Source: Aurantiacibacter odishensis
GTDB lineage: Bacteria; Pseudomonadota; Alphaproteobacteria; Sphingomonadales; Sphingomonadaceae
NCBI RefSeq assembly: GCF_003605195.1
Contig: NZ_QYOS01000025.1
Location: 372,001 to 436,000, forward strand
Direction: 5' to 3'
DNA length: 64,000 bases
A program made the position numbers and the translations under genes. The notes beneath the pieces are model-generated. The model ran no database searches. It was not told where the DNA came from and was given only the letters and a program-made list of their open reading frames with translations. Positions 1 to 64,000 of this stretch are shown one piece after another. Every line of letters starts with the position of its first letter. The first letter of the stretch is position 1.

Positions 1-1
1 C

Positions 2-1489
2 GGTGTGCCCTTCAGCCGCAACGAGGACGGCACGATCTACCAGCGCCCCTTCGGCGGGCACATGCAGAACATGGGCGAAGGCCCGCCGGTGCAGCGCACC
101 TGCGCCGCGGCGGACCGTACCGGCCACGCCATGCTGCACGCGCTCTACCAGCAGAGCCTGAAGTACAGCGCCGATTTCTACATCGAATACTTCGCCATCG
201 ACCTCATCATGAAGGACGGCGCCTGCGTCGGCGTGATCGCCATGTGCCTGGACGATGGCTCCATACACCGCTTCCGCAGCCACGGCGTGGTGCTGGCGAC
301 GGGCGGCTATGGCCGCTGCTATTACACCGCAACCTCCGCCCACACCTGCACGGGTGATGGCGGCGGCATGGTGCTGCGCGCTGGCCTGCCTTTGCAGGAT
401 ATGGAATTCGTGCAGTTCCACCCCACCGGCATCTACGGCGCGGGCGTGCTGATCACCGAAGGCGCTCGTGGCGAGGGTGGCTATCTCACCAATTCCGAAG
501 GCGAGCGGTTCATGGAACGCTATGCCCCGTCGGCCAAGGACCTCGCCAGCCGCGACGTCGTCTCCCGCTCGATGGCGCTGGAAATGCGCGAAGGGCGCGG
601 CGTGGGTCCGGACAAGGATCACATCTACCTGCACCTCGATCACATCGATCCCAAGGTGCTTGCAGAGCGTCTGCCGGGCATCACCGAGAGCGGCAAGATT
701 TTTGCCGGCGTCGACCTGACGCGCCAGCCGCTGCCCGTCACCCCGACGGTGCACTACAACATGGGCGGCATTCCGTGTAACTATCACGGCGAAGTCGTCA
801 CCATCGGTGCGGACGGCAACCCCGATACCGTGGTGCCCGGCCTGTTCGCCGTGGGCGAGGCCGCCTGCGTTTCGGTGCACGGGGCGAACCGCCTCGGTTC
901 CAACTCGCTGATCGATCTCGTGGTGTTCGGCCGCGCGACGGGCTTCCGCCTGAAGGAACTGATCACGCCGGGCCAGAGCCACGACGAACTGGCGCCGGAC
1001 AGCGCTGATTTCGCGCTGACCCGCCTCGACCATTTCCGCCATGCCAACGGCGATTCGCCGACGGCTGCGGTGCGCGCGGACATGCAGAAGACGATGCAGA
1101 AGCATGCCGCCGTGTTCCGTGACAGCGAGCTGATGGCAGCGGGCGTCAAGTCGCTGGCCGAGACCAACAAGCGGATGCAGGACATCAAGGTTCACGACCG
1201 TTCGCTGATCTGGAACTCCGACCTGATCGAGACGCTGGAACTGGACAACCTGATGGCGCAGGCCGTCGTTACCATGTCCAGCGCCGAAAACCGCAAGGAA
1301 AGCCGCGGCGCCCACGCGCACGAGGACTTCCCGGAGCGCGACGATGCCAACTGGATGAAGCACACCGCGGCCTGGTTCGAAGGCTGGGGCGGCAGCGGCG
1401 GCGAGGTGCGGATCGACTACCGCCCGGTCCACGAATACACGCTGACCGACGACGCGACCTACATCGAGCCGAAGAAGCGCGTTTACTGA
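2..1489 (+). CDS. sdhA: Succinate dehydrogenase flavoprotein subunit (5' end outside the window)
   Basis: This is the 3' 496 codons of the FAD subunit of complex II, which oxidises succinate to fumarate at the inner face of the membrane. The reading frame is open to the left edge, so the N-terminal FAD-binding fold and the covalent-FAD histidine lie outside. Visible family motifs are QRPFGGH, the substrate-site segment [11 protein letters not shown], the catalytic arginine segment [17 protein letters not shown], and the second FAD contact [14 protein letters not shown]. The C-terminal helical domain ends at a TGA. The sdhB iron-sulfur gene, usually next, is not directly downstream; a small membrane protein and a peptidase follow instead. 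Identity is secure; only the start is missing. Confidence 0.96.
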
Positions 1490-1502
1490 GGCCGCGCTTC
1501 CA

Positions 1503-2033
1503 GTGACGGGAAAGCCTCCATCGAAGTCTCCGGTCAGGAAGCGCCTCGATGGATACTGGAAGCTCGAAGTCGCCAACGCGGCGCTGATCCCCGCTTTCGT
1601 GGTGGCCATGTGCCACATCTATGGCGAGGGCGCTGGCTGGCTTACGTGGCTGGCGCTGTTTCCGACGGCGGGCCTGCTGCTGGTCGGCGGCCTCTACTGG
1701 CGCGGCAAGCTGCGCGCGCTGGAAGGTTCGGAGCGGGCTCTCGATGCTGCGTTGCGGCTGGCCGACAAGGCGCAATGGCCCTCCCTTGTCTTGTCGCTAC
1801 TGTCAGTCGCACTCGTCCTCGCGGACCTGCTGTTCGGCCTGCCGGGTGTAACCGGCACCGATCGCTGGGCAGCGGGTGGCTCCGGCATACTGGCCCTGCT
1901 GGAGTACGTGAATTACTACCACCGCCAGTTGCAGCACTTCGACAACGCGGCGGATTTCAAACGCTTGCTGACCGGGCGCGGGATGCGGCCCGCGAAGATG
2001 GCCGTCGACCTTGCTGCATGGCGTGGCGATTGA
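1503..2033 (+). CDS. Hypothetical membrane protein
   Basis: A 176-residue protein of unknown function. It starts at a GTG 13 bp after the sdhA stop, with no strong ribosome-binding site. About four hydrophobic segments are visible (around residues 25-45, 48-65, 93-112 and 125-142), and the C-terminus is basic and cytoplasmic-looking. No catalytic motif was recognised. The short distance suggests cotranscription with sdhA. High GC at third codon positions matches the neighbours, which supports real coding. Confidence 0.7.
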   Translation: MTGKPPSKSPVRKRLDGYWKLEVANAALIPAFVVAMCHIYGEGAGWLTWLALFPTAGLLLVGGLYWRGKLRALEGSERALDAALRLADKAQWPSLVLSLLSVALVLADLLFGLPGVTGTDRWAAGGSGILALLEYVNYYHRQLQHFDNAADFKRLLTGRGMRPAKMAVDLAAWRGD

Positions 2034-2065
2034 CATTTGCGTCGCGCAGGCGCGAGAACACGTCC

Positions 2066-3376
2066 ATGCGCACCGCTCTCGCTTCGCTTGCCCTGCTGTC
2101 CACGGCCACCCCCGCCGCCGCCCAGCTTTCTCCCGCCGAAGAGACCATGGTCCGCACGGTGGAGGCGCATTTCGAGGAGGACGTGACGCTCCTCGAACGC
2201 ATCACCAACGTCAATTCCGGCACGCATAACCACGAGGGTGTGCGCGCGGTGGGGCAGATGCTTGTGCCCGAGTTCGAGGCGCTGGGCTTCGACGTCGAAT
2301 GGATCGACCAGTCGCACGTGGACCGGGCAGGGCACCTCTTCGCGCGCCGCGAAGGCGATAACGACGCCCCGCGCATCCTGATGATCGGCCATATCGACAC
2401 GGTGTTCGAGCCGTCGTCCCCGTTTCAGCACTTCGAGCGCGATGGCGACAGGGCAACCGGCCCCGGCGTGGTGGACGACAAGGGCGGGATCGTCGTGATC
2501 CTCGCCGCCCTGCGCGCGATGGAAGCCGCAGGCACGCTCGACGGCGCGAACATCGTGGTCGCGCTCACGGGGGACGAGGAGGACGCCGGCGATCCCATCG
2601 AACAATCGCGCCAGCACCTGATCGAAGCGGGCCAGTGGGCCGACGTGGCGCTGGGGTTCGAGGGGCTGTCGGTGGTCGAAGGGCGCGACATGGGCGTGGT
2701 TGCCCGGCGATCCTCCAACAGCTGGACGCTGACGACGAGCGGGCGCACCGGCCATTCCTCTGGCGTGTTCAGCGAAGGCGCGGGATACGGCGCGATCTAC
2801 GAGATGGCGCGCATCCTCGATGCCTTCCGAGTGCAACTGCCGGAGGAGAACCTCACCTACAACGTGGGCTTCATGGCGGGCGGCACGCCTGCCGAAATGG
2901 GCGCGGACAACCTCTCCGCGACTGCCGTGGGCAAGACCAACATCATCCCCGACAGCGCCGTGGCGCGCGGCGACCTGCGCACGCTGACGCAGGAGCAGAC
3001 CGACCGGGCGGTGGCGGCGATGCAGGCCATCGTCGATGCCAACCTGCCGGGCACGGATGCGCAGATCGAATTCGCTTTCCGCTATCCGCCAATGGCGCCC
3101 AGCGAGGGCAACACGGCGCTGTTCGAAGCGCTGAACGCCATCAATGCCGACCTAGGGCTGGAGCCGATGGGCGTCTTCCCGCCCGCCCGGCGCGGTGCGG
3201 CCGACATCAGCTTCGTCGCGCCTTACGCCGATGGCCTAGCCGGGATGGGGCCGGATGGTGCGGGCAGTCATGCCGAGGGGGAAAGCGTGGACCTGCGCAG
3301 TTTCATCCGGCAGGCGCAGCGCGCCGCGATCCTGATGAGCAGGCTGGCGGAAAATCCCGGCGCACGGGAAGAGTAG
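2066..3376 (+). CDS. Secreted M20-family metallopeptidase (glutamate carboxypeptidase-like)
   Basis: A 436-residue zinc hydrolase. The ATG at 2066 was chosen because it opens a signal peptide (MRTALASLALLSTATPAAAQ), although the frame is open further upstream. The M20 metal-site motifs are in order: GHIDTVFE (His/Asp), VDDKGG (bridging Asp), TGDEEDAGD (catalytic Glu and ligand) and a C-terminal GSHAEGE. The dimerisation-domain segment with SGRTGHSSGVF lies between them. The closest recognisable class is carboxypeptidase G2-like, which removes C-terminal glutamate; the substrate here is inferred only. The protein is probably periplasmic. It begins 32 bp after the upstream membrane-protein gene. 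Confidence 0.88.
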   Translation: MRTALASLALLSTATPAAAQLSPAEETMVRTVEAHFEEDVTLLERITNVNSGTHNHEGVRAVGQMLVPEFEALGFDVEWIDQSHVDRAGHLFARREGDNDAPRILMIGHIDTVFEPSSPFQHFERDGDRATGPGVVDDKGGIVVILAALRAMEAAGTLDGANIVVALTGDEEDAGDPIEQSRQHLIEAGQWADVALGFEGLSVVEGRDMGVVARRSSNSWTLTTSGRTGHSSGVFSEGAGYGAIYEMARILDAFRVQLPEENLTYNVGFMAGGTPAEMGADNLSATAVGKTNIIPDSAVARGDLRTLTQEQTDRAVAAMQAIVDANLPGTDAQIEFAFRYPPMAPSEGNTALFEALNAINADLGLEPMGVFPPARRGAADISFVAPYADGLAGMGPDGAGSHAEGESVDLRSFIRQAQRAAILMSRLAENPGAREE

Positions 3377-3382
3377 GCGGGC

Positions 3383-4036
3383 TTAGTCGGCCTCTGCTGT
3401 TCCGGCAGGCTCCACCACTCGCGCCTCGTCGATCTCGACAGGCTCGGTCAGCATCTGGCCTTTCATCCAGCCTTCGCCCTTGTCCGGGTCTGTCGGCAGG
3501 GCATGGATCGCCTCGACCACGTCCATGCCGTCGGTGACATAGCCGAACACGGCATAGCCCGCCTGCCGCGCGGGATCGTCCGACGCGGGGTCGGCATCCA
3601 GCCCGCTCTGGTCGCCCAGCATGATCGAGAAATCGCCGTTCGCCGTGCCGGGTTCGCCCATGGCCATCGACAGCGCGCCGCGCGAATGGGTGAGGCCGGT
3701 TTCGCTGGTCGGTTCGTGTTCGATGCCGGGCAGCACGCGTTCCGGATCCCACTGGGTGCCGCCCTGGATCAGGCCGTTGGGTTGCTCGCCCCAGTCGAGC
3801 GGCATGGCGCGGTAGAACACGGTGCCGTCGAAGCGATCCTCCTCCACGTAGCGCAGGAAATTGGCCGCCGTGATCGGCGCGCGCTCCATTTCCAGCGCGA
3901 TCACGATGTCGCCCATGGTGGTCTGCAACACGATGTCGGTCGTTTCGTAATCGGTTTCCGGCGGCGCCTCGGCGGTCTCCTGAGCGGCAAGTGGAGTGGC
4001 GAGCAGGGAGAGCGGCAGGACGAATCGTTTCAGCAT
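3383..4036 (-). CDS. Secreted cyclophilin-type peptidyl-prolyl isomerase
   Basis: The protein accelerates cis-trans isomerisation of Xaa-Pro bonds, probably in the periplasm. The ATG at 4036 (MLKRFVLPLSLLATPLAAQ) gives a clean signal peptide; another ATG lies three codons upstream at 4045. The cyclophilin core shows TTMGDIVIALE, APITAANFLRY, DGTVFYR, LIQGG, SRGALSMA, and a closing FGYVTDGMDVV. The canonical FxxxI/FMIQ-type active-site strand is partly altered (SIMLGDQ), as in many small bacterial cyclophilins. It converges with the M20 peptidase gene; the two stops are 6 bp apart. Divergent from creD. Confidence 0.9.
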   Translation of the reverse strand: MLKRFVLPLSLLATPLAAQETAEAPPETDYETTDIVLQTTMGDIVIALEMERAPITAANFLRYVEEDRFDGTVFYRAMPLDWGEQPNGLIQGGTQWDPERVLPGIEHEPTSETGLTHSRGALSMAMGEPGTANGDFSIMLGDQSGLDADPASDDPARQAGYAVFGYVTDGMDVVEAIHALPTDPDKGEGWMKGQMLTEPVEIDEARVVEPAGTAEAD

Positions 4037-4166
4037 GTGCGCCATCCTGCACCGCCGTTCTTGGCACGGCAATGAACGGATGATGACGGGGCGCGGGAGT
4101 TCACTCGGCATTCAGTTCGTCGCTCTCATTGCACGGTTCATCGCAACTATCGAAGGAGAGAGCGCG

Positions 4167-5519
4167 ATGAGACGAGAACGAACACCCGGCGTGAAACTGA
4201 TACTGGCGGGGCTGGTCGCAGCCGTGCTGATCGTGCCGCTGCTGATGGTCTATGCGCTGGTCTACGACCGGCAGGAGGAATCCCAGCGCGCGCAGGAGCA
4301 GATCACCCGCGGCTGGGGCGGGGCGCAGACGATCACCGGCCCGGTGCTGGTCATCCCGTTCACGGACGAGGTTCTGGAAGCCGAGACGGTCGATGGCGTC
4401 ACGACGCAGCGGCGGCGGCAGGTGCAGCGCGAACTGTTCGTCTCCCCGCAGCAGCAGGACATCGCGACAACGCTCGATCCCGACCGCAAGGGCTACGCCA
4501 TTTACGAAAGCGTGGTCTATTCCGGCGCGCTGGAGGGCACGGCGCGTTATGCCCTGACGAGCGAGCTCGAGCGCCTCGACTTAGGTCGGGCGGACCTCAG
4601 GTTCGACGAGGCCGAACTGCGCTTCGGCATTTCCGATACCCGCGGCCTCTCCGACGGAGCGAGCGTTTCCGCCGACGGTAACGTGCTGGAACTCAGCCCC
4701 GGCAATGGTCCTCTGGCAACCGGCGGATCGGGCTTCTCCGCAGCCGTAACGGGCTGGACTGGCGAGCAACCGCTCGACGTTCGCTGGAGCTATGGCCTGC
4801 GCGGCACGCGTTCGCTCTCGCTGGTCCCGCGCGGAGGAGAAACGCAGTGGCGCATCACCTCGCCGTGGCCGCACCCCAGCTTCAGCGGCGGCTACCTGCC
4901 CGAACCCTCGCAGACCGAAACCGGCGAGGGCGGCTTCACGGCCGTCTATCCCGGCATCACCAACCTCGCGCTGGGGCAAAGCCTGCTGTCCGTTAACGAC
5001 CAACCGGCGGCTGAAGGCGAGGCCACGCAGCCTGCCACCATCGGCCTCATTGAGCCGGTCGATCTCTACAGCCAGGTGGACCGGGCGGTGAAATACGGCT
5101 TCCTGTTCATCGGCTTCACCTTCGCGGCGCTGCTGATGTTCGACATCGTGGGCGGCGCGCGGGTCGCCTCGGCGGAATATCTGCTGAATGGCGCGGGCCT
5201 GATCCTGTTCTTCGTGATGCTGCTCGCTTTTGCCGAGGTGATCGGCTTCGGCCTTGCCTATCTCCTGGCGGCGGCAGCGATTATCGGACTGCTGACGGCC
5301 TACAGCGCCGCCGTTCTCGGCACCTGGAAGCGAGCCGGGTTCATCGGCGCGATGCTGGCGGGTCTTTACGCCGTGCTCTACGTGCTGCTGAACGAGGAGA
5401 CCTACTCGCTCGTCATCGGTTCGCTGCTGCTGTTCGCGGCGCTCGCGGGCGTGATGTACGCCACCCGCAACGTGGACTGGTCCGCCGTGGGCCGTAACGG
5501 CGACGAGGCCGCAGCCTAA
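4167..5519 (+). CDS. creD: CreD-family inner-membrane protein
   Basis: A 450-residue CreD-like protein (cell-envelope integrity family). The start at 4167 follows a good ribosome-binding site (GAAGGAGAG). Layout: an N-terminal membrane anchor (residues about 10-33), a large periplasmic domain with GPVLVIPF near its start, then a block of about five to six hydrophobic helices from residue about 310, beginning VDRAVKYGFLFIGFTF. That architecture is diagnostic of the family. No CreBC two-component genes are nearby, so its regulation here is unknown. It runs divergently from the cyclophilin gene. Confidence 0.88.
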   Translation: MRRERTPGVKLILAGLVAAVLIVPLLMVYALVYDRQEESQRAQEQITRGWGGAQTITGPVLVIPFTDEVLEAETVDGVTTQRRRQVQRELFVSPQQQDIATTLDPDRKGYAIYESVVYSGALEGTARYALTSELERLDLGRADLRFDEAELRFGISDTRGLSDGASVSADGNVLELSPGNGPLATGGSGFSAAVTGWTGEQPLDVRWSYGLRGTRSLSLVPRGGETQWRITSPWPHPSFSGGYLPEPSQTETGEGGFTAVYPGITNLALGQSLLSVNDQPAAEGEATQPATIGLIEPVDLYSQVDRAVKYGFLFIGFTFAALLMFDIVGGARVASAEYLLNGAGLILFFVMLLAFAEVIGFGLAYLLAAAAIIGLLTAYSAAVLGTWKRAGFIGAMLAGLYAVLYVLLNEETYSLVIGSLLLFAALAGVMYATRNVDWSAVGRNGDEAAA

Positions 5520-5540
5520 TCGCGCAGGGGAAGAGCTGGG

Positions 5541-6110
5541 TCAGATCACTTCGGCGATCAGGCCCAGCTCCTTCGCTTTCTCGCAGCCGATGTACCAGTT
5601 CTCCGGCGCCCGGTCGCGCACGTCCTCGAACGAGACATTGCTGCCTTCCACGATATCGCGAAAGCCCGCTTCCTCGATCTCGATGGAATGCTCGATCTCG
5701 TTGAGGGCACCCTTCAGCTGGTCGATGCAGCTTTTCAGCGGGCCGGACAGGTTGATCGTCTTGGCGATCTGCCGCTCGTGGATCAGCAGGCTGGAATCCT
5801 TCGTCATGAAGCGGTGGCTGACAGGGAAGCCCGCCATGAAGGTGGCCCCGGCGGAATAGACGGCGGACTTGCCGAGGAAGTAGATCTCCCGTCCCGGTTC
5901 GCGCAGGAGGCGAATGTCGTCGGCCATGGTGCGGGCGACTTCGGGATTCCCGCCCAGCGTGGTGATCGCCACCACCAGCGGGCCTTCGGTCGGGGCATTG
6001 GCCAGCTGGTCGCGGAATTCGGCATACATCGCCTCGTCGACGCTGCCGATCAGGCGGAGCTGGGGGCTGGTGAGGACGGTCTGGCGCTTGCTTTGTTCGT
6101 TCATGCCCAT
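5541..6110 (-). CDS. ClpP-like serine protease (S14 family)
   Basis: A 189-residue ClpP/crotonase-fold protein. The nucleophile is probably Ser86 in VYSAGATF and the catalytic His is His111 in LLIHERQ, the spacing expected for ClpP. TTLGGNPEVARTMADDI corresponds to the oxyanion-loop region. It lacks the long N-terminal axial loops and some core sequence of housekeeping ClpP, so it is a divergent paralogue and not the main Clp protease. ATGs at 6110 and 6104 are both possible starts. There is no ClpX/ClpA gene nearby. It is convergent with creD. Confidence 0.78.
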   Translation of the reverse strand: MGMNEQSKRQTVLTSPQLRLIGSVDEAMYAEFRDQLANAPTEGPLVVAITTLGGNPEVARTMADDIRLLREPGREIYFLGKSAVYSAGATFMAGFPVSHRFMTKDSSLLIHERQIAKTINLSGPLKSCIDQLKGALNEIEHSIEIEEAGFRDIVEGSNVSFEDVRDRAPENWYIGCEKAKELGLIAEVI

Positions 6111-6139
6111 CCAACAGGCGGGGATGGTGGACGTTCCGT

Positions 6140-7315
6140 TCAGCGCAGGCGAATGTTGTCGCGCGATAATTCTGCGGGGCTGGCCTTGCCCATCAGCTTC
6201 ATTGTGCGGGCGATTTCCTGCGAGAGGATACTGACGGCACGCTCCACGCCGTCCTCCCCCGCTGCCGCCAGCGCATAGAGATAGAGCCGCCCGCCGCTCG
6301 CCGCCTTCGCGCCCATGGACAGTGCCTTCACCACGTGGCTGCCGCGCGTCACGCCGCCGTCGAGGATCACTTCAACCCGGTCCCCCACGGCATCGACGAT
6401 CTCGGCCAACTGGTCGAGCGGGGCGCGCCCGCCGTCGAGTTGTCGCCCGCCGTGGTTCGATATCATGATCGCATCCACGCCCATGTCCGCCGCGCGCCGC
6501 GCATCGCCCACGGACATGATGCCCTTGAGGCAGAACGGGCCGCCCCAGTCGTCGCGCAACTGCTCCGCCGCCTGCCAGTTGAGGCCGGGATCGAGCATGG
6601 AATCGAAATAGTCCTGAATGGAAATCGCCTTTCCGCTGCCCGCGTCCACGTGGGTGGAAAGGTTGGGCAGGTCGAACTTCTCGCGAAAGAGGAAGTTCAA
6701 TGCCCACTTCGGGTGCGCGGCGTAGCTCAGCACGTTGGCGGGCGTGAAGCGGGGCGGGGTGGTGAAGCCGGTGCGCTTGCAGCGTTCGCGGTTGCCGGAA
6801 ACGATGGTGTCCACAGTCAGCGTGATGGCATCGAACTTTGCCGCCTTCGCTCGCTCCACCAGAGCGGCATTCAGGCCGCGATCCTTGTGATAGTAGTATT
6901 GCAGCATCTTGGGGCCGCTCCACCGCTCGCCAACTTCCTCGATGCTTACGGTGGAAAGGCTGGAGATGCCGAACCACAGGCCGTAACGCTCCGCCACTGC
7001 GGCGACGGCGCGTTCGCCCTGCCAGTGGAAGATGCGTTGCAATGCCGTGGGGCTGAGCATCAGCGGCAGCGCGGTTTCGCGGCCCATGATCGTCGTGGAA
7101 AGGTCCAGCCTGTCCGCGCCCACCAGCACGTCGGGCACGAGGTCCACGTCGGCAAAGGCGGCGGTGTTGCGCTCGCGCGTGGCCTCGTCGTCGGCGGCGC
7201 CGTCGATATAGTTGAACACGGGGAAGGGCAGGCGTCTCCGCGCAAGCTCGCGGAAATCGGCGATCTTGTGGCAGTCGGACAGGCGCCGCACGGAATAGTC
7301 GTTCCGGTCTTTCAC
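6140..7315 (-). CDS. FMN-dependent alpha-hydroxy-acid dehydrogenase (LldD family)
   Basis: A TIM-barrel flavoprotein that oxidises an L-2-hydroxy acid such as L-lactate to the 2-oxo acid. The start was set at the GTG at 7315 (VKDRNDYSVRRLSDC) because a strong AGGAAGGGG site precedes it; the frame continues upstream without homologous sequence. Family motifs visible: FNYIDGAADDEATRERN near the start, PLMLSPTALQRIFHWQGE, the substrate/flavin segment KGIMSVGDARRA, the active-site histidine stretch SNHGGRQLDGG, and DGGVTRGSHVVKALSMGA. The true substrate (lactate, mandelate or glycolate) cannot be told from sequence. It lies downstream of no obvious operon partner. Confidence 0.9.
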   Translation of the reverse strand: MKDRNDYSVRRLSDCHKIADFRELARRRLPFPVFNYIDGAADDEATRERNTAAFADVDLVPDVLVGADRLDLSTTIMGRETALPLMLSPTALQRIFHWQGERAVAAVAERYGLWFGISSLSTVSIEEVGERWSGPKMLQYYYHKDRGLNAALVERAKAAKFDAITLTVDTIVSGNRERCKRTGFTTPPRFTPANVLSYAAHPKWALNFLFREKFDLPNLSTHVDAGSGKAISIQDYFDSMLDPGLNWQAAEQLRDDWGGPFCLKGIMSVGDARRAADMGVDAIMISNHGGRQLDGGRAPLDQLAEIVDAVGDRVEVILDGGVTRGSHVVKALSMGAKAASGGRLYLYALAAAGEDGVERAVSILSQEIARTMKLMGKASPAELSRDNIRLR

Positions 7316-7422
7316 GCGGTTGTTCCCCTTCCTGCGCCAGAGGTGGCGTGCCTGCCAGCCTTCGTGGACGCAGGCAAGTGGCGAGAAAGTTCCAGGGGAA
7401 ACTTGCATTCAGAGGGCATTCA

Positions 7423-7459
7423 GATTACAGGCGTAATCGTACTGCCTACAAACGTAATC
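7423..7459. promoter_or_regulatory. Pair of BlaI-type operator dyads
   Basis: Two similar dyads stand just upstream of the BlaI-family gene. The first (7423-7438) is a perfect palindrome, GATTAC-4-GTAATC. The second (7446-7459) reads CTACAAACGTAATC and keeps the right half. BlaI/MecI repressors bind dyads of the TACA...TGTA type as dimers, so these are probably autoregulatory operators. The second ends 16 bp before the GTG start. Confidence 0.7.
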
Positions 7460-7475
7460 GTTCGGGGAGGACGAT

Positions 7476-7880
7476 GTGACGACAAGGACCGACAACGACC
7501 ACGCGGAAACGGGTGCCGAGCGCATCAGCGATGCCGAGCACGCGGTGATGGAGGCGCTGTGGAAGCGCAGCCCGCAGACCGCCGCCGAAGTGTGCGAAAG
7601 CGTCTGCAAGGAACGCGGCTGGTCCATCCCCACGGTGAAGACCCTGCTTTCGCGCCTCGTGCAGAAGGGCGCTCTGGCGACGCAGCCCGATGGCCGCCGC
7701 TATCTGTACACTCCGCTCATTGCCCGCTCCGCCTATGTCGGCACGGAAAGCAAGCGGCTGGTAGAACGCCTGTTCGGCGGGCGCGCCGCGCCGCTGTTCG
7801 CGCATTTGGCGCAAGCCGAGGCGCTGAGCGAGGATGACATCGCGGAAATCGAACGCCTCCTGAGGGAGATGAAGAAATGA
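7476..7880 (+). CDS. BlaI/MecI/CopY-family transcriptional repressor
   Basis: A 134-residue winged-helix repressor. The start is a GTG at 7476 after GGGGAGG. ISDAEHAVMEALW (helix 1), TAAEVCESV, and the recognition helix SIPTVKTLLSRLVQKGAL are typical of BlaI. A C-terminal dimerisation and cleavage-site region follows. Its stop overlaps the start of the M56 protein by four bases (ATGA), the classic repressor-sensor pair. In known systems the sensor protease triggers cleavage of the repressor. No beta-lactamase gene of the target type is adjacent, so the regulon here is unknown. Confidence 0.92.
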   Translation: MTTRTDNDHAETGAERISDAEHAVMEALWKRSPQTAAEVCESVCKERGWSIPTVKTLLSRLVQKGALATQPDGRRYLYTPLIARSAYVGTESKRLVERLFGGRAAPLFAHLAQAEALSEDDIAEIERLLREMKK

Positions 7881-9670
7881 CCGGCTTCTCTGACTGGATG
7901 GTCGACACCTTCATTTACACAGGGCTGCTGATTGCCCTTGTCCTGCTGCTGCGCCGTCCGGTGTCGCGCTGGTGCGGGCCGCAGGTGGCCTATGCGCTGT
8001 GGGCGCTGCCGTTCCTGCGCTTCGTCATGCCGCCCATCGTGCTGCCGGCGTGGATGGCTCCGGCAGAGCCAGAGGCGGTGGCGGCAACGGCTGCCGAGCC
8101 ATTGATGGTCATTATCTCCGACCCTGTCGAGACTGCCGCCGCCACGCACGCCGCCGCGGCTCCGGTGGTCGGCCTGGCCGTGTCGGACCTGCTGCTGCCG
8201 CTATGGATCGGTGGCGCGCTGGTGTTCCTTGGCTGGCGCGTGCGCGAATACTTCCAGATGCGGCAGAGCCTTCTGGAAGACGCGCGCCCCGTGGGCGAGG
8301 CGGGCAAGGTGCGGCTGGTGGAAACGCCCGCCGTCACCGGACCCGTTGCTTTCGGCATTGCCGACAAGGTGGTGGCCCTGCCGCCTGAATTCATGGCGCA
8401 TTACGACATTACAGCACGCGATATGGCCATTGCGCACGAACTTGCGCACCATCGCGGCTACGACCTCGTTGCCAACATCGCGGCGCAGCCGCTGTTGGCC
8501 TTGCACTGGTTCAATCCGCTCGCCTGGTGGGGCTGGCGAGCAATGCGCAGGGATCAGGAGGCGGCGTGCGATGCGCGCGTGGTCGCTGGCCGGGCGCAGG
8601 GAGAGAAAGCAGCCTACGCGCAGGTGATCGCCGGTTTCGCGACCGGAGACCACCATCTGGCCCTGGCTGCTCCCATGGCTTGTCCGGTGCTTGGAGAGAA
8701 GTCCATCATTCACCGTTTGAGGAGCCTCACCATGTCCGAAGTTTCATCCGGCCGTCGCCGCCTTGGTATCGCCGCGATCACCACCACCGCGCTTGCCCTG
8801 CCGCTGACAGCCTCGATCAGCTACGCCGCCAGCGACGCGCCCTTGCCGCCCGAGCCGCCTGCCGCGCCGCAGCCGCCCGAAGCGCCGCTGGCGCCCGATG
8901 CGCCGCTGCCTCCGCAGGCGCCCGAGGCGCCCTCCATCGAAAGCGTGGACCCGGACGAGCACGTCTATGTCCACGTCGACGAGGACAACGGGGAACGCCG
9001 CGTCATCCGCCATCGCATCACGCGCAGCGGCCAGCCGATGTCCGAAGCCGAGCTCGAAGCGCACATGGCGCGTATCGAGCGCGAGATGGAAGGCCGCGAG
9101 GCCGAGATCGAAGTGATCGTCGAACGCGCCATGGCCGAGGCCGAACGGGCGCAGGAAATGGGCGAACGCGCCCGCGAAATCGCCGCCCGCGCTCCCCAGG
9201 TCGAAATGGACTGCGACGGGGTGGACGAAAGCGGCATCGTGGAGCGCGAGCTTTCCGACGGACGCCGCGCCATCGTGATCTGCGAGCGCATGATCCACGA
9301 AAGCGCGCGCGCCGGATTGCAGGGCGCTGTGACCGGACTTCGGGAGGCGATCCGCGAGATGCGCCGGAACGACGAGATGCCTGCGGACCTGCGCGAGGAA
9401 ATCATTCGCAGCCTGGAGGAAGCCGTCGAGGAAATGCAGCGTGAGGGCGTGACCGCTGCCCGCGTGCGGGCCAAGGCCCAGGCACGCGTTGCGGCACCGG
9501 TATCGCGTGCATCGGCCGTGGCGATGCGCTGGCAGGGGCGGATGGTGTCGCCCATCCAGGTCTCCGCGCCTGTGCGCGTGCAAGTGCCGGAGCCTGTCTT
9601 TGCGCCTGCATTCGCGCCCGCTCCCGCGTCGGAAGAAGAGTGCGACGATCAGCGCGTCGTTCGCGCCTGA
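7877..9670 (+). CDS. M56-family (BlaR1-like) membrane metallopeptidase with a Pro-rich and coiled-coil C-terminus
   Basis: A 597-residue sensor/protease. N-terminal membrane helices (about 12-27, 38-60, 104-122) precede the gluzincin site: HELAH at residues 187-191 and a downstream EAACDARV segment (Glu228, Asp232) that completes the metal site. A further hydrophobic segment (about 297-315) ends the M56 module. In place of the penicillin-binding domain of BlaR1 there is a Pro/Ala-rich linker (about 320-355), then a charged helical region (about 385-520) and a Val/Pro-rich tail with a Cys near the end. The sensory input therefore differs from beta-lactam sensing. Overlaps the repressor gene by 4 bp. 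Confidence 0.88.
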   Translation: MTGFSDWMVDTFIYTGLLIALVLLLRRPVSRWCGPQVAYALWALPFLRFVMPPIVLPAWMAPAEPEAVAATAAEPLMVIISDPVETAAATHAAAAPVVGLAVSDLLLPLWIGGALVFLGWRVREYFQMRQSLLEDARPVGEAGKVRLVETPAVTGPVAFGIADKVVALPPEFMAHYDITARDMAIAHELAHHRGYDLVANIAAQPLLALHWFNPLAWWGWRAMRRDQEAACDARVVAGRAQGEKAAYAQVIAGFATGDHHLALAAPMACPVLGEKSIIHRLRSLTMSEVSSGRRRLGIAAITTTALALPLTASISYAASDAPLPPEPPAAPQPPEAPLAPDAPLPPQAPEAPSIESVDPDEHVYVHVDEDNGERRVIRHRITRSGQPMSEAELEAHMARIEREMEGREAEIEVIVERAMAEAERAQEMGERAREIAARAPQVEMDCDGVDESGIVERELSDGRRAIVICERMIHESARAGLQGAVTGLREAIREMRRNDEMPADLREEIIRSLEEAVEEMQREGVTAARVRAKAQARVAAPVSRASAVAMRWQGRMVSPIQVSAPVRVQVPEPVFAPAFAPAPASEEECDDQRVVRA

Positions 9671-9671
9671 T

Positions 9672-10286
9672 CTAGTCGACCTGCTGTACGACGGGACGCG
9701 AGACGAACTGCGTCCCGTCGTCGCCCACTGTCGTAATCTGCCAGTCCGGCTCTGCGGGCACGGTGGATTCGCCATCCTGCATGGCCGCCAGCATTTCGGG
9801 CGGCATCGGGCGTGCCGGGTAGGGGCAGTCGCGCGCTTCGCCCAGGCCCTTCAGGTAGGCGCGGCGCATCAGCCCGGCGGCTATCGCCTGGCGGAACTTG
9901 TACTCGTGCTCGTTCGCGCCTGAGATCTCGCGGATGATGCCGCGGAAGGGGATGAACATGCCCACCGCGCGCTGCGCCACGCCGGTCACGGTCAGGCGGT
10001 TGCCTTCCTCGTCCCGCGTATCGAAATCGTCGCCCAGCACCGCATCGAGATCGGCAATGCCGCTGCGGATGTTGTCGCAGTCGTCCAGTCCCTCGTTCGC
10101 ATAGGCGTTTTCGCGCGCCCACAGCAGGATCGGCGGGATCGGATCGCGCGCCAGGTTCAGGTCCGACAGCGGCGTCATGGCGACATCCAGCGCATCGGGA
10201 TTGCGGTCCGTCACGTCCTCCTGCCCCATCGCCGGCGTGGCGAAAGCGAGGAGGGGCAGGGCGAGGAGAGTTGCGACCCGGTTCAT
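9672..10286 (-). CDS. Secreted hypothetical protein
   Basis: The function was not recognised. The ATG at 10286 opens a signal peptide (MNRVATLLALPLLAFATPAMGQ), giving 204 residues, most of them acidic. The mature part contains two cysteines (in LDDCDNI and ARDCPYP) that could form a disulfide. A segment around VTGVAQRAVGMFIPFRGIIREI is moderately hydrophobic. The gene begins one base after the stop of the upstream zinc metallopeptidase gene, so the two are very probably translationally coupled. It converges with the M56 gene. Confidence 0.72.
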   Translation of the reverse strand: MNRVATLLALPLLAFATPAMGQEDVTDRNPDALDVAMTPLSDLNLARDPIPPILLWARENAYANEGLDDCDNIRSGIADLDAVLGDDFDTRDEEGNRLTVTGVAQRAVGMFIPFRGIIREISGANEHEYKFRQAIAAGLMRRAYLKGLGEARDCPYPARPMPPEMLAAMQDGESTVPAEPDWQITTVGDDGTQFVSRPVVQQVD

Positions 10287-10287
10287 A

Positions 10288-11145
10288 TCACGCTCGCAAA
10301 TAAGCTGCATCGCAGCGGTTGTCATCGGCGCTTTCCATGCCGAGGCGCAGGGCTTCCATGCGCTGCTGGCTGGTGCCGTGAGTGAAGCTTTCCGGGCCGA
10401 CGCGCCCCTGCGTCAGCGTATCGTCGCCGATTGCGGCGGCAGCGTTCATGCCTTCCTCGAAATCGCCGCGCTCGATCAGGTTACGGTTCCGTCCTGCCCA
10501 TACGCCCGCGTAACAGTCCGCATGAAGCTCCATCATCACCGATAGCTGGTTCTGCGCGCGTGGGTTCTGCGCCTGTGCGCTGCGGATCTGGTTGGAAATG
10601 CCGGTGACGGTCTGCACGTGGTGGGCATATTCGTGCGCCACGACATAGAGCCGCGCGAAATCGCCGCCGTCGCCCGCCATTTGCGCGAGCTGGTCGTAGA
10701 AGGCGACGTCGATGTACATCGTTTCGTCCGCCGGGCAGTAGAACGGCCCCATGCCGACAGAGCCGGTGCCGCATCCGGTGCGGAACTGCTGCGCCGTGGC
10801 GAACCGCAGCGTCGGCTGGCGGAACTCGTTGCCGAAGCCGGCTTCCTCGAACCGCTGCTGCCATGTCTCGTTCAGCGAGGTGAGGGCGGCACAGCTTTCC
10901 TGCGCATACTGGTTGGACGTGCAGATCGCCTGCTCGTCCTCTCCTTGCGGCGCGGATTGCTGCTGCTGGCCCTGCTGCATCCCCTCGACAGTCGCGGCGG
11001 TCTGCATCGGGTCCAGCCCGAAAGCGAAATAGCCGATGGCGGCGATGATGATGGTGCCGCAGCCAAGCCCTCCGGCCTTGCCCATGCCGCCACCGCCGGT
11101 GGTGCCGACCTTGATCTTGCCGGTGTCGAAGGGATTGAGTCTCAT
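10288..11145 (-). CDS. ypfJ: YpfJ-family neutral zinc metallopeptidase
   Basis: A 285-residue protein with a single N-terminal membrane helix (about residues 28-44) after a conserved polar start (RLNPFDTGKIKVG is the family's RxxR-like opening). A Gln-rich linker follows (about 56-65). The zincin motif HEYAHH is at 171-176, with the third ligand probably in MELHADC. Four cysteines before the active site suggest disulfides and a periplasmic location. The physiological substrate is unknown for the family. It is the first gene of a two-gene unit with the secreted protein downstream. Confidence 0.9.
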   Translation of the reverse strand: MRLNPFDTGKIKVGTTGGGGMGKAGGLGCGTIIIAAIGYFAFGLDPMQTAATVEGMQQGQQQQSAPQGEDEQAICTSNQYAQESCAALTSLNETWQQRFEEAGFGNEFRQPTLRFATAQQFRTGCGTGSVGMGPFYCPADETMYIDVAFYDQLAQMAGDGGDFARLYVVAHEYAHHVQTVTGISNQIRSAQAQNPRAQNQLSVMMELHADCYAGVWAGRNRNLIERGDFEEGMNAAAAIGDDTLTQGRVGPESFTHGTSQQRMEALRLGMESADDNRCDAAYLRA

Positions 11146-11240
11146 GCTTCGGTTACTCCCCGATTTTCATAATTTTGGCTGGACCATAGCCGCCATCCGG
11201 CTACCACCCTAGCCGCAATTCAAATCATCTGGAGACTTCA

Positions 11241-11996
11241 ATGTTCCTCGAAGGAAAGCGTGCCCTCGTCACCGGTTCGACCTCGGGCATCGGCCTCGCC
11301 ATCGCCCGTGCGTTGCGGGCCGAGGGGGCCGAGATCGTGCTGAACGGCTTTGGCGAGGAGTCCGAGATCGCGAAACTGTGCGAAGAGCTGGACGCGATGC
11401 ACTCGGGCGCGGACCTGACGGACGTTGCCGCGATCGAGACGATGATGGGCGATGCCGGAGGGATTGACATTCTCGTCAACAACGCAGGGATGCAGCACGT
11501 CGCCCCGGTGGAGGACTTCCCGGTCGACAAGTGGAACAAGATCATCGCTCTGAACCTGTCCGCCGCCTTCCACACCTGCCGCCTCGCCGTGCCGCATATG
11601 AAGCAGGCGGGCTGGGGGCGCATCATCAACACCGCCAGCGCGCACTCGACCACGGCCAGCCCCTACAAGGCCGCCTACGTCTCGGCGAAGCACGGCATTG
11701 CCGGCCTCACCAAGACCATCGCGCTGGAACTGGCCGAGCAGAACATCACCGCCAACTGCATCAGCCCCGGCTATGTCTGGACGCCGCTGGTGGAAAGCCA
11801 GATTCCCGACACGATGAAAAGCCGCGGCATGACGCGCGAGCAGGTAATCAACGACGTGCTGCTGGAACGCCAACCGTCGAAAAAGTTCGCCCAGCCCGAA
11901 GACGTGGGCGCGCTGGCTGTCTTCCTGTGCCGCGATGTGGCGCAGAATATTACCGGCGCGAATTACGAAATCGACGGTGGGTGGACGGCGCAGTAG
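11241..11996 (+). CDS. bdhA: 3-hydroxybutyrate dehydrogenase (SDR family)
   Basis: An NAD-dependent short-chain dehydrogenase that interconverts 3-hydroxybutyrate and acetoacetate. The Rossmann motif TGSTSGIG is at 11-18, NNAG at 80-83, and the catalytic Tyr146-x3-Lys150 lies in YVSAKHG with a Ser in NTASAHS before it. The C-terminal QPSKKFAQPEDVGALAVFLC and the ending YEIDGGWTAQ are characteristic of the D-beta-hydroxybutyrate branch. Length (251) is normal. A good ribosome-binding site (TCTGGAGA) precedes the ATG. No polyhydroxybutyrate genes are adjacent. Confidence 0.9.
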   Translation: MFLEGKRALVTGSTSGIGLAIARALRAEGAEIVLNGFGEESEIAKLCEELDAMHSGADLTDVAAIETMMGDAGGIDILVNNAGMQHVAPVEDFPVDKWNKIIALNLSAAFHTCRLAVPHMKQAGWGRIINTASAHSTTASPYKAAYVSAKHGIAGLTKTIALELAEQNITANCISPGYVWTPLVESQIPDTMKSRGMTREQVINDVLLERQPSKKFAQPEDVGALAVFLCRDVAQNITGANYEIDGGWTAQ

Positions 11997-12027
11997 GGGG
12001 GCGCCTTCGATTGTCCAATCTCACCCT

Positions 12028-12056
12028 CGTCATCCCAGCGAAAGCTGGGATCTCTC
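12028..12056. repeat. Left 29-bp inverted repeat with REP-like hairpin
   Basis: This copy is the exact reverse complement of 12370-12398. Its core, ATCCCAGCGAAAGCTGGGAT, is a perfect 8-bp hairpin with a GAAA loop. It sits 24 bp before the start of the GIY-YIG gene. Such GTCATCCCAGC palindromes resemble dispersed REP-type elements. Confidence 0.9.
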
Positions 12057-12080
12057 CCATCACGCCCCACGTCATCTGAA

Positions 12081-12365
12081 ATGGGCGGCTGGGTCTACAT
12101 CATGACGAACAAGCGTCACGGCGTTCTGTATATCGGCGTGACTTCCGATATTTCCTCCCGGACCATGCAGCACAGATCAGGCACTGGCTCGGCTTTCTGT
12201 CGCCGCTATGGCCTGGACGTGCTCGTCTATGCCGAACGTCACGAGACAATAACCGATGCGATAGCAAGAGAGAAAGCCATGAAGGCATGGAAGCGGGCGT
12301 GGAAGATCGAACTGATCGAGAAGGTCAATCCTGACTGGGACGACTATTTCGAGCATCTGGCTTGA
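12081..12365 (+). CDS. Single-domain GIY-YIG nuclease
   Basis: A 94-residue GIY-YIG protein of the UPF0213/YhbQ-like class. The first motif is VYIM (residues 5-8) and the second LYIGVT (16-21). The conserved arginine is in DISSRTMQHR (Arg27) and the metal-binding glutamate is Glu64 in REKAMKAWKR. No DNA-binding domain is attached. The gene is tightly bracketed by the two arms of a perfect inverted repeat: 24 bp before the start and 4 bp after the stop. This is the layout of a gene travelling with, or acting on, a palindromic repeat, although mobility is only inferred. Such proteins are often called structure-specific nucleases without proof. Confidence 0.9.
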   Translation: MGGWVYIMTNKRHGVLYIGVTSDISSRTMQHRSGTGSAFCRRYGLDVLVYAERHETITDAIAREKAMKAWKRAWKIELIEKVNPDWDDYFEHLA

Positions 12366-13961
<1,596 letters not shown>

Positions 13962-14166
13962 GGTGCCCGGCGGGCCGGTTTCCTACCGTTGCCGGGGGGC
14001 CTAGCTTGCCCGGCATGACACACGTTCTCGTCCCGACCGCCGCGTTTCACGCAAAGGTTACAGGTCCAACAGCCGGTTCTTCGCGCAAGTCGCTGCGAGG
14101 AAACGGAAATTCGGGCGGGGCAACTATTTCAAAGAGGGGCCTTAGGCGTTCCACAATGGTGACAGA

Positions 14167-15345
14167 ATGACCCCTTCCGCCCGCGTCCAGGCCGCTATCG
14201 AGATACTCGATGCCGTGATCGAAGCCGCCCGTTCCGGCGGTGCCCCGGCAGACAGGCTGGTGGCCGAGTGGTTCAAGAACCACCGCTTCGCCGGCTCGAA
14301 GGACAAGCGCGCCATCCGCGAGCACGTCTACGACGCGATCCGTGCCTGCGGCCCGGTGCCCGCCAATGGTCGCGCTGCCATGCTGGGGCTGGCCGAAGAG
14401 CAGCCCGAGCTTCGCGACCTGTTCGACGGTTCGCAATACGGCCCCGCCGCGATTGGCGAGGGCGAACGCCCGGCCGAGGGCGGCATCGCGCCCGAGTGGC
14501 TTGAGGATCGCCTGATCGCCAGCGGCGTCGGGGAGGACGAGGCCTTGGCGCTGCTGGGCCGCGCGCCGCTGGACGTGCGGATCAACCGGCTGAAAGTGTC
14601 CGGCGCGCTGGAAGGCTTGCCAGAAGAAGGCGAGCCGCTGGCGCTGCCCGGTGCGCTGCGCTTCCCGTCCGGCACGCAAGTCTCCACATGGGACGCGTTC
14701 GGGCACGGACTGATCGAGGTGCAGGACCTGGGCAGTCAGGCCGCTTGCATGGCCGTGGGCGCGCAGCCGGGAGAAACCGTGGTGGACCTGTGCGCCGGGG
14801 CCGGGGGCAAGACCCTCGCACTGGCCGCAGCCATGGCGAACGAGGGCGCGCTGGTCGCCGCCGATACCGACAAGCGCCGCCTCTCTCAGCTTGGCCCGCG
14901 CGCCGAGCGGGCAGGGGTGCTGATCGCGCGCGAGGTACTGCTCGATCCCGGCAAGGAGGCCGAGGCGCTGGAGGAATGGCTGGGCGAGGCCGACCGCGTT
15001 CTCGTCGACGCACCGTGTTCCGGCACAGGCACGTGGCGACGCAATCCCGAAGCGCGCTGGCGCCTGTCGGAGGGTGAGTTGCAGAAGCTCACTGCCTTGC
15101 AGGCGCGGCTGCTGCGGATCGCCGCAGACCTGGTGAAACCGGGCGGCACGCTGACCTATGTCACCTGCTCGCTGCTGGACGAGGAAGGGGCCGGGCAGGT
15201 CGATGCCTTCCTCAGGCAGAACCCCGGCTGGAGTGCGGATATGCCCGACCTTCGACTCGGCGCCCCGCGCGGCGCGGGAATACGCCTCTCGCCGTCCCGC
15301 GATGCCACGGACGGATTTTTCATCGCACGTCTATGTAAGGCGTGA
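14167..15345 (+). CDS. RsmB-family 16S rRNA m5C methyltransferase
   Basis: A 392-residue SAM-dependent RNA methyltransferase that probably forms m5C in rRNA. The N-terminal NusB-like helical region (about 1-70) is followed by the catalytic domain. The SAM motif is VDLCAGAGGKTLALA (about 206-220). The two m5C cysteines are Cys284 in DAPCSGTG and Cys334 in TYVTCSLLDEE. FFIARL at the end is typical. The specific position methylated cannot be read from sequence. About 200 bp with no credible gene separate it from guaB. Confidence 0.9.
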   Translation: MTPSARVQAAIEILDAVIEAARSGGAPADRLVAEWFKNHRFAGSKDKRAIREHVYDAIRACGPVPANGRAAMLGLAEEQPELRDLFDGSQYGPAAIGEGERPAEGGIAPEWLEDRLIASGVGEDEALALLGRAPLDVRINRLKVSGALEGLPEEGEPLALPGALRFPSGTQVSTWDAFGHGLIEVQDLGSQAACMAVGAQPGETVVDLCAGAGGKTLALAAAMANEGALVAADTDKRRLSQLGPRAERAGVLIAREVLLDPGKEAEALEEWLGEADRVLVDAPCSGTGTWRRNPEARWRLSEGELQKLTALQARLLRIAADLVKPGGTLTYVTCSLLDEEGAGQVDAFLRQNPGWSADMPDLRLGAPRGAGIRLSPSRDATDGFFIARLCKA

Positions 15346-15406
15346 TAACACCCTCCAGATGGACGAAATCAATCTCTCTCTTGCGTCCAAGTTGAAGGAG
15401 TACGCC

Positions 15407-15904
15407 ATGCGCTTCGCACCCGTAGCCGCCGCCCTGTCCCTTGCATTCGCCACCACGGCCAGCATCGGGCAAGCGAGCGACTACGAAGCCGATCCGCGGG
15501 CCGTGGCGCTGGTGGCCGAAGGCAATGCCGCGCTGGAGATGGGCGAAACGCAGGCCGCGATCGACGCGTTCGAGGCTGCGCTCGCCATCGATCCGGGCTA
15601 CACCGATGTCTACCTGGACCTTGCGAACGCTGCCCGCGTCGAAGGGCTGCAGGGTAAGGCGATCCACTTCTACCGCGAGGCGCAGGAACGCGATCCCGAA
15701 AACCTCGCCGCCATCACGGGCGAGGGCGAGGCGCTGGTGGAGAAGGGCGCGCTCAGCGCCGCGCGGGAGAACCTGACGCGGTTGCAGACCCTGTGCGGCG
15801 AAACCTGCACCGAAACCGTGCAACTCGCCGCCGCCATCGATCGCGGCCCGCCGGTGATGACGGCCGAAGCCATCCCCGTTGACGAGGACGTGGTCCAGAA
15901 CTGA
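15407..15904 (+). CDS. Secreted TPR-repeat protein
   Basis: A 165-residue protein. The ATG at 15407 was chosen because it follows GAAGGAG and opens a signal peptide (MRFAPVAAALSLAFATTASIG); an in-frame ATG at 15359 would place the hydrophobic segment internally. Two to three tetratricopeptide repeats lie between about residues 35 and 120 (ALEMGETQAAIDAFEAALAI, then EGLQGKAIHFYREAQERDP). A Cys pair (LCGETC) follows. Probably a periplasmic scaffold; partner unknown. It may be cotranscribed with the upstream methyltransferase gene. Confidence 0.8.
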   Translation: MRFAPVAAALSLAFATTASIGQASDYEADPRAVALVAEGNAALEMGETQAAIDAFEAALAIDPGYTDVYLDLANAARVEGLQGKAIHFYREAQERDPENLAAITGEGEALVEKGALSAARENLTRLQTLCGETCTETVQLAAAIDRGPPVMTAEAIPVDEDVVQN

Positions 15905-15919
15905 GGGAAATTCGCTTGC

Positions 15920-16402
15920 CTACAGGTGCGGTTTGAAGGCTGAGACCACCGTCTCGTAAACCTCGCGCTTGAACGGCACGATCAGCTCGGGAAGCAGGTC
16001 CGGATCGACCCATTTCCATTCGCAGAATTCGGGGTGCTTGAAAGCATCAAGGTCGATATCGCTGTCCTCGCCGGTAAAGCGCACCAGGTACCATGCCTGC
16101 CGCTGGCCCTTGTACTTGCCGCCCCACAGCTTGCCGTGCAGTTCCTTGGGCAGGTCGTAATAGAGCTCTTCCTCCATCCGGTGAACGATCTGCAGGTGGC
16201 GGGTGGTGACGCCCGTCTCCTCCCCCAGTTCTCGGAACATGGCCTCGTCCAGGTCCTCGCCATCGTCGACGCCGCCCTGCGGCATCTGCCACCAGTCGCC
16301 TTCCTTGTTGTCGATCCGCTTGCCGACAAAGGCTTCCCCGGCGGAATTGATCATCATCGTGCCAACGCACGGGCGGTATTGCAGCTTGTCCGGTCTGGTC
16401 AT
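15920..16402 (-). CDS. rppH: RNA pyrophosphohydrolase (Nudix)
   Basis: Removes pyrophosphate from mRNA 5' triphosphate ends and so starts mRNA decay, or acts on dinucleoside polyphosphates. The full Nudix box is visible at residues 43-65, from GGVDDGEDLDE to RELGEETGV. The family start RPCVGTMMIN and the WWQMPQGG segment before the box match RppH. Length (160) is typical. It is convergent with the TPR gene and divergent from korA. Confidence 0.93.
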   Translation of the reverse strand: MTRPDKLQYRPCVGTMMINSAGEAFVGKRIDNKEGDWWQMPQGGVDDGEDLDEAMFRELGEETGVTTRHLQIVHRMEEELYYDLPKELHGKLWGGKYKGQRQAWYLVRFTGEDSDIDLDAFKHPEFCEWKWVDPDLLPELIVPFKREVYETVVSAFKPHL

Positions 16403-16546
16403 GGTGCTGCATCTAGGATGGTGGAGAGGTGAAAGCCAGCTATTGCCGCCGAAACAGAAAAACTTGATTGTCTTGGGGCGGAGAGGAACCTAGGTCGCCC
16501 GCATACGCTGGGGCCACAAGCCCCGACGCGGCAGGAAGAATTTACA

Positions 16547-18472
16547 ATGGCTACACAGACGGCTGAAGCACAGCCCGACACTCAGGTTCAGGACTCGATG
16601 GTGGTCCGTTTCGCTGGCGACAGCGGCGACGGAATGCAGCTGACGGGCGGACAGTTCACCCTGTCCACCGCGCTGGCGGGCAACGATCTTGCCACTTTCC
16701 CCGATTTCCCCGCCGAAATCCGCGCGCCGCAGGGCACGCTGTTCGGCGTTTCGGCGTTCCAGATCAACTTCGGCAGCCGCCAGATCAACACCGCGGGCGA
16801 CGCGCCCGATGTACTGGTGGCGATGAACCCGGCGGCGCTTAAGGTGAACCTCGCTTCGCTGAAGCCCGGCGGCCTGATCATCGCCGACAGCGGCGCTTTC
16901 ACCAAGCGTAACCTGGAAAAGGCGCATTACGAGGAAAACCCGCTGGAAGACGGCAGCCTTGCCAAGTTCGACCTGCTGGCCTTCGACATTTCCGAACGCA
17001 CGATCGAGGCGGTGAAGCCCTTCGGCCTCGGCAACAAGGATGCGCTGCGGTCCAAGAACATGTGGACGCTGGGCCTGGCGCTGTGGATGTTCGATCGTCC
17101 GCGCGAACCGCTGCACGACTGGCTGAAGGCCAAGTTCAAGAGCAAGCCCGAGATTGCCGAGGCGAACATCGCCGCGCTCGACGCGGGCCATGCCTATGGC
17201 GAGACGGCGGAGCTTTCCGGCCCGCTGAAGCAGGTGCACATGCCGCCGCGCCCGGTGGAACCGGGCCTCTACCGCACCATCACCGGCGCGGAGAGCGTGT
17301 CGCTCGGCCTCGTGGCGGGCGCGCAGCTGGCGGAACTGCCGATGTTCTTCGGCGGCTATCCCATCACGCCCGCATCAGCAATCCTCCACCACCTCGCACG
17401 GCTGAAGGAGTTCGACGTCACCACCTTCCAGGCGGAGGACGAGATCGCCGCGATCTGCGCCGCGATCGGTGCGAGCTATGCCGGCCAGCTGGGCGTCACC
17501 AGTTCATCCGGCCCCGGCATTGCGCTGAAGACCGAGGCGATGGGCCTTGGCATCATGGTGGAATTGCCGCTGGTGATCGTGAACTCGCAGCGCGGCGGCC
17601 CGTCCACCGGCCTGCCGACGAAGACCGAGCAGAGCGATCTCTACCAGGCCGTCTACGGTCGCAACGGCGATGCGCCCATGCCGGTTATCGCCGCGCGCAG
17701 CCCTGCCGACGCCTTCGACGTCGCTATCGAGGCCTGCCGCATCGCCACGCAGTACATGACGCCTGTCATGCTGCTGACAGACGGCTACATCGCCAACGCC
17801 GCGGAGCCGTGGAAAGTCCCCGATCCTTCCGCATACGAGCCGTTTCCGGCGACCTTCCTCGAGGAGCTGCCCGAAGGCGAGGAGTTCCTCCCCTACAAGC
17901 GCGACGAGAAGGGCGCGCGTCCCTGGGTGAAGCCCGGCACGCCCGGCCTGATGCATCGCGTCGGCGGCATCGAGAAGCACGAGACCACCGGCAACATCGA
18001 CTATTCGCCCGCCAACCACCAGCGCATGACCGAGCTTCGCCGCGACAAGGTGGCGAACATCGTCGTGCCCGACCAGGAAGTGTCCTGGGGTGAGGATACC
18101 GGCGATCTCGTCGTGGTGGGCTGGGGCAGCACCTACGGCCCGATCAAACAGGCGGTGAACCGCTGGATCGAGAAAGGCGCGAAGGTGTCCCACGTTCACG
18201 TGCGCCACATCTGGCCGCTGCCGCAGAACCTCGGAAAGCTGCTCTCCGGCTTCAAGCACGTGCTGATGCCGGAAATGAACACCGGCCAGTTCAAGACGCT
18301 GCTGCGCGACCAGTTCCTGATCGATGCCGAAAGCCTGACCAAGACCAGCGGCCAGCCGTTTCAGATCGCCGAACTGGAGGAAGCCATCGGGCGCTGCCTG
18401 AACGAGAAGTGCGGCGGCAAGATCGGCACCAATGACGACCAGCTTCCCAATCCGGTGGGAGTCGAGAAATGA
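16547..18472 (+). CDS. korA: 2-oxoacid:acceptor oxidoreductase, alpha subunit (KorA-type)
   Basis: A 641-residue fusion of the gamma-type domain (N-terminal, with GDSGDGMQLTG and FPAEIRAPQGT) and the alpha pyrimidine-binding domain. GGYPITPAS, TFQAEDEIAAI and SSSGPGIALKTEAMGLG are diagnostic. With KorB it forms CoA-dependent 2-oxoglutarate:ferredoxin oxidoreductase, which makes succinyl-CoA and reduced ferredoxin. Substrate choice is inferred from the family. korB follows with a 4-bp ATGA overlap. There is no delta subunit with iron-sulfur clusters, as in other two-subunit forms from aerobes. Confidence 0.94.
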   Translation: MATQTAEAQPDTQVQDSMVVRFAGDSGDGMQLTGGQFTLSTALAGNDLATFPDFPAEIRAPQGTLFGVSAFQINFGSRQINTAGDAPDVLVAMNPAALKVNLASLKPGGLIIADSGAFTKRNLEKAHYEENPLEDGSLAKFDLLAFDISERTIEAVKPFGLGNKDALRSKNMWTLGLALWMFDRPREPLHDWLKAKFKSKPEIAEANIAALDAGHAYGETAELSGPLKQVHMPPRPVEPGLYRTITGAESVSLGLVAGAQLAELPMFFGGYPITPASAILHHLARLKEFDVTTFQAEDEIAAICAAIGASYAGQLGVTSSSGPGIALKTEAMGLGIMVELPLVIVNSQRGGPSTGLPTKTEQSDLYQAVYGRNGDAPMPVIAARSPADAFDVAIEACRIATQYMTPVMLLTDGYIANAAEPWKVPDPSAYEPFPATFLEELPEGEEFLPYKRDEKGARPWVKPGTPGLMHRVGGIEKHETTGNIDYSPANHQRMTELRRDKVANIVVPDQEVSWGEDTGDLVVVGWGSTYGPIKQAVNRWIEKGAKVSHVHVRHIWPLPQNLGKLLSGFKHVLMPEMNTGQFKTLLRDQFLIDAESLTKTSGQPFQIAELEEAIGRCLNEKCGGKIGTNDDQLPNPVGVEK

Positions 18473-19515
18473 ACGAGATGAGCAAGATCGAAACCACGCT
18501 GAAGGACTGGGAAACCGACCAGGAAGTGCGCTGGTGCCCCGGTTGCGGGGACTATGCCATTCTGAAGGCCGTGCAGCGCACGCTGCCGCAGCTTGGCGCA
18601 GACCCCAAGAACACCGTGTTCGTATCGGGCATCGGCTGCTCCAGCCGCTTCCCCTACTACATGGAAAGCTACGGCTTCCACACGATCCACGGGCGCGCCC
18701 CGGCTTTTGCCACGGGCATCAAGCTCGCCAATCCCGATCTCGACGTGTGGCTGGTGACGGGCGACGGCGATGGCCTGTCGATCGGCGGCAACCACATGAT
18801 GCACGTGCTGCGCCGCAATGTGAACATGCAGATCATGCTGTTCAACAACGAGATCTACGGCCTGACCAAGGGCCAGTATTCGCCCACCAGCCGCGAGCAT
18901 ACGCGCACGCCTTCGACCCCGCTCGGCTCCGTCGACCACCCGGCCAACCCCTGCGCCTTCGCCCTGGGCAGCGGTGCGCGCTTCGTGGGCCGCGGGATCG
19001 ACGTGTCCAAGAACCTGCCCGATGTGCTGACGGCCGCCCACGCCCACCAGGGTGCGGCCTTTATCGAGATTTTCCAGAACTGCATCGTCTACAACAAGGA
19101 CGTTTTTGACGATTTCGCCAAGCCGAAAGGCGCTGAGCAGCAGCAGTTGTGGCTGTCCCATGGCGAGCCGATGTTGTTCGGCAGCGAAAAGACCGGCGGT
19201 GTGAAGGGTCTGAAGCTCAACACGCAGGCTTTTGCCTTCGAGGTTGTCGACGTGGCCGATGGCGACTGGCAGGCTGCCGGTGTGCAGGTGCACGATGCCA
19301 CCAACCGGATGCTCGCCCATATGCTGGTGGAACTGCCGTTCGGCGAATTCCCCATGCCGCTGGGCGTCATCTACGACGATCCTGCACCCACTTACGAGGC
19401 AGCCGTCATTGCCGAGAAGGAGCGCGCCAGCGCTGGCAAGGATACGAGTATCGCGCGTCTTCTGGCAAAGGGCCAGACATGGACAGTGAGCGGGACAGCC
19501 TCCGACCCGGTGTAG
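18469..19515 (+). CDS. korB: 2-oxoacid:acceptor oxidoreductase, beta subunit (KorB-type)
   Basis: A 348-residue thiamine-diphosphate subunit. WCPGCGDY (residues 22-29) gives cluster-ligand cysteines, a third conserved cysteine is in SGIGCSSRFPYY, and the TPP-Mg motif is GDGDGLSIGGNH (98-109) followed by NNEIYGLTKGQ. It overlaps korA by four bases, so the two are cotranscribed and coupled. Partner ferredoxin genes are not in the window. Confidence 0.94.
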   Translation: MNEMSKIETTLKDWETDQEVRWCPGCGDYAILKAVQRTLPQLGADPKNTVFVSGIGCSSRFPYYMESYGFHTIHGRAPAFATGIKLANPDLDVWLVTGDGDGLSIGGNHMMHVLRRNVNMQIMLFNNEIYGLTKGQYSPTSREHTRTPSTPLGSVDHPANPCAFALGSGARFVGRGIDVSKNLPDVLTAAHAHQGAAFIEIFQNCIVYNKDVFDDFAKPKGAEQQQLWLSHGEPMLFGSEKTGGVKGLKLNTQAFAFEVVDVADGDWQAAGVQVHDATNRMLAHMLVELPFGEFPMPLGVIYDDPAPTYEAAVIAEKERASAGKDTSIARLLAKGQTWTVSGTASDPV

Positions 19516-19632
19516 TCTCGCACTTGCACAAAGACGGGCAGCGGCTTAAGAACCCGCTGTTCCGGAAACATCGGCCTCGCCGTGCGTTGCGGTATGTCTT
19601 TGTTTCAAATTGAGTGTGGGGTTAACTGGGTC

Positions 19633-20922
19633 ATGCTGATGGCAGCTCCTTCAGAGCTGGTCCACGGGGGCCGGAGCATTTACCGCTCGTTCCTGGTACA
19701 GGTCGTTACCTGCGTCGTTCTCGGTACGATCCTGCCGCCGTTCATCTATTTCGGCGCCAAACTCTCCATTCTCGACAACCCGACCTTCCAGAACAGTGTG
19801 GTCGCCTCGATCATTGCGCTGGTAGCCGGCATCTTCTTTGCCCGGCGGGTAAACATCTATCCCGGCGTGAAGCAACTTGGCGCTGTGCTGCCCACATTCA
19901 TCGCCAGCTTCGGCGCGGTGGCGCTGTGCATCCTTGCCTTCCGCTTCGAATACTCGAACCAGGTCCTGTTGCTCAATTTCGCCGTCTCCGTGCTCGTCTA
20001 CATCGGCGTGATGAGCATGGCGACCAAGGCGGACCGGTCCATCTTCTATACCGTGCCCGGCGGACGTATCCGGCGCCTGAAGAACGTTGGCCTGATCGTT
20101 CGCGATCTTGCAGTGCCTACGCTGCCCATGCACGACGGGGCCATTATCGTGGCTGATCTTCATGCGGAACTGGACGACGACTGGGAGCGACTGCTTGCCA
20201 CCGCTGCGCTGGAGGGCGTTCCGGTCTTCCACTTCAAGCAGGTCTACGAGGCTGCTACCGGCAAGGTCTGGGTGGAACACCTTTCGGAAAACAGCTTCGG
20301 TTCGCTGCTGCCGAACATGAGCTTCATGAAGTTGAAGCGCCTTTTCGACATTGCGCTGGTGCTTGTCCTGCTGCCCCTCCTCGTCGTTCCGCTTCTGATC
20401 GTGGCCTTGCTGGTGCGACTGGATTCGCCCGGCCCGGTGCTCTTCAGGCAGGAGCGGGTCGGTTTCCGCGGACGGCCGTTCGACGTCTGCAAGTTCCGCA
20501 CGATGCGCTGCGAGGAACTGTCAATGGACGTGGAGGAACAGCGTGCCCAGGCGATGACGGGCGAGAACGATCCGCGCATCACCAAGCTCGGCGCATTCCT
20601 GCGGCGTACGCGCATCGACGAATTGCCGCAGATGTTTAACATCCTGCTTGGTCACATGAGCTGGATCGGTCCCCGACCGGAGGCCCTGGCCCTCGGCATC
20701 TGGTACCAGAAGGAAATTCCCTTCTATGATTACCGCCACATCGTGCGGCCGGGCATCACGGGCTGGGCGCAGGTCAACCAGGGCCACGTCACGGAGCTGG
20801 AGGATATCGACCACAAGCTCCAGTACGATTTCTATTATATCAAGAATTTCTCGTACTGGCTGGATTTCCTGATCCTGATGCGAACCGTGCAGGTCGTCTT
20901 CACCGGGCACGGCGCTCGTTAG
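19633..20922 (+). CDS. Polyprenyl-phosphate sugar transferase (exopolysaccharide initiation)
   Basis: An initiating glycosyl-1-phosphate transferase. It moves a sugar phosphate to undecaprenyl phosphate in the inner membrane. About four N-terminal membrane helices and a cytoplasmic nucleotide-binding-like region (about 150-240) precede a further helix and the catalytic domain (MKLKRLFDIALVL onward). Catalytic-domain motifs include PGPVLFRQERVG, CKFRTMR, RTRIDELPQMFNIL, WIGPRPEA and RPGITGWAQVNQGH. The start is uncertain: ATGs at 19633 and 19639, with the frame open to 19582. It converges with the Wzz-like gene (4 bp between stops), and the two probably serve one polysaccharide. Confidence 0.9.
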   Translation: MLMAAPSELVHGGRSIYRSFLVQVVTCVVLGTILPPFIYFGAKLSILDNPTFQNSVVASIIALVAGIFFARRVNIYPGVKQLGAVLPTFIASFGAVALCILAFRFEYSNQVLLLNFAVSVLVYIGVMSMATKADRSIFYTVPGGRIRRLKNVGLIVRDLAVPTLPMHDGAIIVADLHAELDDDWERLLATAALEGVPVFHFKQVYEAATGKVWVEHLSENSFGSLLPNMSFMKLKRLFDIALVLVLLPLLVVPLLIVALLVRLDSPGPVLFRQERVGFRGRPFDVCKFRTMRCEELSMDVEEQRAQAMTGENDPRITKLGAFLRRTRIDELPQMFNILLGHMSWIGPRPEALALGIWYQKEIPFYDYRHIVRPGITGWAQVNQGHVTELEDIDHKLQYDFYYIKNFSYWLDFLILMRTVQVVFTGHGAR

Positions 20923-20926
20923 ACGA

Positions 20927-22243
20927 TCAGTAGAACTGGCGCTGGCGCCGTACGTCGCGCGCTATCAGCAGGCCGGAAAGCAGCAGCGCCAAGCCCGCGG
21001 CGATGGCGATGATCAGTCGCCAGTCCGGAACGACCGGTCGTGTTGGCGGCACGGCGTCCGCGATAACGCGCGCCGTCGTCGGCATGTCCCCGCTCTCTGA
21101 CGCGGCGAGGCGTGCGAGCAGCAGGCTGTAGAGCTCCCTCTTCTCGACGACGTCCTTCTGCACATCGGTGAGGGCAAGGCCAGCCGTTCCGCGCTCCGCC
21201 ACCTCGTAGCCCAGCGCCTCGATCTGCGCTCTCAGGTCGCTTTCCTGTATCCGCAGTCGCCGCGCCTCGGCCGCGCGCTCCTCGGTGATCCGCACGGCTT
21301 CGCGCGAAAGGGTCGCGTCGATCACGTCGATCCGTTCTTGGAGGTCCAGCGCCGCCGGATAGTCCTCGCGGAACTGCTGCGTGATGCGGTCGTACTCCTG
21401 CTCCAGTTCCTCGCGGCTTTCACGAAGCTGCGCGATCACCGGGTCGCTCGAATCCACCGCGCCGCTGGCTATGGCTGCTTCCAGATTGTCCAGCCGCGAT
21501 CGCACGAATGCCAGCTGCGATTGCAGCGCGTCGCGCGCTTCGGCCGTCAATGCGTCGTCGCCGTCCACCGCGACAAGCCCGGCCTCGTCGGCGGGGAGGG
21601 CGACGATATCAGCCTCGGACATCCCCTCGGCCAGATTACGTTCGGCCTCCTCCAGTTCCGTGCGTACCTGCGCGACGAGGGCCTCCAGCTCAGCGCGCGA
21701 ATTGCCGTCGACGCCTGCAAGCCGTTCTGCATCGGCAGGGACGAAGGCTGCTGCCAGCGCATTCGCAATGTCCGCTGCCAGCGCAGCGTCGGGCGACCTG
21801 TGGACGATGCCGGCGATTGAGCCGCCGTCGTCGATCTCGGTTCGCGTGTTCTGCAACACCAGCGAAGCTGCGCGGACGCGCCGCTCGGCCAGATCGACGT
21901 CGCTGGTATCGAGGGCAGGATGGATGGTGAGGAAGCGCGAGTCCTCCAGCAGGCCAAGCTCCGTCACCGCCCTGGTGGCGACCGCGCTGGATTTCGCAGC
22001 GGCAATGCGTTCGTCCGGCAGCGGGATATCCTCGATGTCGGCGAGGCTTGCGGGCGTGATCAGTTCGACCTCGGCTTCCGCCTCGTAAAGCTCTTGCGTG
22101 GTCAGGCCGACGACGGCGGCGATCCCGCCCGCCACAAGGAAGATAGCGACGACCGGCAAGCCCAGGCCCAACCACGCGGGACGCGTGCGCGCACGGCGCG
22201 GCGCCGTAGAAAGGTAATCCGCCTCGTCATAGGTCCCCGTCAT
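20927..22243 (-). CDS. Wzz-like polysaccharide chain-length/copolymerase protein
   Basis: A 438-residue protein with an N-terminal helix (about 25-47), a long periplasmic helical region rich in Glu/Arg heptads (about 150-360), and a C-terminal helix (about 408-427). The C-terminal VPPTRPVVPDWR just before the last helix is the typical Pro-rich Wzz motif. No tyrosine kinase domain is fused, so a separate kinase would be needed if this is a copolymerase. It is adjacent to, and convergent with, the initiating sugar transferase. Confidence 0.85.
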   Translation of the reverse strand: MTGTYDEADYLSTAPRRARTRPAWLGLGLPVVAIFLVAGGIAAVVGLTTQELYEAEAEVELITPASLADIEDIPLPDERIAAAKSSAVATRAVTELGLLEDSRFLTIHPALDTSDVDLAERRVRAASLVLQNTRTEIDDGGSIAGIVHRSPDAALAADIANALAAAFVPADAERLAGVDGNSRAELEALVAQVRTELEEAERNLAEGMSEADIVALPADEAGLVAVDGDDALTAEARDALQSQLAFVRSRLDNLEAAIASGAVDSSDPVIAQLRESREELEQEYDRITQQFREDYPAALDLQERIDVIDATLSREAVRITEERAAEARRLRIQESDLRAQIEALGYEVAERGTAGLALTDVQKDVVEKRELYSLLLARLAASESGDMPTTARVIADAVPPTRPVVPDWRLIIAIAAGLALLLSGLLIARDVRRQRQFY

Positions 22244-22328
22244 GGCGATTGCCTAGCCGCAAGGCGGCTGGCGATAAAGCGCTTGTTGGGGCTAGTGCTT
22301 TGTAAGGCGCGGCTTAAGATTGCGGGCG

Positions 22329-23237
22329 ATGGACAATCTCACGCATTCGCTCACCGGCGCGCTGATCGGGCAGGCGGGCCTCAAGAAAAAGACGGGCCTT
22401 GCCATGCCGGCTCTCATCATCGGCGCGAACCTGCCCGATGTGGATGCCGCGTGCTTCTTCTGGCTGGAGGGGGTGGAGCATCTCGCGTTTCGCCGGGGGA
22501 TTACCCACGGGCCTATTGCGCTTTTGCTTTTGCCCCTCGTGCTTGCGACACTGCTCTGGGGATGGGACAGGTGGCAGACGAAACAAGGGAAAAGGCCCGA
22601 GGCGCGCCTGCCGGTCCACTTCGGCTGGCTTTACGGCGTTTCGCTGATCGGTTGCCTCACGCATCCGGCGCTCGACTGGCTGAACGTCTATGGCATCCGC
22701 TTGCTGGAGCCGTTCTCCAGCCGCTGGTTCTACGGCGACGTGCTGTTCATCATCGATGTGTGGCTGTGGGCCATGCTGATTGCGGGCACCTGGATTTCGC
22801 GCCGTGCGGAAAAGCGCGGCGGGGACTGGCGAAAGGCGGCGCGCGTGGCGCTGGGCTTCTGCCTCGTTTACCTGCTCGGCAATTTCGCCATCTCTCAGGC
22901 GGATCGCATGGCCAGCACCTCGTTCGTGGAAACCATTTCCTCGCCGCCGCCGCTGGCCTTCTGGGAGCGGGAGAGCATCGGGGTGAGCGGTAGCGGCAGC
23001 TATTTCATCGATGGGGAGAAGGTGGGCAACGTGGCGCTTTCGACCTGCGACCTGGAAACGGCAAAGGTACAGAGCGAGCAGGTCGCCGCGTTCCTGTTCT
23101 GGAGCCGTGCGCCCGTCATCACCCGGCTGGAAGACGGCTCCTACCTGCTGGGAGACGCGCGCTATTACGGCATCGAGGAAGGGCGCTTCAGCGTGACCCT
23201 GCCCGATGGTCTGTGTTCGGAACCTGCGGGAAGTTGA
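22329..23237 (+). CDS. YdjM-like metal-dependent membrane hydrolase
   Basis: A 302-residue member of the membrane-bound metal-dependent hydrolase family (DUF457/YdjM-like). The family opening MDNLTHSLTGALIGQAGL begins at the ATG at 22329, which is preferred over one three codons earlier. Conserved His/Asp clusters are NLPDVDAA, FRRGITHGP and CLTHPALDWLN. About four to five membrane helices are followed by a soluble C-terminal domain from about residue 200. The biochemical role is not established. It ends 31 bp before the photolyase start. Confidence 0.85.
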   Translation: MDNLTHSLTGALIGQAGLKKKTGLAMPALIIGANLPDVDAACFFWLEGVEHLAFRRGITHGPIALLLLPLVLATLLWGWDRWQTKQGKRPEARLPVHFGWLYGVSLIGCLTHPALDWLNVYGIRLLEPFSSRWFYGDVLFIIDVWLWAMLIAGTWISRRAEKRGGDWRKAARVALGFCLVYLLGNFAISQADRMASTSFVETISSPPPLAFWERESIGVSGSGSYFIDGEKVGNVALSTCDLETAKVQSEQVAAFLFWSRAPVITRLEDGSYLLGDARYYGIEEGRFSVTLPDGLCSEPAGS

Positions 23238-23268
23238 TACCGTTGCCCTGCTGAAGGGGAAACCGAAC

Positions 23269-24657
23269 TTGTCCGAACCACAGATAGTCTGGCTGCGCCG
23301 CGACCTGCGCCTCACCGACCATACCGCATTCACCGCCGCCGCGCAGGCCGGGCCTGTAATCCCGGTCTATATTCTCGACGACGAGACACCGGGAGAGCGA
23401 AAGCTGGGCGGGGCGAGCCGGTGGTGGCTGCACCACGCGCTCGAAGCGCTGGAAAAGGACCTCGGACGCCATTCCTCGAAGCTGGTCCTCAGGCGCGGCA
23501 GCGTGTGCGACGTGCTGCCCAAACTGGCCGAGGAGACGGGCGCGAAGACCGTCCACGCCATTCGCCATTACGAGCCGTGGTGGCGCAAGGCGCAAGGCAA
23601 GCTGAAGGACGAGCTGGACCTGCAACTGCACGACGGCAATTATCTGCTCCCGCCGGGTAGCGTGACGACCGGCTCGGGCAGTCCCTACAAGATATTCACG
23701 CCGTTCAAGGATTCGATGTTCGATGCCATTCACGGCTTCGACATCCTGCCCGAGCCCAGCCTTTCCGGCCCCGATAGCTGGCCGGACAGCGACACGCTGG
23801 AAGACCTGGACCTGCTGCCGACTAAGCCGGACTGGGCCGGGGGCATGCGCGAGTTCTGGGACGGGCAGCATGGCACCGCGGCGGCGATGGAGCGGTTCGA
23901 CGCTTTCCTGGAAGTCAGCAAGAACTATACTGACGATCGCAACCTGCCGAGCGAGGATGCCACCAGCCGCCTGTCCCCGCACCTGCACCACGGCGAAGTC
24001 TCGCCGCGCATGTTGTGGGATGCAATGGGCAACTACACCAGCGACGGCGCGCGCATGTTCCGCGCGGAACTCATCTGGCGCGACTATGCGCAGAACCTGA
24101 TCTGCCAGTTTCCGAAATACGCGATGGAGCCCTACCGAGACGGCTACGACGACAACTTCTGGCGCAATCCGAACCGTGGGCATCTGATCCAAGAGGAACT
24201 GGAAGCATGGCAGATGGGCCGCACCGGATACCCCATCGTGGATGCCGGGATGCGCCAGCTCTGGGCGACAGGGTGGATGCACAACCGCGTACGGATGATC
24301 GCCGCCAGCTTTCTCGTCAAACACCTGCTGATCGACTGGCGGCACGGCGAGAAATGGTTCTGGGATACGCTGGTGGATGCCGATTACGGCTCCAACGGCA
24401 CGAACTGGCAGTGGGTGAGCGGCACGGGCGTGGACAGCAACATGTTCGTGCGCATCATGGCCCCGCTCAGCCAGAGCGAGAAATTCGATGCAGGCGACTA
24501 CATTCGCGAATGGGTGCCCGAACTGGCCGACTTGCCTGACAAGGACATTCACGATCCGTCCGAAAAGTGTCGTCCGAAGGACTATCCCAAGAAGCTGATC
24601 GGCCACAAGGAAGCGCGCGAAAGGGCACTGGAAACCTACCGCGCCAGCAAGGACTGA
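23269..24657 (+). CDS. phrB: Class I deoxyribodipyrimidine photolyase
   Basis: Repairs cyclobutane pyrimidine dimers in DNA with blue light. The proposed start is a TTG at 23269 after GAAGGGGA; the frame begins at 23206, but the homologous part (QIVWLRRDLRLTDHTA) starts right after the TTG. The N-terminal antenna-binding Rossmann domain (about 1-130) is followed by the helical FAD domain. FAD/DNA motifs include GRTGYPIVDAGMRQLW, WMHNRVRMI, SFLVKHLLIDWRHGE and ADYGSNGTNWQWVSGTG. Electron-transfer Trp positions lie in that region. Length (462) is normal. Confidence 0.94.
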   Translation: MSEPQIVWLRRDLRLTDHTAFTAAAQAGPVIPVYILDDETPGERKLGGASRWWLHHALEALEKDLGRHSSKLVLRRGSVCDVLPKLAEETGAKTVHAIRHYEPWWRKAQGKLKDELDLQLHDGNYLLPPGSVTTGSGSPYKIFTPFKDSMFDAIHGFDILPEPSLSGPDSWPDSDTLEDLDLLPTKPDWAGGMREFWDGQHGTAAAMERFDAFLEVSKNYTDDRNLPSEDATSRLSPHLHHGEVSPRMLWDAMGNYTSDGARMFRAELIWRDYAQNLICQFPKYAMEPYRDGYDDNFWRNPNRGHLIQEELEAWQMGRTGYPIVDAGMRQLWATGWMHNRVRMIAASFLVKHLLIDWRHGEKWFWDTLVDADYGSNGTNWQWVSGTGVDSNMFVRIMAPLSQSEKFDAGDYIREWVPELADLPDKDIHDPSEKCRPKDYPKKLIGHKEARERALETYRASKD

Positions 24658-24713
24658 CAATTGCCGTAAACACGCCTTGAGAAGCGGGCGGACCCTCGTC
24701 ATAAGGCGCGGCC

Positions 24714-25952
24714 ATGAGAGCGGGTCACGCACGCGGAGAGGGACTGCTGGAGAGCGGCAAGCGGTTCGGGCTGAGGCCCGGCACGGCTGCCCGGCTGTTC
24801 GCTCCTGCCGTCTCCCGCATTCTCGCCAGGATCGATGCCGGCCTTTCCAGCGGGGCCATCCACGCGACCTTGCCGGATGGAACGAAGCGCACGCTGGGCG
24901 GCACCGCACCCGGCTTCGAGTGCGAGGTGGCACTGCACGACTGGCGCGGGCTTTTGCGGCTGGCCACGGGTGGCTCGGTCGGCTGGTATCAGGCCTGGGA
25001 AGCAGGCGAATGGTCCAGCCCCGATCCGGTGCCGCTGTTCGCGCTGTTCATGGCCAATGCCGTGTCGTTGGGAGATGCTGCGCGGGCGAAGGGTCCGTGG
25101 CGACTGGCGGCCCGCGCGATGCATGCGCTGAAGCGAAACACGCGGGCGGGCGCTGCCAAAAATATCCACGCGCATTACGATCTCGGCAACGATTTCTACG
25201 CCAGCTGGCTCGACCCCACGATGACCTATTCCAGCGGGAAGTGGTTTGACGAGGAAGGCTCGCTCGAAGCCGCCCAGCGGCGCAAGTGGCAGGCGCTTTC
25301 GAAGCGGATCGGCAGGGCGGATAGGGTGCTCGAGATCGGCTGCGGCTGGGGTTCTCTGGCCGCGCATCTGGCGGGCGAGGGACGCGATGTCACCGCGATC
25401 TCGATTTCCGACAGTCAGCTCGAATGGGCGAGGGCGCACAATCCCGGCCCGCACTATCGCAAGTGCGACTATCGCGACATGGACGGCAAATACGATGCCA
25501 TCGTCAGCGTGGAAATGGTCGAGGCGCTTGGCCGCGAATACTGGCCCGCCTTCATGGACTGCGTGGCGCGCAACCTGAAGCCCGGCGGGCGCGCGGCGAT
25601 CCAGTATATCTCCATTGCCGAGCCGATCTTCGATTCCTACGCCGCCAGCGCCGATTTCATTCAGGCCTATGTGTTCCCCGGCGGCTGCCTGATTCGCACC
25701 AGCGAATTCCGCCGCCTGGCGCTGGAGCGCGGCCTGCGGTGGAGCGACCAGCGCGATTTCGGCCAAGACTACGCCGAAACGCTGAAATGCTGGCGCGAAC
25801 GGTTCGATGCGGCCTGTGCCGAAGGGCGTCTGCCTGCCGATTTCGACAAGCGCTTCACGGACTTGTGGCGCTATTACCTGATGTATTGCGAAGGCGGATT
25901 CCGCGGTGGCGGGATCGACGTGCACCAGGTCACGCTTGTGAAGGACGCATGA
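24714..25952 (+). CDS. cfa: Cyclopropane-fatty-acyl-phospholipid synthase family methyltransferase
   Basis: A 412-residue SAM-dependent enzyme that probably methylenates unsaturated acyl chains of membrane lipids. HYDLGNDFYASWLDPTMTYS (about 154-173) is the family's lipid-site signature. The SAM motif VLEIGCGWGSLA is at 205-216. MVEALGREYWPAF and a C-terminal YLMYCEGGFRGGGIDVHQ follow. The serine hydrolase gene downstream overlaps by four bases (ATGA), indicating coexpression. Related members act on other lipid alkenes, so the exact product is inferred. Confidence 0.9.
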   Translation: MRAGHARGEGLLESGKRFGLRPGTAARLFAPAVSRILARIDAGLSSGAIHATLPDGTKRTLGGTAPGFECEVALHDWRGLLRLATGGSVGWYQAWEAGEWSSPDPVPLFALFMANAVSLGDAARAKGPWRLAARAMHALKRNTRAGAAKNIHAHYDLGNDFYASWLDPTMTYSSGKWFDEEGSLEAAQRRKWQALSKRIGRADRVLEIGCGWGSLAAHLAGEGRDVTAISISDSQLEWARAHNPGPHYRKCDYRDMDGKYDAIVSVEMVEALGREYWPAFMDCVARNLKPGGRAAIQYISIAEPIFDSYAASADFIQAYVFPGGCLIRTSEFRRLALERGLRWSDQRDFGQDYAETLKCWRERFDAACAEGRLPADFDKRFTDLWRYYLMYCEGGFRGGGIDVHQVTLVKDA

Positions 25953-27193
25953 TGAAGAAGTGGATTCTCGGCATTCTCACGCTGCTCGTGATGGCAGGAG
26001 GGGCCTTCTGGCTCTCGCTTAACGAGGAGCAACGCGGTGTCCTCGCAAATATGCCGACCGATCGCGACGTGCTGTTCTGGCCCGAAGACACGCGCAACGC
26101 CGCCTTCCGCGCGCTCGATGCCTTTCCCGCGCTGGCAGAGGCGCGGGTGATCGAGGCGGGCGAGGCGACCTATCCGCTGCCCGATGGCGAACCGCTAGAC
26201 CTCGCCGGTTTCGATCTCGATGCCTTCATGCAGAGCCAGAACGCGGCCGCCGTCGTCGTGGTGCATGAAGGCAAGGTGGTGCTGGAGCGCTATGGCCTCG
26301 ATTTCGATGCCGACGGCAAGTGGACCAGCTTTTCGGTCGCCAAGAGCCTCACCTCCACGCTGGTCGGCGCTGCGCTGGCCGATGGCTATATCGACAGCCT
26401 CGACGATCCTGTCAGCAAGTACCTGCCCGACATGCGCGGCTCCGCCTACGACGATGTGACGATTCGCCAGCTCCTCACCATGAGCAGCGGCGTCAAATGG
26501 AGCGAGGACTACTCCGACCCAGCCAGTGACGTTGCCGTCTTTGCCGAGCATGAGAGCACCGAGGAAGACGTCGATTCGCTGGTAGATTACATGCGCCAGC
26601 TTCCACGGGAAGCGGAGCCGGGTACGCGCTGGCAGTATAACACCGGGGAAACCAATCTGATCGGCGTGCTGGTGCGCGAGGCCACGGGCAAGAACCTTGC
26701 CGATTACCTTTCGGAAAAGGTCTGGGCCCCTTTCGGCATGGAACAGGACGCGACCTGGCTGCTGTCGAACTCCGGCAGCGAGATTTCCGGCTGCTGCATC
26801 CAGGCCAGCACCCGCGACATGGCGCGCTTTGGCCTTTTCGCGATGGGCGGCGGCATGGCTGGCGGGGAGCGTGTAGTGCCGGAGGGATGGTTCGAGGAAG
26901 CCACCACGCCTACATTCGAGACCGGGCGCTTCGGGCGCGGCTATGCCTACCAGTGGTGGACCTATCCGGGCGGTGCCTATGCTGCCAGCGGCCTGTTCGG
27001 GCAGGGCATCTTCGTGGACCCGGCGCGCGACCTTGTCATCGCCACCAATTCCAACTGGCGTCAGTCCACCGGCAACGACGGGGCAGGGGAGGAGCGCAAC
27101 CGCTTCTACGAAGCCGTGCAGGCCGCCGTCGATGCCCGGCGCGGCGTGGAAGGCGCGCGCGTGGGCGAACCGGCCGAGCCGATGGTGCGATAG
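25949..27193 (+). CDS. Serine hydrolase, beta-lactamase class C/esterase fold
   Basis: A 414-residue protein. It starts at the ATG at 25949, overlapping the cfa stop, and opens with a hydrophobic signal/anchor (about 3-22). The active-site Ser129-x2-Lys132 is in SFSVAKSLTS. The Tyr motif is in RWQYNTGE. The third motif is not the canonical KTG: QGIFVDP lies in the equivalent place. This suggests an esterase or amidase and not a true beta-lactamase. It probably faces the periplasm. Cotranscription with cfa suggests an envelope or lipid role, which is inference. Confidence 0.85.
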   Translation: MMKKWILGILTLLVMAGGAFWLSLNEEQRGVLANMPTDRDVLFWPEDTRNAAFRALDAFPALAEARVIEAGEATYPLPDGEPLDLAGFDLDAFMQSQNAAAVVVVHEGKVVLERYGLDFDADGKWTSFSVAKSLTSTLVGAALADGYIDSLDDPVSKYLPDMRGSAYDDVTIRQLLTMSSGVKWSEDYSDPASDVAVFAEHESTEEDVDSLVDYMRQLPREAEPGTRWQYNTGETNLIGVLVREATGKNLADYLSEKVWAPFGMEQDATWLLSNSGSEISGCCIQASTRDMARFGLFAMGGGMAGGERVVPEGWFEEATTPTFETGRFGRGYAYQWWTYPGGAYAASGLFGQGIFVDPARDLVIATNSNWRQSTGNDGAGEERNRFYEAVQAAVDARRGVEGARVGEPAEPMVR

Positions 27194-27255
27194 CGCCGAG
27201 GTCCGTAAGGAGCGCGAAAGAGGAACCGAGCGGGGATAGCCAGCGTTCGCAGACC

Positions 27256-28059
27256 ATGGCCAGCAAACCGTCACGAAAATCCAGTGCCTTCGAACGAAGC
27301 ATGATCCAGCGCGCGGCGGTGGTGATCGCCGTCATCATCCAGATCGGCGCAACCTTCCTTCCCGCTCTCGGCATCGGTGAGGAGATCGGCAGCAGGTCCG
27401 ATGCTACACGTACGCTCGTGACACCGGCTGGCTGGGCCTTCGCGATATGGGGACCGCTGTTCGCGGGAACCGTCGCCTTTGCGATTTACCAGGCGCTGCC
27501 GGGACAGCGAAGGGACGACCTCTTGAACGCCATTGCCTGGCCCGCTGCCGGTGCGTTTCTCGGCAACGGCCTGTGGGCAATCTATACCCAGCTTCACGCG
27601 CTGACGGCACTATCGGTCGTCATCATCGTCTTCACACTGGTTTGTCTGCTGACCGTCTATCGCCGTTTGGTCGCCCTGCGGCGCGAATTCGTGACGGTGG
27701 AACGCTGGCTTGTGATGCTTCCTCTCAGCGCCCTTGCAGCATGGCTGACGGCGGCGACTATCGTCAATATTTCCGCCTCGCTGAAATATCACGGGGTCGC
27801 TTTCGAGCAGGCGAATATGGTGCTGGCGGCGGCAGTAGTGCTGGTGGGAGGAATTATTGCCGCGCTTGCCGTTGGGCGCGGGCGGGGAAACCCGGTCTAT
27901 GCCGCCGTGTTCCTCTGGGCCCTGACGGCAATCTATGCCGCGGGCGGACAGGTCGCCCCGCCGGTGGCTTATGCAACCGTTGTCTCAGGTGTGCTCGTGA
28001 TCGCGACTACCCTGTTCAGGCTGCGCGACGTCGGCAATCGCCGTCACTGGTTAGGCTAG
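27256..28059 (+). CDS. TspO/MBR-related membrane protein, extended form
   Basis: A 267-residue protein of about seven hydrophobic helices. The ATG at 27256 follows the serine hydrolase stop by 62 bp. TPAGWAFAIWGPLFAGTVAFAIYQ in the first third resembles the TspO signature in which a Trp-containing helix follows a Pro-Gly turn. GNGLWAIYTQLHALTALSVVII and LPLSALAAWLTAATIVN also resemble TspO helices. TspO proteins are about 160 residues with five helices, so this is an enlarged relative. Ligand (porphyrin or sterol-like in the family) is unknown here. Confidence 0.65.
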   Translation: MASKPSRKSSAFERSMIQRAAVVIAVIIQIGATFLPALGIGEEIGSRSDATRTLVTPAGWAFAIWGPLFAGTVAFAIYQALPGQRRDDLLNAIAWPAAGAFLGNGLWAIYTQLHALTALSVVIIVFTLVCLLTVYRRLVALRREFVTVERWLVMLPLSALAAWLTAATIVNISASLKYHGVAFEQANMVLAAAVVLVGGIIAALAVGRGRGNPVYAAVFLWALTAIYAAGGQVAPPVAYATVVSGVLVIATTLFRLRDVGNRRHWLG

Positions 28060-28102
28060 AGCAGTCGCCGACAGCCTGCGTGCAAGCAATCCGGACCTGC
28101 CT

Positions 28103-28672
28103 TTACCCGTCAGTCGGTGTCCGGGGAATCAGCCGCTGCTCGACCGACCTCGTGCGGCTTGTCGCCATGACCTGATCGACACCCTCCACGGTGATGGCAT
28201 ACTTGCCCTGTTCGTTGATCTTCACGAAGCCTTTCGACTTGAGATACCACCCGTGGAACTCAAACGTATCATCGGAACAGCCCAGTTGCTCCTGGATCAG
28301 CCATCCGACGATTCCGGCATCCATGGGAAACTCCCGGCGCCGCTGGTACAGCATGTTGAGGATCTGGCTGTGGATTTCGGCATCTGCCTGGGCGGTTGCC
28401 TCGTCGATGCCGTGAATGCCGGTCTGGGGCGGATGGGCGCGGTCGGTGACTTCGGCGTGAAGCAGATCGTATTCGGCGCGCTTTGCCGGATTGCGCAGGA
28501 CATTGTACGCCTCGCTGACCTGATGAAACCTGGACATGTCCGCCGTTTCGGCATTGTCCGGGTGGTACATCTTGGCAAAGTAGTGAAACGCGACTTCCAA
28601 AATGCGCTGGTCGCATCCAGGATTGACCTGCAACAGATCGTAATAGTCGACGAAGTCTTCTGTATTCGCCAC
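28103..28672 (-). CDS. J-domain (DnaJ-like) protein
   Basis: A 189-residue co-chaperone-like protein. The GTG at 28672 was chosen as start because AGGGGG precedes it and the J-domain begins immediately after (VDYYDLLQVNPGCDQ). The HPD tripeptide that activates DnaK is at 37-39 in KMYHPDN. The J-domain ends about residue 75. No Gly/Phe or zinc-finger region follows; the C-terminal part (about 105-170) looks like a small winged-helix-type fold. It is probably a specialised J-protein; its client is unknown. Confidence 0.82.
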   Translation of the reverse strand: MANTEDFVDYYDLLQVNPGCDQRILEVAFHYFAKMYHPDNAETADMSRFHQVSEAYNVLRNPAKRAEYDLLHAEVTDRAHPPQTGIHGIDEATAQADAEIHSQILNMLYQRRREFPMDAGIVGWLIQEQLGCSDDTFEFHGWYLKSKGFVKINEQGKYAITVEGVDQVMATSRTRSVEQRLIPRTPTDG

Positions 28673-28856
28673 GCGGACCCCCTGTCTGGCAATACTGCGC
28701 GAGTGGTGACTGTGCAGATGCACAATAGACCAAGAACAGGGGGCGCGTCAGCCCAATTGCGGCAAAAATCAGTAGGATTGCATCATCTGCAGGAAAAAGG
28801 GGCGCCGAAGCACCCCTTTGACACGACCCCTGTTTGCGAAAAGCGCTGGCGAAGAT

Positions 28857-29204
28857 TCAGCCGCGATAGCTCCCGTCGCCACGGTAGCGGGCGAGGATAT
28901 TGTCGTGAACGATAGGGGAAAGCAGGTTGGTGAAAGCACAGCCGGCCATGCCGTTTTCCCACCACACCACTTCGGCCTGGAGCGATTCGAGGCCCGGCAG
29001 CGTCAGCCAGCACACAGAGCCGGGATGCATCCGGTTGAGCGCCGTCGCCGAAAAGCCCGACAGGGAAAGATCGTTCACTACCGTCTGGAATGCGCGCATG
29101 CCCGATCCGCGCAGCTGGGCGGGGATCATGATCTTTGTGCGCGGCGCGCTGCGGTCTTCCTGTGCGGCTACATCGTAGCGGCCCATGGTGTTCTGCATGC
29201 TCAT
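28857..29204 (-). CDS. PilZ-domain protein
   Basis: A 115-residue single-domain protein predicted to bind cyclic di-GMP. The RxxxR-type motif lies in EDRSAPRTKIMIPAQL and the (D/N)xSxxG motif in VNDLSLSGFSA. The order and spacing of about 25 residues fit PilZ. A Cys lies within GSVCWLTLPG. The ATG at 29204 is one of two near starts (MSMQN). Effector target unknown; about 185 bp with no gene separates it from the J-domain gene. Confidence 0.85.
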   Translation of the reverse strand: MSMQNTMGRYDVAAQEDRSAPRTKIMIPAQLRGSGMRAFQTVVNDLSLSGFSATALNRMHPGSVCWLTLPGLESLQAEVVWWENGMAGCAFTNLLSPIVHDNILARYRGDGSYRG

Positions 29205-29309
29205 GGCGGCGAGTTCCCGTAATTCGCGTGGTACCGAGGACGCCCCTTCCGGGGGCCTTGCTTCACGCAGAATGTCCCAGCACGCTTACCAGCGAACTAA
29301 CGGGGAGGG

Positions 29310-30041
29310 TTAACGCTGCGTTTCCACTCGTTCGCGGTGCAGATTGGGGAAATCCGCGATCAGCAATTCGGCAATACGCTCGCCGACAACCTCAGGCGGC
29401 TTCACCGAATCGGGATCTTCGCCTGGATAAGCGCGAGCGCGCATGTCGGTCCGAGTCGCACCCGGATCAATGATGGCGAGGCGCGTCTCGGAGATGCGCT
29501 CGACCTCTTTCGCGTGGCTTTCCAGCAGGTTGTCGAAAGCGGCCTTCGTCGCGCCATATGCACCCCAGAAGGGGCGCGGCTCTGCGCCAACCGAACTGGT
29601 AAGCCCGATCACGCGGCCCGCCTCGGCGCGCTTCAGGAGCGGATCGAACGCGGCGAGCAGCGCCTGCGTGGCAAGCACGTTCAGCGTCAGCGCCTGATTG
29701 AACTGCTTGGCGTCGATCTGCGTTACGGGCGTGAGCGTAGGAAGCTGCGCTGCGGCAATCACGAGAATATCGAGCTTCTCGTAACGCTCGGCAATGGCCT
29801 GCGCCAGGCGACCGATGCTTTCGCCGTCGGTCAGGTCAAGCGGGGCGATGGTGGACGTGCCTCCGGCATCGTGGATCGCGTCTTCCACGCCCTCAAGGTC
29901 TTTCACCTTGCGGGCCACCAGCACGACATGGGCGCCCTTGGCCGCCAGCGCCTTGGCCGTGGCCGCGCCGATCCCGCGGCTGGCACCGGTCACAAGCGCA
30001 ATCTTGCCCGCGAGGGGTTGGTCTGCGGCGGTGTCAGTCAT
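29310..30041 (-). CDS. Short-chain dehydrogenase/reductase
   Basis: A 243-residue SDR. The ATG at 30041 (MTDTAADQPLAGKIALVTG) is one base downstream of the purF stop codon, so the two genes are probably coupled. TGASRGIG is the NAD(P) motif and YGATKAAFDN holds the catalytic Tyr-x3-Lys, with SSVG before it. The usual NNAG is replaced by IAAAQ, a family variant. Substrate unknown. The ending VKPPEVVGERIAELL resembles a common sphingomonad SDR of unassigned function. Confidence 0.85.
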   Translation of the reverse strand: MTDTAADQPLAGKIALVTGASRGIGAATAKALAAKGAHVVLVARKVKDLEGVEDAIHDAGGTSTIAPLDLTDGESIGRLAQAIAERYEKLDILVIAAAQLPTLTPVTQIDAKQFNQALTLNVLATQALLAAFDPLLKRAEAGRVIGLTSSVGAEPRPFWGAYGATKAAFDNLLESHAKEVERISETRLAIIDPGATRTDMRARAYPGEDPDSVKPPEVVGERIAELLIADFPNLHRERVETQR

Positions 30042-30042
30042 G

Positions 30043-31518
30043 TCAGGCGACCTTGTTGACGGGTAGGGATAGCTGCGCCTCCTTCTCCTTGCGGCCTGCA
30101 AGGTCGGTCAGCGGAGTGGGGTATTCACCGGTGAAGCACGCGTCGCAATACTGCGGGCAGGCCTTGTCGCGGCCTTCCAGGCCCACGGCGCGGTAAAGCC
30201 CGTCGATCGAGACGAAGGCGAGGCTGTCGGCCTGGATGAACTCGCGCATCGCTTCCAGGTCCATGCGCCCCGCCAGCAGCTTTGAGCGTTCGGGCGTATC
30301 CACGCCGTAGTAGCAGCCGTGACCGGTGGGCGGGCTGGCGACGCGGAAATGCACTTCCTTCGCACCTGCATCGCGCATCATCTGCACGATCTTGAGGCTG
30401 GTGGTGCCGCGCACGATGGAATCGTCGATGAGGACGATGCGCTTGCCTTCCACGATCTTGCGGTTGGCGTTGTGCTTGCGCTTCACACCCGCGTGGCGCG
30501 CGCCGTCGCTGGGCTGGATGAAGGTGCGCCCGACATAGTGCGAGCGGATGATGCCCAGCTCGAACGGAATGCCGCTTTCCTGCGCATAGCCGATGGCGGC
30601 GGGTGTGCCGCTGTCGGGCACCGGCACGACCAGGTCGGCATCGCATGGCATTTCGCGCGCCAGTTCCATGCCGATGTTCTTGCGGCTCTCGTAAACGCTG
30701 CGCTTGTTGAAGATCGAATCAGGACGGCTGAAATAGACGTGTTCGAAAATGCACGGTCGCGCCGGCGTATTGCCGAAGGGGCGGTGCGAGCGGATGGAGC
30801 CGTCGAAATCCACCTCGATGAATTCGCCGGGCTCCACCTGCCGGGTAAATTCCGCGCCGACCACGTCGAGCGCCACGGTTTCGCTGGCGAACACCACTGC
30901 ATCGCCCAGCTTGCCCATCACCAGCGGGCGAATGCCCATCGGATCGCGGCAAGCGGCCATGCCGCGGGGTGTCATCACCACCAGCGCATAGGCGCCTTCG
31001 ACCAGGCGCAGCGCGTCGGTCAGCTTGTCGAGCATGGTGGGATAGCGGCTGGTCGCGACGAGGTGGATGATCACCTCCGTATCGCTCGTCGACTGGAAGA
31101 TCGCGCCCTTGCTGACCAGTTCCTGCTTCAGCTGCATCGCGTTGGAGATGTTGCCGTTGTGCGCGACGGCAAAGCCGCCGCTGGCAAGATCGGCATAAAG
31201 CGGCTGCACGTTGCGCATGCCGGAGCCGCCGGTGGTGGAATAGCGAACATGGCCGCCCGCCATCTGGCCGGGCAGTTCGGCAATCGATTCGGCGCTGGAG
31301 AAGTTGTCCGCCACGTGGCCTAGGCCACGACGGGTGAAGAACTCCGTCCCGTCGAAACTGGTGATGCCCACGGCTTCCTGCCCCCGGTGTTGCAGGGCGT
31401 GCAGACCCAGCGCACAGGCCGCAGCCGCGTCGGGCGCGCCAATGATGCCGAACACGCCGCACTCTTCGTGCAACTTGTCGTCACCGTCTCCGTCCAAAAA
31501 GGGATGGGTGAAATTCAT
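30043..31518 (-). CDS. purF: Amidophosphoribosyltransferase
   Basis: Catalyses the first committed step of purine synthesis, PRPP plus glutamine to phosphoribosylamine. The ATG at 31518 (MNFTHPFLDGDGDDKLHEE) places the N-terminal nucleophile Cys20 after a removable 19-residue propeptide (HEECGVFGI). Class II glutamine amidotransferase segments (LHALQHRGQEAVGI, VAHNGNISN) and the PRPP site IVLIDDSIVRGTTS follow. The C-terminal region holds cysteines (CPQYCDACFTGEYPTPL) typical of cluster-containing forms. The upstream extension of the frame reads through the partial tRNA copy and is not coding. It borders the left end of the integrative element. Confidence 0.96.
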   Translation of the reverse strand: MNFTHPFLDGDGDDKLHEECGVFGIIGAPDAAAACALGLHALQHRGQEAVGITSFDGTEFFTRRGLGHVADNFSSAESIAELPGQMAGGHVRYSTTGGSGMRNVQPLYADLASGGFAVAHNGNISNAMQLKQELVSKGAIFQSTSDTEVIIHLVATSRYPTMLDKLTDALRLVEGAYALVVMTPRGMAACRDPMGIRPLVMGKLGDAVVFASETVALDVVGAEFTRQVEPGEFIEVDFDGSIRSHRPFGNTPARPCIFEHVYFSRPDSIFNKRSVYESRKNIGMELAREMPCDADLVVPVPDSGTPAAIGYAQESGIPFELGIIRSHYVGRTFIQPSDGARHAGVKRKHNANRKIVEGKRIVLIDDSIVRGTTSLKIVQMMRDAGAKEVHFRVASPPTGHGCYYGVDTPERSKLLAGRMDLEAMREFIQADSLAFVSIDGLYRAVGLEGRDKACPQYCDACFTGEYPTPLTDLAGRKEKEAQLSLPVNKVA

Positions 31519-31624
31519 CGATTTCCGTTTGTAACCAGCAGCGCTGCCCCAATGGCGATGTTGCGGTTCGATTACAAGGGGCGGCGAGGGACGATGCCCA
31601 GACTCCGCATGAGAAATTTTTGCA

Positions 31625-31680
31625 AAATGGTCGGGGAGAGAGGATTCGAACCTCCGGCCCCTGCCTCCCGAAGACAGTGC
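31625..31680. repeat. Left attachment repeat: 56-bp copy of the tRNA-Pro 3' part
   Basis: An exact 56-bp direct copy of 39857-39912. It contains the CCA end, acceptor 3' strand, T arm, variable region and anticodon arm of tRNA-Pro(CGG), but sequence diverges after GACAGTGC, so no functional tRNA is encoded here. It marks the far end of the integrative element, 8,232 bp from the intact tRNA copy. Confidence 0.93.
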
Positions 31681-31791
31681 CCCTGAAGTTGGGACCAATG
31701 CTCGCGGGACTTGAAACCCTTGGAAAACCGCCGCTTTGCAGCTCCGACAAGACCATACGACCATCCCGTGACCTACGCAATCACAATGTCG

Positions 31792-31810
31792 GTGTGATCG
31801 AAGTGTGATC
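31792..31810 (+). repeat. Left pair of GTGTGATC boxes (probable integrase arm sites)
   Basis: GTGTGATC occurs at 31792-31799 and 31803-31810, 11 bp apart start to start, and the second is followed by GGA. The same arrangement, same orientation and spacing, is at 39759-39777 near the other end. Paired sites one helical turn apart at both ends of an element suggest arm-type binding sites for the integrase. Confidence 0.65.
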
Positions 31811-31944
31811 GGAACGGCCTGTCATTTGCAACAAGAGCGTGACTGGGAACCTTCGGACCAGCCAATGCGCGATGCTGCAAAAACGTTATGAGTATACCCT
31901 TCGCTATTCCCCCAGTCCCTCCAAGGTTGGCCGAGAGAGGGACA

Positions 31945-31970
31945 AGGAGGATATACCTGTATATCTCCCT
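31945..31970. terminator. AT-rich inverted repeat after the polymerase-like gene
   Basis: The core GATATACCTGTATATC is a perfect 7-bp-arm dyad, extended on both sides by near-matching GGAG/CTCC. It directly abuts the stop codon of the minus-strand gene at 31971. It may end transcription of the element's genes or be a protein site; there is no long T-run, so the terminator role is tentative. The rest of the 31681-31970 stretch holds only the arm-site pair. Confidence 0.4.
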
Positions 31971-33287
31971 TCAAGTGACTACAGGCTTCACGCCAACAGA
32001 AGCCTTGAAGGCATCCTTCAGCAGAGAGGATGCAAGTTCTACATCGCCTTCCGGCACTATAAGGCTATCGTGAACCGGAAGGGAGGCGATACCATGGCTG
32101 AAGGCCAATTCCTCCATTGTTGCGAGCACGATCTCACTTTCAATGAATTGCAGTTGACCCCAACTCACAGTCAGAGCCTCCGCTTTCGGTCCTAGTATTG
32201 GCAACTTTGCGAGGATAGCGTCTCCGGTGGGGATGAGCGGAAAGTCTTTGGTCAGGTCCCAGCCGTGCTTTTCCATCATCTCCCGTTTCGCGAGTGGAGG
32301 CCAACGCTTGTGGCGCTTGTCGTGGCTCATGGTCATCGTGACCCATTGCTTTACAACTTCACGAGGCAAGCCCTCAACCTGATACGGGTCTCCTTCCAGC
32401 GCAGTGATAGGGACGTGACCGAGGCCAACCAATAGAGTGAGGTGGCTGGCACGAAGGTCGATTTCCTTTGTGGCTTTCCCATTAATGAGGATGGACGCCC
32501 GGTCCTTCCGCTTGGCCGTCTGGAAGTTGTCATGTCCGAGGGCATAGAGACGGCCCCCCAAATCCCAGTCGAATCCCGGCTGGTCTCCATTTGAGAATAT
32601 CCTGCGCAAGAATATTGGGCCGAAGGGTTCGACTGTCTGCGCGGCCAGAAAGGCGTTCAAGCGGTCCATGCGCTCAATGATCGCAACGGCCTTGGGGTCT
32701 TTGCGGTCGAAGGGCATATTCCGAACAGTCTTCCAAGAGCGTTGCCCAGCACGATTGGCGTAACGCAGTTCGACTGACGCTTGACGAGGGGAAGCTGCAA
32801 CCAGTTCCCTCCGGAAGTGTTCGCTCCAATTGTCGCGCGACACGCCTTCAGCAGCGAACCAGTCACGCAGCCAGTCGGTTGCACGGAACCGAGCGGCGCG
32901 GTCCCAAGTCCTCTCGCGGCTTCCTCCTGTAAGGTCGTTCTGTGTGTATTGACGGGTGCCGCCCACGAAGTCGATCATTAGTCCCATCATTGGGCGTAAG
33001 ACGGCCATGAAAGGGCGATAGCCGATTGCCTCGCCGGAAAAGCGGTTCGCGCTCAACGAGCGGTAAAGCCAGCCGCCATTGTCCTGTGGGTCCCTCTCCA
33101 GCAGGTCCGCTATCAGGGCGTTGAATGCCGTTTGCTGTTTCGCCATGGGCCTGCGTTGGGCTTGATGAAGGAGCTTGCGCAGTAGCAGGCTACACAACTC
33201 AACTGCCTTCGCTGATTGCGGTCGTGCTGTGAGCGCGGCGTATTGTGCGGCCCTCATTTCGGTGGCGGTATAAATTGGTGCAGTCAT
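31971..33287 (-). CDS. Uncharacterised protein with family A polymerase palm-like motifs
   Basis: A 438-residue protein; no confident family name. The C-terminal half carries three ordered motifs that resemble the palm of family A DNA polymerases and T7-type RNA polymerases. Motif A-like: EIDLRASHLTLL (Asp277). Motif B-like: Arg309-x3-Lys313 in LPREVVKQWV. Motif C-like: LPVHDSLIVP (His406-Asp407). Before motif A is RRIFSNGD, then GGRLYALG, then RASILINGK, an arrangement I also associate with unnamed proteins of other mobile elements. The N-terminal 200 residues are helical and basic, without recognisable exonuclease or zinc motifs. A role in replicating or priming the element is inference only. 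It is the last gene of the element. Confidence 0.6.
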   Translation of the reverse strand: MTAPIYTATEMRAAQYAALTARPQSAKAVELCSLLLRKLLHQAQRRPMAKQQTAFNALIADLLERDPQDNGGWLYRSLSANRFSGEAIGYRPFMAVLRPMMGLMIDFVGGTRQYTQNDLTGGSRERTWDRAARFRATDWLRDWFAAEGVSRDNWSEHFRRELVAASPRQASVELRYANRAGQRSWKTVRNMPFDRKDPKAVAIIERMDRLNAFLAAQTVEPFGPIFLRRIFSNGDQPGFDWDLGGRLYALGHDNFQTAKRKDRASILINGKATKEIDLRASHLTLLVGLGHVPITALEGDPYQVEGLPREVVKQWVTMTMSHDKRHKRWPPLAKREMMEKHGWDLTKDFPLIPTGDAILAKLPILGPKAEALTVSWGQLQFIESEIVLATMEELAFSHGIASLPVHDSLIVPEGDVELASSLLKDAFKASVGVKPVVT

Positions 33288-33410
33288 TTCCGGTCTTACG
33301 CGTTTCCGTAGCGAGGCGAACGCAATCAGGAATTAGAGCGGACAGACCATTTCCTTCGCGCTCCGCTAGGCGAGCTAGAAGGACGCGGTGCAGCCGCAAG
33401 TGTAGGAATT

Positions 33411-33457
33411 GGGTCCCTTTTTCATGGGTCCCCTTTTCGGAAATATTGGGTTCCCCC
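33411..33457. repeat. GGGTCCC repeats upstream of the polymerase-like gene
   Basis: Three short related copies occur in this gene-free 200-bp stretch: GGGTCCC at 33411, GGGTCCCC at 33426 and GGGTTCCCC at 33448. GGGNCCC is self-complementary. They could be operators or small iterons controlling the minus-strand gene that starts at 33287. Chance cannot be excluded for so short a motif. Confidence 0.35.
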
Positions 33458-33490
33458 TGACAGCTTGGCAAGGGTCATTCAAAATTTCCG

Positions 33491-33799
33491 CTAAAGGTCA
33501 GAGGTCGTTGTTGTTGTCCGTTCTTCGTCGCTTGTCTTGCTCCCGAGCGGCTCCAAGGCTTCACGGAGAGGGCCGTCAAGCAAGAGGTATGTCACAACGG
33601 TATCAGTCCGAACATTTAGGCGTTCCCCAGCTCCAAGCGCCACTGCAACTTCGAGGGGCGTCATAGACTCGGAACCGGAGCTAATTAATTGCTGGGAAAT
33701 TCTCTCACAAAGGCCGGGGGTGAAGGCTAATCTTTGTAGCAGAGTTCGGTCGCCATCGTTGTCCGGCTGGGTCAAAAGGACTTCGTTTCGCTTATTCAA
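33491..33799 (-). CDS. Small hypothetical protein, third gene of the Mod-Res unit
   Basis: A 102-residue frame that starts with TTG 14 bp after the res stop, on the same strand. It is acidic to neutral, with no transmembrane helix and no recognised motif. TPLEVAVALGAGERLNVRTDTVVTYLLLDGPLREAL reads like a compact helical domain. The start could instead be the ATG 45 codons further in. Position suggests cotranscription with mod and res. Coding status is moderately likely only. Confidence 0.5.
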   Translation of the reverse strand: MNKRNEVLLTQPDNDGDRTLLQRLAFTPGLCERISQQLISSGSESMTPLEVAVALGAGERLNVRTDTVVTYLLLDGPLREALEPLGSKTSDEERTTTTTSDL

Positions 33800-33813
33800 G
33801 GTGCGCTCTCATT

Positions 33814-36459
33814 TCACTTCCCCTCAATCTTCTCCAGAAACTGGTCACGTGGCTGTCTGCCTTCGACCGTTTTCTCAACCATCAGGAACAGACACTTTCC
33901 ATTGCTGGTCTGCTCCCAACGCTGGCCGATTGCTGCCTTGGCTTTAGTCTCGTCGCTGCTGACGAGGTGCGCCCCCTTGTATTCCGCAACCAACAAGCGC
34001 CCGTCAGTTAGCTCTGCTACGAAATCGGGATAGAAATTGTCCTTCGCCAGCCCCAGCCGAAAAGCGTCTGGATGCTGTGATACGTTGCGGACCCAATGCT
34101 TCAGATGCTCGGGCGGTAAGCTGTCCAGCGCCCTTGCGCAAAGTTCCTCATCGCCACCCGGCTTGCCATCAAAGGCTGGCACGTTGTCCGGTCCCGTGAA
34201 GTGCTTGCTAAAGCGATAATCGCCTTGATACTTTCGGGCAGAAGCGAAGATACCGTCCTTGAACACGAAGCCGTGATCGAAGCTGATTTCCGGCTGGGCT
34301 TCTGGCCCAAACAGGCAAGCCTGATAAACGTTCTCGCGAACCTTCGTGCGGATGGCAGCAATGCGGTCTTGTAGCTTACGGGCGAGGATATACTTGCATT
34401 GCATCAAGCCGGTCAGAGGAAGGCCGCGAGCGCCTGTTAGGTGCGAAACAGTTCGCGTGAGCCATTCGATAAGTTGCGCAGGGCTAAGGTCCGGCTGGCG
34501 CACCTGTTTGGCAAGAAACAGGACCAACCCCTGCTCGGTCCAACCTTCGACTTCGACATCAAAGGAAAGTTGCCTGCTGGCATCACGGCTGACTACAGAC
34601 AGGCTACGCCCATCCAAGTCGATCTCAAAGGTGTTGGCCGTTTGCCGAAGGTCGAATTCATCGGCGTCTAGCTTTGCCGAATGGTCTAGTAGCGACCAAT
34701 CGTTGTGCTCCATCAGCAGGTCGGTTTCTGCCAGCTCCAGCTCGCCCTGAATTCTCGTCATGAGGGCAGGGACCACGAACTGCGCTCCCTTCTCGGCAGG
34801 CGAAACGCGCTCGGCATTCTCGGTCTCGTAGGTGGCAATTGACTTGCGCACCGCGTCCACGTTGGCGGCTGGCAGAGCGGCCTCAAGTTCCTGTCGCTGC
34901 TGTGGCGTGAGGAAGCCAGTTACTTTAATCGACGTGCCTCCGTCAGACGCGACAACTTCAATCTTGTCGGGCGCAACCTTGCGGATGGCGCTGGCCGTGT
35001 CATCGTCCAGTTCGACGCTGACATTTACCGAAGGCTTGGGGCGGGTCTGCTGTCCCCATAGGCCGGTATCCAGCGTTTGCTGCTGCGGCTGGATATTCTC
35101 CACGGCCTCGTCATCGCGGAACCCCATGTTCACCAGCCGGTCCTTCAGCGCCATCGCCGCAGCGGAAAAGGTTGGCGAAGCAAGGTGCGCATAGGCGTTG
35201 TTCAACTGCGGAGCCTTGCGGCGCTCGGCGTAGGGCATACGCAGAACGCGGCCCAAGAGCTGCTCGGCATCGGTTGCGCTGGCGATGTTGGCGAGCGAGC
35301 AAAAGACATAGGCGAAAGAGCAATCCCAGCCCTCTTTTAGAGCTTGGACCGTGATAACGAAGTCGACTGGACAGTCGGGCCGGAATAGGTCGATATTGTC
35401 CAGTTCCCGTTGATCACCTGTCGCCACGGCAATCCGATTTTCCACAATGCCTTGCTCAATCAGGTAGGCTTTCAGAGTGTCGACGTTGGCTTCCTGATCA
35501 CGGTTTTGCGCTTGGAACAAGACAATCGGGCGAATGTAGTCTTTGTCCAGCTCGGCAATGTCTTCGAGTTCGGCCCGCTTGGCGATTGCTCCGTCTACCG
35601 CCTGTTGCCAGCTTGGATGCTCGGCCAGCATGACGGGCAACTTGATCATCTGCTCGTCCTTCAACTCCTGTGCAGAGACAGAATAGAGCAGGTTCGATTT
35701 TTTATGCGGGGTAGCGGAGAATTCGATGATGGCGCTGGGATTCACGCGGCGCTGCATTTCTTGCGACAAGTCGGTGACGGCCTTGTGCGCCTCGTCCACG
35801 ATCATAAGCGGGCGATGCAGGTGTAGCAGGTTGGCAAATGAGAACTTTATGGTTCCAGCGTTGTATCCTTCTGAAATGGTTTCCAGTCCGGTCTGGTTCT
35901 TCGGCACTGCCGAGAAGTGCGGCTCCAGGTTCTCATTGTGGGCGTAGACCTTGCGACCTTCGGTGTCGGCAATGCGCAATGCCTGAATAGTGCTGACCAC
36001 AATGCAGCAATTCGCGGCAAGGTCTTGCGGAGTGATCTGGGTAAAATCACCAATGTCAAACACTCGAACACGACCGCCGAAGGCTTCATCCAATGCGGCA
36101 CGATAAGGGTGGCGAGGGTTCTTCAATGCCTCCACTGTCTGGGCGCGAATGACTTTGCCGGGAACAAGCCAAAGGGCTAAAGGAAACTCATCCTCAAGCC
36201 AGTTGTCTCGTGCAATCGTGACAGCATGTGCAGCAAGAATGGTTTTCCCTCCCCCAGTGGGGAGGCGCAAACACACGTAGGGCGTGTCTTGAAGTTCCTT
36301 CAAGGGAACGTAGGGTTCAATCAGGCCCTTCAGTCGTTCCGCAAGCTCTGGCTCCCTCGTTAGTTCCGTGTAGGCATCGATAGGGCCTGCAAGCCGAGCT
36401 TCAGAGAGATAGCGGGCGAGGGTAGCGAGTGTCGCCGTCTGATATTTCTTCAGTTCCAT
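33814..36459 (-). CDS. Type III-like restriction enzyme, Res helicase-nuclease subunit
   Basis: An 881-residue SF2 translocase with a nuclease domain. Walker A LPTGGGKT (residues 66-73), the DEAH box in IVDEAHKA (222-225), FSATPHKKSN (motif III), GWDCSFAYVFCSL, and motif VI in EQLLGRVLRMPYA are all visible. Near the C-terminus a PD-(D/E)xK site is formed by Asp812 in YPDFVAEL and the Glu826-x-Lys828 of LLVAEYKG. It requires the Mod subunit for site recognition in known systems. Its ATG overlaps the mod stop by one base (TAATG), so the pair is coupled. All motifs are intact. Confidence 0.9.
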   Translation of the reverse strand: MELKKYQTATLATLARYLSEARLAGPIDAYTELTREPELAERLKGLIEPYVPLKELQDTPYVCLRLPTGGGKTILAAHAVTIARDNWLEDEFPLALWLVPGKVIRAQTVEALKNPRHPYRAALDEAFGGRVRVFDIGDFTQITPQDLAANCCIVVSTIQALRIADTEGRKVYAHNENLEPHFSAVPKNQTGLETISEGYNAGTIKFSFANLLHLHRPLMIVDEAHKAVTDLSQEMQRRVNPSAIIEFSATPHKKSNLLYSVSAQELKDEQMIKLPVMLAEHPSWQQAVDGAIAKRAELEDIAELDKDYIRPIVLFQAQNRDQEANVDTLKAYLIEQGIVENRIAVATGDQRELDNIDLFRPDCPVDFVITVQALKEGWDCSFAYVFCSLANIASATDAEQLLGRVLRMPYAERRKAPQLNNAYAHLASPTFSAAAMALKDRLVNMGFRDDEAVENIQPQQQTLDTGLWGQQTRPKPSVNVSVELDDDTASAIRKVAPDKIEVVASDGGTSIKVTGFLTPQQRQELEAALPAANVDAVRKSIATYETENAERVSPAEKGAQFVVPALMTRIQGELELAETDLLMEHNDWSLLDHSAKLDADEFDLRQTANTFEIDLDGRSLSVVSRDASRQLSFDVEVEGWTEQGLVLFLAKQVRQPDLSPAQLIEWLTRTVSHLTGARGLPLTGLMQCKYILARKLQDRIAAIRTKVRENVYQACLFGPEAQPEISFDHGFVFKDGIFASARKYQGDYRFSKHFTGPDNVPAFDGKPGGDEELCARALDSLPPEHLKHWVRNVSQHPDAFRLGLAKDNFYPDFVAELTDGRLLVAEYKGAHLVSSDETKAKAAIGQRWEQTSNGKCLFLMVEKTVEGRQPRDQFLEKIEGK

Positions 36460-38171
36460 TACACCCTCGCTTTCACGTCATAAGGCGTTTGTTTGAAGGT
36501 GATTCGCTCGCGTTTCAGTGTGGCTTCCGACAGAACACAACGCTCTCCATAGACTAGCAGTTCTCCAGCAAAATCCTCGGGCAAGTCTTGTCGAATAACC
36601 TTCAAAGTGGCTCGCGTCAGGACATTGCCGCCGTCGACCGATCGGTCACGAAGAACTCCGTTGTAGAGCAATGCGAGAGCAGTATCAGCTTGGACACCTA
36701 GAACGGTGCCTCTCCGTTCTTCTCGGTTCCAAGGGTTCGCTCTTTCCGAGAACCAGACGTGTGCGGCAAGCGTCTCGAATTCGATATCCTCACGGATTTG
36801 GCCTTGGTCATCGAAAACGCTGGGGCCGAGCCTAAAGAAGCGAAAGCCACCACCGCCCTTCCAGCCTATTGTTTTGGAGATACCTCCCATTTCTCCTTCA
36901 ATCACACGTTTAAGACGTGGTTGCGCATGAGTAACGGCGTTATCCCGCAGTTCGACACCGATGTATCTGCGGCCCATTTTGTGCGCCACAGCGGCGGTCG
37001 TTCCGGAGCCGAGAAAGCTATCAAGAACAAGGTCGCCCTCGTTGGTGGCAAGTTGCAATATTCGTTGGACTAACGCCTCGGGTTTCTTCCCATTTGGAAA
37101 CCTGACACCACCCTCTTTTGTGAGGTTGTTCAGAGGGAACCCTTCCCAAAAGGAACCGACCTTCTCTCGTTTGACTGCCTTTCCGGCTTCCAATCTCGCA
37201 ATATCGGACAACCAGATCACACGGCGAACGGACTTCGCAATGTAGTAGTGCGTGACTTCTTTACCCTTATCTTTTCCTGACCTCGGGACATAAGTTGCTT
37301 CAAGTATCTCACCGTTGGCAAGCGCCCTAAACTCGTCCTTAATACGTGTTCGTATGCTCGTTTGTGCGTTGGTATCCGAAAAGATCGAAGGCAAATATTC
37401 GTCGTATATCCGGCTAATTTCAGTTCCATCTTTGGATAGCTGATTGACGGTGGTGCGCTCAATTCCAACGCGGCGGACAACTCTAATTTTCTCCCCATCC
37501 CCTGTTAGGACAGTTCTTTCCTCGACTGGTTCACCCTTCGAGACCAAAACGCTTGTGTATTTCCAGCTCTTGCCTGCGCTCTCCATTGCCTCGATTTCAT
37601 CCATCAATGGGACGCTTTCGTAGACATCATTGAACCGTTCAAAGCCGCCCAAGCCAAAGGCATTCTTTGCATAGACAAGAATGTGCTCAATATTCTTCCG
37701 AAGTTTTTTCTCCTCTCCACCGCCGCTTGCACCAGCGATGAGCTTCATCCTTGCCGAAACATCATTGAGAAAGTTTCCACGCCCGAAAACCTCGTCGCAC
37801 AGAACTTTGAGGTAGTGCGCTTCATTGTCGTCGATCGAAATGAAAATGCTTCCATCCTCTGCCAACAACTCCCGCAGCAGGACAAGGCGCGGGTAAATCA
37901 TCGCCAGCCATTTCGAGTGCTCTAGGTTGTCGTCATAGTGCTCGAAAGCGGACTTGGTGTTATAGGGTGGGTCGATGTAGATGCACTTCACTTGGCCCGC
38001 GTAGAAGGGAAGGAGCGCTTTCAGGGCCTCCAGATTGTCGCCCTGAATGAGCATATTACTGGTGTCAGTGTTCCCTGCACCTAACTCCGGCACTTGCTCC
38101 AACAACCTATAGGGAACCGCGTCAGCCTCTCTTACGTCCTCGCCGCGGGTCAACCAGTTGAGAACGGGCAT
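36459..38171 (-). CDS. Type III-like DNA adenine methyltransferase, Mod subunit
   Basis: A 570-residue N6-adenine methyltransferase of the beta class: catalytic DPPYNT (67-72) comes before the SAM motif DSFLGSGTT (384-392). The target-recognition region lies between them (about 125-330). The conserved tail after GRRYIGVELRD extends another 165 residues, as in Mod proteins that bind Res. It sets site specificity for both modification and cutting. The recognition sequence cannot be predicted. Codon use is richer in A/T than in flanking core genes, which fits recent acquisition. Confidence 0.92.
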   Translation of the reverse strand: MPVLNWLTRGEDVREADAVPYRLLEQVPELGAGNTDTSNMLIQGDNLEALKALLPFYAGQVKCIYIDPPYNTKSAFEHYDDNLEHSKWLAMIYPRLVLLRELLAEDGSIFISIDDNEAHYLKVLCDEVFGRGNFLNDVSARMKLIAGASGGGEEKKLRKNIEHILVYAKNAFGLGGFERFNDVYESVPLMDEIEAMESAGKSWKYTSVLVSKGEPVEERTVLTGDGEKIRVVRRVGIERTTVNQLSKDGTEISRIYDEYLPSIFSDTNAQTSIRTRIKDEFRALANGEILEATYVPRSGKDKGKEVTHYYIAKSVRRVIWLSDIARLEAGKAVKREKVGSFWEGFPLNNLTKEGGVRFPNGKKPEALVQRILQLATNEGDLVLDSFLGSGTTAAVAHKMGRRYIGVELRDNAVTHAQPRLKRVIEGEMGGISKTIGWKGGGGFRFFRLGPSVFDDQGQIREDIEFETLAAHVWFSERANPWNREERRGTVLGVQADTALALLYNGVLRDRSVDGGNVLTRATLKVIRQDLPEDFAGELLVYGERCVLSEATLKRERITFKQTPYDVKARV

Positions 38172-38266
38172 TTAGTGCATCCTGTCGGCTAGCATCGATT
38201 GGGAGCCGAGGGGATAGCCAAAGAATCGGGGAGAGGAAAAGAGCCTCCCCCCGAAATCTTGCGTCG

Positions 38267-38677
38267 TCAGAAGGCGCTAGGGCGTTCGCAATGGCCAAAA
38301 GCGTAGGTGATACGGCCCGCCGACTGGGCCGAAGCAATCCGTGCATAAGTGAAGAAGCCGGTTTGCAGGTCGAGGACTATTTCCTCGCCATCGCGCAGGA
38401 CACGAAGCTGGTCGCCCAAGCCGCGCACAAACTCTGCCTGCCAAGCTGCACCGCAGCTCTCGCGGCATTCGGTAAGCATGGCCGCTTGCGACCCAAGCTC
38501 GTCGGGAATGACCCCGACCAGCCGGTATTCGGCAGGCGGAAGGAAGTTTGCTTCGCAACCGCCGCCACTTTCGCACCAGCCGCCGCTTGCTTCGCGGCAG
38601 ATGAACTCGGCGGATTGCTGGGCGTGCGTTGAGACTGGCACCAAAAGCAACGGAAGGACCCAGAACGGCGTTCTCAT
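38267..38677 (-). CDS. Secreted cysteine-rich hypothetical protein on the element
   Basis: A 136-residue protein whose ATG overlaps the integrase stop by four bases (ATGA). It has a clear signal peptide, MRTPFWVLPLLLVPVSTHAQ. The mature part has six cysteines (CREASGGWC, GGGC, TECRESC, GHC), all suited to disulfides. No family was recognised. A secreted protein translationally coupled to an integrase is unusual. It lies about 95 bp ahead of the mod gene, which could hold the promoter for the Mod-Res unit. Confidence 0.7.
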   Translation of the reverse strand: MRTPFWVLPLLLVPVSTHAQQSAEFICREASGGWCESGGGCEANFLPPAEYRLVGVIPDELGSQAAMLTECRESCGAAWQAEFVRGLGDQLRVLRDGEEIVLDLQTGFFTYARIASAQSAGRITYAFGHCERPSAF

Positions 38678-39747
38678 AGCTGAAAATCCCCTGTCTGACT
38701 GGCTTGTGGTGCTGGCGCGGATTTCCTTTCCTCCCAACGCAGTCCGGACAGTTTGCGAGCGAGATCGTCCGCCCGCAAGTGTGTATAACGAAAGAGCATT
38801 CTCGGGTCCTTATGACCCGAAATGACCGACAACTCGGGAACTGACAGCCCAAGCTCGCAGAAGCGCGACAACGCCTCGTGGCGCAGATCGTGGAACCGCA
38901 GGTCCGCAAGGCCCGACCGCTTCTGCACCCGCTTCCAAGCCTGCTTGAAGGCGTTAAGTGTGATGGGAAATAGCCTCTCATCCACCGGCTGGCCCCCTGT
39001 GTCGCGTTCGCAGGGGAGGGCAGCGATGATGGCGACGGCCTGCTCTGTCAGCGGGATTGTGCGCGGTTGGCCAGTCTTGGTTGTCGGGATGAAGGCAATG
39101 CGGCGAACCTGATCGATATTAACCCATGTCAGCTCCAGAACTTCTCGCCTCCGCAGGCCTGTCTGGATTGCGAGTTCAACAATGGGGCCAATGAAAGGAT
39201 TGCGCCTGGACGCGATAGCATCGCGCAGGATTGCCGCCTCACCTTCTTCCAAGCGTCTGTCACGCGCATCGTTGGCGATAGGGAAGGACACCTGCCGCAC
39301 AGGGTTTGTCGAGAAAGGATAGCCCCATTCCTTCGTCGCCTTGTCGATCATGTTGGCAAACAGATACAGTTCGCGCCGCACAGTGCCCGGTTTCACCAGC
39401 TTCAGTCTGCGGTCCCGATAGGCAGCGAAATCGCCCGCAGATAGGTCGATCAGGACATTGGCTGCAATCGGGTCCTTCGCCATCCGGCAGAGCCTTAGGC
39501 GCTCCGTTTCAGAGCTGCGCTTATGTGGCGTGACGGTCTGGCGATATTGTTCGATGAGGTCCGCCAACCTTTTCGTCTTCAGCGGCGCAACCGTGGCGGG
39601 AAGGGTCCCCTTGTCCATTTGCGCTTCCTGCTCGCGCCCCCATTTGAGCGCGGCAGATTTTGTGGGGAAAGTCGCATTGCGGGCAGCATAGCCCTTGCGG
39701 CGGACTTGGACGCACCAGCCGCCTTTTCGCTTGGTAATTGACGCCAT
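38674..39747 (-). CDS. int: Tyrosine recombinase (integrase)
   Basis: A 357-residue site-specific recombinase. The N-terminal arm-binding-like domain begins ASITKRKGGWCVQVRRKGY, then comes the core-binding domain (about 60-150). The catalytic residues are Arg199 (TGLRRREVLEL), Lys224 (TTKTG), His286-x2-Arg289 (FHDLRHEA), His312 (SGHKD) and the nucleophile Tyr321 (LFRYTHL). All are present, so the enzyme should be active. It starts next to the tRNA-Pro target. The tandem GTGTGATC boxes at both ends of the element are likely binding sites. No excisionase gene was recognised. Confidence 0.93.
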   Translation of the reverse strand: MASITKRKGGWCVQVRRKGYAARNATFPTKSAALKWGREQEAQMDKGTLPATVAPLKTKRLADLIEQYRQTVTPHKRSSETERLRLCRMAKDPIAANVLIDLSAGDFAAYRDRRLKLVKPGTVRRELYLFANMIDKATKEWGYPFSTNPVRQVSFPIANDARDRRLEEGEAAILRDAIASRRNPFIGPIVELAIQTGLRRREVLELTWVNIDQVRRIAFIPTTKTGQPRTIPLTEQAVAIIAALPCERDTGGQPVDERLFPITLNAFKQAWKRVQKRSGLADLRFHDLRHEALSRFCELGLSVPELSVISGHKDPRMLFRYTHLRADDLARKLSGLRWEERKSAPAPQASQTGDFQL

Positions 39748-39758
39748 TTTTTAGCTCC

Positions 39759-39777
39759 GTGTGATCAGAGTGTGATC
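39759..39777 (+). repeat. Right pair of GTGTGATC boxes (probable integrase arm sites)
   Basis: GTGTGATC at 39759-39766 and 39770-39777, again 11 bp apart and followed by GGA. The 22-bp unit differs from the left pair at two bases, both in the short spacer. It lies between the integrase start and the tRNA, the usual place for an attP arm. Confidence 0.65.
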
Positions 39778-39856
39778 GGAGCCGCGCAAGGGCGTTAGTT
39801 AGGCGACACTTCCTGCACGGAAGGTCCTGCTAACAATATGATTTTCCTAAGGAAAC

Positions 39857-39912
39857 AAATGGTCGGGGAGAGAGGATTCGAACCTCCGGCCCCTGCCTCC
39901 CGAAGACAGTGC
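39857..39912. repeat. Right attachment repeat inside tRNA-Pro
   Basis: This is the second copy of the 56-bp direct repeat (first at 31625-31680). It runs from four bases beyond the CCA end through the anticodon stem. The crossover must fall inside this repeat; integration by the element restores the tRNA. Confidence 0.93.
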
Positions 39913-39936
39913 TCTACCAGGCTGAGCTACTCCCCG
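39860..39936 (-). tRNA. tRNA-Pro(CGG)
   Basis: A 77-nt tRNA with encoded CCA. Acceptor CGGGGAG pairs with CTCCCCG; D arm GCTCAGCCTGGTAGAGC; anticodon loop TTCGGGA gives anticodon CGG, reading CCG; T arm GGAGGTTCGAATCCTC. Its 3' part is the integration target of the element and is restored by the element-borne copy. Confidence 0.95.
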
Positions 39937-39979
39937 ACCGGTGCGTTGCGGAGGAGAACCCCCGCGAGGCAGAGGCGGC

Positions 39980-40008
39980 CCTATAGGGACACAGTTTCGC
40001 GCTGGCAA
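39980..40008 (-). promoter_or_regulatory. Promoter of tRNA-Pro
   Basis: On the minus strand, TTGCCA (40008-40003) and TATAGG (39985-39980) are separated by 17 bp, a good sigma70-type pair. The -10 box is 43 bp ahead of the tRNA 5' end. Confidence 0.6.
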
Positions 40009-40097
40009 GCCTGCCGTGAGCGAAGTTGGGAAAGGATCGCGAATATCGGCCCACATGCGCTTGGCGCGGGCGGAGTCGCGGTGGTAGCGGTGCCCTC

Positions 40098-41045
40098 ATG
40101 ACCAAGTCCGACACCCGCCATCCCGAATGGCAATATCTCGAGCTGATGCGCCATATCTGGGAGCACGGCGACAAGCGCATGGACCGCACAGGGGTGGGAA
40201 CGCGCTCCGTCTTCGGCACGATGCTGCGGTTCGACTTGGCCGATGACCGGGTGCCGCTGCTCACCACCAAGCGCGTCTACTGGAAGGCCGCGGCGAAGGA
40301 GATGCTGTGGTTCCTTACCGGCAGCACCAACATCCGGCCGCTGCTGCAGGAAGGCGTGACGATCTGGAGCGACTGGCCGCTGAAGAAATACCGGCAGGCG
40401 AGCGGCGAGGATATCAGCCAGGGCGAGTTCGAGGCGCGTATCGTCGCGGACGAGGCTTTCGCGAAGAACTGGGGCGATCTTGGCCCGGTTTATGGCAAGC
40501 AATGGGTCGACTGGCCCACCTATGAATACGGGCCTGACGGAAAGTACCAGAAGGGACCGGGCATCAACCAGGTGGCCCAGGTGGTGCAGAGCCTGAAGAC
40601 CAGTCCCGGCAGTCGCCGCCACATCATCGAGGGCTGGAACGTTGCCGAGCTTGACCGCATGGCTTTGCCGCCGTGCCACAAGACCTATCAGTTCCATGTT
40701 GCGGGGGAGGGAAACGAAGCGCGGCTCAACTGCATGTTGTACCAGCGCAGCTGCGACGTGGCGCTGGGGCTGCCGTTCAACCTCTTCGGTGCCGCGCTGC
40801 TGACGCGCATGATGGCGGCGCAGGCGGGTCTGCTGGCGGGAGAGCTGGTATGGAGCGGGGGCGATACGCACCTCTATCTCAACCACACCGATCTGGTGGA
40901 AGCCCAGCTCGACCGGGAACCGGCGGGCGCGCCGAAACTTGTTCTCAAAAGGGTGCCGCCGACAATTTTCGACTACCGTTTCGACGATTTCGAGGTGGTT
41001 GATTACGAACCGCAAGGAGTCCTGCGCGCGCCTGTGGCTGTCTGA
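40098..41045 (+). CDS. thyA: Thymidylate synthase
   Basis: Methylates dUMP to dTMP using methylene-tetrahydrofolate. The ATG at 40098 was chosen because the homologous part begins there (HPEWQYLELMRHIWEHG). The family nucleophile is the Cys in LPPCHKTYQF; RTGVGTRSVFG, FLTGSTNI, YQRSCDVALGLPFN and GDTHLYLNH are further motifs. At 315 residues it has the roughly 50-residue insertion seen in the long ThyA form, here the segment around KYRQASGEDISQGEFEA. It lies just outside the right end of the element. Confidence 0.96.
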   Translation: MTKSDTRHPEWQYLELMRHIWEHGDKRMDRTGVGTRSVFGTMLRFDLADDRVPLLTTKRVYWKAAAKEMLWFLTGSTNIRPLLQEGVTIWSDWPLKKYRQASGEDISQGEFEARIVADEAFAKNWGDLGPVYGKQWVDWPTYEYGPDGKYQKGPGINQVAQVVQSLKTSPGSRRHIIEGWNVAELDRMALPPCHKTYQFHVAGEGNEARLNCMLYQRSCDVALGLPFNLFGAALLTRMMAAQAGLLAGELVWSGGDTHLYLNHTDLVEAQLDREPAGAPKLVLKRVPPTIFDYRFDDFEVVDYEPQGVLRAPVAV

Positions 41046-41066
41046 GAATTCCTGTGCTAGGGCGGA

Positions 41067-41095
41067 TTGACCGTTACACATGTAACTAATATAAT
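41067..41095 (+). promoter_or_regulatory. Promoter with embedded dyad, branched-chain 2-oxoacid dehydrogenase operon
   Basis: TTGACC (41067-41072), a 17-bp spacer and a consensus TATAAT (41090-41095) form an excellent sigma70-type promoter. The spacer begins with GTTACACATGTAAC (41073-41086), a perfect 6-bp-arm dyad. A protein bound there would block RNA polymerase, so a repressor operator is likely. The first gene starts 45 bp downstream. Confidence 0.75.
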
Positions 41096-41139
41096 TGCGC
41101 CGTACGGGAATAATCTGATGCGAACTGGGAGAGCAGGCG

Positions 41140-42432
41140 ATGGCCGATAAGCGCGACGAGAAGGGCACCAACCGCCCGAAACTCGCCCTGCACGTGCCGG
41201 AGCCGAAATACCGCCCCGGCGACAAGGTAGATTACAGCCACCTCGACATCCCCGAGCCTGGCAAACAGCCGCGCCCCGACGAGGCTTGCGCGGCGAAGGA
41301 AACCTATCCGCTCTGCGACGACCTGATCCGCGTGCTGGGCGACGACAACAAGGCGCACGGCCCTTGGGACCCGCGCCTTGATGCCGATACGCTGCGCCAG
41401 ATGCTGCGCGAAATGGCGCTGGTGCGCGCGTTCGATAACCGCATGTACCGAGCGCAGCGGCAGGGCAAGACCAGCTTCTACATGAAGTGCACGGGCGAGG
41501 AGGCGACCAGTGTGTGCGCCACCCACGCGCTTGCCAGCGATGACATGATCTTCCCCAGCTACCGCCAGCAGGGGTGCCTGATCGCGCGCGGCTATGAACT
41601 GACCGAGATGATCAACCAGATCTACTCGAACAAGGCGGACAAACTGAAGGGCCGCCAGCTGCCGATCATGTATTGCTCGAAGCGGCTGAATTTCTTCTCG
41701 ATCTCCGGCAACCTTGCCACGCAGCTGCCGCAGGCGACGGGGTTCGCGATGGCCAGCGCCAGCAAGGGCGATTCGCGCATCGCGGCGACATGGGTGGGCG
41801 AAGGTAGTACGGCGGAAGGCGACTTCCACTCCGCGCTGACGTTTGCCACGGTCTACAACGCGCCGGTCATCTTCAACGTCATCAACAACCAGTGGGCGAT
41901 TTCGTCGTTCTCGGGCTTCGCCGGATCGGAGCGTGCCACCTTCGCTGCGCGCGCCATCGGCTACGGCATGGCGGGTCTGCGCGTGGACGGCAACGATCCG
42001 CTCGCCGTGTTCGCCGCCGAACGCTGGGCGGCCGATCGCGCGCGCGCAAACGGCGGGCCGACGCTGATCGAACACTTCACCTACCGCGCCGAAGGGCATT
42101 CCACTTCCGACGATCCCAGCGCCTACCGCAGCGCGGAGGAGCGCGACGAGTGGCCGCTGGGCGATCCGGTCATGCGGCTGGCGCGCCACCTGATCGAGCT
42201 GGGCGAGTGGAGCGACGAGCAGCAGGAAGAAATGGACGCCGAACTGGATACAAAGGTTCGCACGGCGATGAAGGAGGCCGAGAAGAACGGCATCCTCGGC
42301 CACGGCCTGCACCACCCGTTCCACACGATGTTCGAGGACGTTTTCGAGGAACTGCCCTGGCACCTGGAAGAACAGGCGGAGCAGGCGATCCGCGAGAGGA
42401 AGATCAAGTTTCCGGGGGACCCGGCGGAATGA
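41140..42432 (+). CDS. bkdA1: Branched-chain 2-oxoacid dehydrogenase E1 alpha
   Basis: The thiamine-diphosphate E1 alpha subunit, which decarboxylates 2-oxo acids from Val, Leu and Ile. AFDNRMYRAQRQGKTSFYMK, SYRQQGCLIARGY, and the TPP-binding run GEGSTAEGDFHSALTFA with NVINNQWAIS identify the branched-chain type. YRAEGHSTSDDPSAYR is the phosphorylation-loop region of the family. Length is 430. It overlaps the E1 beta gene by four bases (ATGA). Confidence 0.94.
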   Translation: MADKRDEKGTNRPKLALHVPEPKYRPGDKVDYSHLDIPEPGKQPRPDEACAAKETYPLCDDLIRVLGDDNKAHGPWDPRLDADTLRQMLREMALVRAFDNRMYRAQRQGKTSFYMKCTGEEATSVCATHALASDDMIFPSYRQQGCLIARGYELTEMINQIYSNKADKLKGRQLPIMYCSKRLNFFSISGNLATQLPQATGFAMASASKGDSRIAATWVGEGSTAEGDFHSALTFATVYNAPVIFNVINNQWAISSFSGFAGSERATFAARAIGYGMAGLRVDGNDPLAVFAAERWAADRARANGGPTLIEHFTYRAEGHSTSDDPSAYRSAEERDEWPLGDPVMRLARHLIELGEWSDEQQEEMDAELDTKVRTAMKEAEKNGILGHGLHHPFHTMFEDVFEELPWHLEEQAEQAIRERKIKFPGDPAE

Positions 42433-43496
42433 ACGACATGACCACCGAGAAGGCTGCCGTCGCCACCGAAGATGCCGGCGAAGTGCGCGAAATGAACATG
42501 ATCGAGGCGATCAATTCCGCACTCGACATCATGCTGGAGCGTGACGACAACGTCACCCTGCTGGGCGAGGACATCGGCTATTTTGGCGGCGTGTTCCGCT
42601 GCACTGCGGGCTTGCAGGAGAAATACGGCAAGACCCGCGTGTTCGATACGCCGATTTCCGAATGCGGCATCATCGGCGTTGCCGTGGGGATGGGGGCCTA
42701 TGGCCTGCGCCCCGTGCCGGAGATCCAGTTTGCGGACTATATCTACCCCGGCCTCGACCAGCTCATCAGCGAAGCCGCGCGCCTGCGTTATCGCTCCGCT
42801 GCCGAGTTCATCGCGCCGATGACGGTGCGCAGCCCGTTCGGCGGCGGCATCTTCGGCGGGCAGACGCACTCGCAGAGCCCGGAAAGCATCTTCACCCACG
42901 TCAGCGGGTTGAAGACGGTGATCCCGTCCACGCCCTACGACGCGAAGGGCCTGCTCATCAGCTGTATCGAGGACAACGACCCCGTCATCTTCTTCGAGCC
43001 CAAGCGCATCTACAACGGCCCCTTCGACGGGTTCTACGACAAGCCCGCCAAGAGCTGGAAAGGCTTCGACGCGGCGCAGGTACCAACGGACTATTACAAG
43101 ATCCCGCTCGGCAAGGCGCGCACCGTGTGCGAGGGCGAGGCGCTGACGATCCTCGCCTACGGCACCATGGTGCACGTGGTCGAAAGCGTCGCGCGCGAGA
43201 AAGGCGTCGATGCCGAGATTCTCGACCTGCGCACCCTCGTGCCGCTGGATATCGAGGCAATCGAGGCATCAGTCGAGAAGACCGGCCGGTGTCTGATCGT
43301 GCACGAGGCGACCCGCACCAGCGGCTTTGGCGCTGAACTGTCCGCGATGGTGCAGGAACGCTGCTTCTACCACCTCGAAGCCCCGATCGAGCGCGTGACC
43401 GGCTTCGACACACCCTATCCCCACAGCCTCGAATGGGCCTATTTCCCCGGCCCTGTCCGCATCGGCGAGGCTATCGACAAATTGCTGGAGGCCTGA
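42429..43496 (+). CDS. bkdA2: Branched-chain 2-oxoacid dehydrogenase E1 beta
   Basis: The 355-residue beta subunit of E1. LLGEDIGYFGGVFRCTAGL, the FDTPISECGIIGVAVGMGAYG segment, and RSPFGGGIFGGQTHSQSPE are typical of branched-chain E1 beta. The start at 42429 overlaps the alpha stop; the frame upstream is a shadow of the alpha gene. The C-terminal transketolase domain has IVHEATRTSGFGAE. It lies 4 bp ahead of the E2 gene. Confidence 0.94.
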   Translation: MNDMTTEKAAVATEDAGEVREMNMIEAINSALDIMLERDDNVTLLGEDIGYFGGVFRCTAGLQEKYGKTRVFDTPISECGIIGVAVGMGAYGLRPVPEIQFADYIYPGLDQLISEAARLRYRSAAEFIAPMTVRSPFGGGIFGGQTHSQSPESIFTHVSGLKTVIPSTPYDAKGLLISCIEDNDPVIFFEPKRIYNGPFDGFYDKPAKSWKGFDAAQVPTDYYKIPLGKARTVCEGEALTILAYGTMVHVVESVAREKGVDAEILDLRTLVPLDIEAIEASVEKTGRCLIVHEATRTSGFGAELSAMVQERCFYHLEAPIERVTGFDTPYPHSLEWAYFPGPVRIGEAIDKLLEA

Positions 43497-43500
43497 GGCC

Positions 43501-44817
43501 ATGGCCAAGTTTACCTTCAACCTGCCCGACATCGGCGAAGGCATTGCCGAGGCCGAGATCGTCGCCTGGCACGTCAAGGTTGGTGATACGATCGAGGAAG
43601 ACGGCCAGCTGGCCGACATGATGACCGACAAGGCGACGGTCGAGATGGAAAGCCCCGTTGCGGGCAAGGTTCTCGAAGTCGCGGGCGAAGTCGGCGACAC
43701 GGTGGCCATCGGCGGAATGCTGGTGGTGATAGAGGTCGAGGGCGAAGTGCCCGAAGACGTGCTGGAAGAGAACGAAGCGGCGGCCGAAGCTGCGGAGGAT
43801 ACCGCGCCTGCCCCGAAGGCGGACGAAGTGGAGGAGCGGATCGAGGTGGAAAACCCCGATCCATCCGACCAGGAAGACGCCGCCGAAGCTGCCAGGGAGG
43901 AAAAGCCCCTCCCGACGCCGACGCCCGCGCCTGAACCCGAATCAACGGAGGCGAAAGTGCTCGCCAGCCCGGTGGTGCGCAAGCGCGCCAAGGACCTCGG
44001 CATCGACCTGTCGCAGGTGAAGCCGCGCGAGGATGGCCGCATCCGCCACGCCGATCTCGACGCCTACATCTCCTACACTGGCGGTTTCTCCGGTGCCGCG
44101 CCTGCCCGTTCGGACGAGCAGATCAGGGTGATAGGCCTGCGCAAGCGGATTGCCGAAAACATGGCTGCGGCCAAGCGCAGCATCCCGCACTTCACTTATG
44201 TGGAAGAGTGCGATGTTACCGAACTGGAGCGTACGCGTGCCCAGTTGAACGAGAATCGCGGAGATCGGCCCAAGCTCACCATGCTGCCGCTGCTGATCAC
44301 GGCGATCTGCAAGACGCTGCCCGATTTCCCCATGATCAATGCGCGTTACGATGACGAGGCGAAGGTCGTCACCCGTCACGGCGCGGTGCACCTGGGCATG
44401 GCCACGATGACCGACAATGGCCTGATGGTGCCCGTGATTCGCGACGCGCAGGGCAAGAACCTGTACCAGCTGGCGAACGAGATCGTGCGACTGGCGGAAG
44501 CTGCGCGCGATGGCAGCGCGAAGTCGGACGAATTGTCCGGCTCCACGCTCACGGTCACATCGCTGGGGCCACTCGGCGGCGTCGCCACGACGCCCGTCAT
44601 CAACCGCCCGGAAGTCGCCATCATCGGCCCCAATCGCATTGTCGAGCGGCCCATGTTTGTGACCGGTCCGGACGGGCAGGAGCGGATCGAGAAACGCAAG
44701 CTGATGAACATTTCCATCAGCTGCGATCACCGCGTTGTCGACGGCTATGATGCGGCCGCTTTCGTGCAGGAATTGAAGAAACTGATCGAGGCACCGGCAC
44801 GGATTCTGGCGGGGTAA
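43501..44817 (+). CDS. bkdB: Branched-chain 2-oxoacid dehydrogenase E2 (lipoamide acyltransferase)
   Basis: A 438-residue E2. One lipoyl domain (lipoylated Lys44 in MMTDKATVEME), an acidic Pro/Ala/Glu-rich linker (about 78-150), an E1/E3-binding domain (about 155-190, VRKRAKDLGIDLSQVKP) and the catalytic domain with SCDHRVVDG (His410, Asp414). It transfers the acyl group to CoA. The E3 gene is not in the window, so a shared lipoamide dehydrogenase must be used. Confidence 0.95.
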   Translation: MAKFTFNLPDIGEGIAEAEIVAWHVKVGDTIEEDGQLADMMTDKATVEMESPVAGKVLEVAGEVGDTVAIGGMLVVIEVEGEVPEDVLEENEAAAEAAEDTAPAPKADEVEERIEVENPDPSDQEDAAEAAREEKPLPTPTPAPEPESTEAKVLASPVVRKRAKDLGIDLSQVKPREDGRIRHADLDAYISYTGGFSGAAPARSDEQIRVIGLRKRIAENMAAAKRSIPHFTYVEECDVTELERTRAQLNENRGDRPKLTMLPLLITAICKTLPDFPMINARYDDEAKVVTRHGAVHLGMATMTDNGLMVPVIRDAQGKNLYQLANEIVRLAEAARDGSAKSDELSGSTLTVTSLGPLGGVATTPVINRPEVAIIGPNRIVERPMFVTGPDGQERIEKRKLMNISISCDHRVVDGYDAAAFVQELKKLIEAPARILAG

Positions 44818-44860
44818 TCGAAGCTTTTCAAATATGTTTCAAAAAGCCGCTTCTGGTGTG

Positions 44861-44889
44861 TTGACAGGGCCCGGACCCTCCACTAGATG
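44861..44889 (+). promoter_or_regulatory. Promoter of tRNA-Asp
   Basis: A consensus TTGACA (44861-44866), a 17-bp spacer and TAGATG (44884-44889). The spacer is followed by a GC-rich stretch typical of stable-RNA promoters, and the tRNA begins 34 bp further on. Confidence 0.7.
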
Positions 44890-44923
44890 CGCGGCTCCCA
44901 AGAGGCGCTAGCCGCTTAAATGC

Positions 44924-45000
44924 GCGGGTGTAGCTCAGTTGGTTAGAGTATCGGCCTGTCACGCCGAGGGTCGCGGGTTCAAGTCCCGTCACTCGCGCCA
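44924..45000 (+). tRNA. tRNA-Asp(GTC)
   Basis: A 77-nt tRNA with encoded CCA. The acceptor strands are GCGGGTG and CACTCGC with one G-U pair. D arm TAGCTCAGTTGGTTAGA; anticodon loop CTGTCAC gives GTC; T arm GCGGGTTCAAGTCCCGT. Confidence 0.96.
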
Positions 45001-45018
45001 CTTGGGACCTTTTCCCTT

Positions 45019-45807
45019 CTATGCCTTGGCCTGATGGCTGTCGCAGTGAAATGCACTGCGACCGGCAACCTTGCTTTTGACAATGCTTCCCTCGCAGCGC
45101 GCGCAGTCCGCCCCGTCCTTGCGATCCGCAATCAGCCACGTTCGCGGAAGCTGCGAATAGTCGGCTCCGGTTTCGCACACGCCGGTCAGCACGTCGCGCA
45201 TCGTGGCAAACATGTCCGATAGCTGGCCGTCTGTCAGGTCGCTGGCCGTTGTTTCGGGGTGCACTCCTGTCTGGAACAGGATCTCGTCGGACCACAGGTT
45301 GCCGATACCCGCCAGCTTCTTCTGCGCCATCAGCGCGCCCTTGATCGTGCCGTTCGTGCCGCCGATGACTTGCGCAAACTGATCTTCGGAAATTTCCAGT
45401 GCGTCCGGCCCGAAACCGATGCGTTCGATCTCCTCGTCCGGCGAATCGATCACGCGCACCCAGCCAAGCTTTCGCGGGCAACGGAAGGCCAGTCGCCGGT
45501 CACCTTCGAAGCGGATCAGGAACTTCGTGTGATCGGGCGGGTCGTCCGGCGTATCAAACGGCAACAGCTTGCCTGTCATGCCAAGGTGCACGCAGACCCA
45601 TGGTCCGCTTTGCGATCCGGCGAAGATCAGTTTGCCGTGGCGGCGTGTCTCGGTGAATTGCCTGCCGACGAGGCGACCGCGCTCGTTGTCGCCGGGAAGC
45701 TCGATATAGGTGACGTTATCGCCGAGGACCGCGTCCTCGATAGTGCGGTTCAAACACTGGTCTTCGATGCGACGACGGTTGGCTTCGGCTTCGGGCAGTT
45801 CTGGCAT
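45019..45807 (-). CDS. mutM: Fpg/Nei-family DNA glycosylase
   Basis: A 262-residue base-excision glycosylase that removes oxidised purines and nicks the DNA. The N-terminal MPELPEAE supplies the catalytic Pro2 and Glu3. RRHGKLIFAG holds the conserved Lys. The helix-two-turn-helix is around GIGNLWSDEILFQTGVHP. The C-terminal zinc finger is altered: Cys235, Cys238 and Cys255 are present but the fourth position is His258 (CDSHQ) instead of Cys. A C3H1 site should still bind zinc. It is convergent with tRNA-Asp. Confidence 0.9.
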   Translation of the reverse strand: MPELPEAEANRRRIEDQCLNRTIEDAVLGDNVTYIELPGDNERGRLVGRQFTETRRHGKLIFAGSQSGPWVCVHLGMTGKLLPFDTPDDPPDHTKFLIRFEGDRRLAFRCPRKLGWVRVIDSPDEEIERIGFGPDALEISEDQFAQVIGGTNGTIKGALMAQKKLAGIGNLWSDEILFQTGVHPETTASDLTDGQLSDMFATMRDVLTGVCETGADYSQLPRTWLIADRKDGADCARCEGSIVKSKVAGRSAFHCDSHQAKA

Positions 45808-45828
45808 GGACCTAGAACCGCCCGTGCA

Positions 45829-46089
45829 TCACCGAGGTTCCGCTGGGGGCTGTGGGCCCTGGTCCTCTTCGGGCACGCCCCAGTGGCCGGTTTCCATCCA
45901 GATCAGGAAGTTCCGCAGCGGCTTCAGCCAGATGATGCCGAGGACCAGGTATACCAGCGTCTGCGCCCATGTCGGCCAGTCGCCGATGATATCCGGGGCA
46001 TAGCGGGCGATGATGAAGCCGTAGAGGATCAGTCCGGCGATCAGGCCAAGGATGCCGACGGGTATCCGCCAGGTGGGTTCGGTGCGCAT
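45829..46089 (-). CDS. DUF2842 small membrane protein
   Basis: An 86-residue protein with two transmembrane helices (about 9-27 and 40-58), containing the DUF2842 features PVGILGLIAGLILYG and LVYLVLGIIWLKPLRNFLIWME. Function unknown; the family is typical of alphaproteobacteria. Its start overlaps the stop of the folate cyclo-ligase gene by one base, so they form an operon. Confidence 0.85.
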   Translation of the reverse strand: MRTEPTWRIPVGILGLIAGLILYGFIIARYAPDIIGDWPTWAQTLVYLVLGIIWLKPLRNFLIWMETGHWGVPEEDQGPQPPAEPR

Positions 46090-46673
46090 CAGAAGGGTCC
46101 GTAAATACGGGTGGGGGTGACGATGGCGGTCAGCGGCATGTCATGGTCCTCTATCGGCAGTTCGTCCACGCGCTGCACGTCCCACGCCATGCCGATGGCA
46201 AGAGTGTCCGGATGGTCGGCCAGCCAGCGGTCGTAGAAACCGCCGCCCTGGCCGATCCGTTCGCCGCGCTCCGTAAAGCCGACCAGCGGCATGAACAGCA
46301 CTTCCGGCTCCACCACCGGCGCATCGGCGGCAGGCTGCATCAGCCCCATCCGGCCTTCGACAAGGTCTGTCTCGCCGTAAGGGTCGGTGTGGATATGGAA
46401 CTGCATCGGGTCTTCGAGCCTGCCGATGCGGGGCAGGGCGATGTCGTGTCCGGCCTCCAAGAAGTGCCGGGCGTATCCGCCAGCGGGTGCCTCTCCGGTA
46501 TCGGCACGGTAGAGGCCGATGGTCGCACCTTCAGGTACGATTTCGCGCAAGGGAGCGGGCGGGGCGCGGAACACCAGCGCGCTCACCTCCTTCGGAAGGC
46601 TGGCGGCGTGTTCGCGCCGGGCCTTGCGCAGAGCCTTGCGGATGGCGGCTTTCTGTTCGGATATATGGGTCAC
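46089..46673 (-). CDS. 5-formyltetrahydrofolate cyclo-ligase
   Basis: Converts 5-formyl-THF to 5,10-methenyl-THF with ATP. The 194-residue protein shows an N-terminal basic helix (KAAIRKALRKARRE), PRIGRLEDPMQFH, and the ATP-site motif GERIGQGGGFYDRWL. It belongs to the ygfA/fau family, whose gene follows the 6S RNA gene in many proteobacteria, as it does here. It overlaps the DUF2842 gene by one base. Confidence 0.93.
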   Translation of the reverse strand: MTHISEQKAAIRKALRKARREHAASLPKEVSALVFRAPPAPLREIVPEGATIGLYRADTGEAPAGGYARHFLEAGHDIALPRIGRLEDPMQFHIHTDPYGETDLVEGRMGLMQPAADAPVVEPEVLFMPLVGFTERGERIGQGGGFYDRWLADHPDTLAIGMAWDVQRVDELPIEDHDMPLTAIVTPTRIYGPF

Positions 46674-46707
46674 GGATGTCTAGCTAGTGCGACAGTCCAC
46701 CGCCCTC

Positions 46708-46732
46708 AAGTAGCGAAGCGATAGGGCACATA
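46708..46732. repeat. Dispersed 25-bp repeat, copy 1
   Basis: AAGTAGCGAAGCGATAG plus GGCACATA. The second copy at 58023-58047 matches at 22 of 25 positions. Both are intergenic. It may be a short dispersed element, with GCGAAGCG at the centre. Confidence 0.5.
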
Positions 46733-46739
46733 TTCTGTG

Positions 46740-46919
46740 GCGGAACCACCATGGGTCGTTTTCCGGGAAATCCTCTGACGCCTTCACGTCAGGTGGGCGC
46801 CGTATATCCAGGGCCGCCAGGACGAACCCGTGACCCCGGTAGGGACAGCTCCCTTGGATTGCTTATAGCCTCAGGGATATCTCAAGCGGCTCGTGCCGGG
46901 CAGTCCCGCCAGGACCTAT
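46740..46919 (-). ncRNA. ssrS: Probable 6S RNA
   Basis: A gene-free stretch of about 245 bp lies between zapA and the folate cyclo-ligase gene, all on the minus strand. This is the standard place of 6S RNA, which binds sigma70-RNA polymerase in stationary phase. The strand can form internal hairpins, such as CTGACG/CGTCAG (around 46774-46791) and TGGTGG/CCGCCA near the 3' side. Ends are approximate. Support is mainly synteny. Confidence 0.55.
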
Positions 46920-47237
46920 CTAGGCGCTGGCTCTGCCACTCTCAAGACGCTGCGCGATGGCTTCAAGCCGATCGGCCATTTTTTCGAGCGTTTCGGCCTG
47001 TTCGCCGTCGTCAATTGGCGGTGCGGCGGCTTTCTGCGCCTCGTGCAGTTCGTCCGCCAGCAGCAGCGAGGCATAAAGCAGCACGCGTTCCGTTGACTGG
47101 CCGCGCAGGCTGTCGAGTTGGGCCAGCTTCTCGCTGATGGAGCGGCCAAGCCCCTCGATATGCCGTTCTTCGCCCGGTGCGCAGGCAGTAGTGAACCGCC
47201 GTCCGGCGATTTCGAGCGTCACGTTGCTGCTGCTCAT
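46920..47237 (-). CDS. zapA: Cell division protein ZapA
   Basis: A 105-residue FtsZ-ring-associated protein that crosslinks FtsZ filaments. The N-terminal beta-hairpin segment NVTLEIAGRRFTTACAPGEE and the helix ERVLLYASLLLADELHEAQK followed by a C-terminal coiled coil are typical. It overlaps the upstream small coiled-coil gene by four bases. It is upstream of the probable 6S RNA. Confidence 0.9.
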   Translation of the reverse strand: MSSSNVTLEIAGRRFTTACAPGEERHIEGLGRSISEKLAQLDSLRGQSTERVLLYASLLLADELHEAQKAAAPPIDDGEQAETLEKMADRLEAIAQRLESGRASA

Positions 47238-47419
47238 GGCGCCAGGCTCTCGATCAGCGCATCAACGTCTTCCAGAACGCCTTCCGCCTCACGCCGCAGC
47301 CGGTCGTAGCGGGCCTGCAATTGGGGGTCGGAAACCGCGCGCTCGCCAGCCGCCGCCTCGATCCGTGCCGAGGCTGCCTCGATGCGGGCCAGCGCCCGAG
47401 CGATGCGATCGCCTTCCAT
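47234..47419 (-). CDS. Small coiled-coil protein upstream of zapA
   Basis: A 61-residue, largely helical protein beginning MEGDRIARALARIEAASAR. The frame extends further upstream, but the helical part starts here. A small coiled-coil gene at this place is common ahead of zapA in sphingomonads. Its stop overlaps the zapA start (ATGA). A division-related role is inferred only from position. Confidence 0.65.
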   Translation of the reverse strand: MEGDRIARALARIEAASARIEAAAGERAVSDPQLQARYDRLRREAEGVLEDVDALIESLAP

Positions 47420-47615
47420 GAAGCACGAACTACTCCGAAACCGCGCATCGGCAAAGGCTTGCAGCGGCAAGCTGTGAATAACTCTCGACGGGTGAATTGA
47501 CGCTTGTGTCATAACAAGGGGCTCTTGCTTGACCTGCGCGCCTGCCACCACCACACAGCCCTCAAACGAATCGCTGCCGGATCAACGGCACAGCCCTTCC
47601 TGGAGGCTACAGAGC

Positions 47616-49610
47616 ATGAGCGACGACACCGCCCGTTTCACCAACATGGCCAATGCCATACGTGCCCTTTCGATGGACGCGGTGCAGGCAGCCAATTCCG
47701 GCCACCCCGGCATGCCGATGGGCATGGCCGATGTCGCCACCGTGCTGTGGAACGATTACCTGAAGTTCGACCCGAAGGCGCCCGACTGGGCCGACCGCGA
47801 CCGTTTCGTGCTCTCCGCCGGCCACGGCTCGATGCTGATATACTCGCTGCTGCACCTCTCGGGTTATGAGCAGCCCACGCTGGAAGATATCAGGAACTTC
47901 CGCCAGCTGGGCAGCCCGTGCGCAGGCCACCCTGAGAACTTCCTGCTGCCGGGCGTGGAAGCCACCACCGGCCCGCTGGGTCAGGGCCTGGCGATGGCCG
48001 TGGGCATGGCCATGGCAGAGCGGCACCTCAATTCGCAATTCGGTGACGAGCTGGTCGATCACCGCACCTGGGTTGTCGCGGGTGACGGGTGCCTGATGGA
48101 AGGCATCAACCACGAGGCCATCGGCATTGCCGGGCACCTGAAGCTGGGTCGCCTGATCGTGCTGTGGGACGACAACGACATCACCATCGACGGCAAGGTC
48201 TCCCTGTCCTCTTCCGAGGATATTCCCGCCCGTTACCGTGCCACCGGCTGGCACGTGGCGGAATGCGACGGGCACGACCCCGCCTCGATCCGCAAGGCGA
48301 TCGACGAGGCCGTGGCCGAGACCGGCAAGCCTTCGCTGGTTCGCTGCACGACCATCATCGGCAAGGGCGCGCCCAACAAGCAGGGCACCAGCGCCACCCA
48401 CGGCGCACCGCTGGGCGAGGACGAGATCGCCGCCGCGCGCAAGGAACTGGGCTGGGATCACGGCCCGTTCGAGGTGCCCGACGACATTCGCGCCAACTGG
48501 CTGGCTACCGGCACTCGCGGTGCCACGGCCCGTGCCGAATGGCAGGAGCGGCTCGACGCTAGCAAGCAGAAGGCCGAGTTCACGCGCCGCATGGCGGGCG
48601 ACCTGCCGAGCGGCGACAAGGCGGCAAGAGCCTTTGCCAAGTGGTTGGAAAGCGCGGAGAAAGTCGCCACCCGCAAGGCCAGCGAGAACGCGCTGGAAAT
48701 TCTCAACCCATTGGTGCCGGAAATGGTGGGCGGCAGCGCCGACCTCACCGGCTCGAACAACACCAAGGCAGGCGGTATCACTGCATTCACGGCGGACGAC
48801 TATTCGGGTCGCTACGTCTATTACGGCATTCGCGAATTCGGCATGTCGGCGGCGATGAACGGCATGGCGCTGCACGGCGGGATCATCCCCTACGGCGGCA
48901 CCTTCCTGATCTTCACCGACTATGCCCGCGGCGCAATCCGTCTCTCCGCCCTGCAGGAAGCGCGCGTCGTCTACGTGATGACGCACGATTCCATCGGCCT
49001 CGGCGAGGACGGCCCGACGCACCAGCCGATCGAGCACCTCCAATCCCTGCGCGCGATGCCCAATGTGCTGGTGATGCGTCCGGCAGACCGGGTGGAAACC
49101 GCCGAATGCTGGCAGATCGCAATTGCGCAGAAAGACCGTCCCTCGGTCATCGCGCTCAGCCGCCAGGGCCTGCCGCAGGTTCGCAATTCGCCCGATGAAG
49201 GCATGCTGTCGGAAAAGGGCGGCTATCGCCTGAAGCGTGCAGGCAACAAGCGCCGCGTCATCCTGATCGCGACCGGCTCGGAAGTTTCGCTGGCACTGGA
49301 ATGCGCCGAGCAGCTGGAGAAGCAGGGCGTGGGCGCGGACGTCGTCTCGATGGTCTGCACCGAACTGTTCGACGAGCAGGACGCGGCCTACAAGGAGGAT
49401 GTGCTTCCCAACGTCGGCCCCGAAGAAATCCTGCGCGTCAGCATCGAGGCGGGCACCACTTTCGGCTGGGAGCGCTATACCATGGCTAACGGCCTCAATT
49501 TCGGGATCGACCGTTTCGGCGCGTCGGCACCGGCGAGCGATCTGTTCAAGAAGTTCGGCCTCACCGCCGATCAGATCGTGCCGAAAATCATCAGCAAATT
49601 GAACGACTAA
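47616..49610 (+). CDS. tkt: Transketolase
   Basis: A 664-residue thiamine-diphosphate enzyme of the pentose phosphate or Calvin-type carbon rearrangement. [15 protein letters not shown], the TPP-Mg motif [15 protein letters not shown] to [15 protein letters not shown], and the second-domain histidine stretch [13 protein letters not shown] are visible. The ATG at 47616 follows TGGAGG. It heads the tkt-gap-pgk run; gap follows after 16 bp. Confidence 0.97.
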
Positions 49611-49626
49611 GCAGGAGTTTTTGACA

Positions 49627-50634
49627 ATGGCGACCAAGGTTTCGATCAACGGTTTCGGACGCATCGGGCGGCTTGTCGCGCGCGCAATCCTGGAGCGTGA
49701 CGACCACGATCTCGAACTCGTTGCGATCAACGACCTGGCGGATACGAACGCCAATGCCCTGCTGTTCGGTTTCGACAGCACCCACGGCCGCTTTCCCGGC
49801 AGTGTGAGCGTCGACGGCAACAACCTGGTGGTGAACGGCAAGACCATCGCCGTCACCAGCGAACGCGATCCGGGCAACCTGCCACACAAGGACATGGGCG
49901 TGGACATCGTGCTGGAATGCACGGGCTTCTTCCAGAGCCACGAGGCTGCCAAGCCGCACCTCGATGCAGGTGCCAAGCGCGTACTGATCTCCGCGCCTGC
50001 CAAGAACGTGTCGGCCACCATCGTCTACGGCGTGAACCACGAAGTGCTGACGGCGGACGACGTAATCGTCTCCAACGCCAGCTGCACCACCAACTGCCTC
50101 TCCCCGATGGCGAAGGTGCTGCACGAGACCGTGGGGATCGAGCGCGGTTTCATGACCACGATCCACTCCTACACCAACGATCAGCGCATGCTGGACCAGA
50201 TGCACAGTGACATGCGCCGTGCTCGTGGCGGCGCGCAGAACATGATCCCCACCACTACGGGTGCTGCCCGCGCGGTGGGTCTGGTGCTGCCGGAACTCGC
50301 CGGCAAGCTCGACGGTTCTTCCGTCCGCGTGCCGACGCCGAACGTCAGCCTGGTGGACCTGGTGTTCACGCCGGGCCGCGACACCAGTGCCGAGGAACTG
50401 AACGCAGCGCTGAAGGCTGCCGCCGAAGGCAAGATGAAGGGCGTGCTCGACTACACCGACCAGCCGCTCGTCAGCAGCGACTTCAACCACTACCCGGCAA
50501 GCTCGACCATCGACAGCCTCGAGACTTCCGTGATGGAAGGCAAGCTGGCCCGCGTGGTGAGCTGGTATGACAACGAGTGGGGCTTCTCCAACCGCATGAT
50601 CGACACCGCCGGTGTCATGGCGAAGTTCCTCTGA
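49627..50634 (+). CDS. gap: Glyceraldehyde-3-phosphate dehydrogenase
   Basis: A 335-residue NAD(P)-dependent glycolytic enzyme. INGFGRIGR gives the dinucleotide site. The catalytic Cys153 is in [12 protein letters not shown], and His180 in [22 protein letters not shown] is near the end. The ATG at 49627 follows GCAGGAG; an in-frame TTG two codons earlier is less likely. It lies between tkt and pgk. Confidence 0.97.
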
Positions 50635-50645
50635 GGGGATTGGGC

Positions 50646-51848
50646 ATGGGTGATTTCAAGACGCTCGACGATCTGCCGCAGGATCTCACCGGCCAGCGCG
50701 CCCTGGTGCGCGTGGACCTGAACCTGCCGATGAAGGATGGCCGCGCAACCGATCTCACCCGTGCCCGCGCCGTGGCACCCACGATCCTCGAACTGAGCGA
50801 TCGCGGGGCCAAGGTGCTGCTGCTGGCGCACTATGGCCGCCCCAAGGGCGAACGCCATTCCACGCTTTCGCTGAGCGAGATCGTCGGCGAGTTGGAGCGG
50901 GTGATCGACAAGGAAGTGATGTTCATTCCCGAGGTCGAAGGCCCGGTGGTCGAGCAGTCGGTTGGCATCCTTTCGGCAGGCGACATCGGCCTCCTCGAAA
51001 ATACCCGCTTCTGGCCGGGCGAGGAAGCGAACGATGCGGACTTTGCCAAGGCCATAGCTGCGAACGGCGACTTCTACGTGAACGATGCCTTTTCCGCCGC
51101 GCACCGCGCCCATGCGACCACCGAGGGGCTGGCGCACCTGCTGCCGTCCTACGCGGGCCGCGCGATGCAGAAGGAGCTCGAAGCGCTCGATGCAGCACTG
51201 GGCAACCCCACGCCGCCAGTCGCGGCCGTTGTGGGCGGTGCGAAAGTCTCCACCAAGCTGGCGGTGCTGGAAAACCTTTCCCGCCGCGTGCAGCACCTGA
51301 TCATCGGCGGCGGCATGGCCAACACGTTCCTCGCCGCCAACGGTGTGGACGTGGGAAAGAGCCTGTGCGAGCACGACCTGACCGACACTGCCCGCGCCAT
51401 CATGGATGCAGCGGACGAGGCAGGCTGCACGATCCACCTGCCGTACGACGTGGTGGTAGCGAAGGAATTTGCCGCCAATCCGTCGTCGCTGCGTACCTGC
51501 AACGTGCACGAAGTGGCCGCTGAAGAGATGATCCTCGATATCGGCCCACAGGCAACCGAAGCTCTGGGCGATGTCTTGAAAACTTGCGCCACGCTGGTGT
51601 GGAACGGTCCGCTCGGCGCGTTCGAGACGCCGCCGTTCGACGAGGCGACCGTGGCACTCGCCAAGACCGCGGCCGCGCTCACGCAGGACGGCTCGCTCGT
51701 CTCGGTCGCGGGCGGGGGCGATACCGTCGCCGCGCTGGCCCATGCCGGGGTGACGGACGACGTGACCTACGTCTCGACCGCGGGCGGCGCTTTCCTCGAA
51801 TGGATGGAAGGCAAGGAACTGCCCGGCGTCGCCGCGCTGTCTGCCTGA
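50646..51848 (+). CDS. pgk: Phosphoglycerate kinase
   Basis: A 400-residue kinase that makes ATP from 1,3-bisphosphoglycerate. RVDLNLPM, LLAHYGRPKGE, ENTRFWPGEE, NDAFSAAHRAHATTEG, VVGGAKVSTKLAVLENL and the nucleotide-site VAGGGDTVAAL are in order. It starts 11 bp after gap. The gene order gap-pgk is standard, with fba following after an inverted gene. Confidence 0.97.
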   Translation: MGDFKTLDDLPQDLTGQRALVRVDLNLPMKDGRATDLTRARAVAPTILELSDRGAKVLLLAHYGRPKGERHSTLSLSEIVGELERVIDKEVMFIPEVEGPVVEQSVGILSAGDIGLLENTRFWPGEEANDADFAKAIAANGDFYVNDAFSAAHRAHATTEGLAHLLPSYAGRAMQKELEALDAALGNPTPPVAAVVGGAKVSTKLAVLENLSRRVQHLIIGGGMANTFLAANGVDVGKSLCEHDLTDTARAIMDAADEAGCTIHLPYDVVVAKEFAANPSSLRTCNVHEVAAEEMILDIGPQATEALGDVLKTCATLVWNGPLGAFETPPFDEATVALAKTAAALTQDGSLVSVAGGGDTVAALAHAGVTDDVTYVSTAGGAFLEWMEGKELPGVAALSA

Positions 51849-51851
51849 GAT

Positions 51852-52610
51852 TCAGCGATATTCAGGATTGGGCCAGCCGGGCTTGTTCCCGTCGCCCCAG
51901 TCATCGGCCACGTTTCCGCAAGCGGGGTAGCCGCCATTGTCTTTCAGCATGCGCGCAGCATGCAGCAGGTTGAATGCCATGAAGGTGGTGTTCTTCTGGG
52001 TGAACTCGTTGGCGAAACCGGCGCGGCTGCCATCGTCCATTTCGTCACCGTATGAAGGGCCGGGGCCTGCTTCGCCGATCCAGCCGCAATCGGCCTGCGG
52101 AGGGATGGTCAGGCCCACGTGGCTCATGGAATAGAGCACGCCTGCAGCGACGTGCTTGATGCCGTCCTCGTTGCCCGTCACCACGCAGCCGCCGACCTTG
52201 CCGTAAAAGGCGTATTGGCCCTCGTCATTGGTCTGGCCGGAATGGGCATAGAGTTTTTCGATGAAGGCCTGCGCCAGCGAGGATTTCTCGCCCAGCCAGA
52301 TGGGTGTGCCGAGGATGACGATATCGGCCTCGAACACGTCGGGGGAGAGTTTGGGCCAGTCGTCGCGATCCCAGCCGTGCTCGGTCATGTCGGGATAGAC
52401 TCCGGGGGCAAGCCTGTATTGCGACAGGCGATGGCGTTTTACTTCGACCGACTGGGTGGCAAGGATTTCGGCCACCACGTCTAGCAGGGTGTCTGTATGC
52501 GATGCCTGTTCGGGCGGTTTCAGCGTGGCATTGAAGATCACCGCCTTGAGGTCCGAGAAGTCGGTCTCGCAGGTGTCGCAGATCTGCTGTTGCTTCTCAT
52601 CCAATGCCAT
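51852..52610 (-). CDS. Flavodoxin-like/NAD(P)H-dependent reductase family protein
   Basis: A 252-residue FMN-binding-type protein. KAVIFNATLKPPEQASHTDTL resembles the phosphate-binding loop. ADIVILGTPIWLGEKSSLAQAFIEKL and KVGGCVVTGNEDGIKHVAAGV are typical of flavodoxin-fold oxidoreductases. Two cysteines (CDTCETD) stand near the start. It is inverted between pgk and the aldolase gene, with stops of pgk and this gene 3 bp apart. A 20-bp palindrome sits 13 bp before its start. Substrate unknown. Confidence 0.82.
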   Translation of the reverse strand: MALDEKQQQICDTCETDFSDLKAVIFNATLKPPEQASHTDTLLDVVAEILATQSVEVKRHRLSQYRLAPGVYPDMTEHGWDRDDWPKLSPDVFEADIVILGTPIWLGEKSSLAQAFIEKLYAHSGQTNDEGQYAFYGKVGGCVVTGNEDGIKHVAAGVLYSMSHVGLTIPPQADCGWIGEAGPGPSYGDEMDDGSRAGFANEFTQKNTTFMAFNLLHAARMLKDNGGYPACGNVADDWGDGNKPGWPNPEYR

Positions 52611-52623
52611 GCCGTGTCCTTCG

Positions 52624-52643
52624 TTTGCCTATGGATAGGCAAA
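52624..52643. promoter_or_regulatory. 20-bp perfect palindrome, probable operator
   Basis: TTTGCCTATGGATAGGCAAA has 9-bp arms around GG. It lies in the 203-bp space between the divergent flavodoxin-like and aldolase genes, 13 bp before the former. A dimeric repressor site is the simplest reading; the regulator is unknown. No other feature was seen in this space. Confidence 0.6.
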
Positions 52644-52813
52644 GTCTGGCGAGGGCGCCCGTTCCGCAAAACAGCACTTTCCTACAAGATGTCCGCCGTG
52701 CTTGGGGCCATGCCCCACGCTACTCGTGCACGGATGTATTTCATCAACTTGCCATGCCTCTCCAGCCCGCATAGAGCCGCCTCAAATCCAATCCGGAACT
52801 GAGGAGCTTCCGC

Positions 52814-53701
52814 ATGAACACCAGGGAAATGACCGACAAGATCGCCGCCGGGCAGGGCTTTATCGCCGCGCTGGACCAGTCCGGCGGCTCTACGCCCAAG
52901 GCGCTGGCAGGCTACGGCGTCAGCGAAGACGAGTGGGACGGCGAGGACGAGATGTTCGCGAAGATCCACGAAATGCGCGCCCGCGTCATTACCTCGCCCA
53001 GCTTCGCCAGCGGCAAGGTGATCGGCGCGATCCTGTTCGAGAAGACGATGGACGGCGAAGTGGATGGCAAGCCGACCGCCGAGGCACTGAAGGATCGCGG
53101 CATCGTGCCCTTCATCAAGATCGACCAGGGCTTGGCCGACGAAGAGAACGGAGTGCAACTGATGAAGCCTCTCTCGAAGCTCGATGCGCTGCTGGAAAAG
53201 TCGGTGGCGAAGGGCATGTTCGGCACCAAGGAACGCTCCGTCATCAAGTCCGCGAACCCTGCCGGGATCGCCGCCATCGTCGCGCAGCAGTTCGAAGTCG
53301 GCAACCGGGTGATCGATGCAGGGCTCATGCCGATCCTCGAACCGGAATACGACATCAAGGCTCCGGACCGTGCCGAGGGTGAAGACATCCTGAAAGCTGA
53401 AATCCTTAAGAACCTCCAGACGCTGGCTGATGATCGCCAGGTGATGCTGAAGCTTTCAATCCCGGTGACGGCCAACCTCTACAAGGAACTGGTGGACCAT
53501 CCCAAGGTGCTGGCCGTCGTGGCGCTGTCGGGCGGCTATTCGACCGAGCAAGCCTGCGCCGAACTGGAGAAGAACGACGGCATGATCGCCAGCTTCAGCC
53601 GCGCCATGCTGCAAGACCTGCGCGCACAGCAAAGCGACGAGGAATTCGACGCCACATTGGGCAAGGCCATCGATTCGATCTGTGCGGCCTCTGTCGCCTG
53701 A
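52814..53701 (+). CDS. fba: Class I fructose-bisphosphate aldolase
   Basis: A 295-residue Schiff-base aldolase of the bacterial class I type. ALDQSGGSTPKALAGYG near the start, KIDQGLADEENGVQLMKPL, and the Lys of VMLKLSIP support this. The start follows GAGGAGC. It completes the tkt-gap-pgk central-carbon block; the flavodoxin-like gene interrupts the run. Confidence 0.92.
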   Translation: MNTREMTDKIAAGQGFIAALDQSGGSTPKALAGYGVSEDEWDGEDEMFAKIHEMRARVITSPSFASGKVIGAILFEKTMDGEVDGKPTAEALKDRGIVPFIKIDQGLADEENGVQLMKPLSKLDALLEKSVAKGMFGTKERSVIKSANPAGIAAIVAQQFEVGNRVIDAGLMPILEPEYDIKAPDRAEGEDILKAEILKNLQTLADDRQVMLKLSIPVTANLYKELVDHPKVLAVVALSGGYSTEQACAELEKNDGMIASFSRAMLQDLRAQQSDEEFDATLGKAIDSICAASVA

Positions 53702-53702
53702 T

Positions 53703-54116
53703 CTATTCGCTGGCTGAGTAGGTGAAGCGGTAGTCCTCTGGCGCGATCACTTCACCCGTCATCGCGGTGGGTGACGCGCTGGTCAGGGTCAGGCGGGCGC
53801 CGTGCGTTGCGTAGGGTTCGCCCAGAGTGAGGTAAGCGGTCTCCCGCCAGCCTGCTCCGTCGATACGGGTCAGGACGATGACCCGCCCAGCCCAGACGCA
53901 GCGGGCATTGGCGGGGCAGCGACTATCCTCGTGAATCTCCATCGGAGTTGCCACGAGATTGCCTGCCATGACGGGCTTGCCGAGTGGCACAGCGGTTCCC
54001 GCGCTGGCGGCGGGTCCGTTGGAAACGATCGGGGCATCAGGCACGGTGGCGCAGGCCGTGATTGTCGAGCTGAGCAGCAAGGCAGCGGCGAATCGAAGGT
54101 GCGAGAATAGTTTCAT
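53703..54116 (-). CDS. Putative lipoprotein
   Basis: A 137-residue protein with a lipoprotein signal; the lipobox is LSSTITAC in the run starting MKLFSHLRFAAALLL. The ATG at 54116 is used. The mature domain has two cysteines in CPANARCVWAGRV, a short pattern seen in small secreted beta-rich proteins that read RCPxxxxCVWAG. Function unknown. Convergent with the aldolase gene (1 bp between stops). Confidence 0.75.
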   Translation of the reverse strand: MKLFSHLRFAAALLLSSTITACATVPDAPIVSNGPAASAGTAVPLGKPVMAGNLVATPMEIHEDSRCPANARCVWAGRVIVLTRIDGAGWRETAYLTLGEPYATHGARLTLTSASPTAMTGEVIAPEDYRFTYSASE

Positions 54117-54194
54117 CGCTGCCAACTAATCCCGTCCTCGATGACGCGAATGTGAATATCGACGAACGGCTTTTCTGAGGATACCAAGACTTCC

Positions 54195-54821
54195 ATGACT
54201 GACCAGTCATCCTGCCAGCTCTACCTGATCTCCCCGCTGGATGTGGGAGGCGACTTCGCCGACCGGCTCGACCGCGCGCTGGCCGCAGGTGAGGGACTGG
54301 CGACAGCCTTCCAGTTCCGCGTGAAGGACGTGGACCAGCATGAGGCGGCGCGCCTTGCCGCGCCCTTGCAGGAAGTCTGCGCGGCGCGCGACGTGGCCTT
54401 CATCGTCAACGACAGCGTTCCACTGGCCAAGCGACTGAAAGCCGATGGCGTTCACCTTGGCCAGGCAGACGGGGACGTGCGCGAAGCGCGCGAGGAGCTG
54501 GGCCGGGAAATGCAGATTGGCGTAACCTGTCATGCCAGTCGCCACTTCGCGATGGAAGCGGGAGAGGCCGGGGCGGACTACGTCGCCTTCGGCGCATTCT
54601 TCCCCAGCGAGACCAAGTTGAGTGATCATCGGCCCGAGCCGGAATTGCTGGAATGGTGGAGCAACCTGTTTGAAATCCCCTGTGTGGCGATTGGCGGGAT
54701 CGCGCCCGGCAACTGCGCGCCCCTGGTGAAGGCAGGTGCCGATTTCCTCGCCGTGTCCCACGCAGTCTGGGGCGGCGACGAGGTGACTGCGATCGAGGCA
54801 TTCAGGAAGGCGATGGCTTGA
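54195..54821 (+). CDS. thiE: Thiamine phosphate synthase-like protein
   Basis: A 208-residue TIM-barrel enzyme that joins the thiazole and pyrimidine parts of thiamine. FQFRVKD replaces the usual QLRxK. IVNDSVPLAKRLKADGVHLGQAD, GVTCHASRHFAMEAGEAGADYVAFGAFFPS, and AIGGIAPGNCAPLVKAGADFLAV match ThiE. Substitution of typical GxS by GVTCH suggests a divergent member. No TPP riboswitch was recognised. Its stop overlaps the next gene by four bases. Confidence 0.88.
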   Translation: MTDQSSCQLYLISPLDVGGDFADRLDRALAAGEGLATAFQFRVKDVDQHEAARLAAPLQEVCAARDVAFIVNDSVPLAKRLKADGVHLGQADGDVREAREELGREMQIGVTCHASRHFAMEAGEAGADYVAFGAFFPSETKLSDHRPEPELLEWWSNLFEIPCVAIGGIAPGNCAPLVKAGADFLAVSHAVWGGDEVTAIEAFRKAMA

Positions 54822-55402
54822 AGCCGCGCGTGAACCTTTGGCGTGCAATCGTTCCGGCCCTGATCGGCTGGGTGGGGGCAATCGGTTACTGGATCGCCTC
54901 TGGCCCCGATGAAGCGCCCGCTGCCCGAGCAGACGTGGCAATCGTTCTCGGCGCTGCCGTCGACGGAGAGGAGCCGTCACCAGTTTTCCGAGAGAGGATC
55001 GCTCACGGCATAACGCTCTATGAACAAGGCCGCGCCGGGAAGCTGTTGCTGACCGGTGCGCGAGGGGCGGGCGCGGGAATTGCCGAAAGCGAAGCGGCAC
55101 GCAGGATGGCGCTCGCCGAAGGGGTGCCGGAGGAGGACATCCTCACGGAAAACGAATCCGTCACCACCATGCACAATCTTGTCGAGGCTCAACTCGTGAT
55201 GCGCGATGCCGGTGCCGAAACCGCCCTGATCGTGTCCGACCCGCTGCACATGCGCCGCGCCATGGAAATGGCCGAGGCCCTCGGCATCGATGCCGGGGCG
55301 AGCGCAACGCCGACATCGCGCTATCAATCGCTCTCCACGCAGGCACCTTTCCTGCTGCGCGAGATTTACTTCATGCATCACTTCTGGATCTTCGGCGAAT
55401 AG
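54818..55402 (+). CDS. YdcF/SanA-like membrane protein (DUF218)
   Basis: A 194-residue protein with one N-terminal helix (about 9-27) and a DUF218 domain. VAIVLGAAVDGEEPSPVFRERIAHGITLY, LLLTGARGAG, SEAARRMALAEGVPEEDIL and NLVEAQLVMRDAG are the family blocks. The proposed TTG start overlaps the thiE stop (TTGA); a GTG four codons on is an alternative. Family members influence envelope processes; substrate unknown. Confidence 0.85.
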   Translation: MKPRVNLWRAIVPALIGWVGAIGYWIASGPDEAPAARADVAIVLGAAVDGEEPSPVFRERIAHGITLYEQGRAGKLLLTGARGAGAGIAESEAARRMALAEGVPEEDILTENESVTTMHNLVEAQLVMRDAGAETALIVSDPLHMRRAMEMAEALGIDAGASATPTSRYQSLSTQAPFLLREIYFMHHFWIFGE

Positions 55403-55457
55403 CCGGAATTACAGCAACTTTGGCACCAGCAGCAGCTTAGGATATAGTCGGCACGTC

Positions 55458-56135
55458 ATGGCATCACCGCTCGTCGAGAAACTGCAGGTCGCCGCTGTCA
55501 CTGCCACTCTGGTTTCGGCGGGGTGGATCGTTGCCGGCGCGTTCGTTCTGGACCGGGCGGAAACGGCGGAGATCGAGCGGGAAATCGCGGCCAAGCAGGT
55601 TCCTACGCCGCAGCCCAGTGCTGCGGACGAAAATGACGAAAGCGTTCCACGGGAAGATCGCAACGAGATTTCGAAGCCACCCGAAGAGGAGACGGCAACG
55701 CTGATGATCCCGGTGATCAACGTTTCCGCGACGGACCTCGTGGACACTTTCACCGACGAGCGAAGCGGCGGGACGCGTTTGCACGAGGCGCTCGACATTC
55801 CCGCGCCCGCGGGGACGTCGGTTCGGGCATCGGCCCCCGGCACGATCGAGCGGCTGTTCCGCTCCGATGCAGGAGGTAACACGATCTACGTGCGCTCCGA
55901 AGATCGGGAGACGATCTACTATTACGCACACCTTGCCGAATATGCGCCGGGCCTGAACGAGGGGCAGCAAGTGCGCAGGGGGCAGCGGTTGGGTACTGTG
56001 GGCTCCACCGGCAATGCGGAGCCTGACGCACCACACCTGCACTTCGAGGTCATGCGCACAACGCCTAATGCCGAATGGTGGGAACCGGCGACATCGGTCA
56101 ATCCGTACCCGCTTCTGGTGCGTCAACAGCGCTGA
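55458..56135 (+). CDS. M23 (LytM-like) peptidase
   Basis: A 225-residue envelope protein with an N-terminal membrane anchor (about 12-32), an acidic disordered linker (about 40-78), and a LytM domain. Zinc-site motifs are HEALDIPAPAG (His and Asp) and HLHFE; both are complete, so an endopeptidase acting on peptidoglycan cross-bridges is likely. ATG at 55458. It lies 55 bp after the YdcF-like gene, on the same strand. Confidence 0.9.
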   Translation: MASPLVEKLQVAAVTATLVSAGWIVAGAFVLDRAETAEIEREIAAKQVPTPQPSAADENDESVPREDRNEISKPPEEETATLMIPVINVSATDLVDTFTDERSGGTRLHEALDIPAPAGTSVRASAPGTIERLFRSDAGGNTIYVRSEDRETIYYYAHLAEYAPGLNEGQQVRRGQRLGTVGSTGNAEPDAPHLHFEVMRTTPNAEWWEPATSVNPYPLLVRQQR

Positions 56136-56144
56136 GGCGCGCGG

Positions 56145-56492
56145 CTATTCTCCCTGGCGCACGCAGCGAAGGCGGCTTGGCTGTCCGTCCACGATCTTGC
56201 GCAGGAAACCGCGCGAGACGATCAGGTAGCTGTCGCCATTGCGCGGGCCGCTCGTCATGGTCAGACGGTCACCGCGGCGCAGGTAAGTTCCGCCGCCCTG
56301 CGCGGAAGAGTAGCGCGAGGCGCTGCGGATGGAAAAGCTTTCCTGCGGCTGCTCGATGCCGACCGCGCCCGCTGCGTCGCCCGGCAATTCACACACGTAG
56401 GTACCGCGCTCGATGGTATCCGGCTGGCCCTGACCAGCCGCAGGCATGGCGACGGCGAGGGCGGGGAGGGCGGCGACGAGGAAAAGCCTGTT
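56145..56492 (-). CDS. Secreted hypothetical protein
   Basis: A 115-residue protein with a signal peptide (MNRLFLVAALPALAVAMPA). The mature part has two cysteines (TYVCELPG and RLRCVRQG), one near each end, and many Ser/Arg. No family recognised. The ATG at 56492 is preferred over one seven codons earlier. It is divergent from efp and convergent with the M23 gene. Confidence 0.7.
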   Translation of the reverse strand, partial: NRLFLVAALPALAVAMPAAGQGQPDTIERGTYVCELPGDAAGAVGIEQPQESFSIRSASRYSSAQGGGTYLRRGDRLTMTSGPRNGDSYLIVSRGFLRKIVDGQPSRLRCVRQGE

Positions 56493-56639
56493 CATGGTCG
56501 CTGCCCATAGCACCGCCGGCTGAGCGCGTCATGAACATCTGCCCGGCCCCCCTGTTCCCGCTTGCTGTCTGCGCTTGCCGCCGCGCCCGCCCTCGGGTAG
56601 TGGGCGCGCCAACTCCTGAAAAACGCAAGGCTAGCGATC

Positions 56640-57203
56640 ATGAAAATCAGCGGCGTGGACATTCGTCCCGGCAACATCATCGAATATGAAGGCGGCATCT
56701 GGAAAGTTGCCAAGATTCAGCACACACAGCCGGGCAAGGGCGGCGCCTACATGCAGGTCGAGATGAAGAACCTGATCGATGGCCGCAAGACCAACGTCCG
56801 CTTCCGCAGCGCCGACACGGTGGAAAAGGTTCGCCTCGATACCAAGGACTACCAGTTCCTCTACGAAGACGGCGACATGCTTGTGTTCATGGACACCGAC
56901 ACCTACGAGCAGATCAACCTGCCGAGCGACCTTCTGGGCGATGCGCGCCCGTTCCTGCAGGACGGTATGCAGGTCTCTCTGGAATTGTGGGAAGAACGCC
57001 CGATCAGCGTCCAGCTCCCCAGTCAGATCGAGGCCGAGATCGTCGAGGCAGACGCCGTGGTAAAGGGCCAGACGGCATCTTCGAGCTACAAGCCTGCCGT
57101 GCTCGACAACGGCGTTCGCATCATGGTGCCGCCGCATATCGAAAGCGGCACGCGCATCGTCGTGGACGTGTACGAGCAGAGCTACGTCGGGAAGGCTGGC
57201 TAA
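56640..57203 (+). CDS. efp: Elongation factor P
   Basis: A 187-residue translation factor that rescues ribosomes stalled at Pro-Pro. Three OB-like domains. The modified-loop residue is Lys33 in QPGKGGAY, so lysylation-type modification would be expected. [14 protein letters not shown] and [14 protein letters not shown] are typical. Downstream inositol phosphatase gene starts 6 bp after the stop. Confidence 0.96.
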
Positions 57204-57209
57204 AGTCCC

Positions 57210-58028
57210 ATGGCTGCAATTTCAGGTCTTATTCGCGTGATGGAAAAGGCTGCCCGCAAGGCGGGTGGCCGGCTTCGTCGCGATTTCGGTGAAGTCGAGC
57301 ACTTGCAGGTCAGCCGCAAGGGTCCGTCGGACTTCGTGTCCAAGGCGGATCAGGCGGCAGAGCGTATTCTTTGGGATGAACTGAAGGCTGCTCGCCCCGG
57401 TTGGGGCTTCCTGCTGGAAGAAGGCGGCGAAATCGAAGGCGACGAAGGCCAGCCGCGCTTCATCATCGATCCGCTTGATGGCACCAGCAACTTCCTGCAC
57501 GGCATCCCCCATTTTGCGATCAGCATCGCGGTTCAGGAACGCAAGCTGGGTAGCGACGACTGGGGCGATGTGGTTGCCGGGTTAGTCTACCAGCCGATCA
57601 CCGACGAGACGTTCTGGGCGGAGAAGACGCGCGGCGCATGGCTGCATGATGGCCGCCTGCGCGTTTCGGGCCGCCGTCACCTGGATGAAGCGCTGATCGC
57701 CACGGGCACGCCCTATCAGGCGCATGGCGATTTTGCCGAATGGGCACGCATTTTCGGCGCTGTCGGCCCGAAGGTCGCCGGTATCCGCCGCTTCGGCTCC
57801 GCCGCGCTTGATCTCGCATGGGTCGCCGCTGGCCGTTACGACGGTTTCTGGGAAAGCGACCTTTCGCCCTGGGACACCGCCGCCGGGTGCCTGCTCGTGC
57901 GCGAAGCGGGCGGCTTCGTTTCCGACTATCGCGGCCGCTCGCAGCCGATCTGCGACAAGCAGGTGATTGCCGGCAACGACCAGATGCATTCGCGCTTGCA
58001 CAAGCAGATCGCAGCCGCGCTAAAGTAG
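57210..58028 (+). CDS. suhB: Inositol monophosphatase family protein
   Basis: A 272-residue Mg-dependent sugar phosphatase. The metal site is formed by FLLEEGGE (Glu70/71) and IDPLDGTSNFLHGIPHF (Asp87, Asp90). The second motif WESDLSPWDTAAGCLLVREAGG is complete. SuhB-type members also affect rRNA transcription; that role is not visible here. Cotranscribed with efp from the 6-bp spacing. Confidence 0.92.
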   Translation: MAAISGLIRVMEKAARKAGGRLRRDFGEVEHLQVSRKGPSDFVSKADQAAERILWDELKAARPGWGFLLEEGGEIEGDEGQPRFIIDPLDGTSNFLHGIPHFAISIAVQERKLGSDDWGDVVAGLVYQPITDETFWAEKTRGAWLHDGRLRVSGRRHLDEALIATGTPYQAHGDFAEWARIFGAVGPKVAGIRRFGSAALDLAWVAAGRYDGFWESDLSPWDTAAGCLLVREAGGFVSDYRGRSQPICDKQVIAGNDQMHSRLHKQIAAALK

Positions 58029-58047
58029 CGAAGCGGTAGCGCGCATA
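58023..58047. repeat. Dispersed 25-bp repeat, copy 2
   Basis: AAGTAGCGAAGCGGTAG plus CGCGCATA overlaps the suhB stop. Three mismatches to the copy at 46708-46732, in the same orientation. Confidence 0.5.
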
Positions 58048-58099
58048 AGCAATTGCCGCCGCGCGCAAGTAAGGCTAAGCGGCCCCAACTGTCCGGTAC

Positions 58100-58184
58100 G
58101 CCTCTGTGGCGGAATTGGTAGACGCGCTCGACTCAAAATCGAGTTTCTTCGGAAGTGCCGGTTCGAGTCCGGCCAGAGGTACCA
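58100..58184 (+). tRNA. tRNA-Leu(CAA)
   Basis: An 85-nt class II tRNA with encoded CCA. The anticodon stem-loop CTCGA-CTCAAAA-TCGAG gives CAA, reading TTG. A long variable arm (TTTCTTCGGAAG) and a T arm (GCCGGTTCGAGTCCGGC) follow. The acceptor closes GCCTCTG with CAGAGGT through one G-U pair. Confidence 0.95.
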
Positions 58185-58246
58185 GGCAGGAATCTTCTAT
58201 TGAAATCGCAGTTTTCCGCGATTTCGCTTGATCTTGCCGCCGGGCT

Positions 58247-60097
58247 TTGGGATTTGTCTTGGCGACCGTGATCGAAGTCCCATCCTTTCATGCCATCGCC
58301 GCAATGGTGCTTACGGTCGGCGTATTCATCGCCTTCGCGCGGGGACGCGTGTCGACCGAGATCATCAGCCTACTGACGATCGCCATCATCGCCGTGGGGC
58401 TCTATTTCTACCCTCTCCCGCACACCCAGCCGACCGACGGCCTGGTGCTGGCTTTCGGCGGGTTCGGCCATTACGCGCTCATCACTATCTGCGCGCTGAT
58501 GATCATGGGGCGGGGGCTGGTAGTCACCGGCGCGCTCGAGCCTGCGGCGCGGGCGCTGGAACGCGTCTGGAAAGTGAACCTTCAGCTTGGCCTATTGGTG
58601 TCGTTGCTGCTGGCGCTCTGCCTTTCGATGATCGTCAACGACACGCCGGTGCTCGTCCTGTTGCTGCCGATCTTCGTCGCGCTTGCCCAGCGCGGAGCCA
58701 TGCCCGCTTCCAAGACGTTGATACCCCTGAATGCCGCTGTCCTGATCGGGGGGATGGCGACCACTATCGGCACGTCCACGAATCTGCTGGTCGTCGGGAT
58801 CGCACGCGACCTGGGGATGCCGCAGATGTCGGTGTTCCACTATACGCCGATCGTGCTGATGGCCGCGCTGGTGGCGTTTCCCTATCTGTGGCTGGTCATG
58901 CCGCGATTGTTGCCCGACAATTCCGTGGATCAGCAACAGTTCGAGCGGCGATTCTATACCCGCCTTCGCGTCACTCCGACCAGCGACCTGGCGGGCAAGC
59001 ATTTCGACGAGATCGTCGATCGCCTGCCCGAGGATTTCCGTTTCGAGGAGCGGCCAGACGGCACTTTCGAAGTCGGTCAGCGACTGCTGATTTCCGGAAC
59101 CCACCGTGGCCTGGAAGATGCCATGCGCGTGCTGCGCGGAGAAGTGGCCCCGAACTGGGTGGTGGATCGTATTTCCCGCCGCTCGCGCACGCAGGGAGAG
59201 GATATCCAGGTTGTCGAGATGGTCGTGACCGCCGACAGCCGCATTCTCAATCGCACGCTCAGCAGTTCCGGCATCGCTGATCATTACGGCGTGGCCGTGC
59301 TGGGAATTCATCGCCCGGAGCGCCTGATCGGCATGCAGTCGCCCGGCTCTGCCGAGATTCGCTTTGCAGAAGGCGATGTCCTGCTGGTGACGGGGCTCCC
59401 TGACGGTCTGGCTGCGTTTGCTTCGGGCGACAGCCTGCTGCAACTAGAGGGTGCCAAGGTCGTGCCGCGCCGGTCCAAGGCAACGCTTGCTGCCGTGATC
59501 ATGTTCGGTGCCGTGGCGCTCGCGTCCGTCGGCATTCCGTGGATCGGCAGCGATGGTTTCTACCTGCTCAAGATGCCCATCGCCATTTCGGCGCTGGCAG
59601 GTGCGATCCTGATGTTCGTGACCGGATGCGTGAAGTTCGACCGGGTGGGAAGGGCGCTTTCCGGCAAGGTGATTGTTCTCGTTGCCGCATCCATCGCCAT
59701 CGGACGCATTATCCTCGACAGCGGGGCCGCGGCGTGGCTCGGCGAACTGATGGCGCTGGGCTTGCAGCACTTGCCTCCCGCAGGCGTGCTGGCGGCGATC
59801 ATGCTGTTCGTGACGCTGCTCACCAATTTCGCATCGAACGCGACGGCGGCCACGGTGGGCACGCCCATCGCTTTCAACATCGCAACGCAACTTGGTCTGC
59901 CGCAGGAGCCGCTGATCCTGGCCGTCCTGTTCGGCTGCAATCTCTGTTACGCGACCCCCATTGCATACCAGACCAATATGCTGATCATGGCGGAGGGGAA
60001 CTACTCGTTTGCCGATTACCTGCGAACGGGGGTACCGCTGGTGCTGATAATGGTGACGACGCTCAGTATCCTGCTGGTTCTGTCCTACGGAATGTAG
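58247..60097 (+). CDS. SLC13/DASS-type transporter with a cytoplasmic regulatory insert
   Basis: A 616-residue transporter. Two membrane halves of about five to six helices flank a soluble region (about 235-405) that resembles TrkA_C/RCK-type domains (RFYTRLRVTPTSDLAGKHF and ADHYGVAVLGIHRPERLIG). TPVLVLLLPIF, GMATTIGTSTNLLVVGIA and the second repeat NFASNATAATVGTPIAFNIA are family motifs. The start is uncertain (TTG at 58247, TTG 58259 or GTG 58268). Anion specificity (dicarboxylate, sulfate) cannot be told. Confidence 0.85.
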   Translation: MGFVLATVIEVPSFHAIAAMVLTVGVFIAFARGRVSTEIISLLTIAIIAVGLYFYPLPHTQPTDGLVLAFGGFGHYALITICALMIMGRGLVVTGALEPAARALERVWKVNLQLGLLVSLLLALCLSMIVNDTPVLVLLLPIFVALAQRGAMPASKTLIPLNAAVLIGGMATTIGTSTNLLVVGIARDLGMPQMSVFHYTPIVLMAALVAFPYLWLVMPRLLPDNSVDQQQFERRFYTRLRVTPTSDLAGKHFDEIVDRLPEDFRFEERPDGTFEVGQRLLISGTHRGLEDAMRVLRGEVAPNWVVDRISRRSRTQGEDIQVVEMVVTADSRILNRTLSSSGIADHYGVAVLGIHRPERLIGMQSPGSAEIRFAEGDVLLVTGLPDGLAAFASGDSLLQLEGAKVVPRRSKATLAAVIMFGAVALASVGIPWIGSDGFYLLKMPIAISALAGAILMFVTGCVKFDRVGRALSGKVIVLVAASIAIGRIILDSGAAAWLGELMALGLQHLPPAGVLAAIMLFVTLLTNFASNATAATVGTPIAFNIATQLGLPQEPLILAVLFGCNLCYATPIAYQTNMLIMAEGNYSFADYLRTGVPLVLIMVTTLSILLVLSYGM

Positions 60098-60110
60098 CGA
60101 TCAGGCCGGG

Positions 60111-60617
60111 TCAGCTATCGCTTCCACCGTGCCCCATTCGCCGGGCTGATGCAGCCTCGATCTCGCTATTTTGCGCATTGCGATCGACATCCTCGATCGC
60201 TCCGGCTGCGACATAGAGCGCGCGCAGGCGTTCGTATTCCTTCTGGGATAGGGCTGCCACCTCTTCCGGTGTCATGTTGGGCAAGGGCTGCCGATGTGTG
60301 CTGACGGCGCGTTTGGCGATTGAGGAGCGGTTTCCGCCTTCCCCGCCGGGGCTCATCATCGGTGCGCCAAAGCCGCCTCCTTCGCTGCCAAAGCTTCCCT
60401 CGACCCTGGGTTCCGCTCGCGCCAGGCGACTTTCACCGTAGGCTGGTACGTCGCCGGACTTCGCCTCGGCTGCCGTCGCCTCGAGATCGGCCTGCTCGCC
60501 TGCTGCGCGCTGGTCCTCGTCGGCGAACATGGCGATTGCGGCCGTCAACACGATCGTGGCGGCCGCGAAGTGCTTGTACAGCTTGGCAGGTACGGGAGGC
60601 TTTGAAATTTTCGCCAT
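60111..60617 (-). CDS. Hypothetical membrane-anchored protein
   Basis: A 168-residue protein that starts MAKISKPPVPAKLYKHFAA and has one helix (about 18-34, TIVLTAAIAMFAD). The rest is polar, Ala/Glu-rich and probably disordered. NMTPEEVAALSQKEYERLRALY is a short amphipathic segment. No family recognised. It is convergent with the transporter gene. Relation to the exopolysaccharide locus to the right is only positional. Confidence 0.65.
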   Translation of the reverse strand: MAKISKPPVPAKLYKHFAAATIVLTAAIAMFADEDQRAAGEQADLEATAAEAKSGDVPAYGESRLARAEPRVEGSFGSEGGGFGAPMMSPGGEGGNRSSIAKRAVSTHRQPLPNMTPEEVAALSQKEYERLRALYVAAGAIEDVDRNAQNSEIEAASARRMGHGGSDS

Positions 60618-60752
60618 GCCGCGCACATAGAACGCCATGTTTTAACCCTATCGTCGAGGGCGTGGTTAATTTGCGGTTAGCCGTGAAACAGCGGGCCAGA
60701 CGGAACTCTTTTCGCGACAGTCGATTTTACCGCAAAATCACAGGAGTCTGCC

Positions 60753-61055
60753 ATGACCGAAGAACGTATTACCACGACCGAGACGCCCTCGGGTAACACG
60801 CACACGACGACCACTGTCGTGCGGGACGGGGAAACTTCGGGAGGCGGCACGAAGTGCGGCCTCATCCTGGGTCTTCTCGTGCTGGCCGTGGTCGCCTTTG
60901 TCGTTTTCTCCCAGATGAGCGACGCCGAGATCGCCAAGGACAACGCCGTGGCAGATGCCGCGACAAGCGTTGGCGATGCCGCTGGCCAGGTGGGCGATGC
61001 TGCGCAGGATGTGGGCAACGCGGCGCAGGATGCAGCGGAGAACATTTCCGAATAA
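60753..61055 (+). CDS. Small Ala-rich membrane protein
   Basis: A 100-residue protein: a Thr-rich cytoplasmic start (TTTETPSGNTHTTTTVV), one helix (about 36-53, GLILGLLVLAVVAFVVF), and a tail of AAxxVGDAA repeats (VGDAAGQVGDAAQDVGNAAQ). The repeat period of seven suggests an amphipathic helix. Starts after ACAGGAG. No known function. Confidence 0.75.
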   Translation: MTEERITTTETPSGNTHTTTTVVRDGETSGGGTKCGLILGLLVLAVVAFVVFSQMSDAEIAKDNAVADAATSVGDAAGQVGDAAQDVGNAAQDAAENISE

Positions 61056-61089
61056 CTTTACAGTCCCGCCAGGGAGAGACTGTAAAGTT
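61054..61089. terminator. 12-bp stem inverted repeat after the Ala-rich gene
   Basis: AACTTTACAGTC (61054-61065) pairs perfectly with GACTGTAAAGTT (61078-61089) around a 12-nt loop. It overlaps the TAA stop. It could be a terminator, though there is no U-tract beyond TTTA, or an operator for the following exopolysaccharide genes. Confidence 0.5.
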
Positions 61090-61163
61090 TACCGACATTT
61101 CATACCTCGCTGTTAACCCAAGCCATGAACCGGAAATCCCTCCGGTAATTGGTTGGTGCAGCG

Positions 61164-62549
61164 ATGGTTCGCCTGTTCAAACATTACGTTCCCCACGCCG
61201 TTCTGCTGCTCGGCGTGGTGGACCTGATCCTGTTATTGCTGGCAGCAGACCTCGCGTGGGTATTCAGGGCGGGCCAGATCGGCACCGACGCCGGAACGCT
61301 GGTCACCCGCATTGGCGCGCTCAGCGGCTTTGCGGCGACGACGCTTGCCGCCATGATCGCCGTGGGCGTTTACGGGCCTGAAGCTCTTCGATCCATGCGT
61401 TTCGCCTGCGCCCGCCTTCTGGTGGCGATCAGCCTTGCGATACTCGCCCTGGCGTTGCTCGACTTTATCCTGCCCGGCCATACCTATTGGCGCTCCACCC
61501 TGCTTTACGCGATGGTGCTGGCGACTGTCCTGCTGGTCCTGAATCGCACCCTCCTCGGCAACCTGCTGGGCACTTCGGCCTTCCGCCGCCGTGTTCTCGT
61601 GCTGGGTACCGGCCCACGTGCACAGCGTCTGAAGGCGCTGTCCGAAAAGGAAGGCAGCAGCTTCAGGATTGTCGGCTTCATCAGCATGACCCAGCCGAGC
61701 GAACAGGTACCCGAAGCCGTGCAGCGTTCATCGATTTCGGATCTGTCGGCCTATGTTGCCGGGTTGGGGGCGAATGAAGTCGTGCTGGCGCTGGAGGAGC
61801 GGCGCAATTCCCTGCCGCTTAAAGACCTCTTGCGCGTGAAAACGACCGGGGTGCATGTAAACGAATTCTCCAGCTTTCTGGAGCGGGAGACGGGGCGCGT
61901 CGATCTCGATACGCTCAACCCGAGCTGGCTGATCTTCTCGGACGGTTTCTCCTCCGGACGTGCCATTTCTTCAGTCGCCAAGCGGCTGTTCGACGTTCTC
62001 GCCAGCGCTCTGTTGTTGCTGCTGACGTTCCCCGTCATCACGCTGTTTGCGATGGTTGTGAAGCTCGACAGCAAGGGGCCGGCGTTCTTCCGGCAGAAGC
62101 GTGTGGGGTTGTACGGCCAGACCTTCGAGATCGTGAAGCTTCGCTCCATGCGGATCGATGCAGAGAAGGATGGTGCGAAATGGGCGGAAAAGAACGATAC
62201 GCGCATTACCCGCGTCGGCGCATTCATCCGCAAGGTGCGGATCGATGAATTGCCGCAGGTCTGGACCGTTCTCACCGGGCGGATGAGCTTCGTCGGGCCT
62301 CGTCCCGAAGTCCCGACCTTCGTCGACGATCTGGATGACAAGCTGCCGTATTATGCGGAACGGCACATGGTGAAACCCGGCATCACAGGGTGGGCGCAGA
62401 TCAACTATCCCTACGGAGCTAGCATCGAGGATGCGCGCCACAAGCTGGAATACGATCTTTACTACGCGAAGAATTACACGCCATTTCTTGATCTGCTGAT
62501 CATGTTGCAGACGCTGCGCGTCGTGCTGTGGCCGGACGGTGCCCGGTGA
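61164..62549 (+). CDS. XrtA/PEP-CTERM system sugar transferase (EpsB-like)
   Basis: A 461-residue initiating sugar transferase of the TIGR03013 type. Four N-terminal membrane helices, a nucleotide-binding-like domain (RRRVLVLGTGPRAQRL), then a helix and the catalytic domain (KRLFDVLASALLLLLTFP, GPAFFRQKRVG, KLRSMR, VRIDELPQVWTVL, FVGPRPE, YDLYYAKNYT). It resembles the sugar transferase at 19.6 kb but belongs to a different branch. PrsK overlaps its stop by four bases (GTGA), as in exosortase-linked polysaccharide loci. Confidence 0.9.
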   Translation: MVRLFKHYVPHAVLLLGVVDLILLLLAADLAWVFRAGQIGTDAGTLVTRIGALSGFAATTLAAMIAVGVYGPEALRSMRFACARLLVAISLAILALALLDFILPGHTYWRSTLLYAMVLATVLLVLNRTLLGNLLGTSAFRRRVLVLGTGPRAQRLKALSEKEGSSFRIVGFISMTQPSEQVPEAVQRSSISDLSAYVAGLGANEVVLALEERRNSLPLKDLLRVKTTGVHVNEFSSFLERETGRVDLDTLNPSWLIFSDGFSSGRAISSVAKRLFDVLASALLLLLTFPVITLFAMVVKLDSKGPAFFRQKRVGLYGQTFEIVKLRSMRIDAEKDGAKWAEKNDTRITRVGAFIRKVRIDELPQVWTVLTGRMSFVGPRPEVPTFVDDLDDKLPYYAERHMVKPGITGWAQINYPYGASIEDARHKLEYDLYYAKNYTPFLDLLIMLQTLRVVLWPDGAR

Positions 62550-64000
62550 CGGCGTCGTTCTGGAATCTCGTCAGCGATCTGGCTTTCCTGGTCGTTGCCT
62601 GCTGCGCGGTGACGCTGGCCCTGTGGCTGGCCACCAGCCAGCGAGCGCACGGACCGGCTATAAACGCCTGCGCGGCTGCGCTTTTCAGCTCTGCGCTGTG
62701 GGCGTTCTGCGTCTTTGGGCTGGGCGATGCGCATGTGGCGACCGGCTTTCTCGGGATCGTTTGCAACCTTGCGTGGCTCTGGATGCTATATCGGCTTTTC
62801 GGACATGGAGACCGGGACAAGCGCCTCGGCCCGGTAAGGCCGGTGGTGTTTTCGCTCGGCCTTGTGGAATCGTTGCAAGTTGCCCTGCTTTTTGCCGGTG
62901 CCCGTTTCTCATCCATGCCGGAAGCATCAATGCTGCTGCTGGAATTCGGGATCACTTTCCGGTTGCTGTTCTGCATCGGAGCGCTCGTCCTCATTCACAA
63001 CCTTTATGCCGGTGCTTCCGCGCCGGCGCGTCAGGGGTTGCGCTGGCCGGCCTCGGCTCTCGCAGTCATCTGGCTCTACGATCTGAATTTCTACACCATC
63101 GCCTACCTCGGCGATGGCCTGCCAGTCATGCTGGTGGAACTGCGCAGCGTTGCGCTGGCCTTTGTGTTGGCCCTCCTTGCGATGGGCACCGTTCGCAGCA
63201 AGGGGGAACTGCTGTTCCGCCCTTCGCGCAGCTTCACGTTCCAGTCCTTCTCCCTGCTGCTGATCGGGGCCTACCTGGTGGTGATGGTCGTGATCGCCCA
63301 GGGTCTGACCTATATCGGCAGCGATTATGACCGGATCCTGCAAACAGGGTTCGTGCTGCTGGCCAGCGTCGTCGCCCTGACGGTGCTGCCTTCGAAAAGA
63401 CTGCGCGGCTGGCTTCGGGTAACCGTTTCGAAAAACCTTTTTCAGCACCGCTACGATTACCGGGCCGAGTGGCTGCGCTTCACCGATACGATCGGCCGCG
63501 CAGGGCCGCAGGCTGCGCCGCTGCCGGAGCGCATCGTGCAGGCCGTGGCGGATATCACCGACAGCCCGGCAGGCTTGCTGCTTACTCCGCGGGAAGAGGG
63601 CGGGCTGGCGTTGGAGGCGCGCTGGCAATGGCGCGATATCGAGGTGCCGGCACTTGCCATCGATGCGCTGGGCGCGCGTTTCCTCTCCGAAAACCAGTTC
63701 ATCGTCGATCTGGATGACGTGCGCGCGGGCGAGGAAGCGGCCGTGCCCGAAGTCGCCACGCCAAAATGGCTCCTGGAAGACGAGCTTGGCTGGGCGCTGG
63801 TTCCCCTCCTTCACTATGAGCGCCTTGTCGGTGTCGTTGTGCTGGCCCGCCCGGCGGTGGCCCGTCGGCTGGACTGGGAAGATTTCGACCTTCTGCGCGT
63901 CGTCGGGCGGCAGCTGGCCAGCTATCTTGCCGAACGCAACAGCCAGAATGCGCTGGGAGAAGCGCAGCAGTTCGATGAGTTCAACAGGCGCATCGCCTTC
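62546..64000 (+). CDS. prsK: XrtA/PEP-CTERM system histidine kinase PrsK (3' end outside the window)
   Basis: 485 codons are visible, and the frame is open to the window edge. The GTG start overlaps the sugar transferase stop. About eight N-terminal membrane helices (residues 1-290) are followed by a GAF-like domain (about 325-470). The last visible residues, FDEFNRRIAF, are those that precede the phospho-accepting His box in PrsK proteins. PrsK pairs with the response regulator PrsR to control polysaccharide genes; PrsR would be to the right. Assignment rests on architecture and position next to the EpsB-type gene. Confidence 0.82.
   Translation, partial: MTASFWNLVSDLAFLVVACCAVTLALWLATSQRAHGPAINACAAALFSSALWAFCVFGLGDAHVATGFLGIVCNLAWLWMLYRLFGHGDRDKRLGPVRPVVFSLGLVESLQVALLFAGARFSSMPEASMLLLEFGITFRLLFCIGALVLIHNLYAGASAPARQGLRWPASALAVIWLYDLNFYTIAYLGDGLPVMLVELRSVALAFVLALLAMGTVRSKGELLFRPSRSFTFQSFSLLLIGAYLVVMVVIAQGLTYIGSDYDRILQTGFVLLASVVALTVLPSKRLRGWLRVTVSKNLFQHRYDYRAEWLRFTDTIGRAGPQAAPLPERIVQAVADITDSPAGLLLTPREEGGLALEARWQWRDIEVPALAIDALGARFLSENQFIVDLDDVRAGEEAAVPEVATPKWLLEDELGWALVPLLHYERLVGVVVLARPAVARRLDWEDFDLLRVVGRQLASYLAERNSQNALGEAQQFDEFNRRIAF

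Follow-up and report, generated by a model that had tools for sequence, protein, structure and literature searches.

The integrative element and its genes

The window, i.e., the whole 64,000-nucleotide stretch of DNA that was analysed, contains an element of 8.2 kb framed by two exact copies of a 56-bp direct repeat that lie 8,232 bp apart. A tRNA-Pro gene and a tyrosine integrase gene are found at one end of the element and a gene for a polymerase at the opposite end, while the genes of a type III restriction-modification system (Mod and Res) lie between them. The features are listed below.

31625..31680, no strand assigned: distal attachment repeat, partial copy of tRNA-Pro (56-bp exact repeat)
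31971..33287, minus strand: gene of a divPolA2/TV-Pol-like family A-type polymerase (ORF, model, PDB matches and divPolA2 homology)
33408..33454, no strand assigned: two 14-nt direct repeats, 15 nt apart, and a third, weaker copy, located upstream of the polymerase gene
33491..33799, minus strand: small ORF of 102 aa, no known family in the family searches
33814..36459, minus strand: type III restriction enzyme, Res (PDLC03650, E 6.6e-177)
36459..38171, minus strand: type III methyltransferase, Mod (PDLC03644, E 1.2e-141)
38674..39747, minus strand: tyrosine integrase (PF00589, E 2.2e-24)
39857..39912, no strand assigned: attachment repeat at the tRNA-Pro gene (56-bp exact repeat)
39860..39936, minus strand: tRNA-Pro(cgg), the integration target

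The first-pass annotation of this DNA had placed the polymerase on a mobile element, and this was confirmed by the 56-bp repeat, the integrase at tRNA-Pro, the lowered G + C content (55.9% in the element vs 63.8% and 63.4% in 20 kb on either side) and, in one of the seven congener loci compared (L116-L122), an unoccupied site. In that locus (L120, genome G585) the sequence passes from the left flank (window 31437-31680) straight into the tRNA side (39858-40021), without the element; from the tRNA to the following gene the distance is about 1 kb greater than in the window. In L116 about 0.9 kb separates the two flanks, and in the other five loci the left flank past the repeat was unaligned inside the locus compared.

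The family searches revealed no replication helicase, SSB or other replication family among the six ORFs of the element, and the Pfam search no phage gene. The 14-nt repeats upstream of the polymerase gene are a weak candidate for a binding site and may also have arisen by chance; in the five relatives for which upstream repeats are listed, the sequence differs or the repeats are absent. A related element lies beside tRNA-Pro(cgg), as in the window, in locus L156 (G258), where the polymerase gene consists of two parts separated by about 2.3 kb.

Motifs, fold and kinship of the polymerase

The ORF (31971-33287) runs on the minus strand from ATG to TGA and encodes 438 aa. The following parts were distinguished.

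32703..33287, minus strand: N-terminal domain, residues 1 to about 195 (model of residues 1-198)
32544..32558, minus strand: GGRLY hairpin, residues 244-248, with invariant Arg246 (88/88)
32430..32465, minus strand: motif A EIDLRASHLTLL, residues 275-286, with Asp277 (88/88) and His282 (73/88)
32325..32363, minus strand: fingers helix, residues 309-321, with Arg309 (85/89), Lys313 (89/89) and Ser321
32052..32081, minus strand: motif C LPVHDSLIVP, residues 403-412, with His406 (87/88) and Asp407 (88/88)

The residue counts, here and below, refer to an alignment of 112 ORFs reduced to 90 rows less than 80% identical, the window protein among them, and leave out the rows gapped at the given column. 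On the same alignment Asp300 is present in 82/88 rows and the serine of motif C (HDS) in 79/88. The second motif, LPREVVKQWV, begins at residue 307 and contributes Arg309 and Lys313, while EIDLRASHLTLL begins at 275 and LPVHDSLIVP at 403. In the alignment A3, which gathers 56 sequences 16-49% identical to the query, Gly245, Arg246, Asp277, Lys313, Leu403, Pro404, His406 and Asp407 are invariant and Arg309 is kept in at least 90%. As the motif residues are kept across A3, the occurrence of the three motifs is not due to chance.

The AlphaFold2 model of the protein, built from 56 sequences, is confident, with a mean pLDDT of 89.2 and a pTM of 0.75. In the predicted secondary structure Asp277 ends the strand 271-278, Arg309 and Lys313 open the helix 309-322, and His406-Asp407 lie in the turn joining the strands 403-405 and 408-412; in the model, this placement is that of a family A palm and fingers. 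Of the PDB matches found by Foldseek, 728 in all at E<=10 and 19 of them at E<=0.001, the best 50 were all family A DNA polymerases (top E 1.6e-4, probability 1.00); the query-normalised TM-scores of the matches listed are low (0.22-0.33), and the rmsd lies between 6 and 18 Å. When viral models were searched, the 11 top matches extended over 445-488 alignment columns with TM-scores of 0.47-0.59 and E values of 5e-19 to 3e-14. One of them, from Rheinheimera phage Barba31A, bears the name DNA polymerase, and the replication protein of a virophage (Zamilon) matched at 3.4e-4.

These results uphold most of what had been read from the DNA at first: motifs A, B and C in palm order, with residues nearly invariant over 88-89 rows, a palm of the family A kind (Pol I/T7 RNA polymerase), seen in the predicted structure and the PDB fold search, a reduced size of 438 residues, and the absence of an exonuclease, no exonuclease family having been found in the Pfam, NCBIfam, PHROG and PADLOC searches. 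An AEP primase, which had been named as an alternative, was dropped because none occurred among the best 50 of the 728 PDB matches.

The N-terminal 198 residues modelled alone (pLDDT 87.1) form helices followed by a two-stranded hairpin and a helix. No PDB structure matched this domain at E<=0.001 in Foldseek (best 0.14). PerR-like winged helices appeared only at E 0.8-1.6 with a probability of at most 0.15; the modelled domain is possibly winged-helix-like.

Searches with the sequence of the window protein gave sub-threshold matches only in Pfam and NCBIfam and none in PADLOC, while PHROG_4756, a family of unknown function, was matched at E 1e-20 (a second PHROG match was at chance level). 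The protein had no match over the curated cut-off to PF00476 (bacterial DNA polymerase I), which was also absent from the 17 Pfam families met by A3 members at E<=0.1, and no match to PF00940 (RNA_pol) at E<=1. Among A3 members, PF00940 was the Pfam family met most often, in 3/56 at E<=0.1, with a best E of 0.014 that is not significant. Profile A1 was built from bacterial members only, while A2 and A3 include members from phages or viral contigs. Compared profile against profile with bacterial Pol I, A3 matched in the right register (score 22.7; best of 30 column shuffles 14.8) at a weak E of 0.061; A1 gave E 0.21, with motif C matched, and A2 0.54 in a wrong register. In the PDB sequence search with A3, Taq polymerase came first at a non-significant E of 0.46, and the window protein alone retrieved nothing relevant. 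The sequence link of the family to bacterial Pol I is thus weak, and the family A reading rests on structure. The host has a polA gene of its own elsewhere in the genome (L154).

The kinship to divPolA2 is apparent at the sequence level. Its representative AUR84708 was found by A1, A2 and A3 (hmmsearch, 3e-13, 2.2e-30 and 5.2e-41, respectively) and by direct BLASTP (2e-11), and hhalign gave 97.3%. The A1 match spans the palm and fingers, and those of A2 and A3 continue through the N-terminal region (A3 26-401 on ORF residues 36-430). PHROG_4756 is matched likewise by AUR84708 and by a protein of phage Barba18A, which is placed in the same tree. The link to TV-Pol is marginal: LMM01 MAP_030, by our own assignment a TV-Pol from the text of PMC2579912, matched A3 at E 0.023 in hmmsearch and at 45.6% (E 2e-4) in hhalign, and was not picked up by A2. 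A quick tree of 92 rows, in which SH-aLRT is the sole support measure, places the window protein in a 16-row clade (support 100) made up solely of bacterial genomes and one plasmid, with L040 and L002 as its nearest neighbours (support 99); the two TV-Pol rows are long branches of unsure position.

The residues that would meet the sugar of the incoming nucleotide were compared by their spacing from the motifs. The fifth residue after Asp277 (His282) takes the place of Glu710 of E. coli Pol I, and the fourth and eighth residues after Lys313 (Thr317 and Ser321) stand where Pol I has Phe762 and Tyr766 (Tyr639 of T7 RNA polymerase), respectively. At the Glu710 place the 90-row alignment has His in 73/88 rows, and the 16-row clade has His in 12, Phe in two, and Gln and Gly in one each. 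At the Tyr766/Tyr639 place, Asn predominates in the whole alignment (69/89), while all 16 rows of the clade carry Gly (14) or Ser (2). At these two sugar-gate positions AUR84708 has Glu and Tyr, respectively, and the change is therefore not shared by the whole family. The two places covary, with H paired with N in 60/88 rows (shuffle p 0.02) and E/Q with Y/F in 3/88 (p 0.002), in a statistic that ignores relatedness and gives a hint at most. According to PMC7581432, Pol I rejects ribonucleotides by means of Glu710 and Phe762, and CCPol keeps both. As these residues are replaced in the window enzyme, it should choose its sugar more freely than Pol I, which makes a clear prediction on substrate.

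Distribution and neighbourhood of the relatives

The presence of the polymerase across genomes is patchy. Counting the window's own genome, relatives were found in 21/298 genomes of the family, 12/289 of the class and 16/299 of the phylum (profile A2, E<=1e-8). The six other genomes listed from the window's genus gave no match. Moreover, 12 loci with relatives were located in named bacterial contigs and 60 in IMG/VR with the A2 profile; scans of viral contigs with the window protein, A1 or a Polaromonas plasmid protein found no relatives, and A2 alone succeeded. Relatives were also present in two plasmid records, that of Sphingomonas parapaucimobilis covering 98% of the query, and in nine phage records at E 6e-4 or better. 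Phage ICP1 and its kin, which infect Vibrio cholerae, carry distant relatives that share 19.9% identity with the viral query L071 (E 3e-4 to 5e-4) and, where annotated, are called hypothetical proteins. One IMG/VR contig (L052) holds two different members of the family.

The neighbourhood was scanned in 30 distinct bacterial loci of 8-21 kb (473,777 bases; the duplicates L159, L161, L162 and L164 were uncounted). An integrase was found in 21/30, a resolvase in 18/30 and one or both in 27/30. The integrase HMM combined the window's protein with seven others taken from these 30 loci (eight in all), and the resolvase HMM three proteins, two of them taken from these loci. The loci without either are L046, L163 and L173. 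Neither HMM gave a match in a control of 30 Pol I loci, which were shorter than the test loci (about 4 kb each, 121,225 bases). Stop-to-stop frames of the polymerase abut or overlap those of the integrase on the same strand in L044, L045, L166, L167, L169 and L170, and those of the resolvase in L157 and L158. Among the 60 IMG/VR loci, four had an integrase.

The rest of the neighbourhood is less constant. Close relatives of the window's Mod occur in 2/14 loci and of its Res in 1/14, and the cargo therefore varies. When 58 ORFs, picked from 124 called in nine loci, were scanned with Pfam and PADLOC, a resolvase was found in five of them, and type I methyltransferase, TIR, GmrSD and other defence families in one or two each; no replication helicase occurred among the best 25 of 36 Pfam and 25 of 84 PADLOC families listed. 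Repeated units occur in two loci. On contig 14 of G401 (L174) a unit of about 8.9 kb is repeated in tandem (long repeats 99.2-100% identical). Besides a polymerase relative it encodes RepA_C, a ParA-like ATPase, a serine resolvase and a D12 methyltransferase; the array may be genuine or may result from the assembly of a small multicopy plasmid as a concatemer. In the IMG/VR contig L081 a short unit with a polymerase relative and an integrase-like fragment is present three times in near-identical form, at distances of 3,347 and 4,659 bp.

Comparison with known systems and possible role

Enzymes of this kind are already known from phages and mobile elements. The initial suggestion that a reduced polymerase would be new for such elements is contradicted by TV-Pol (2008), CcPol-MP/PolA-SSB (2020, 2023) and divPolA2 (2024). 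DivPolA2 was described in phages (Caudoviricetes), with AUR84708 as its representative, and is judged there most likely not the replicative enzyme (PMC11348598). The thumb of other polymerases has no homologue in divPolA2, which has a globular domain at its N-terminus instead. It shares with the window protein a homologous palm and fingers with motifs A, B and C, the lack of a 3'-5' exonuclease and an N-terminal domain without recognised relatives. In contrast, divPolA2 is encoded by phages beside a regular polymerase, whereas the window gene lies on a chromosomal integrative element with an integrase and Mod/Res; the window protein also belongs to a separate clade in the quick tree and has His and Ser where AUR84708 has Glu and Tyr.

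TV-Pol proteins in mobile-element neighbourhoods were predicted as primase-polymerases by Iyer et al. (PMC2579912). The hairpin Arg246, the palm Asp277 and Asp407, the fingers Asp300 and the RxxxK pair Arg309/Lys313 are common to both, as are the size and the location on mobile elements with an integrase or resolvase and restriction-modification neighbours; the window family differs in its marginal sequence link and in that no D5 helicase was found. The thumb of TV-Pol is a coiled coil of two helices. The CcPol-MP/PolA-SSB primases (PMC7581432, PMC10061031) are likewise mobile-element enzymes with a family A catalytic domain; priming in vitro is reported for CcPol-MP (PMC7581432), and CCPol is itself without an editing exonuclease. 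Unlike these systems, the window element has no known OB-fold partner or D5/COG3378-type helicase in the family searches, and the window protein has His282 and Thr317 at the places where CCPol keeps the Glu710 and Phe762 equivalents. Pipolins (piPolB elements; PMC7385651) are also integrative elements with their own DNA polymerase, which there belongs to family B.

Within the open PMC literature, to which the search was confined, no paper on the window's clade in integrative elements was found. A clade confined in the quick tree to bacterial genomes and a plasmid, the integrase and/or resolvase in 27/30 bacterial loci and the replaced ribonucleotide-rejecting residues appear to be new. DivPolA2 would thereby be extended from phages to integrative elements and tied to TV-Pol by shared motifs and neighbourhood, and its association with integrase and resolvase genes suggests a part in the life cycle of the element. 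According to PMC10061031, nearly all known primases belong to the AEP and DnaG families; if the window protein primes, it would be a further primase outside them.

On balance, we favour a minimal family A-type polymerase of the divPolA2/TV-Pol kind that would prime and/or copy the excised 8.2-kb element. The integrase would excise the element as a circle, on which the polymerase would synthesise primers and/or a DNA strand by two-metal catalysis through Asp277 and Asp407, with Arg309 and Lys313 binding the incoming nucleotide and the N-terminal domain perhaps standing in for the thumb or gripping the template. Host replication proteins, such as helicase and SSB, would supply the rest, because no replication family was found in the six ORFs of the element that were searched. 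The notion that the polymerase alone replicates small plasmid-like units was dropped, because the tandem unit of G401 also has RepA_C. A RepA is likewise annotated on the Polaromonas plasmid, whose polymerase is a TV-Pol by our own assignment, so that in neither unit is the polymerase the only replication protein. These RepA genes, and the judgement that divPolA2 of phages is most likely not the replicase, weigh against the favoured reading. A broader reading, which we regard as doubtful, is that a lineage of integrative bacterial elements, often associated with tRNA genes and carrying defence genes, replicates by means of a family A primase-polymerase of its own that lacks a thumb, as the PolA counterpart of the pipolins. 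Such an enzyme would start from NTPs and form a living intermediate between DNA and RNA polymerases; it might be open to ribonucleotides, because Glu710, Phe762 and Tyr766 (T7 Tyr639) are replaced by His, Thr and Ser.

Other roles were weighed against that of a polymerase of the excised element. Motif C of T7 RNA polymerase reads HDS, as does that of most rows here, and together with the replaced ribonucleotide-rejecting residues and the non-significant PF00940 matches of three A3 members this would fit a small single-subunit RNA polymerase that transcribes the genes of the element, like a reduced T7 or N4 RNA polymerase. This role was left open for divPolA2 in the 2024 paper (PMC11348598). 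However, the best 50 of the 728 PDB matches are all DNA polymerases and the fingers tyrosine of T7 RNA polymerase is Gly or Ser throughout the clade, so we consider transcription rather improbable. A polymerase that fills gaps or repairs DNA together with the integrase or resolvase at excision or integration, the element itself not being replicated, is also unlikely, if a little less so. It would suit the recombinase neighbourhood, but tyrosine and serine recombinases leave no gaps, so that no such step is obviously needed, and the host has its own Pol I. Repair is one of the roles proposed for divPolA2 in PMC11348598.

The type III restriction-modification system on the same element and the other defence genes near some relatives would agree with a defence cargo, e.g., a polymerase acting on invading phage DNA outside the life cycle of the element. 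The polymerase nevertheless tracks the integrase or resolvase (27/30), whereas relatives of the window's Mod and Res were found in no more than 2/14 and 1/14 loci; some phage genomes also carry relatives of the polymerase, and PADLOC has no model for it, which makes such a role quite improbable. Least likely, and very improbable, is that the palm is catalytically dead and the protein does no more than bind DNA, e.g., as a regulator or initiator. The TV-Pol-like protein of LMM01 appears by eye to be degraded near motif C, and RRM-only Pol proteins are held unlikely to be active by Rice 2023 (PMC10061031); in the family of the window protein, on the other hand, both metal-binding Asp residues are kept in 88/88 rows and Lys313 in 89/89.
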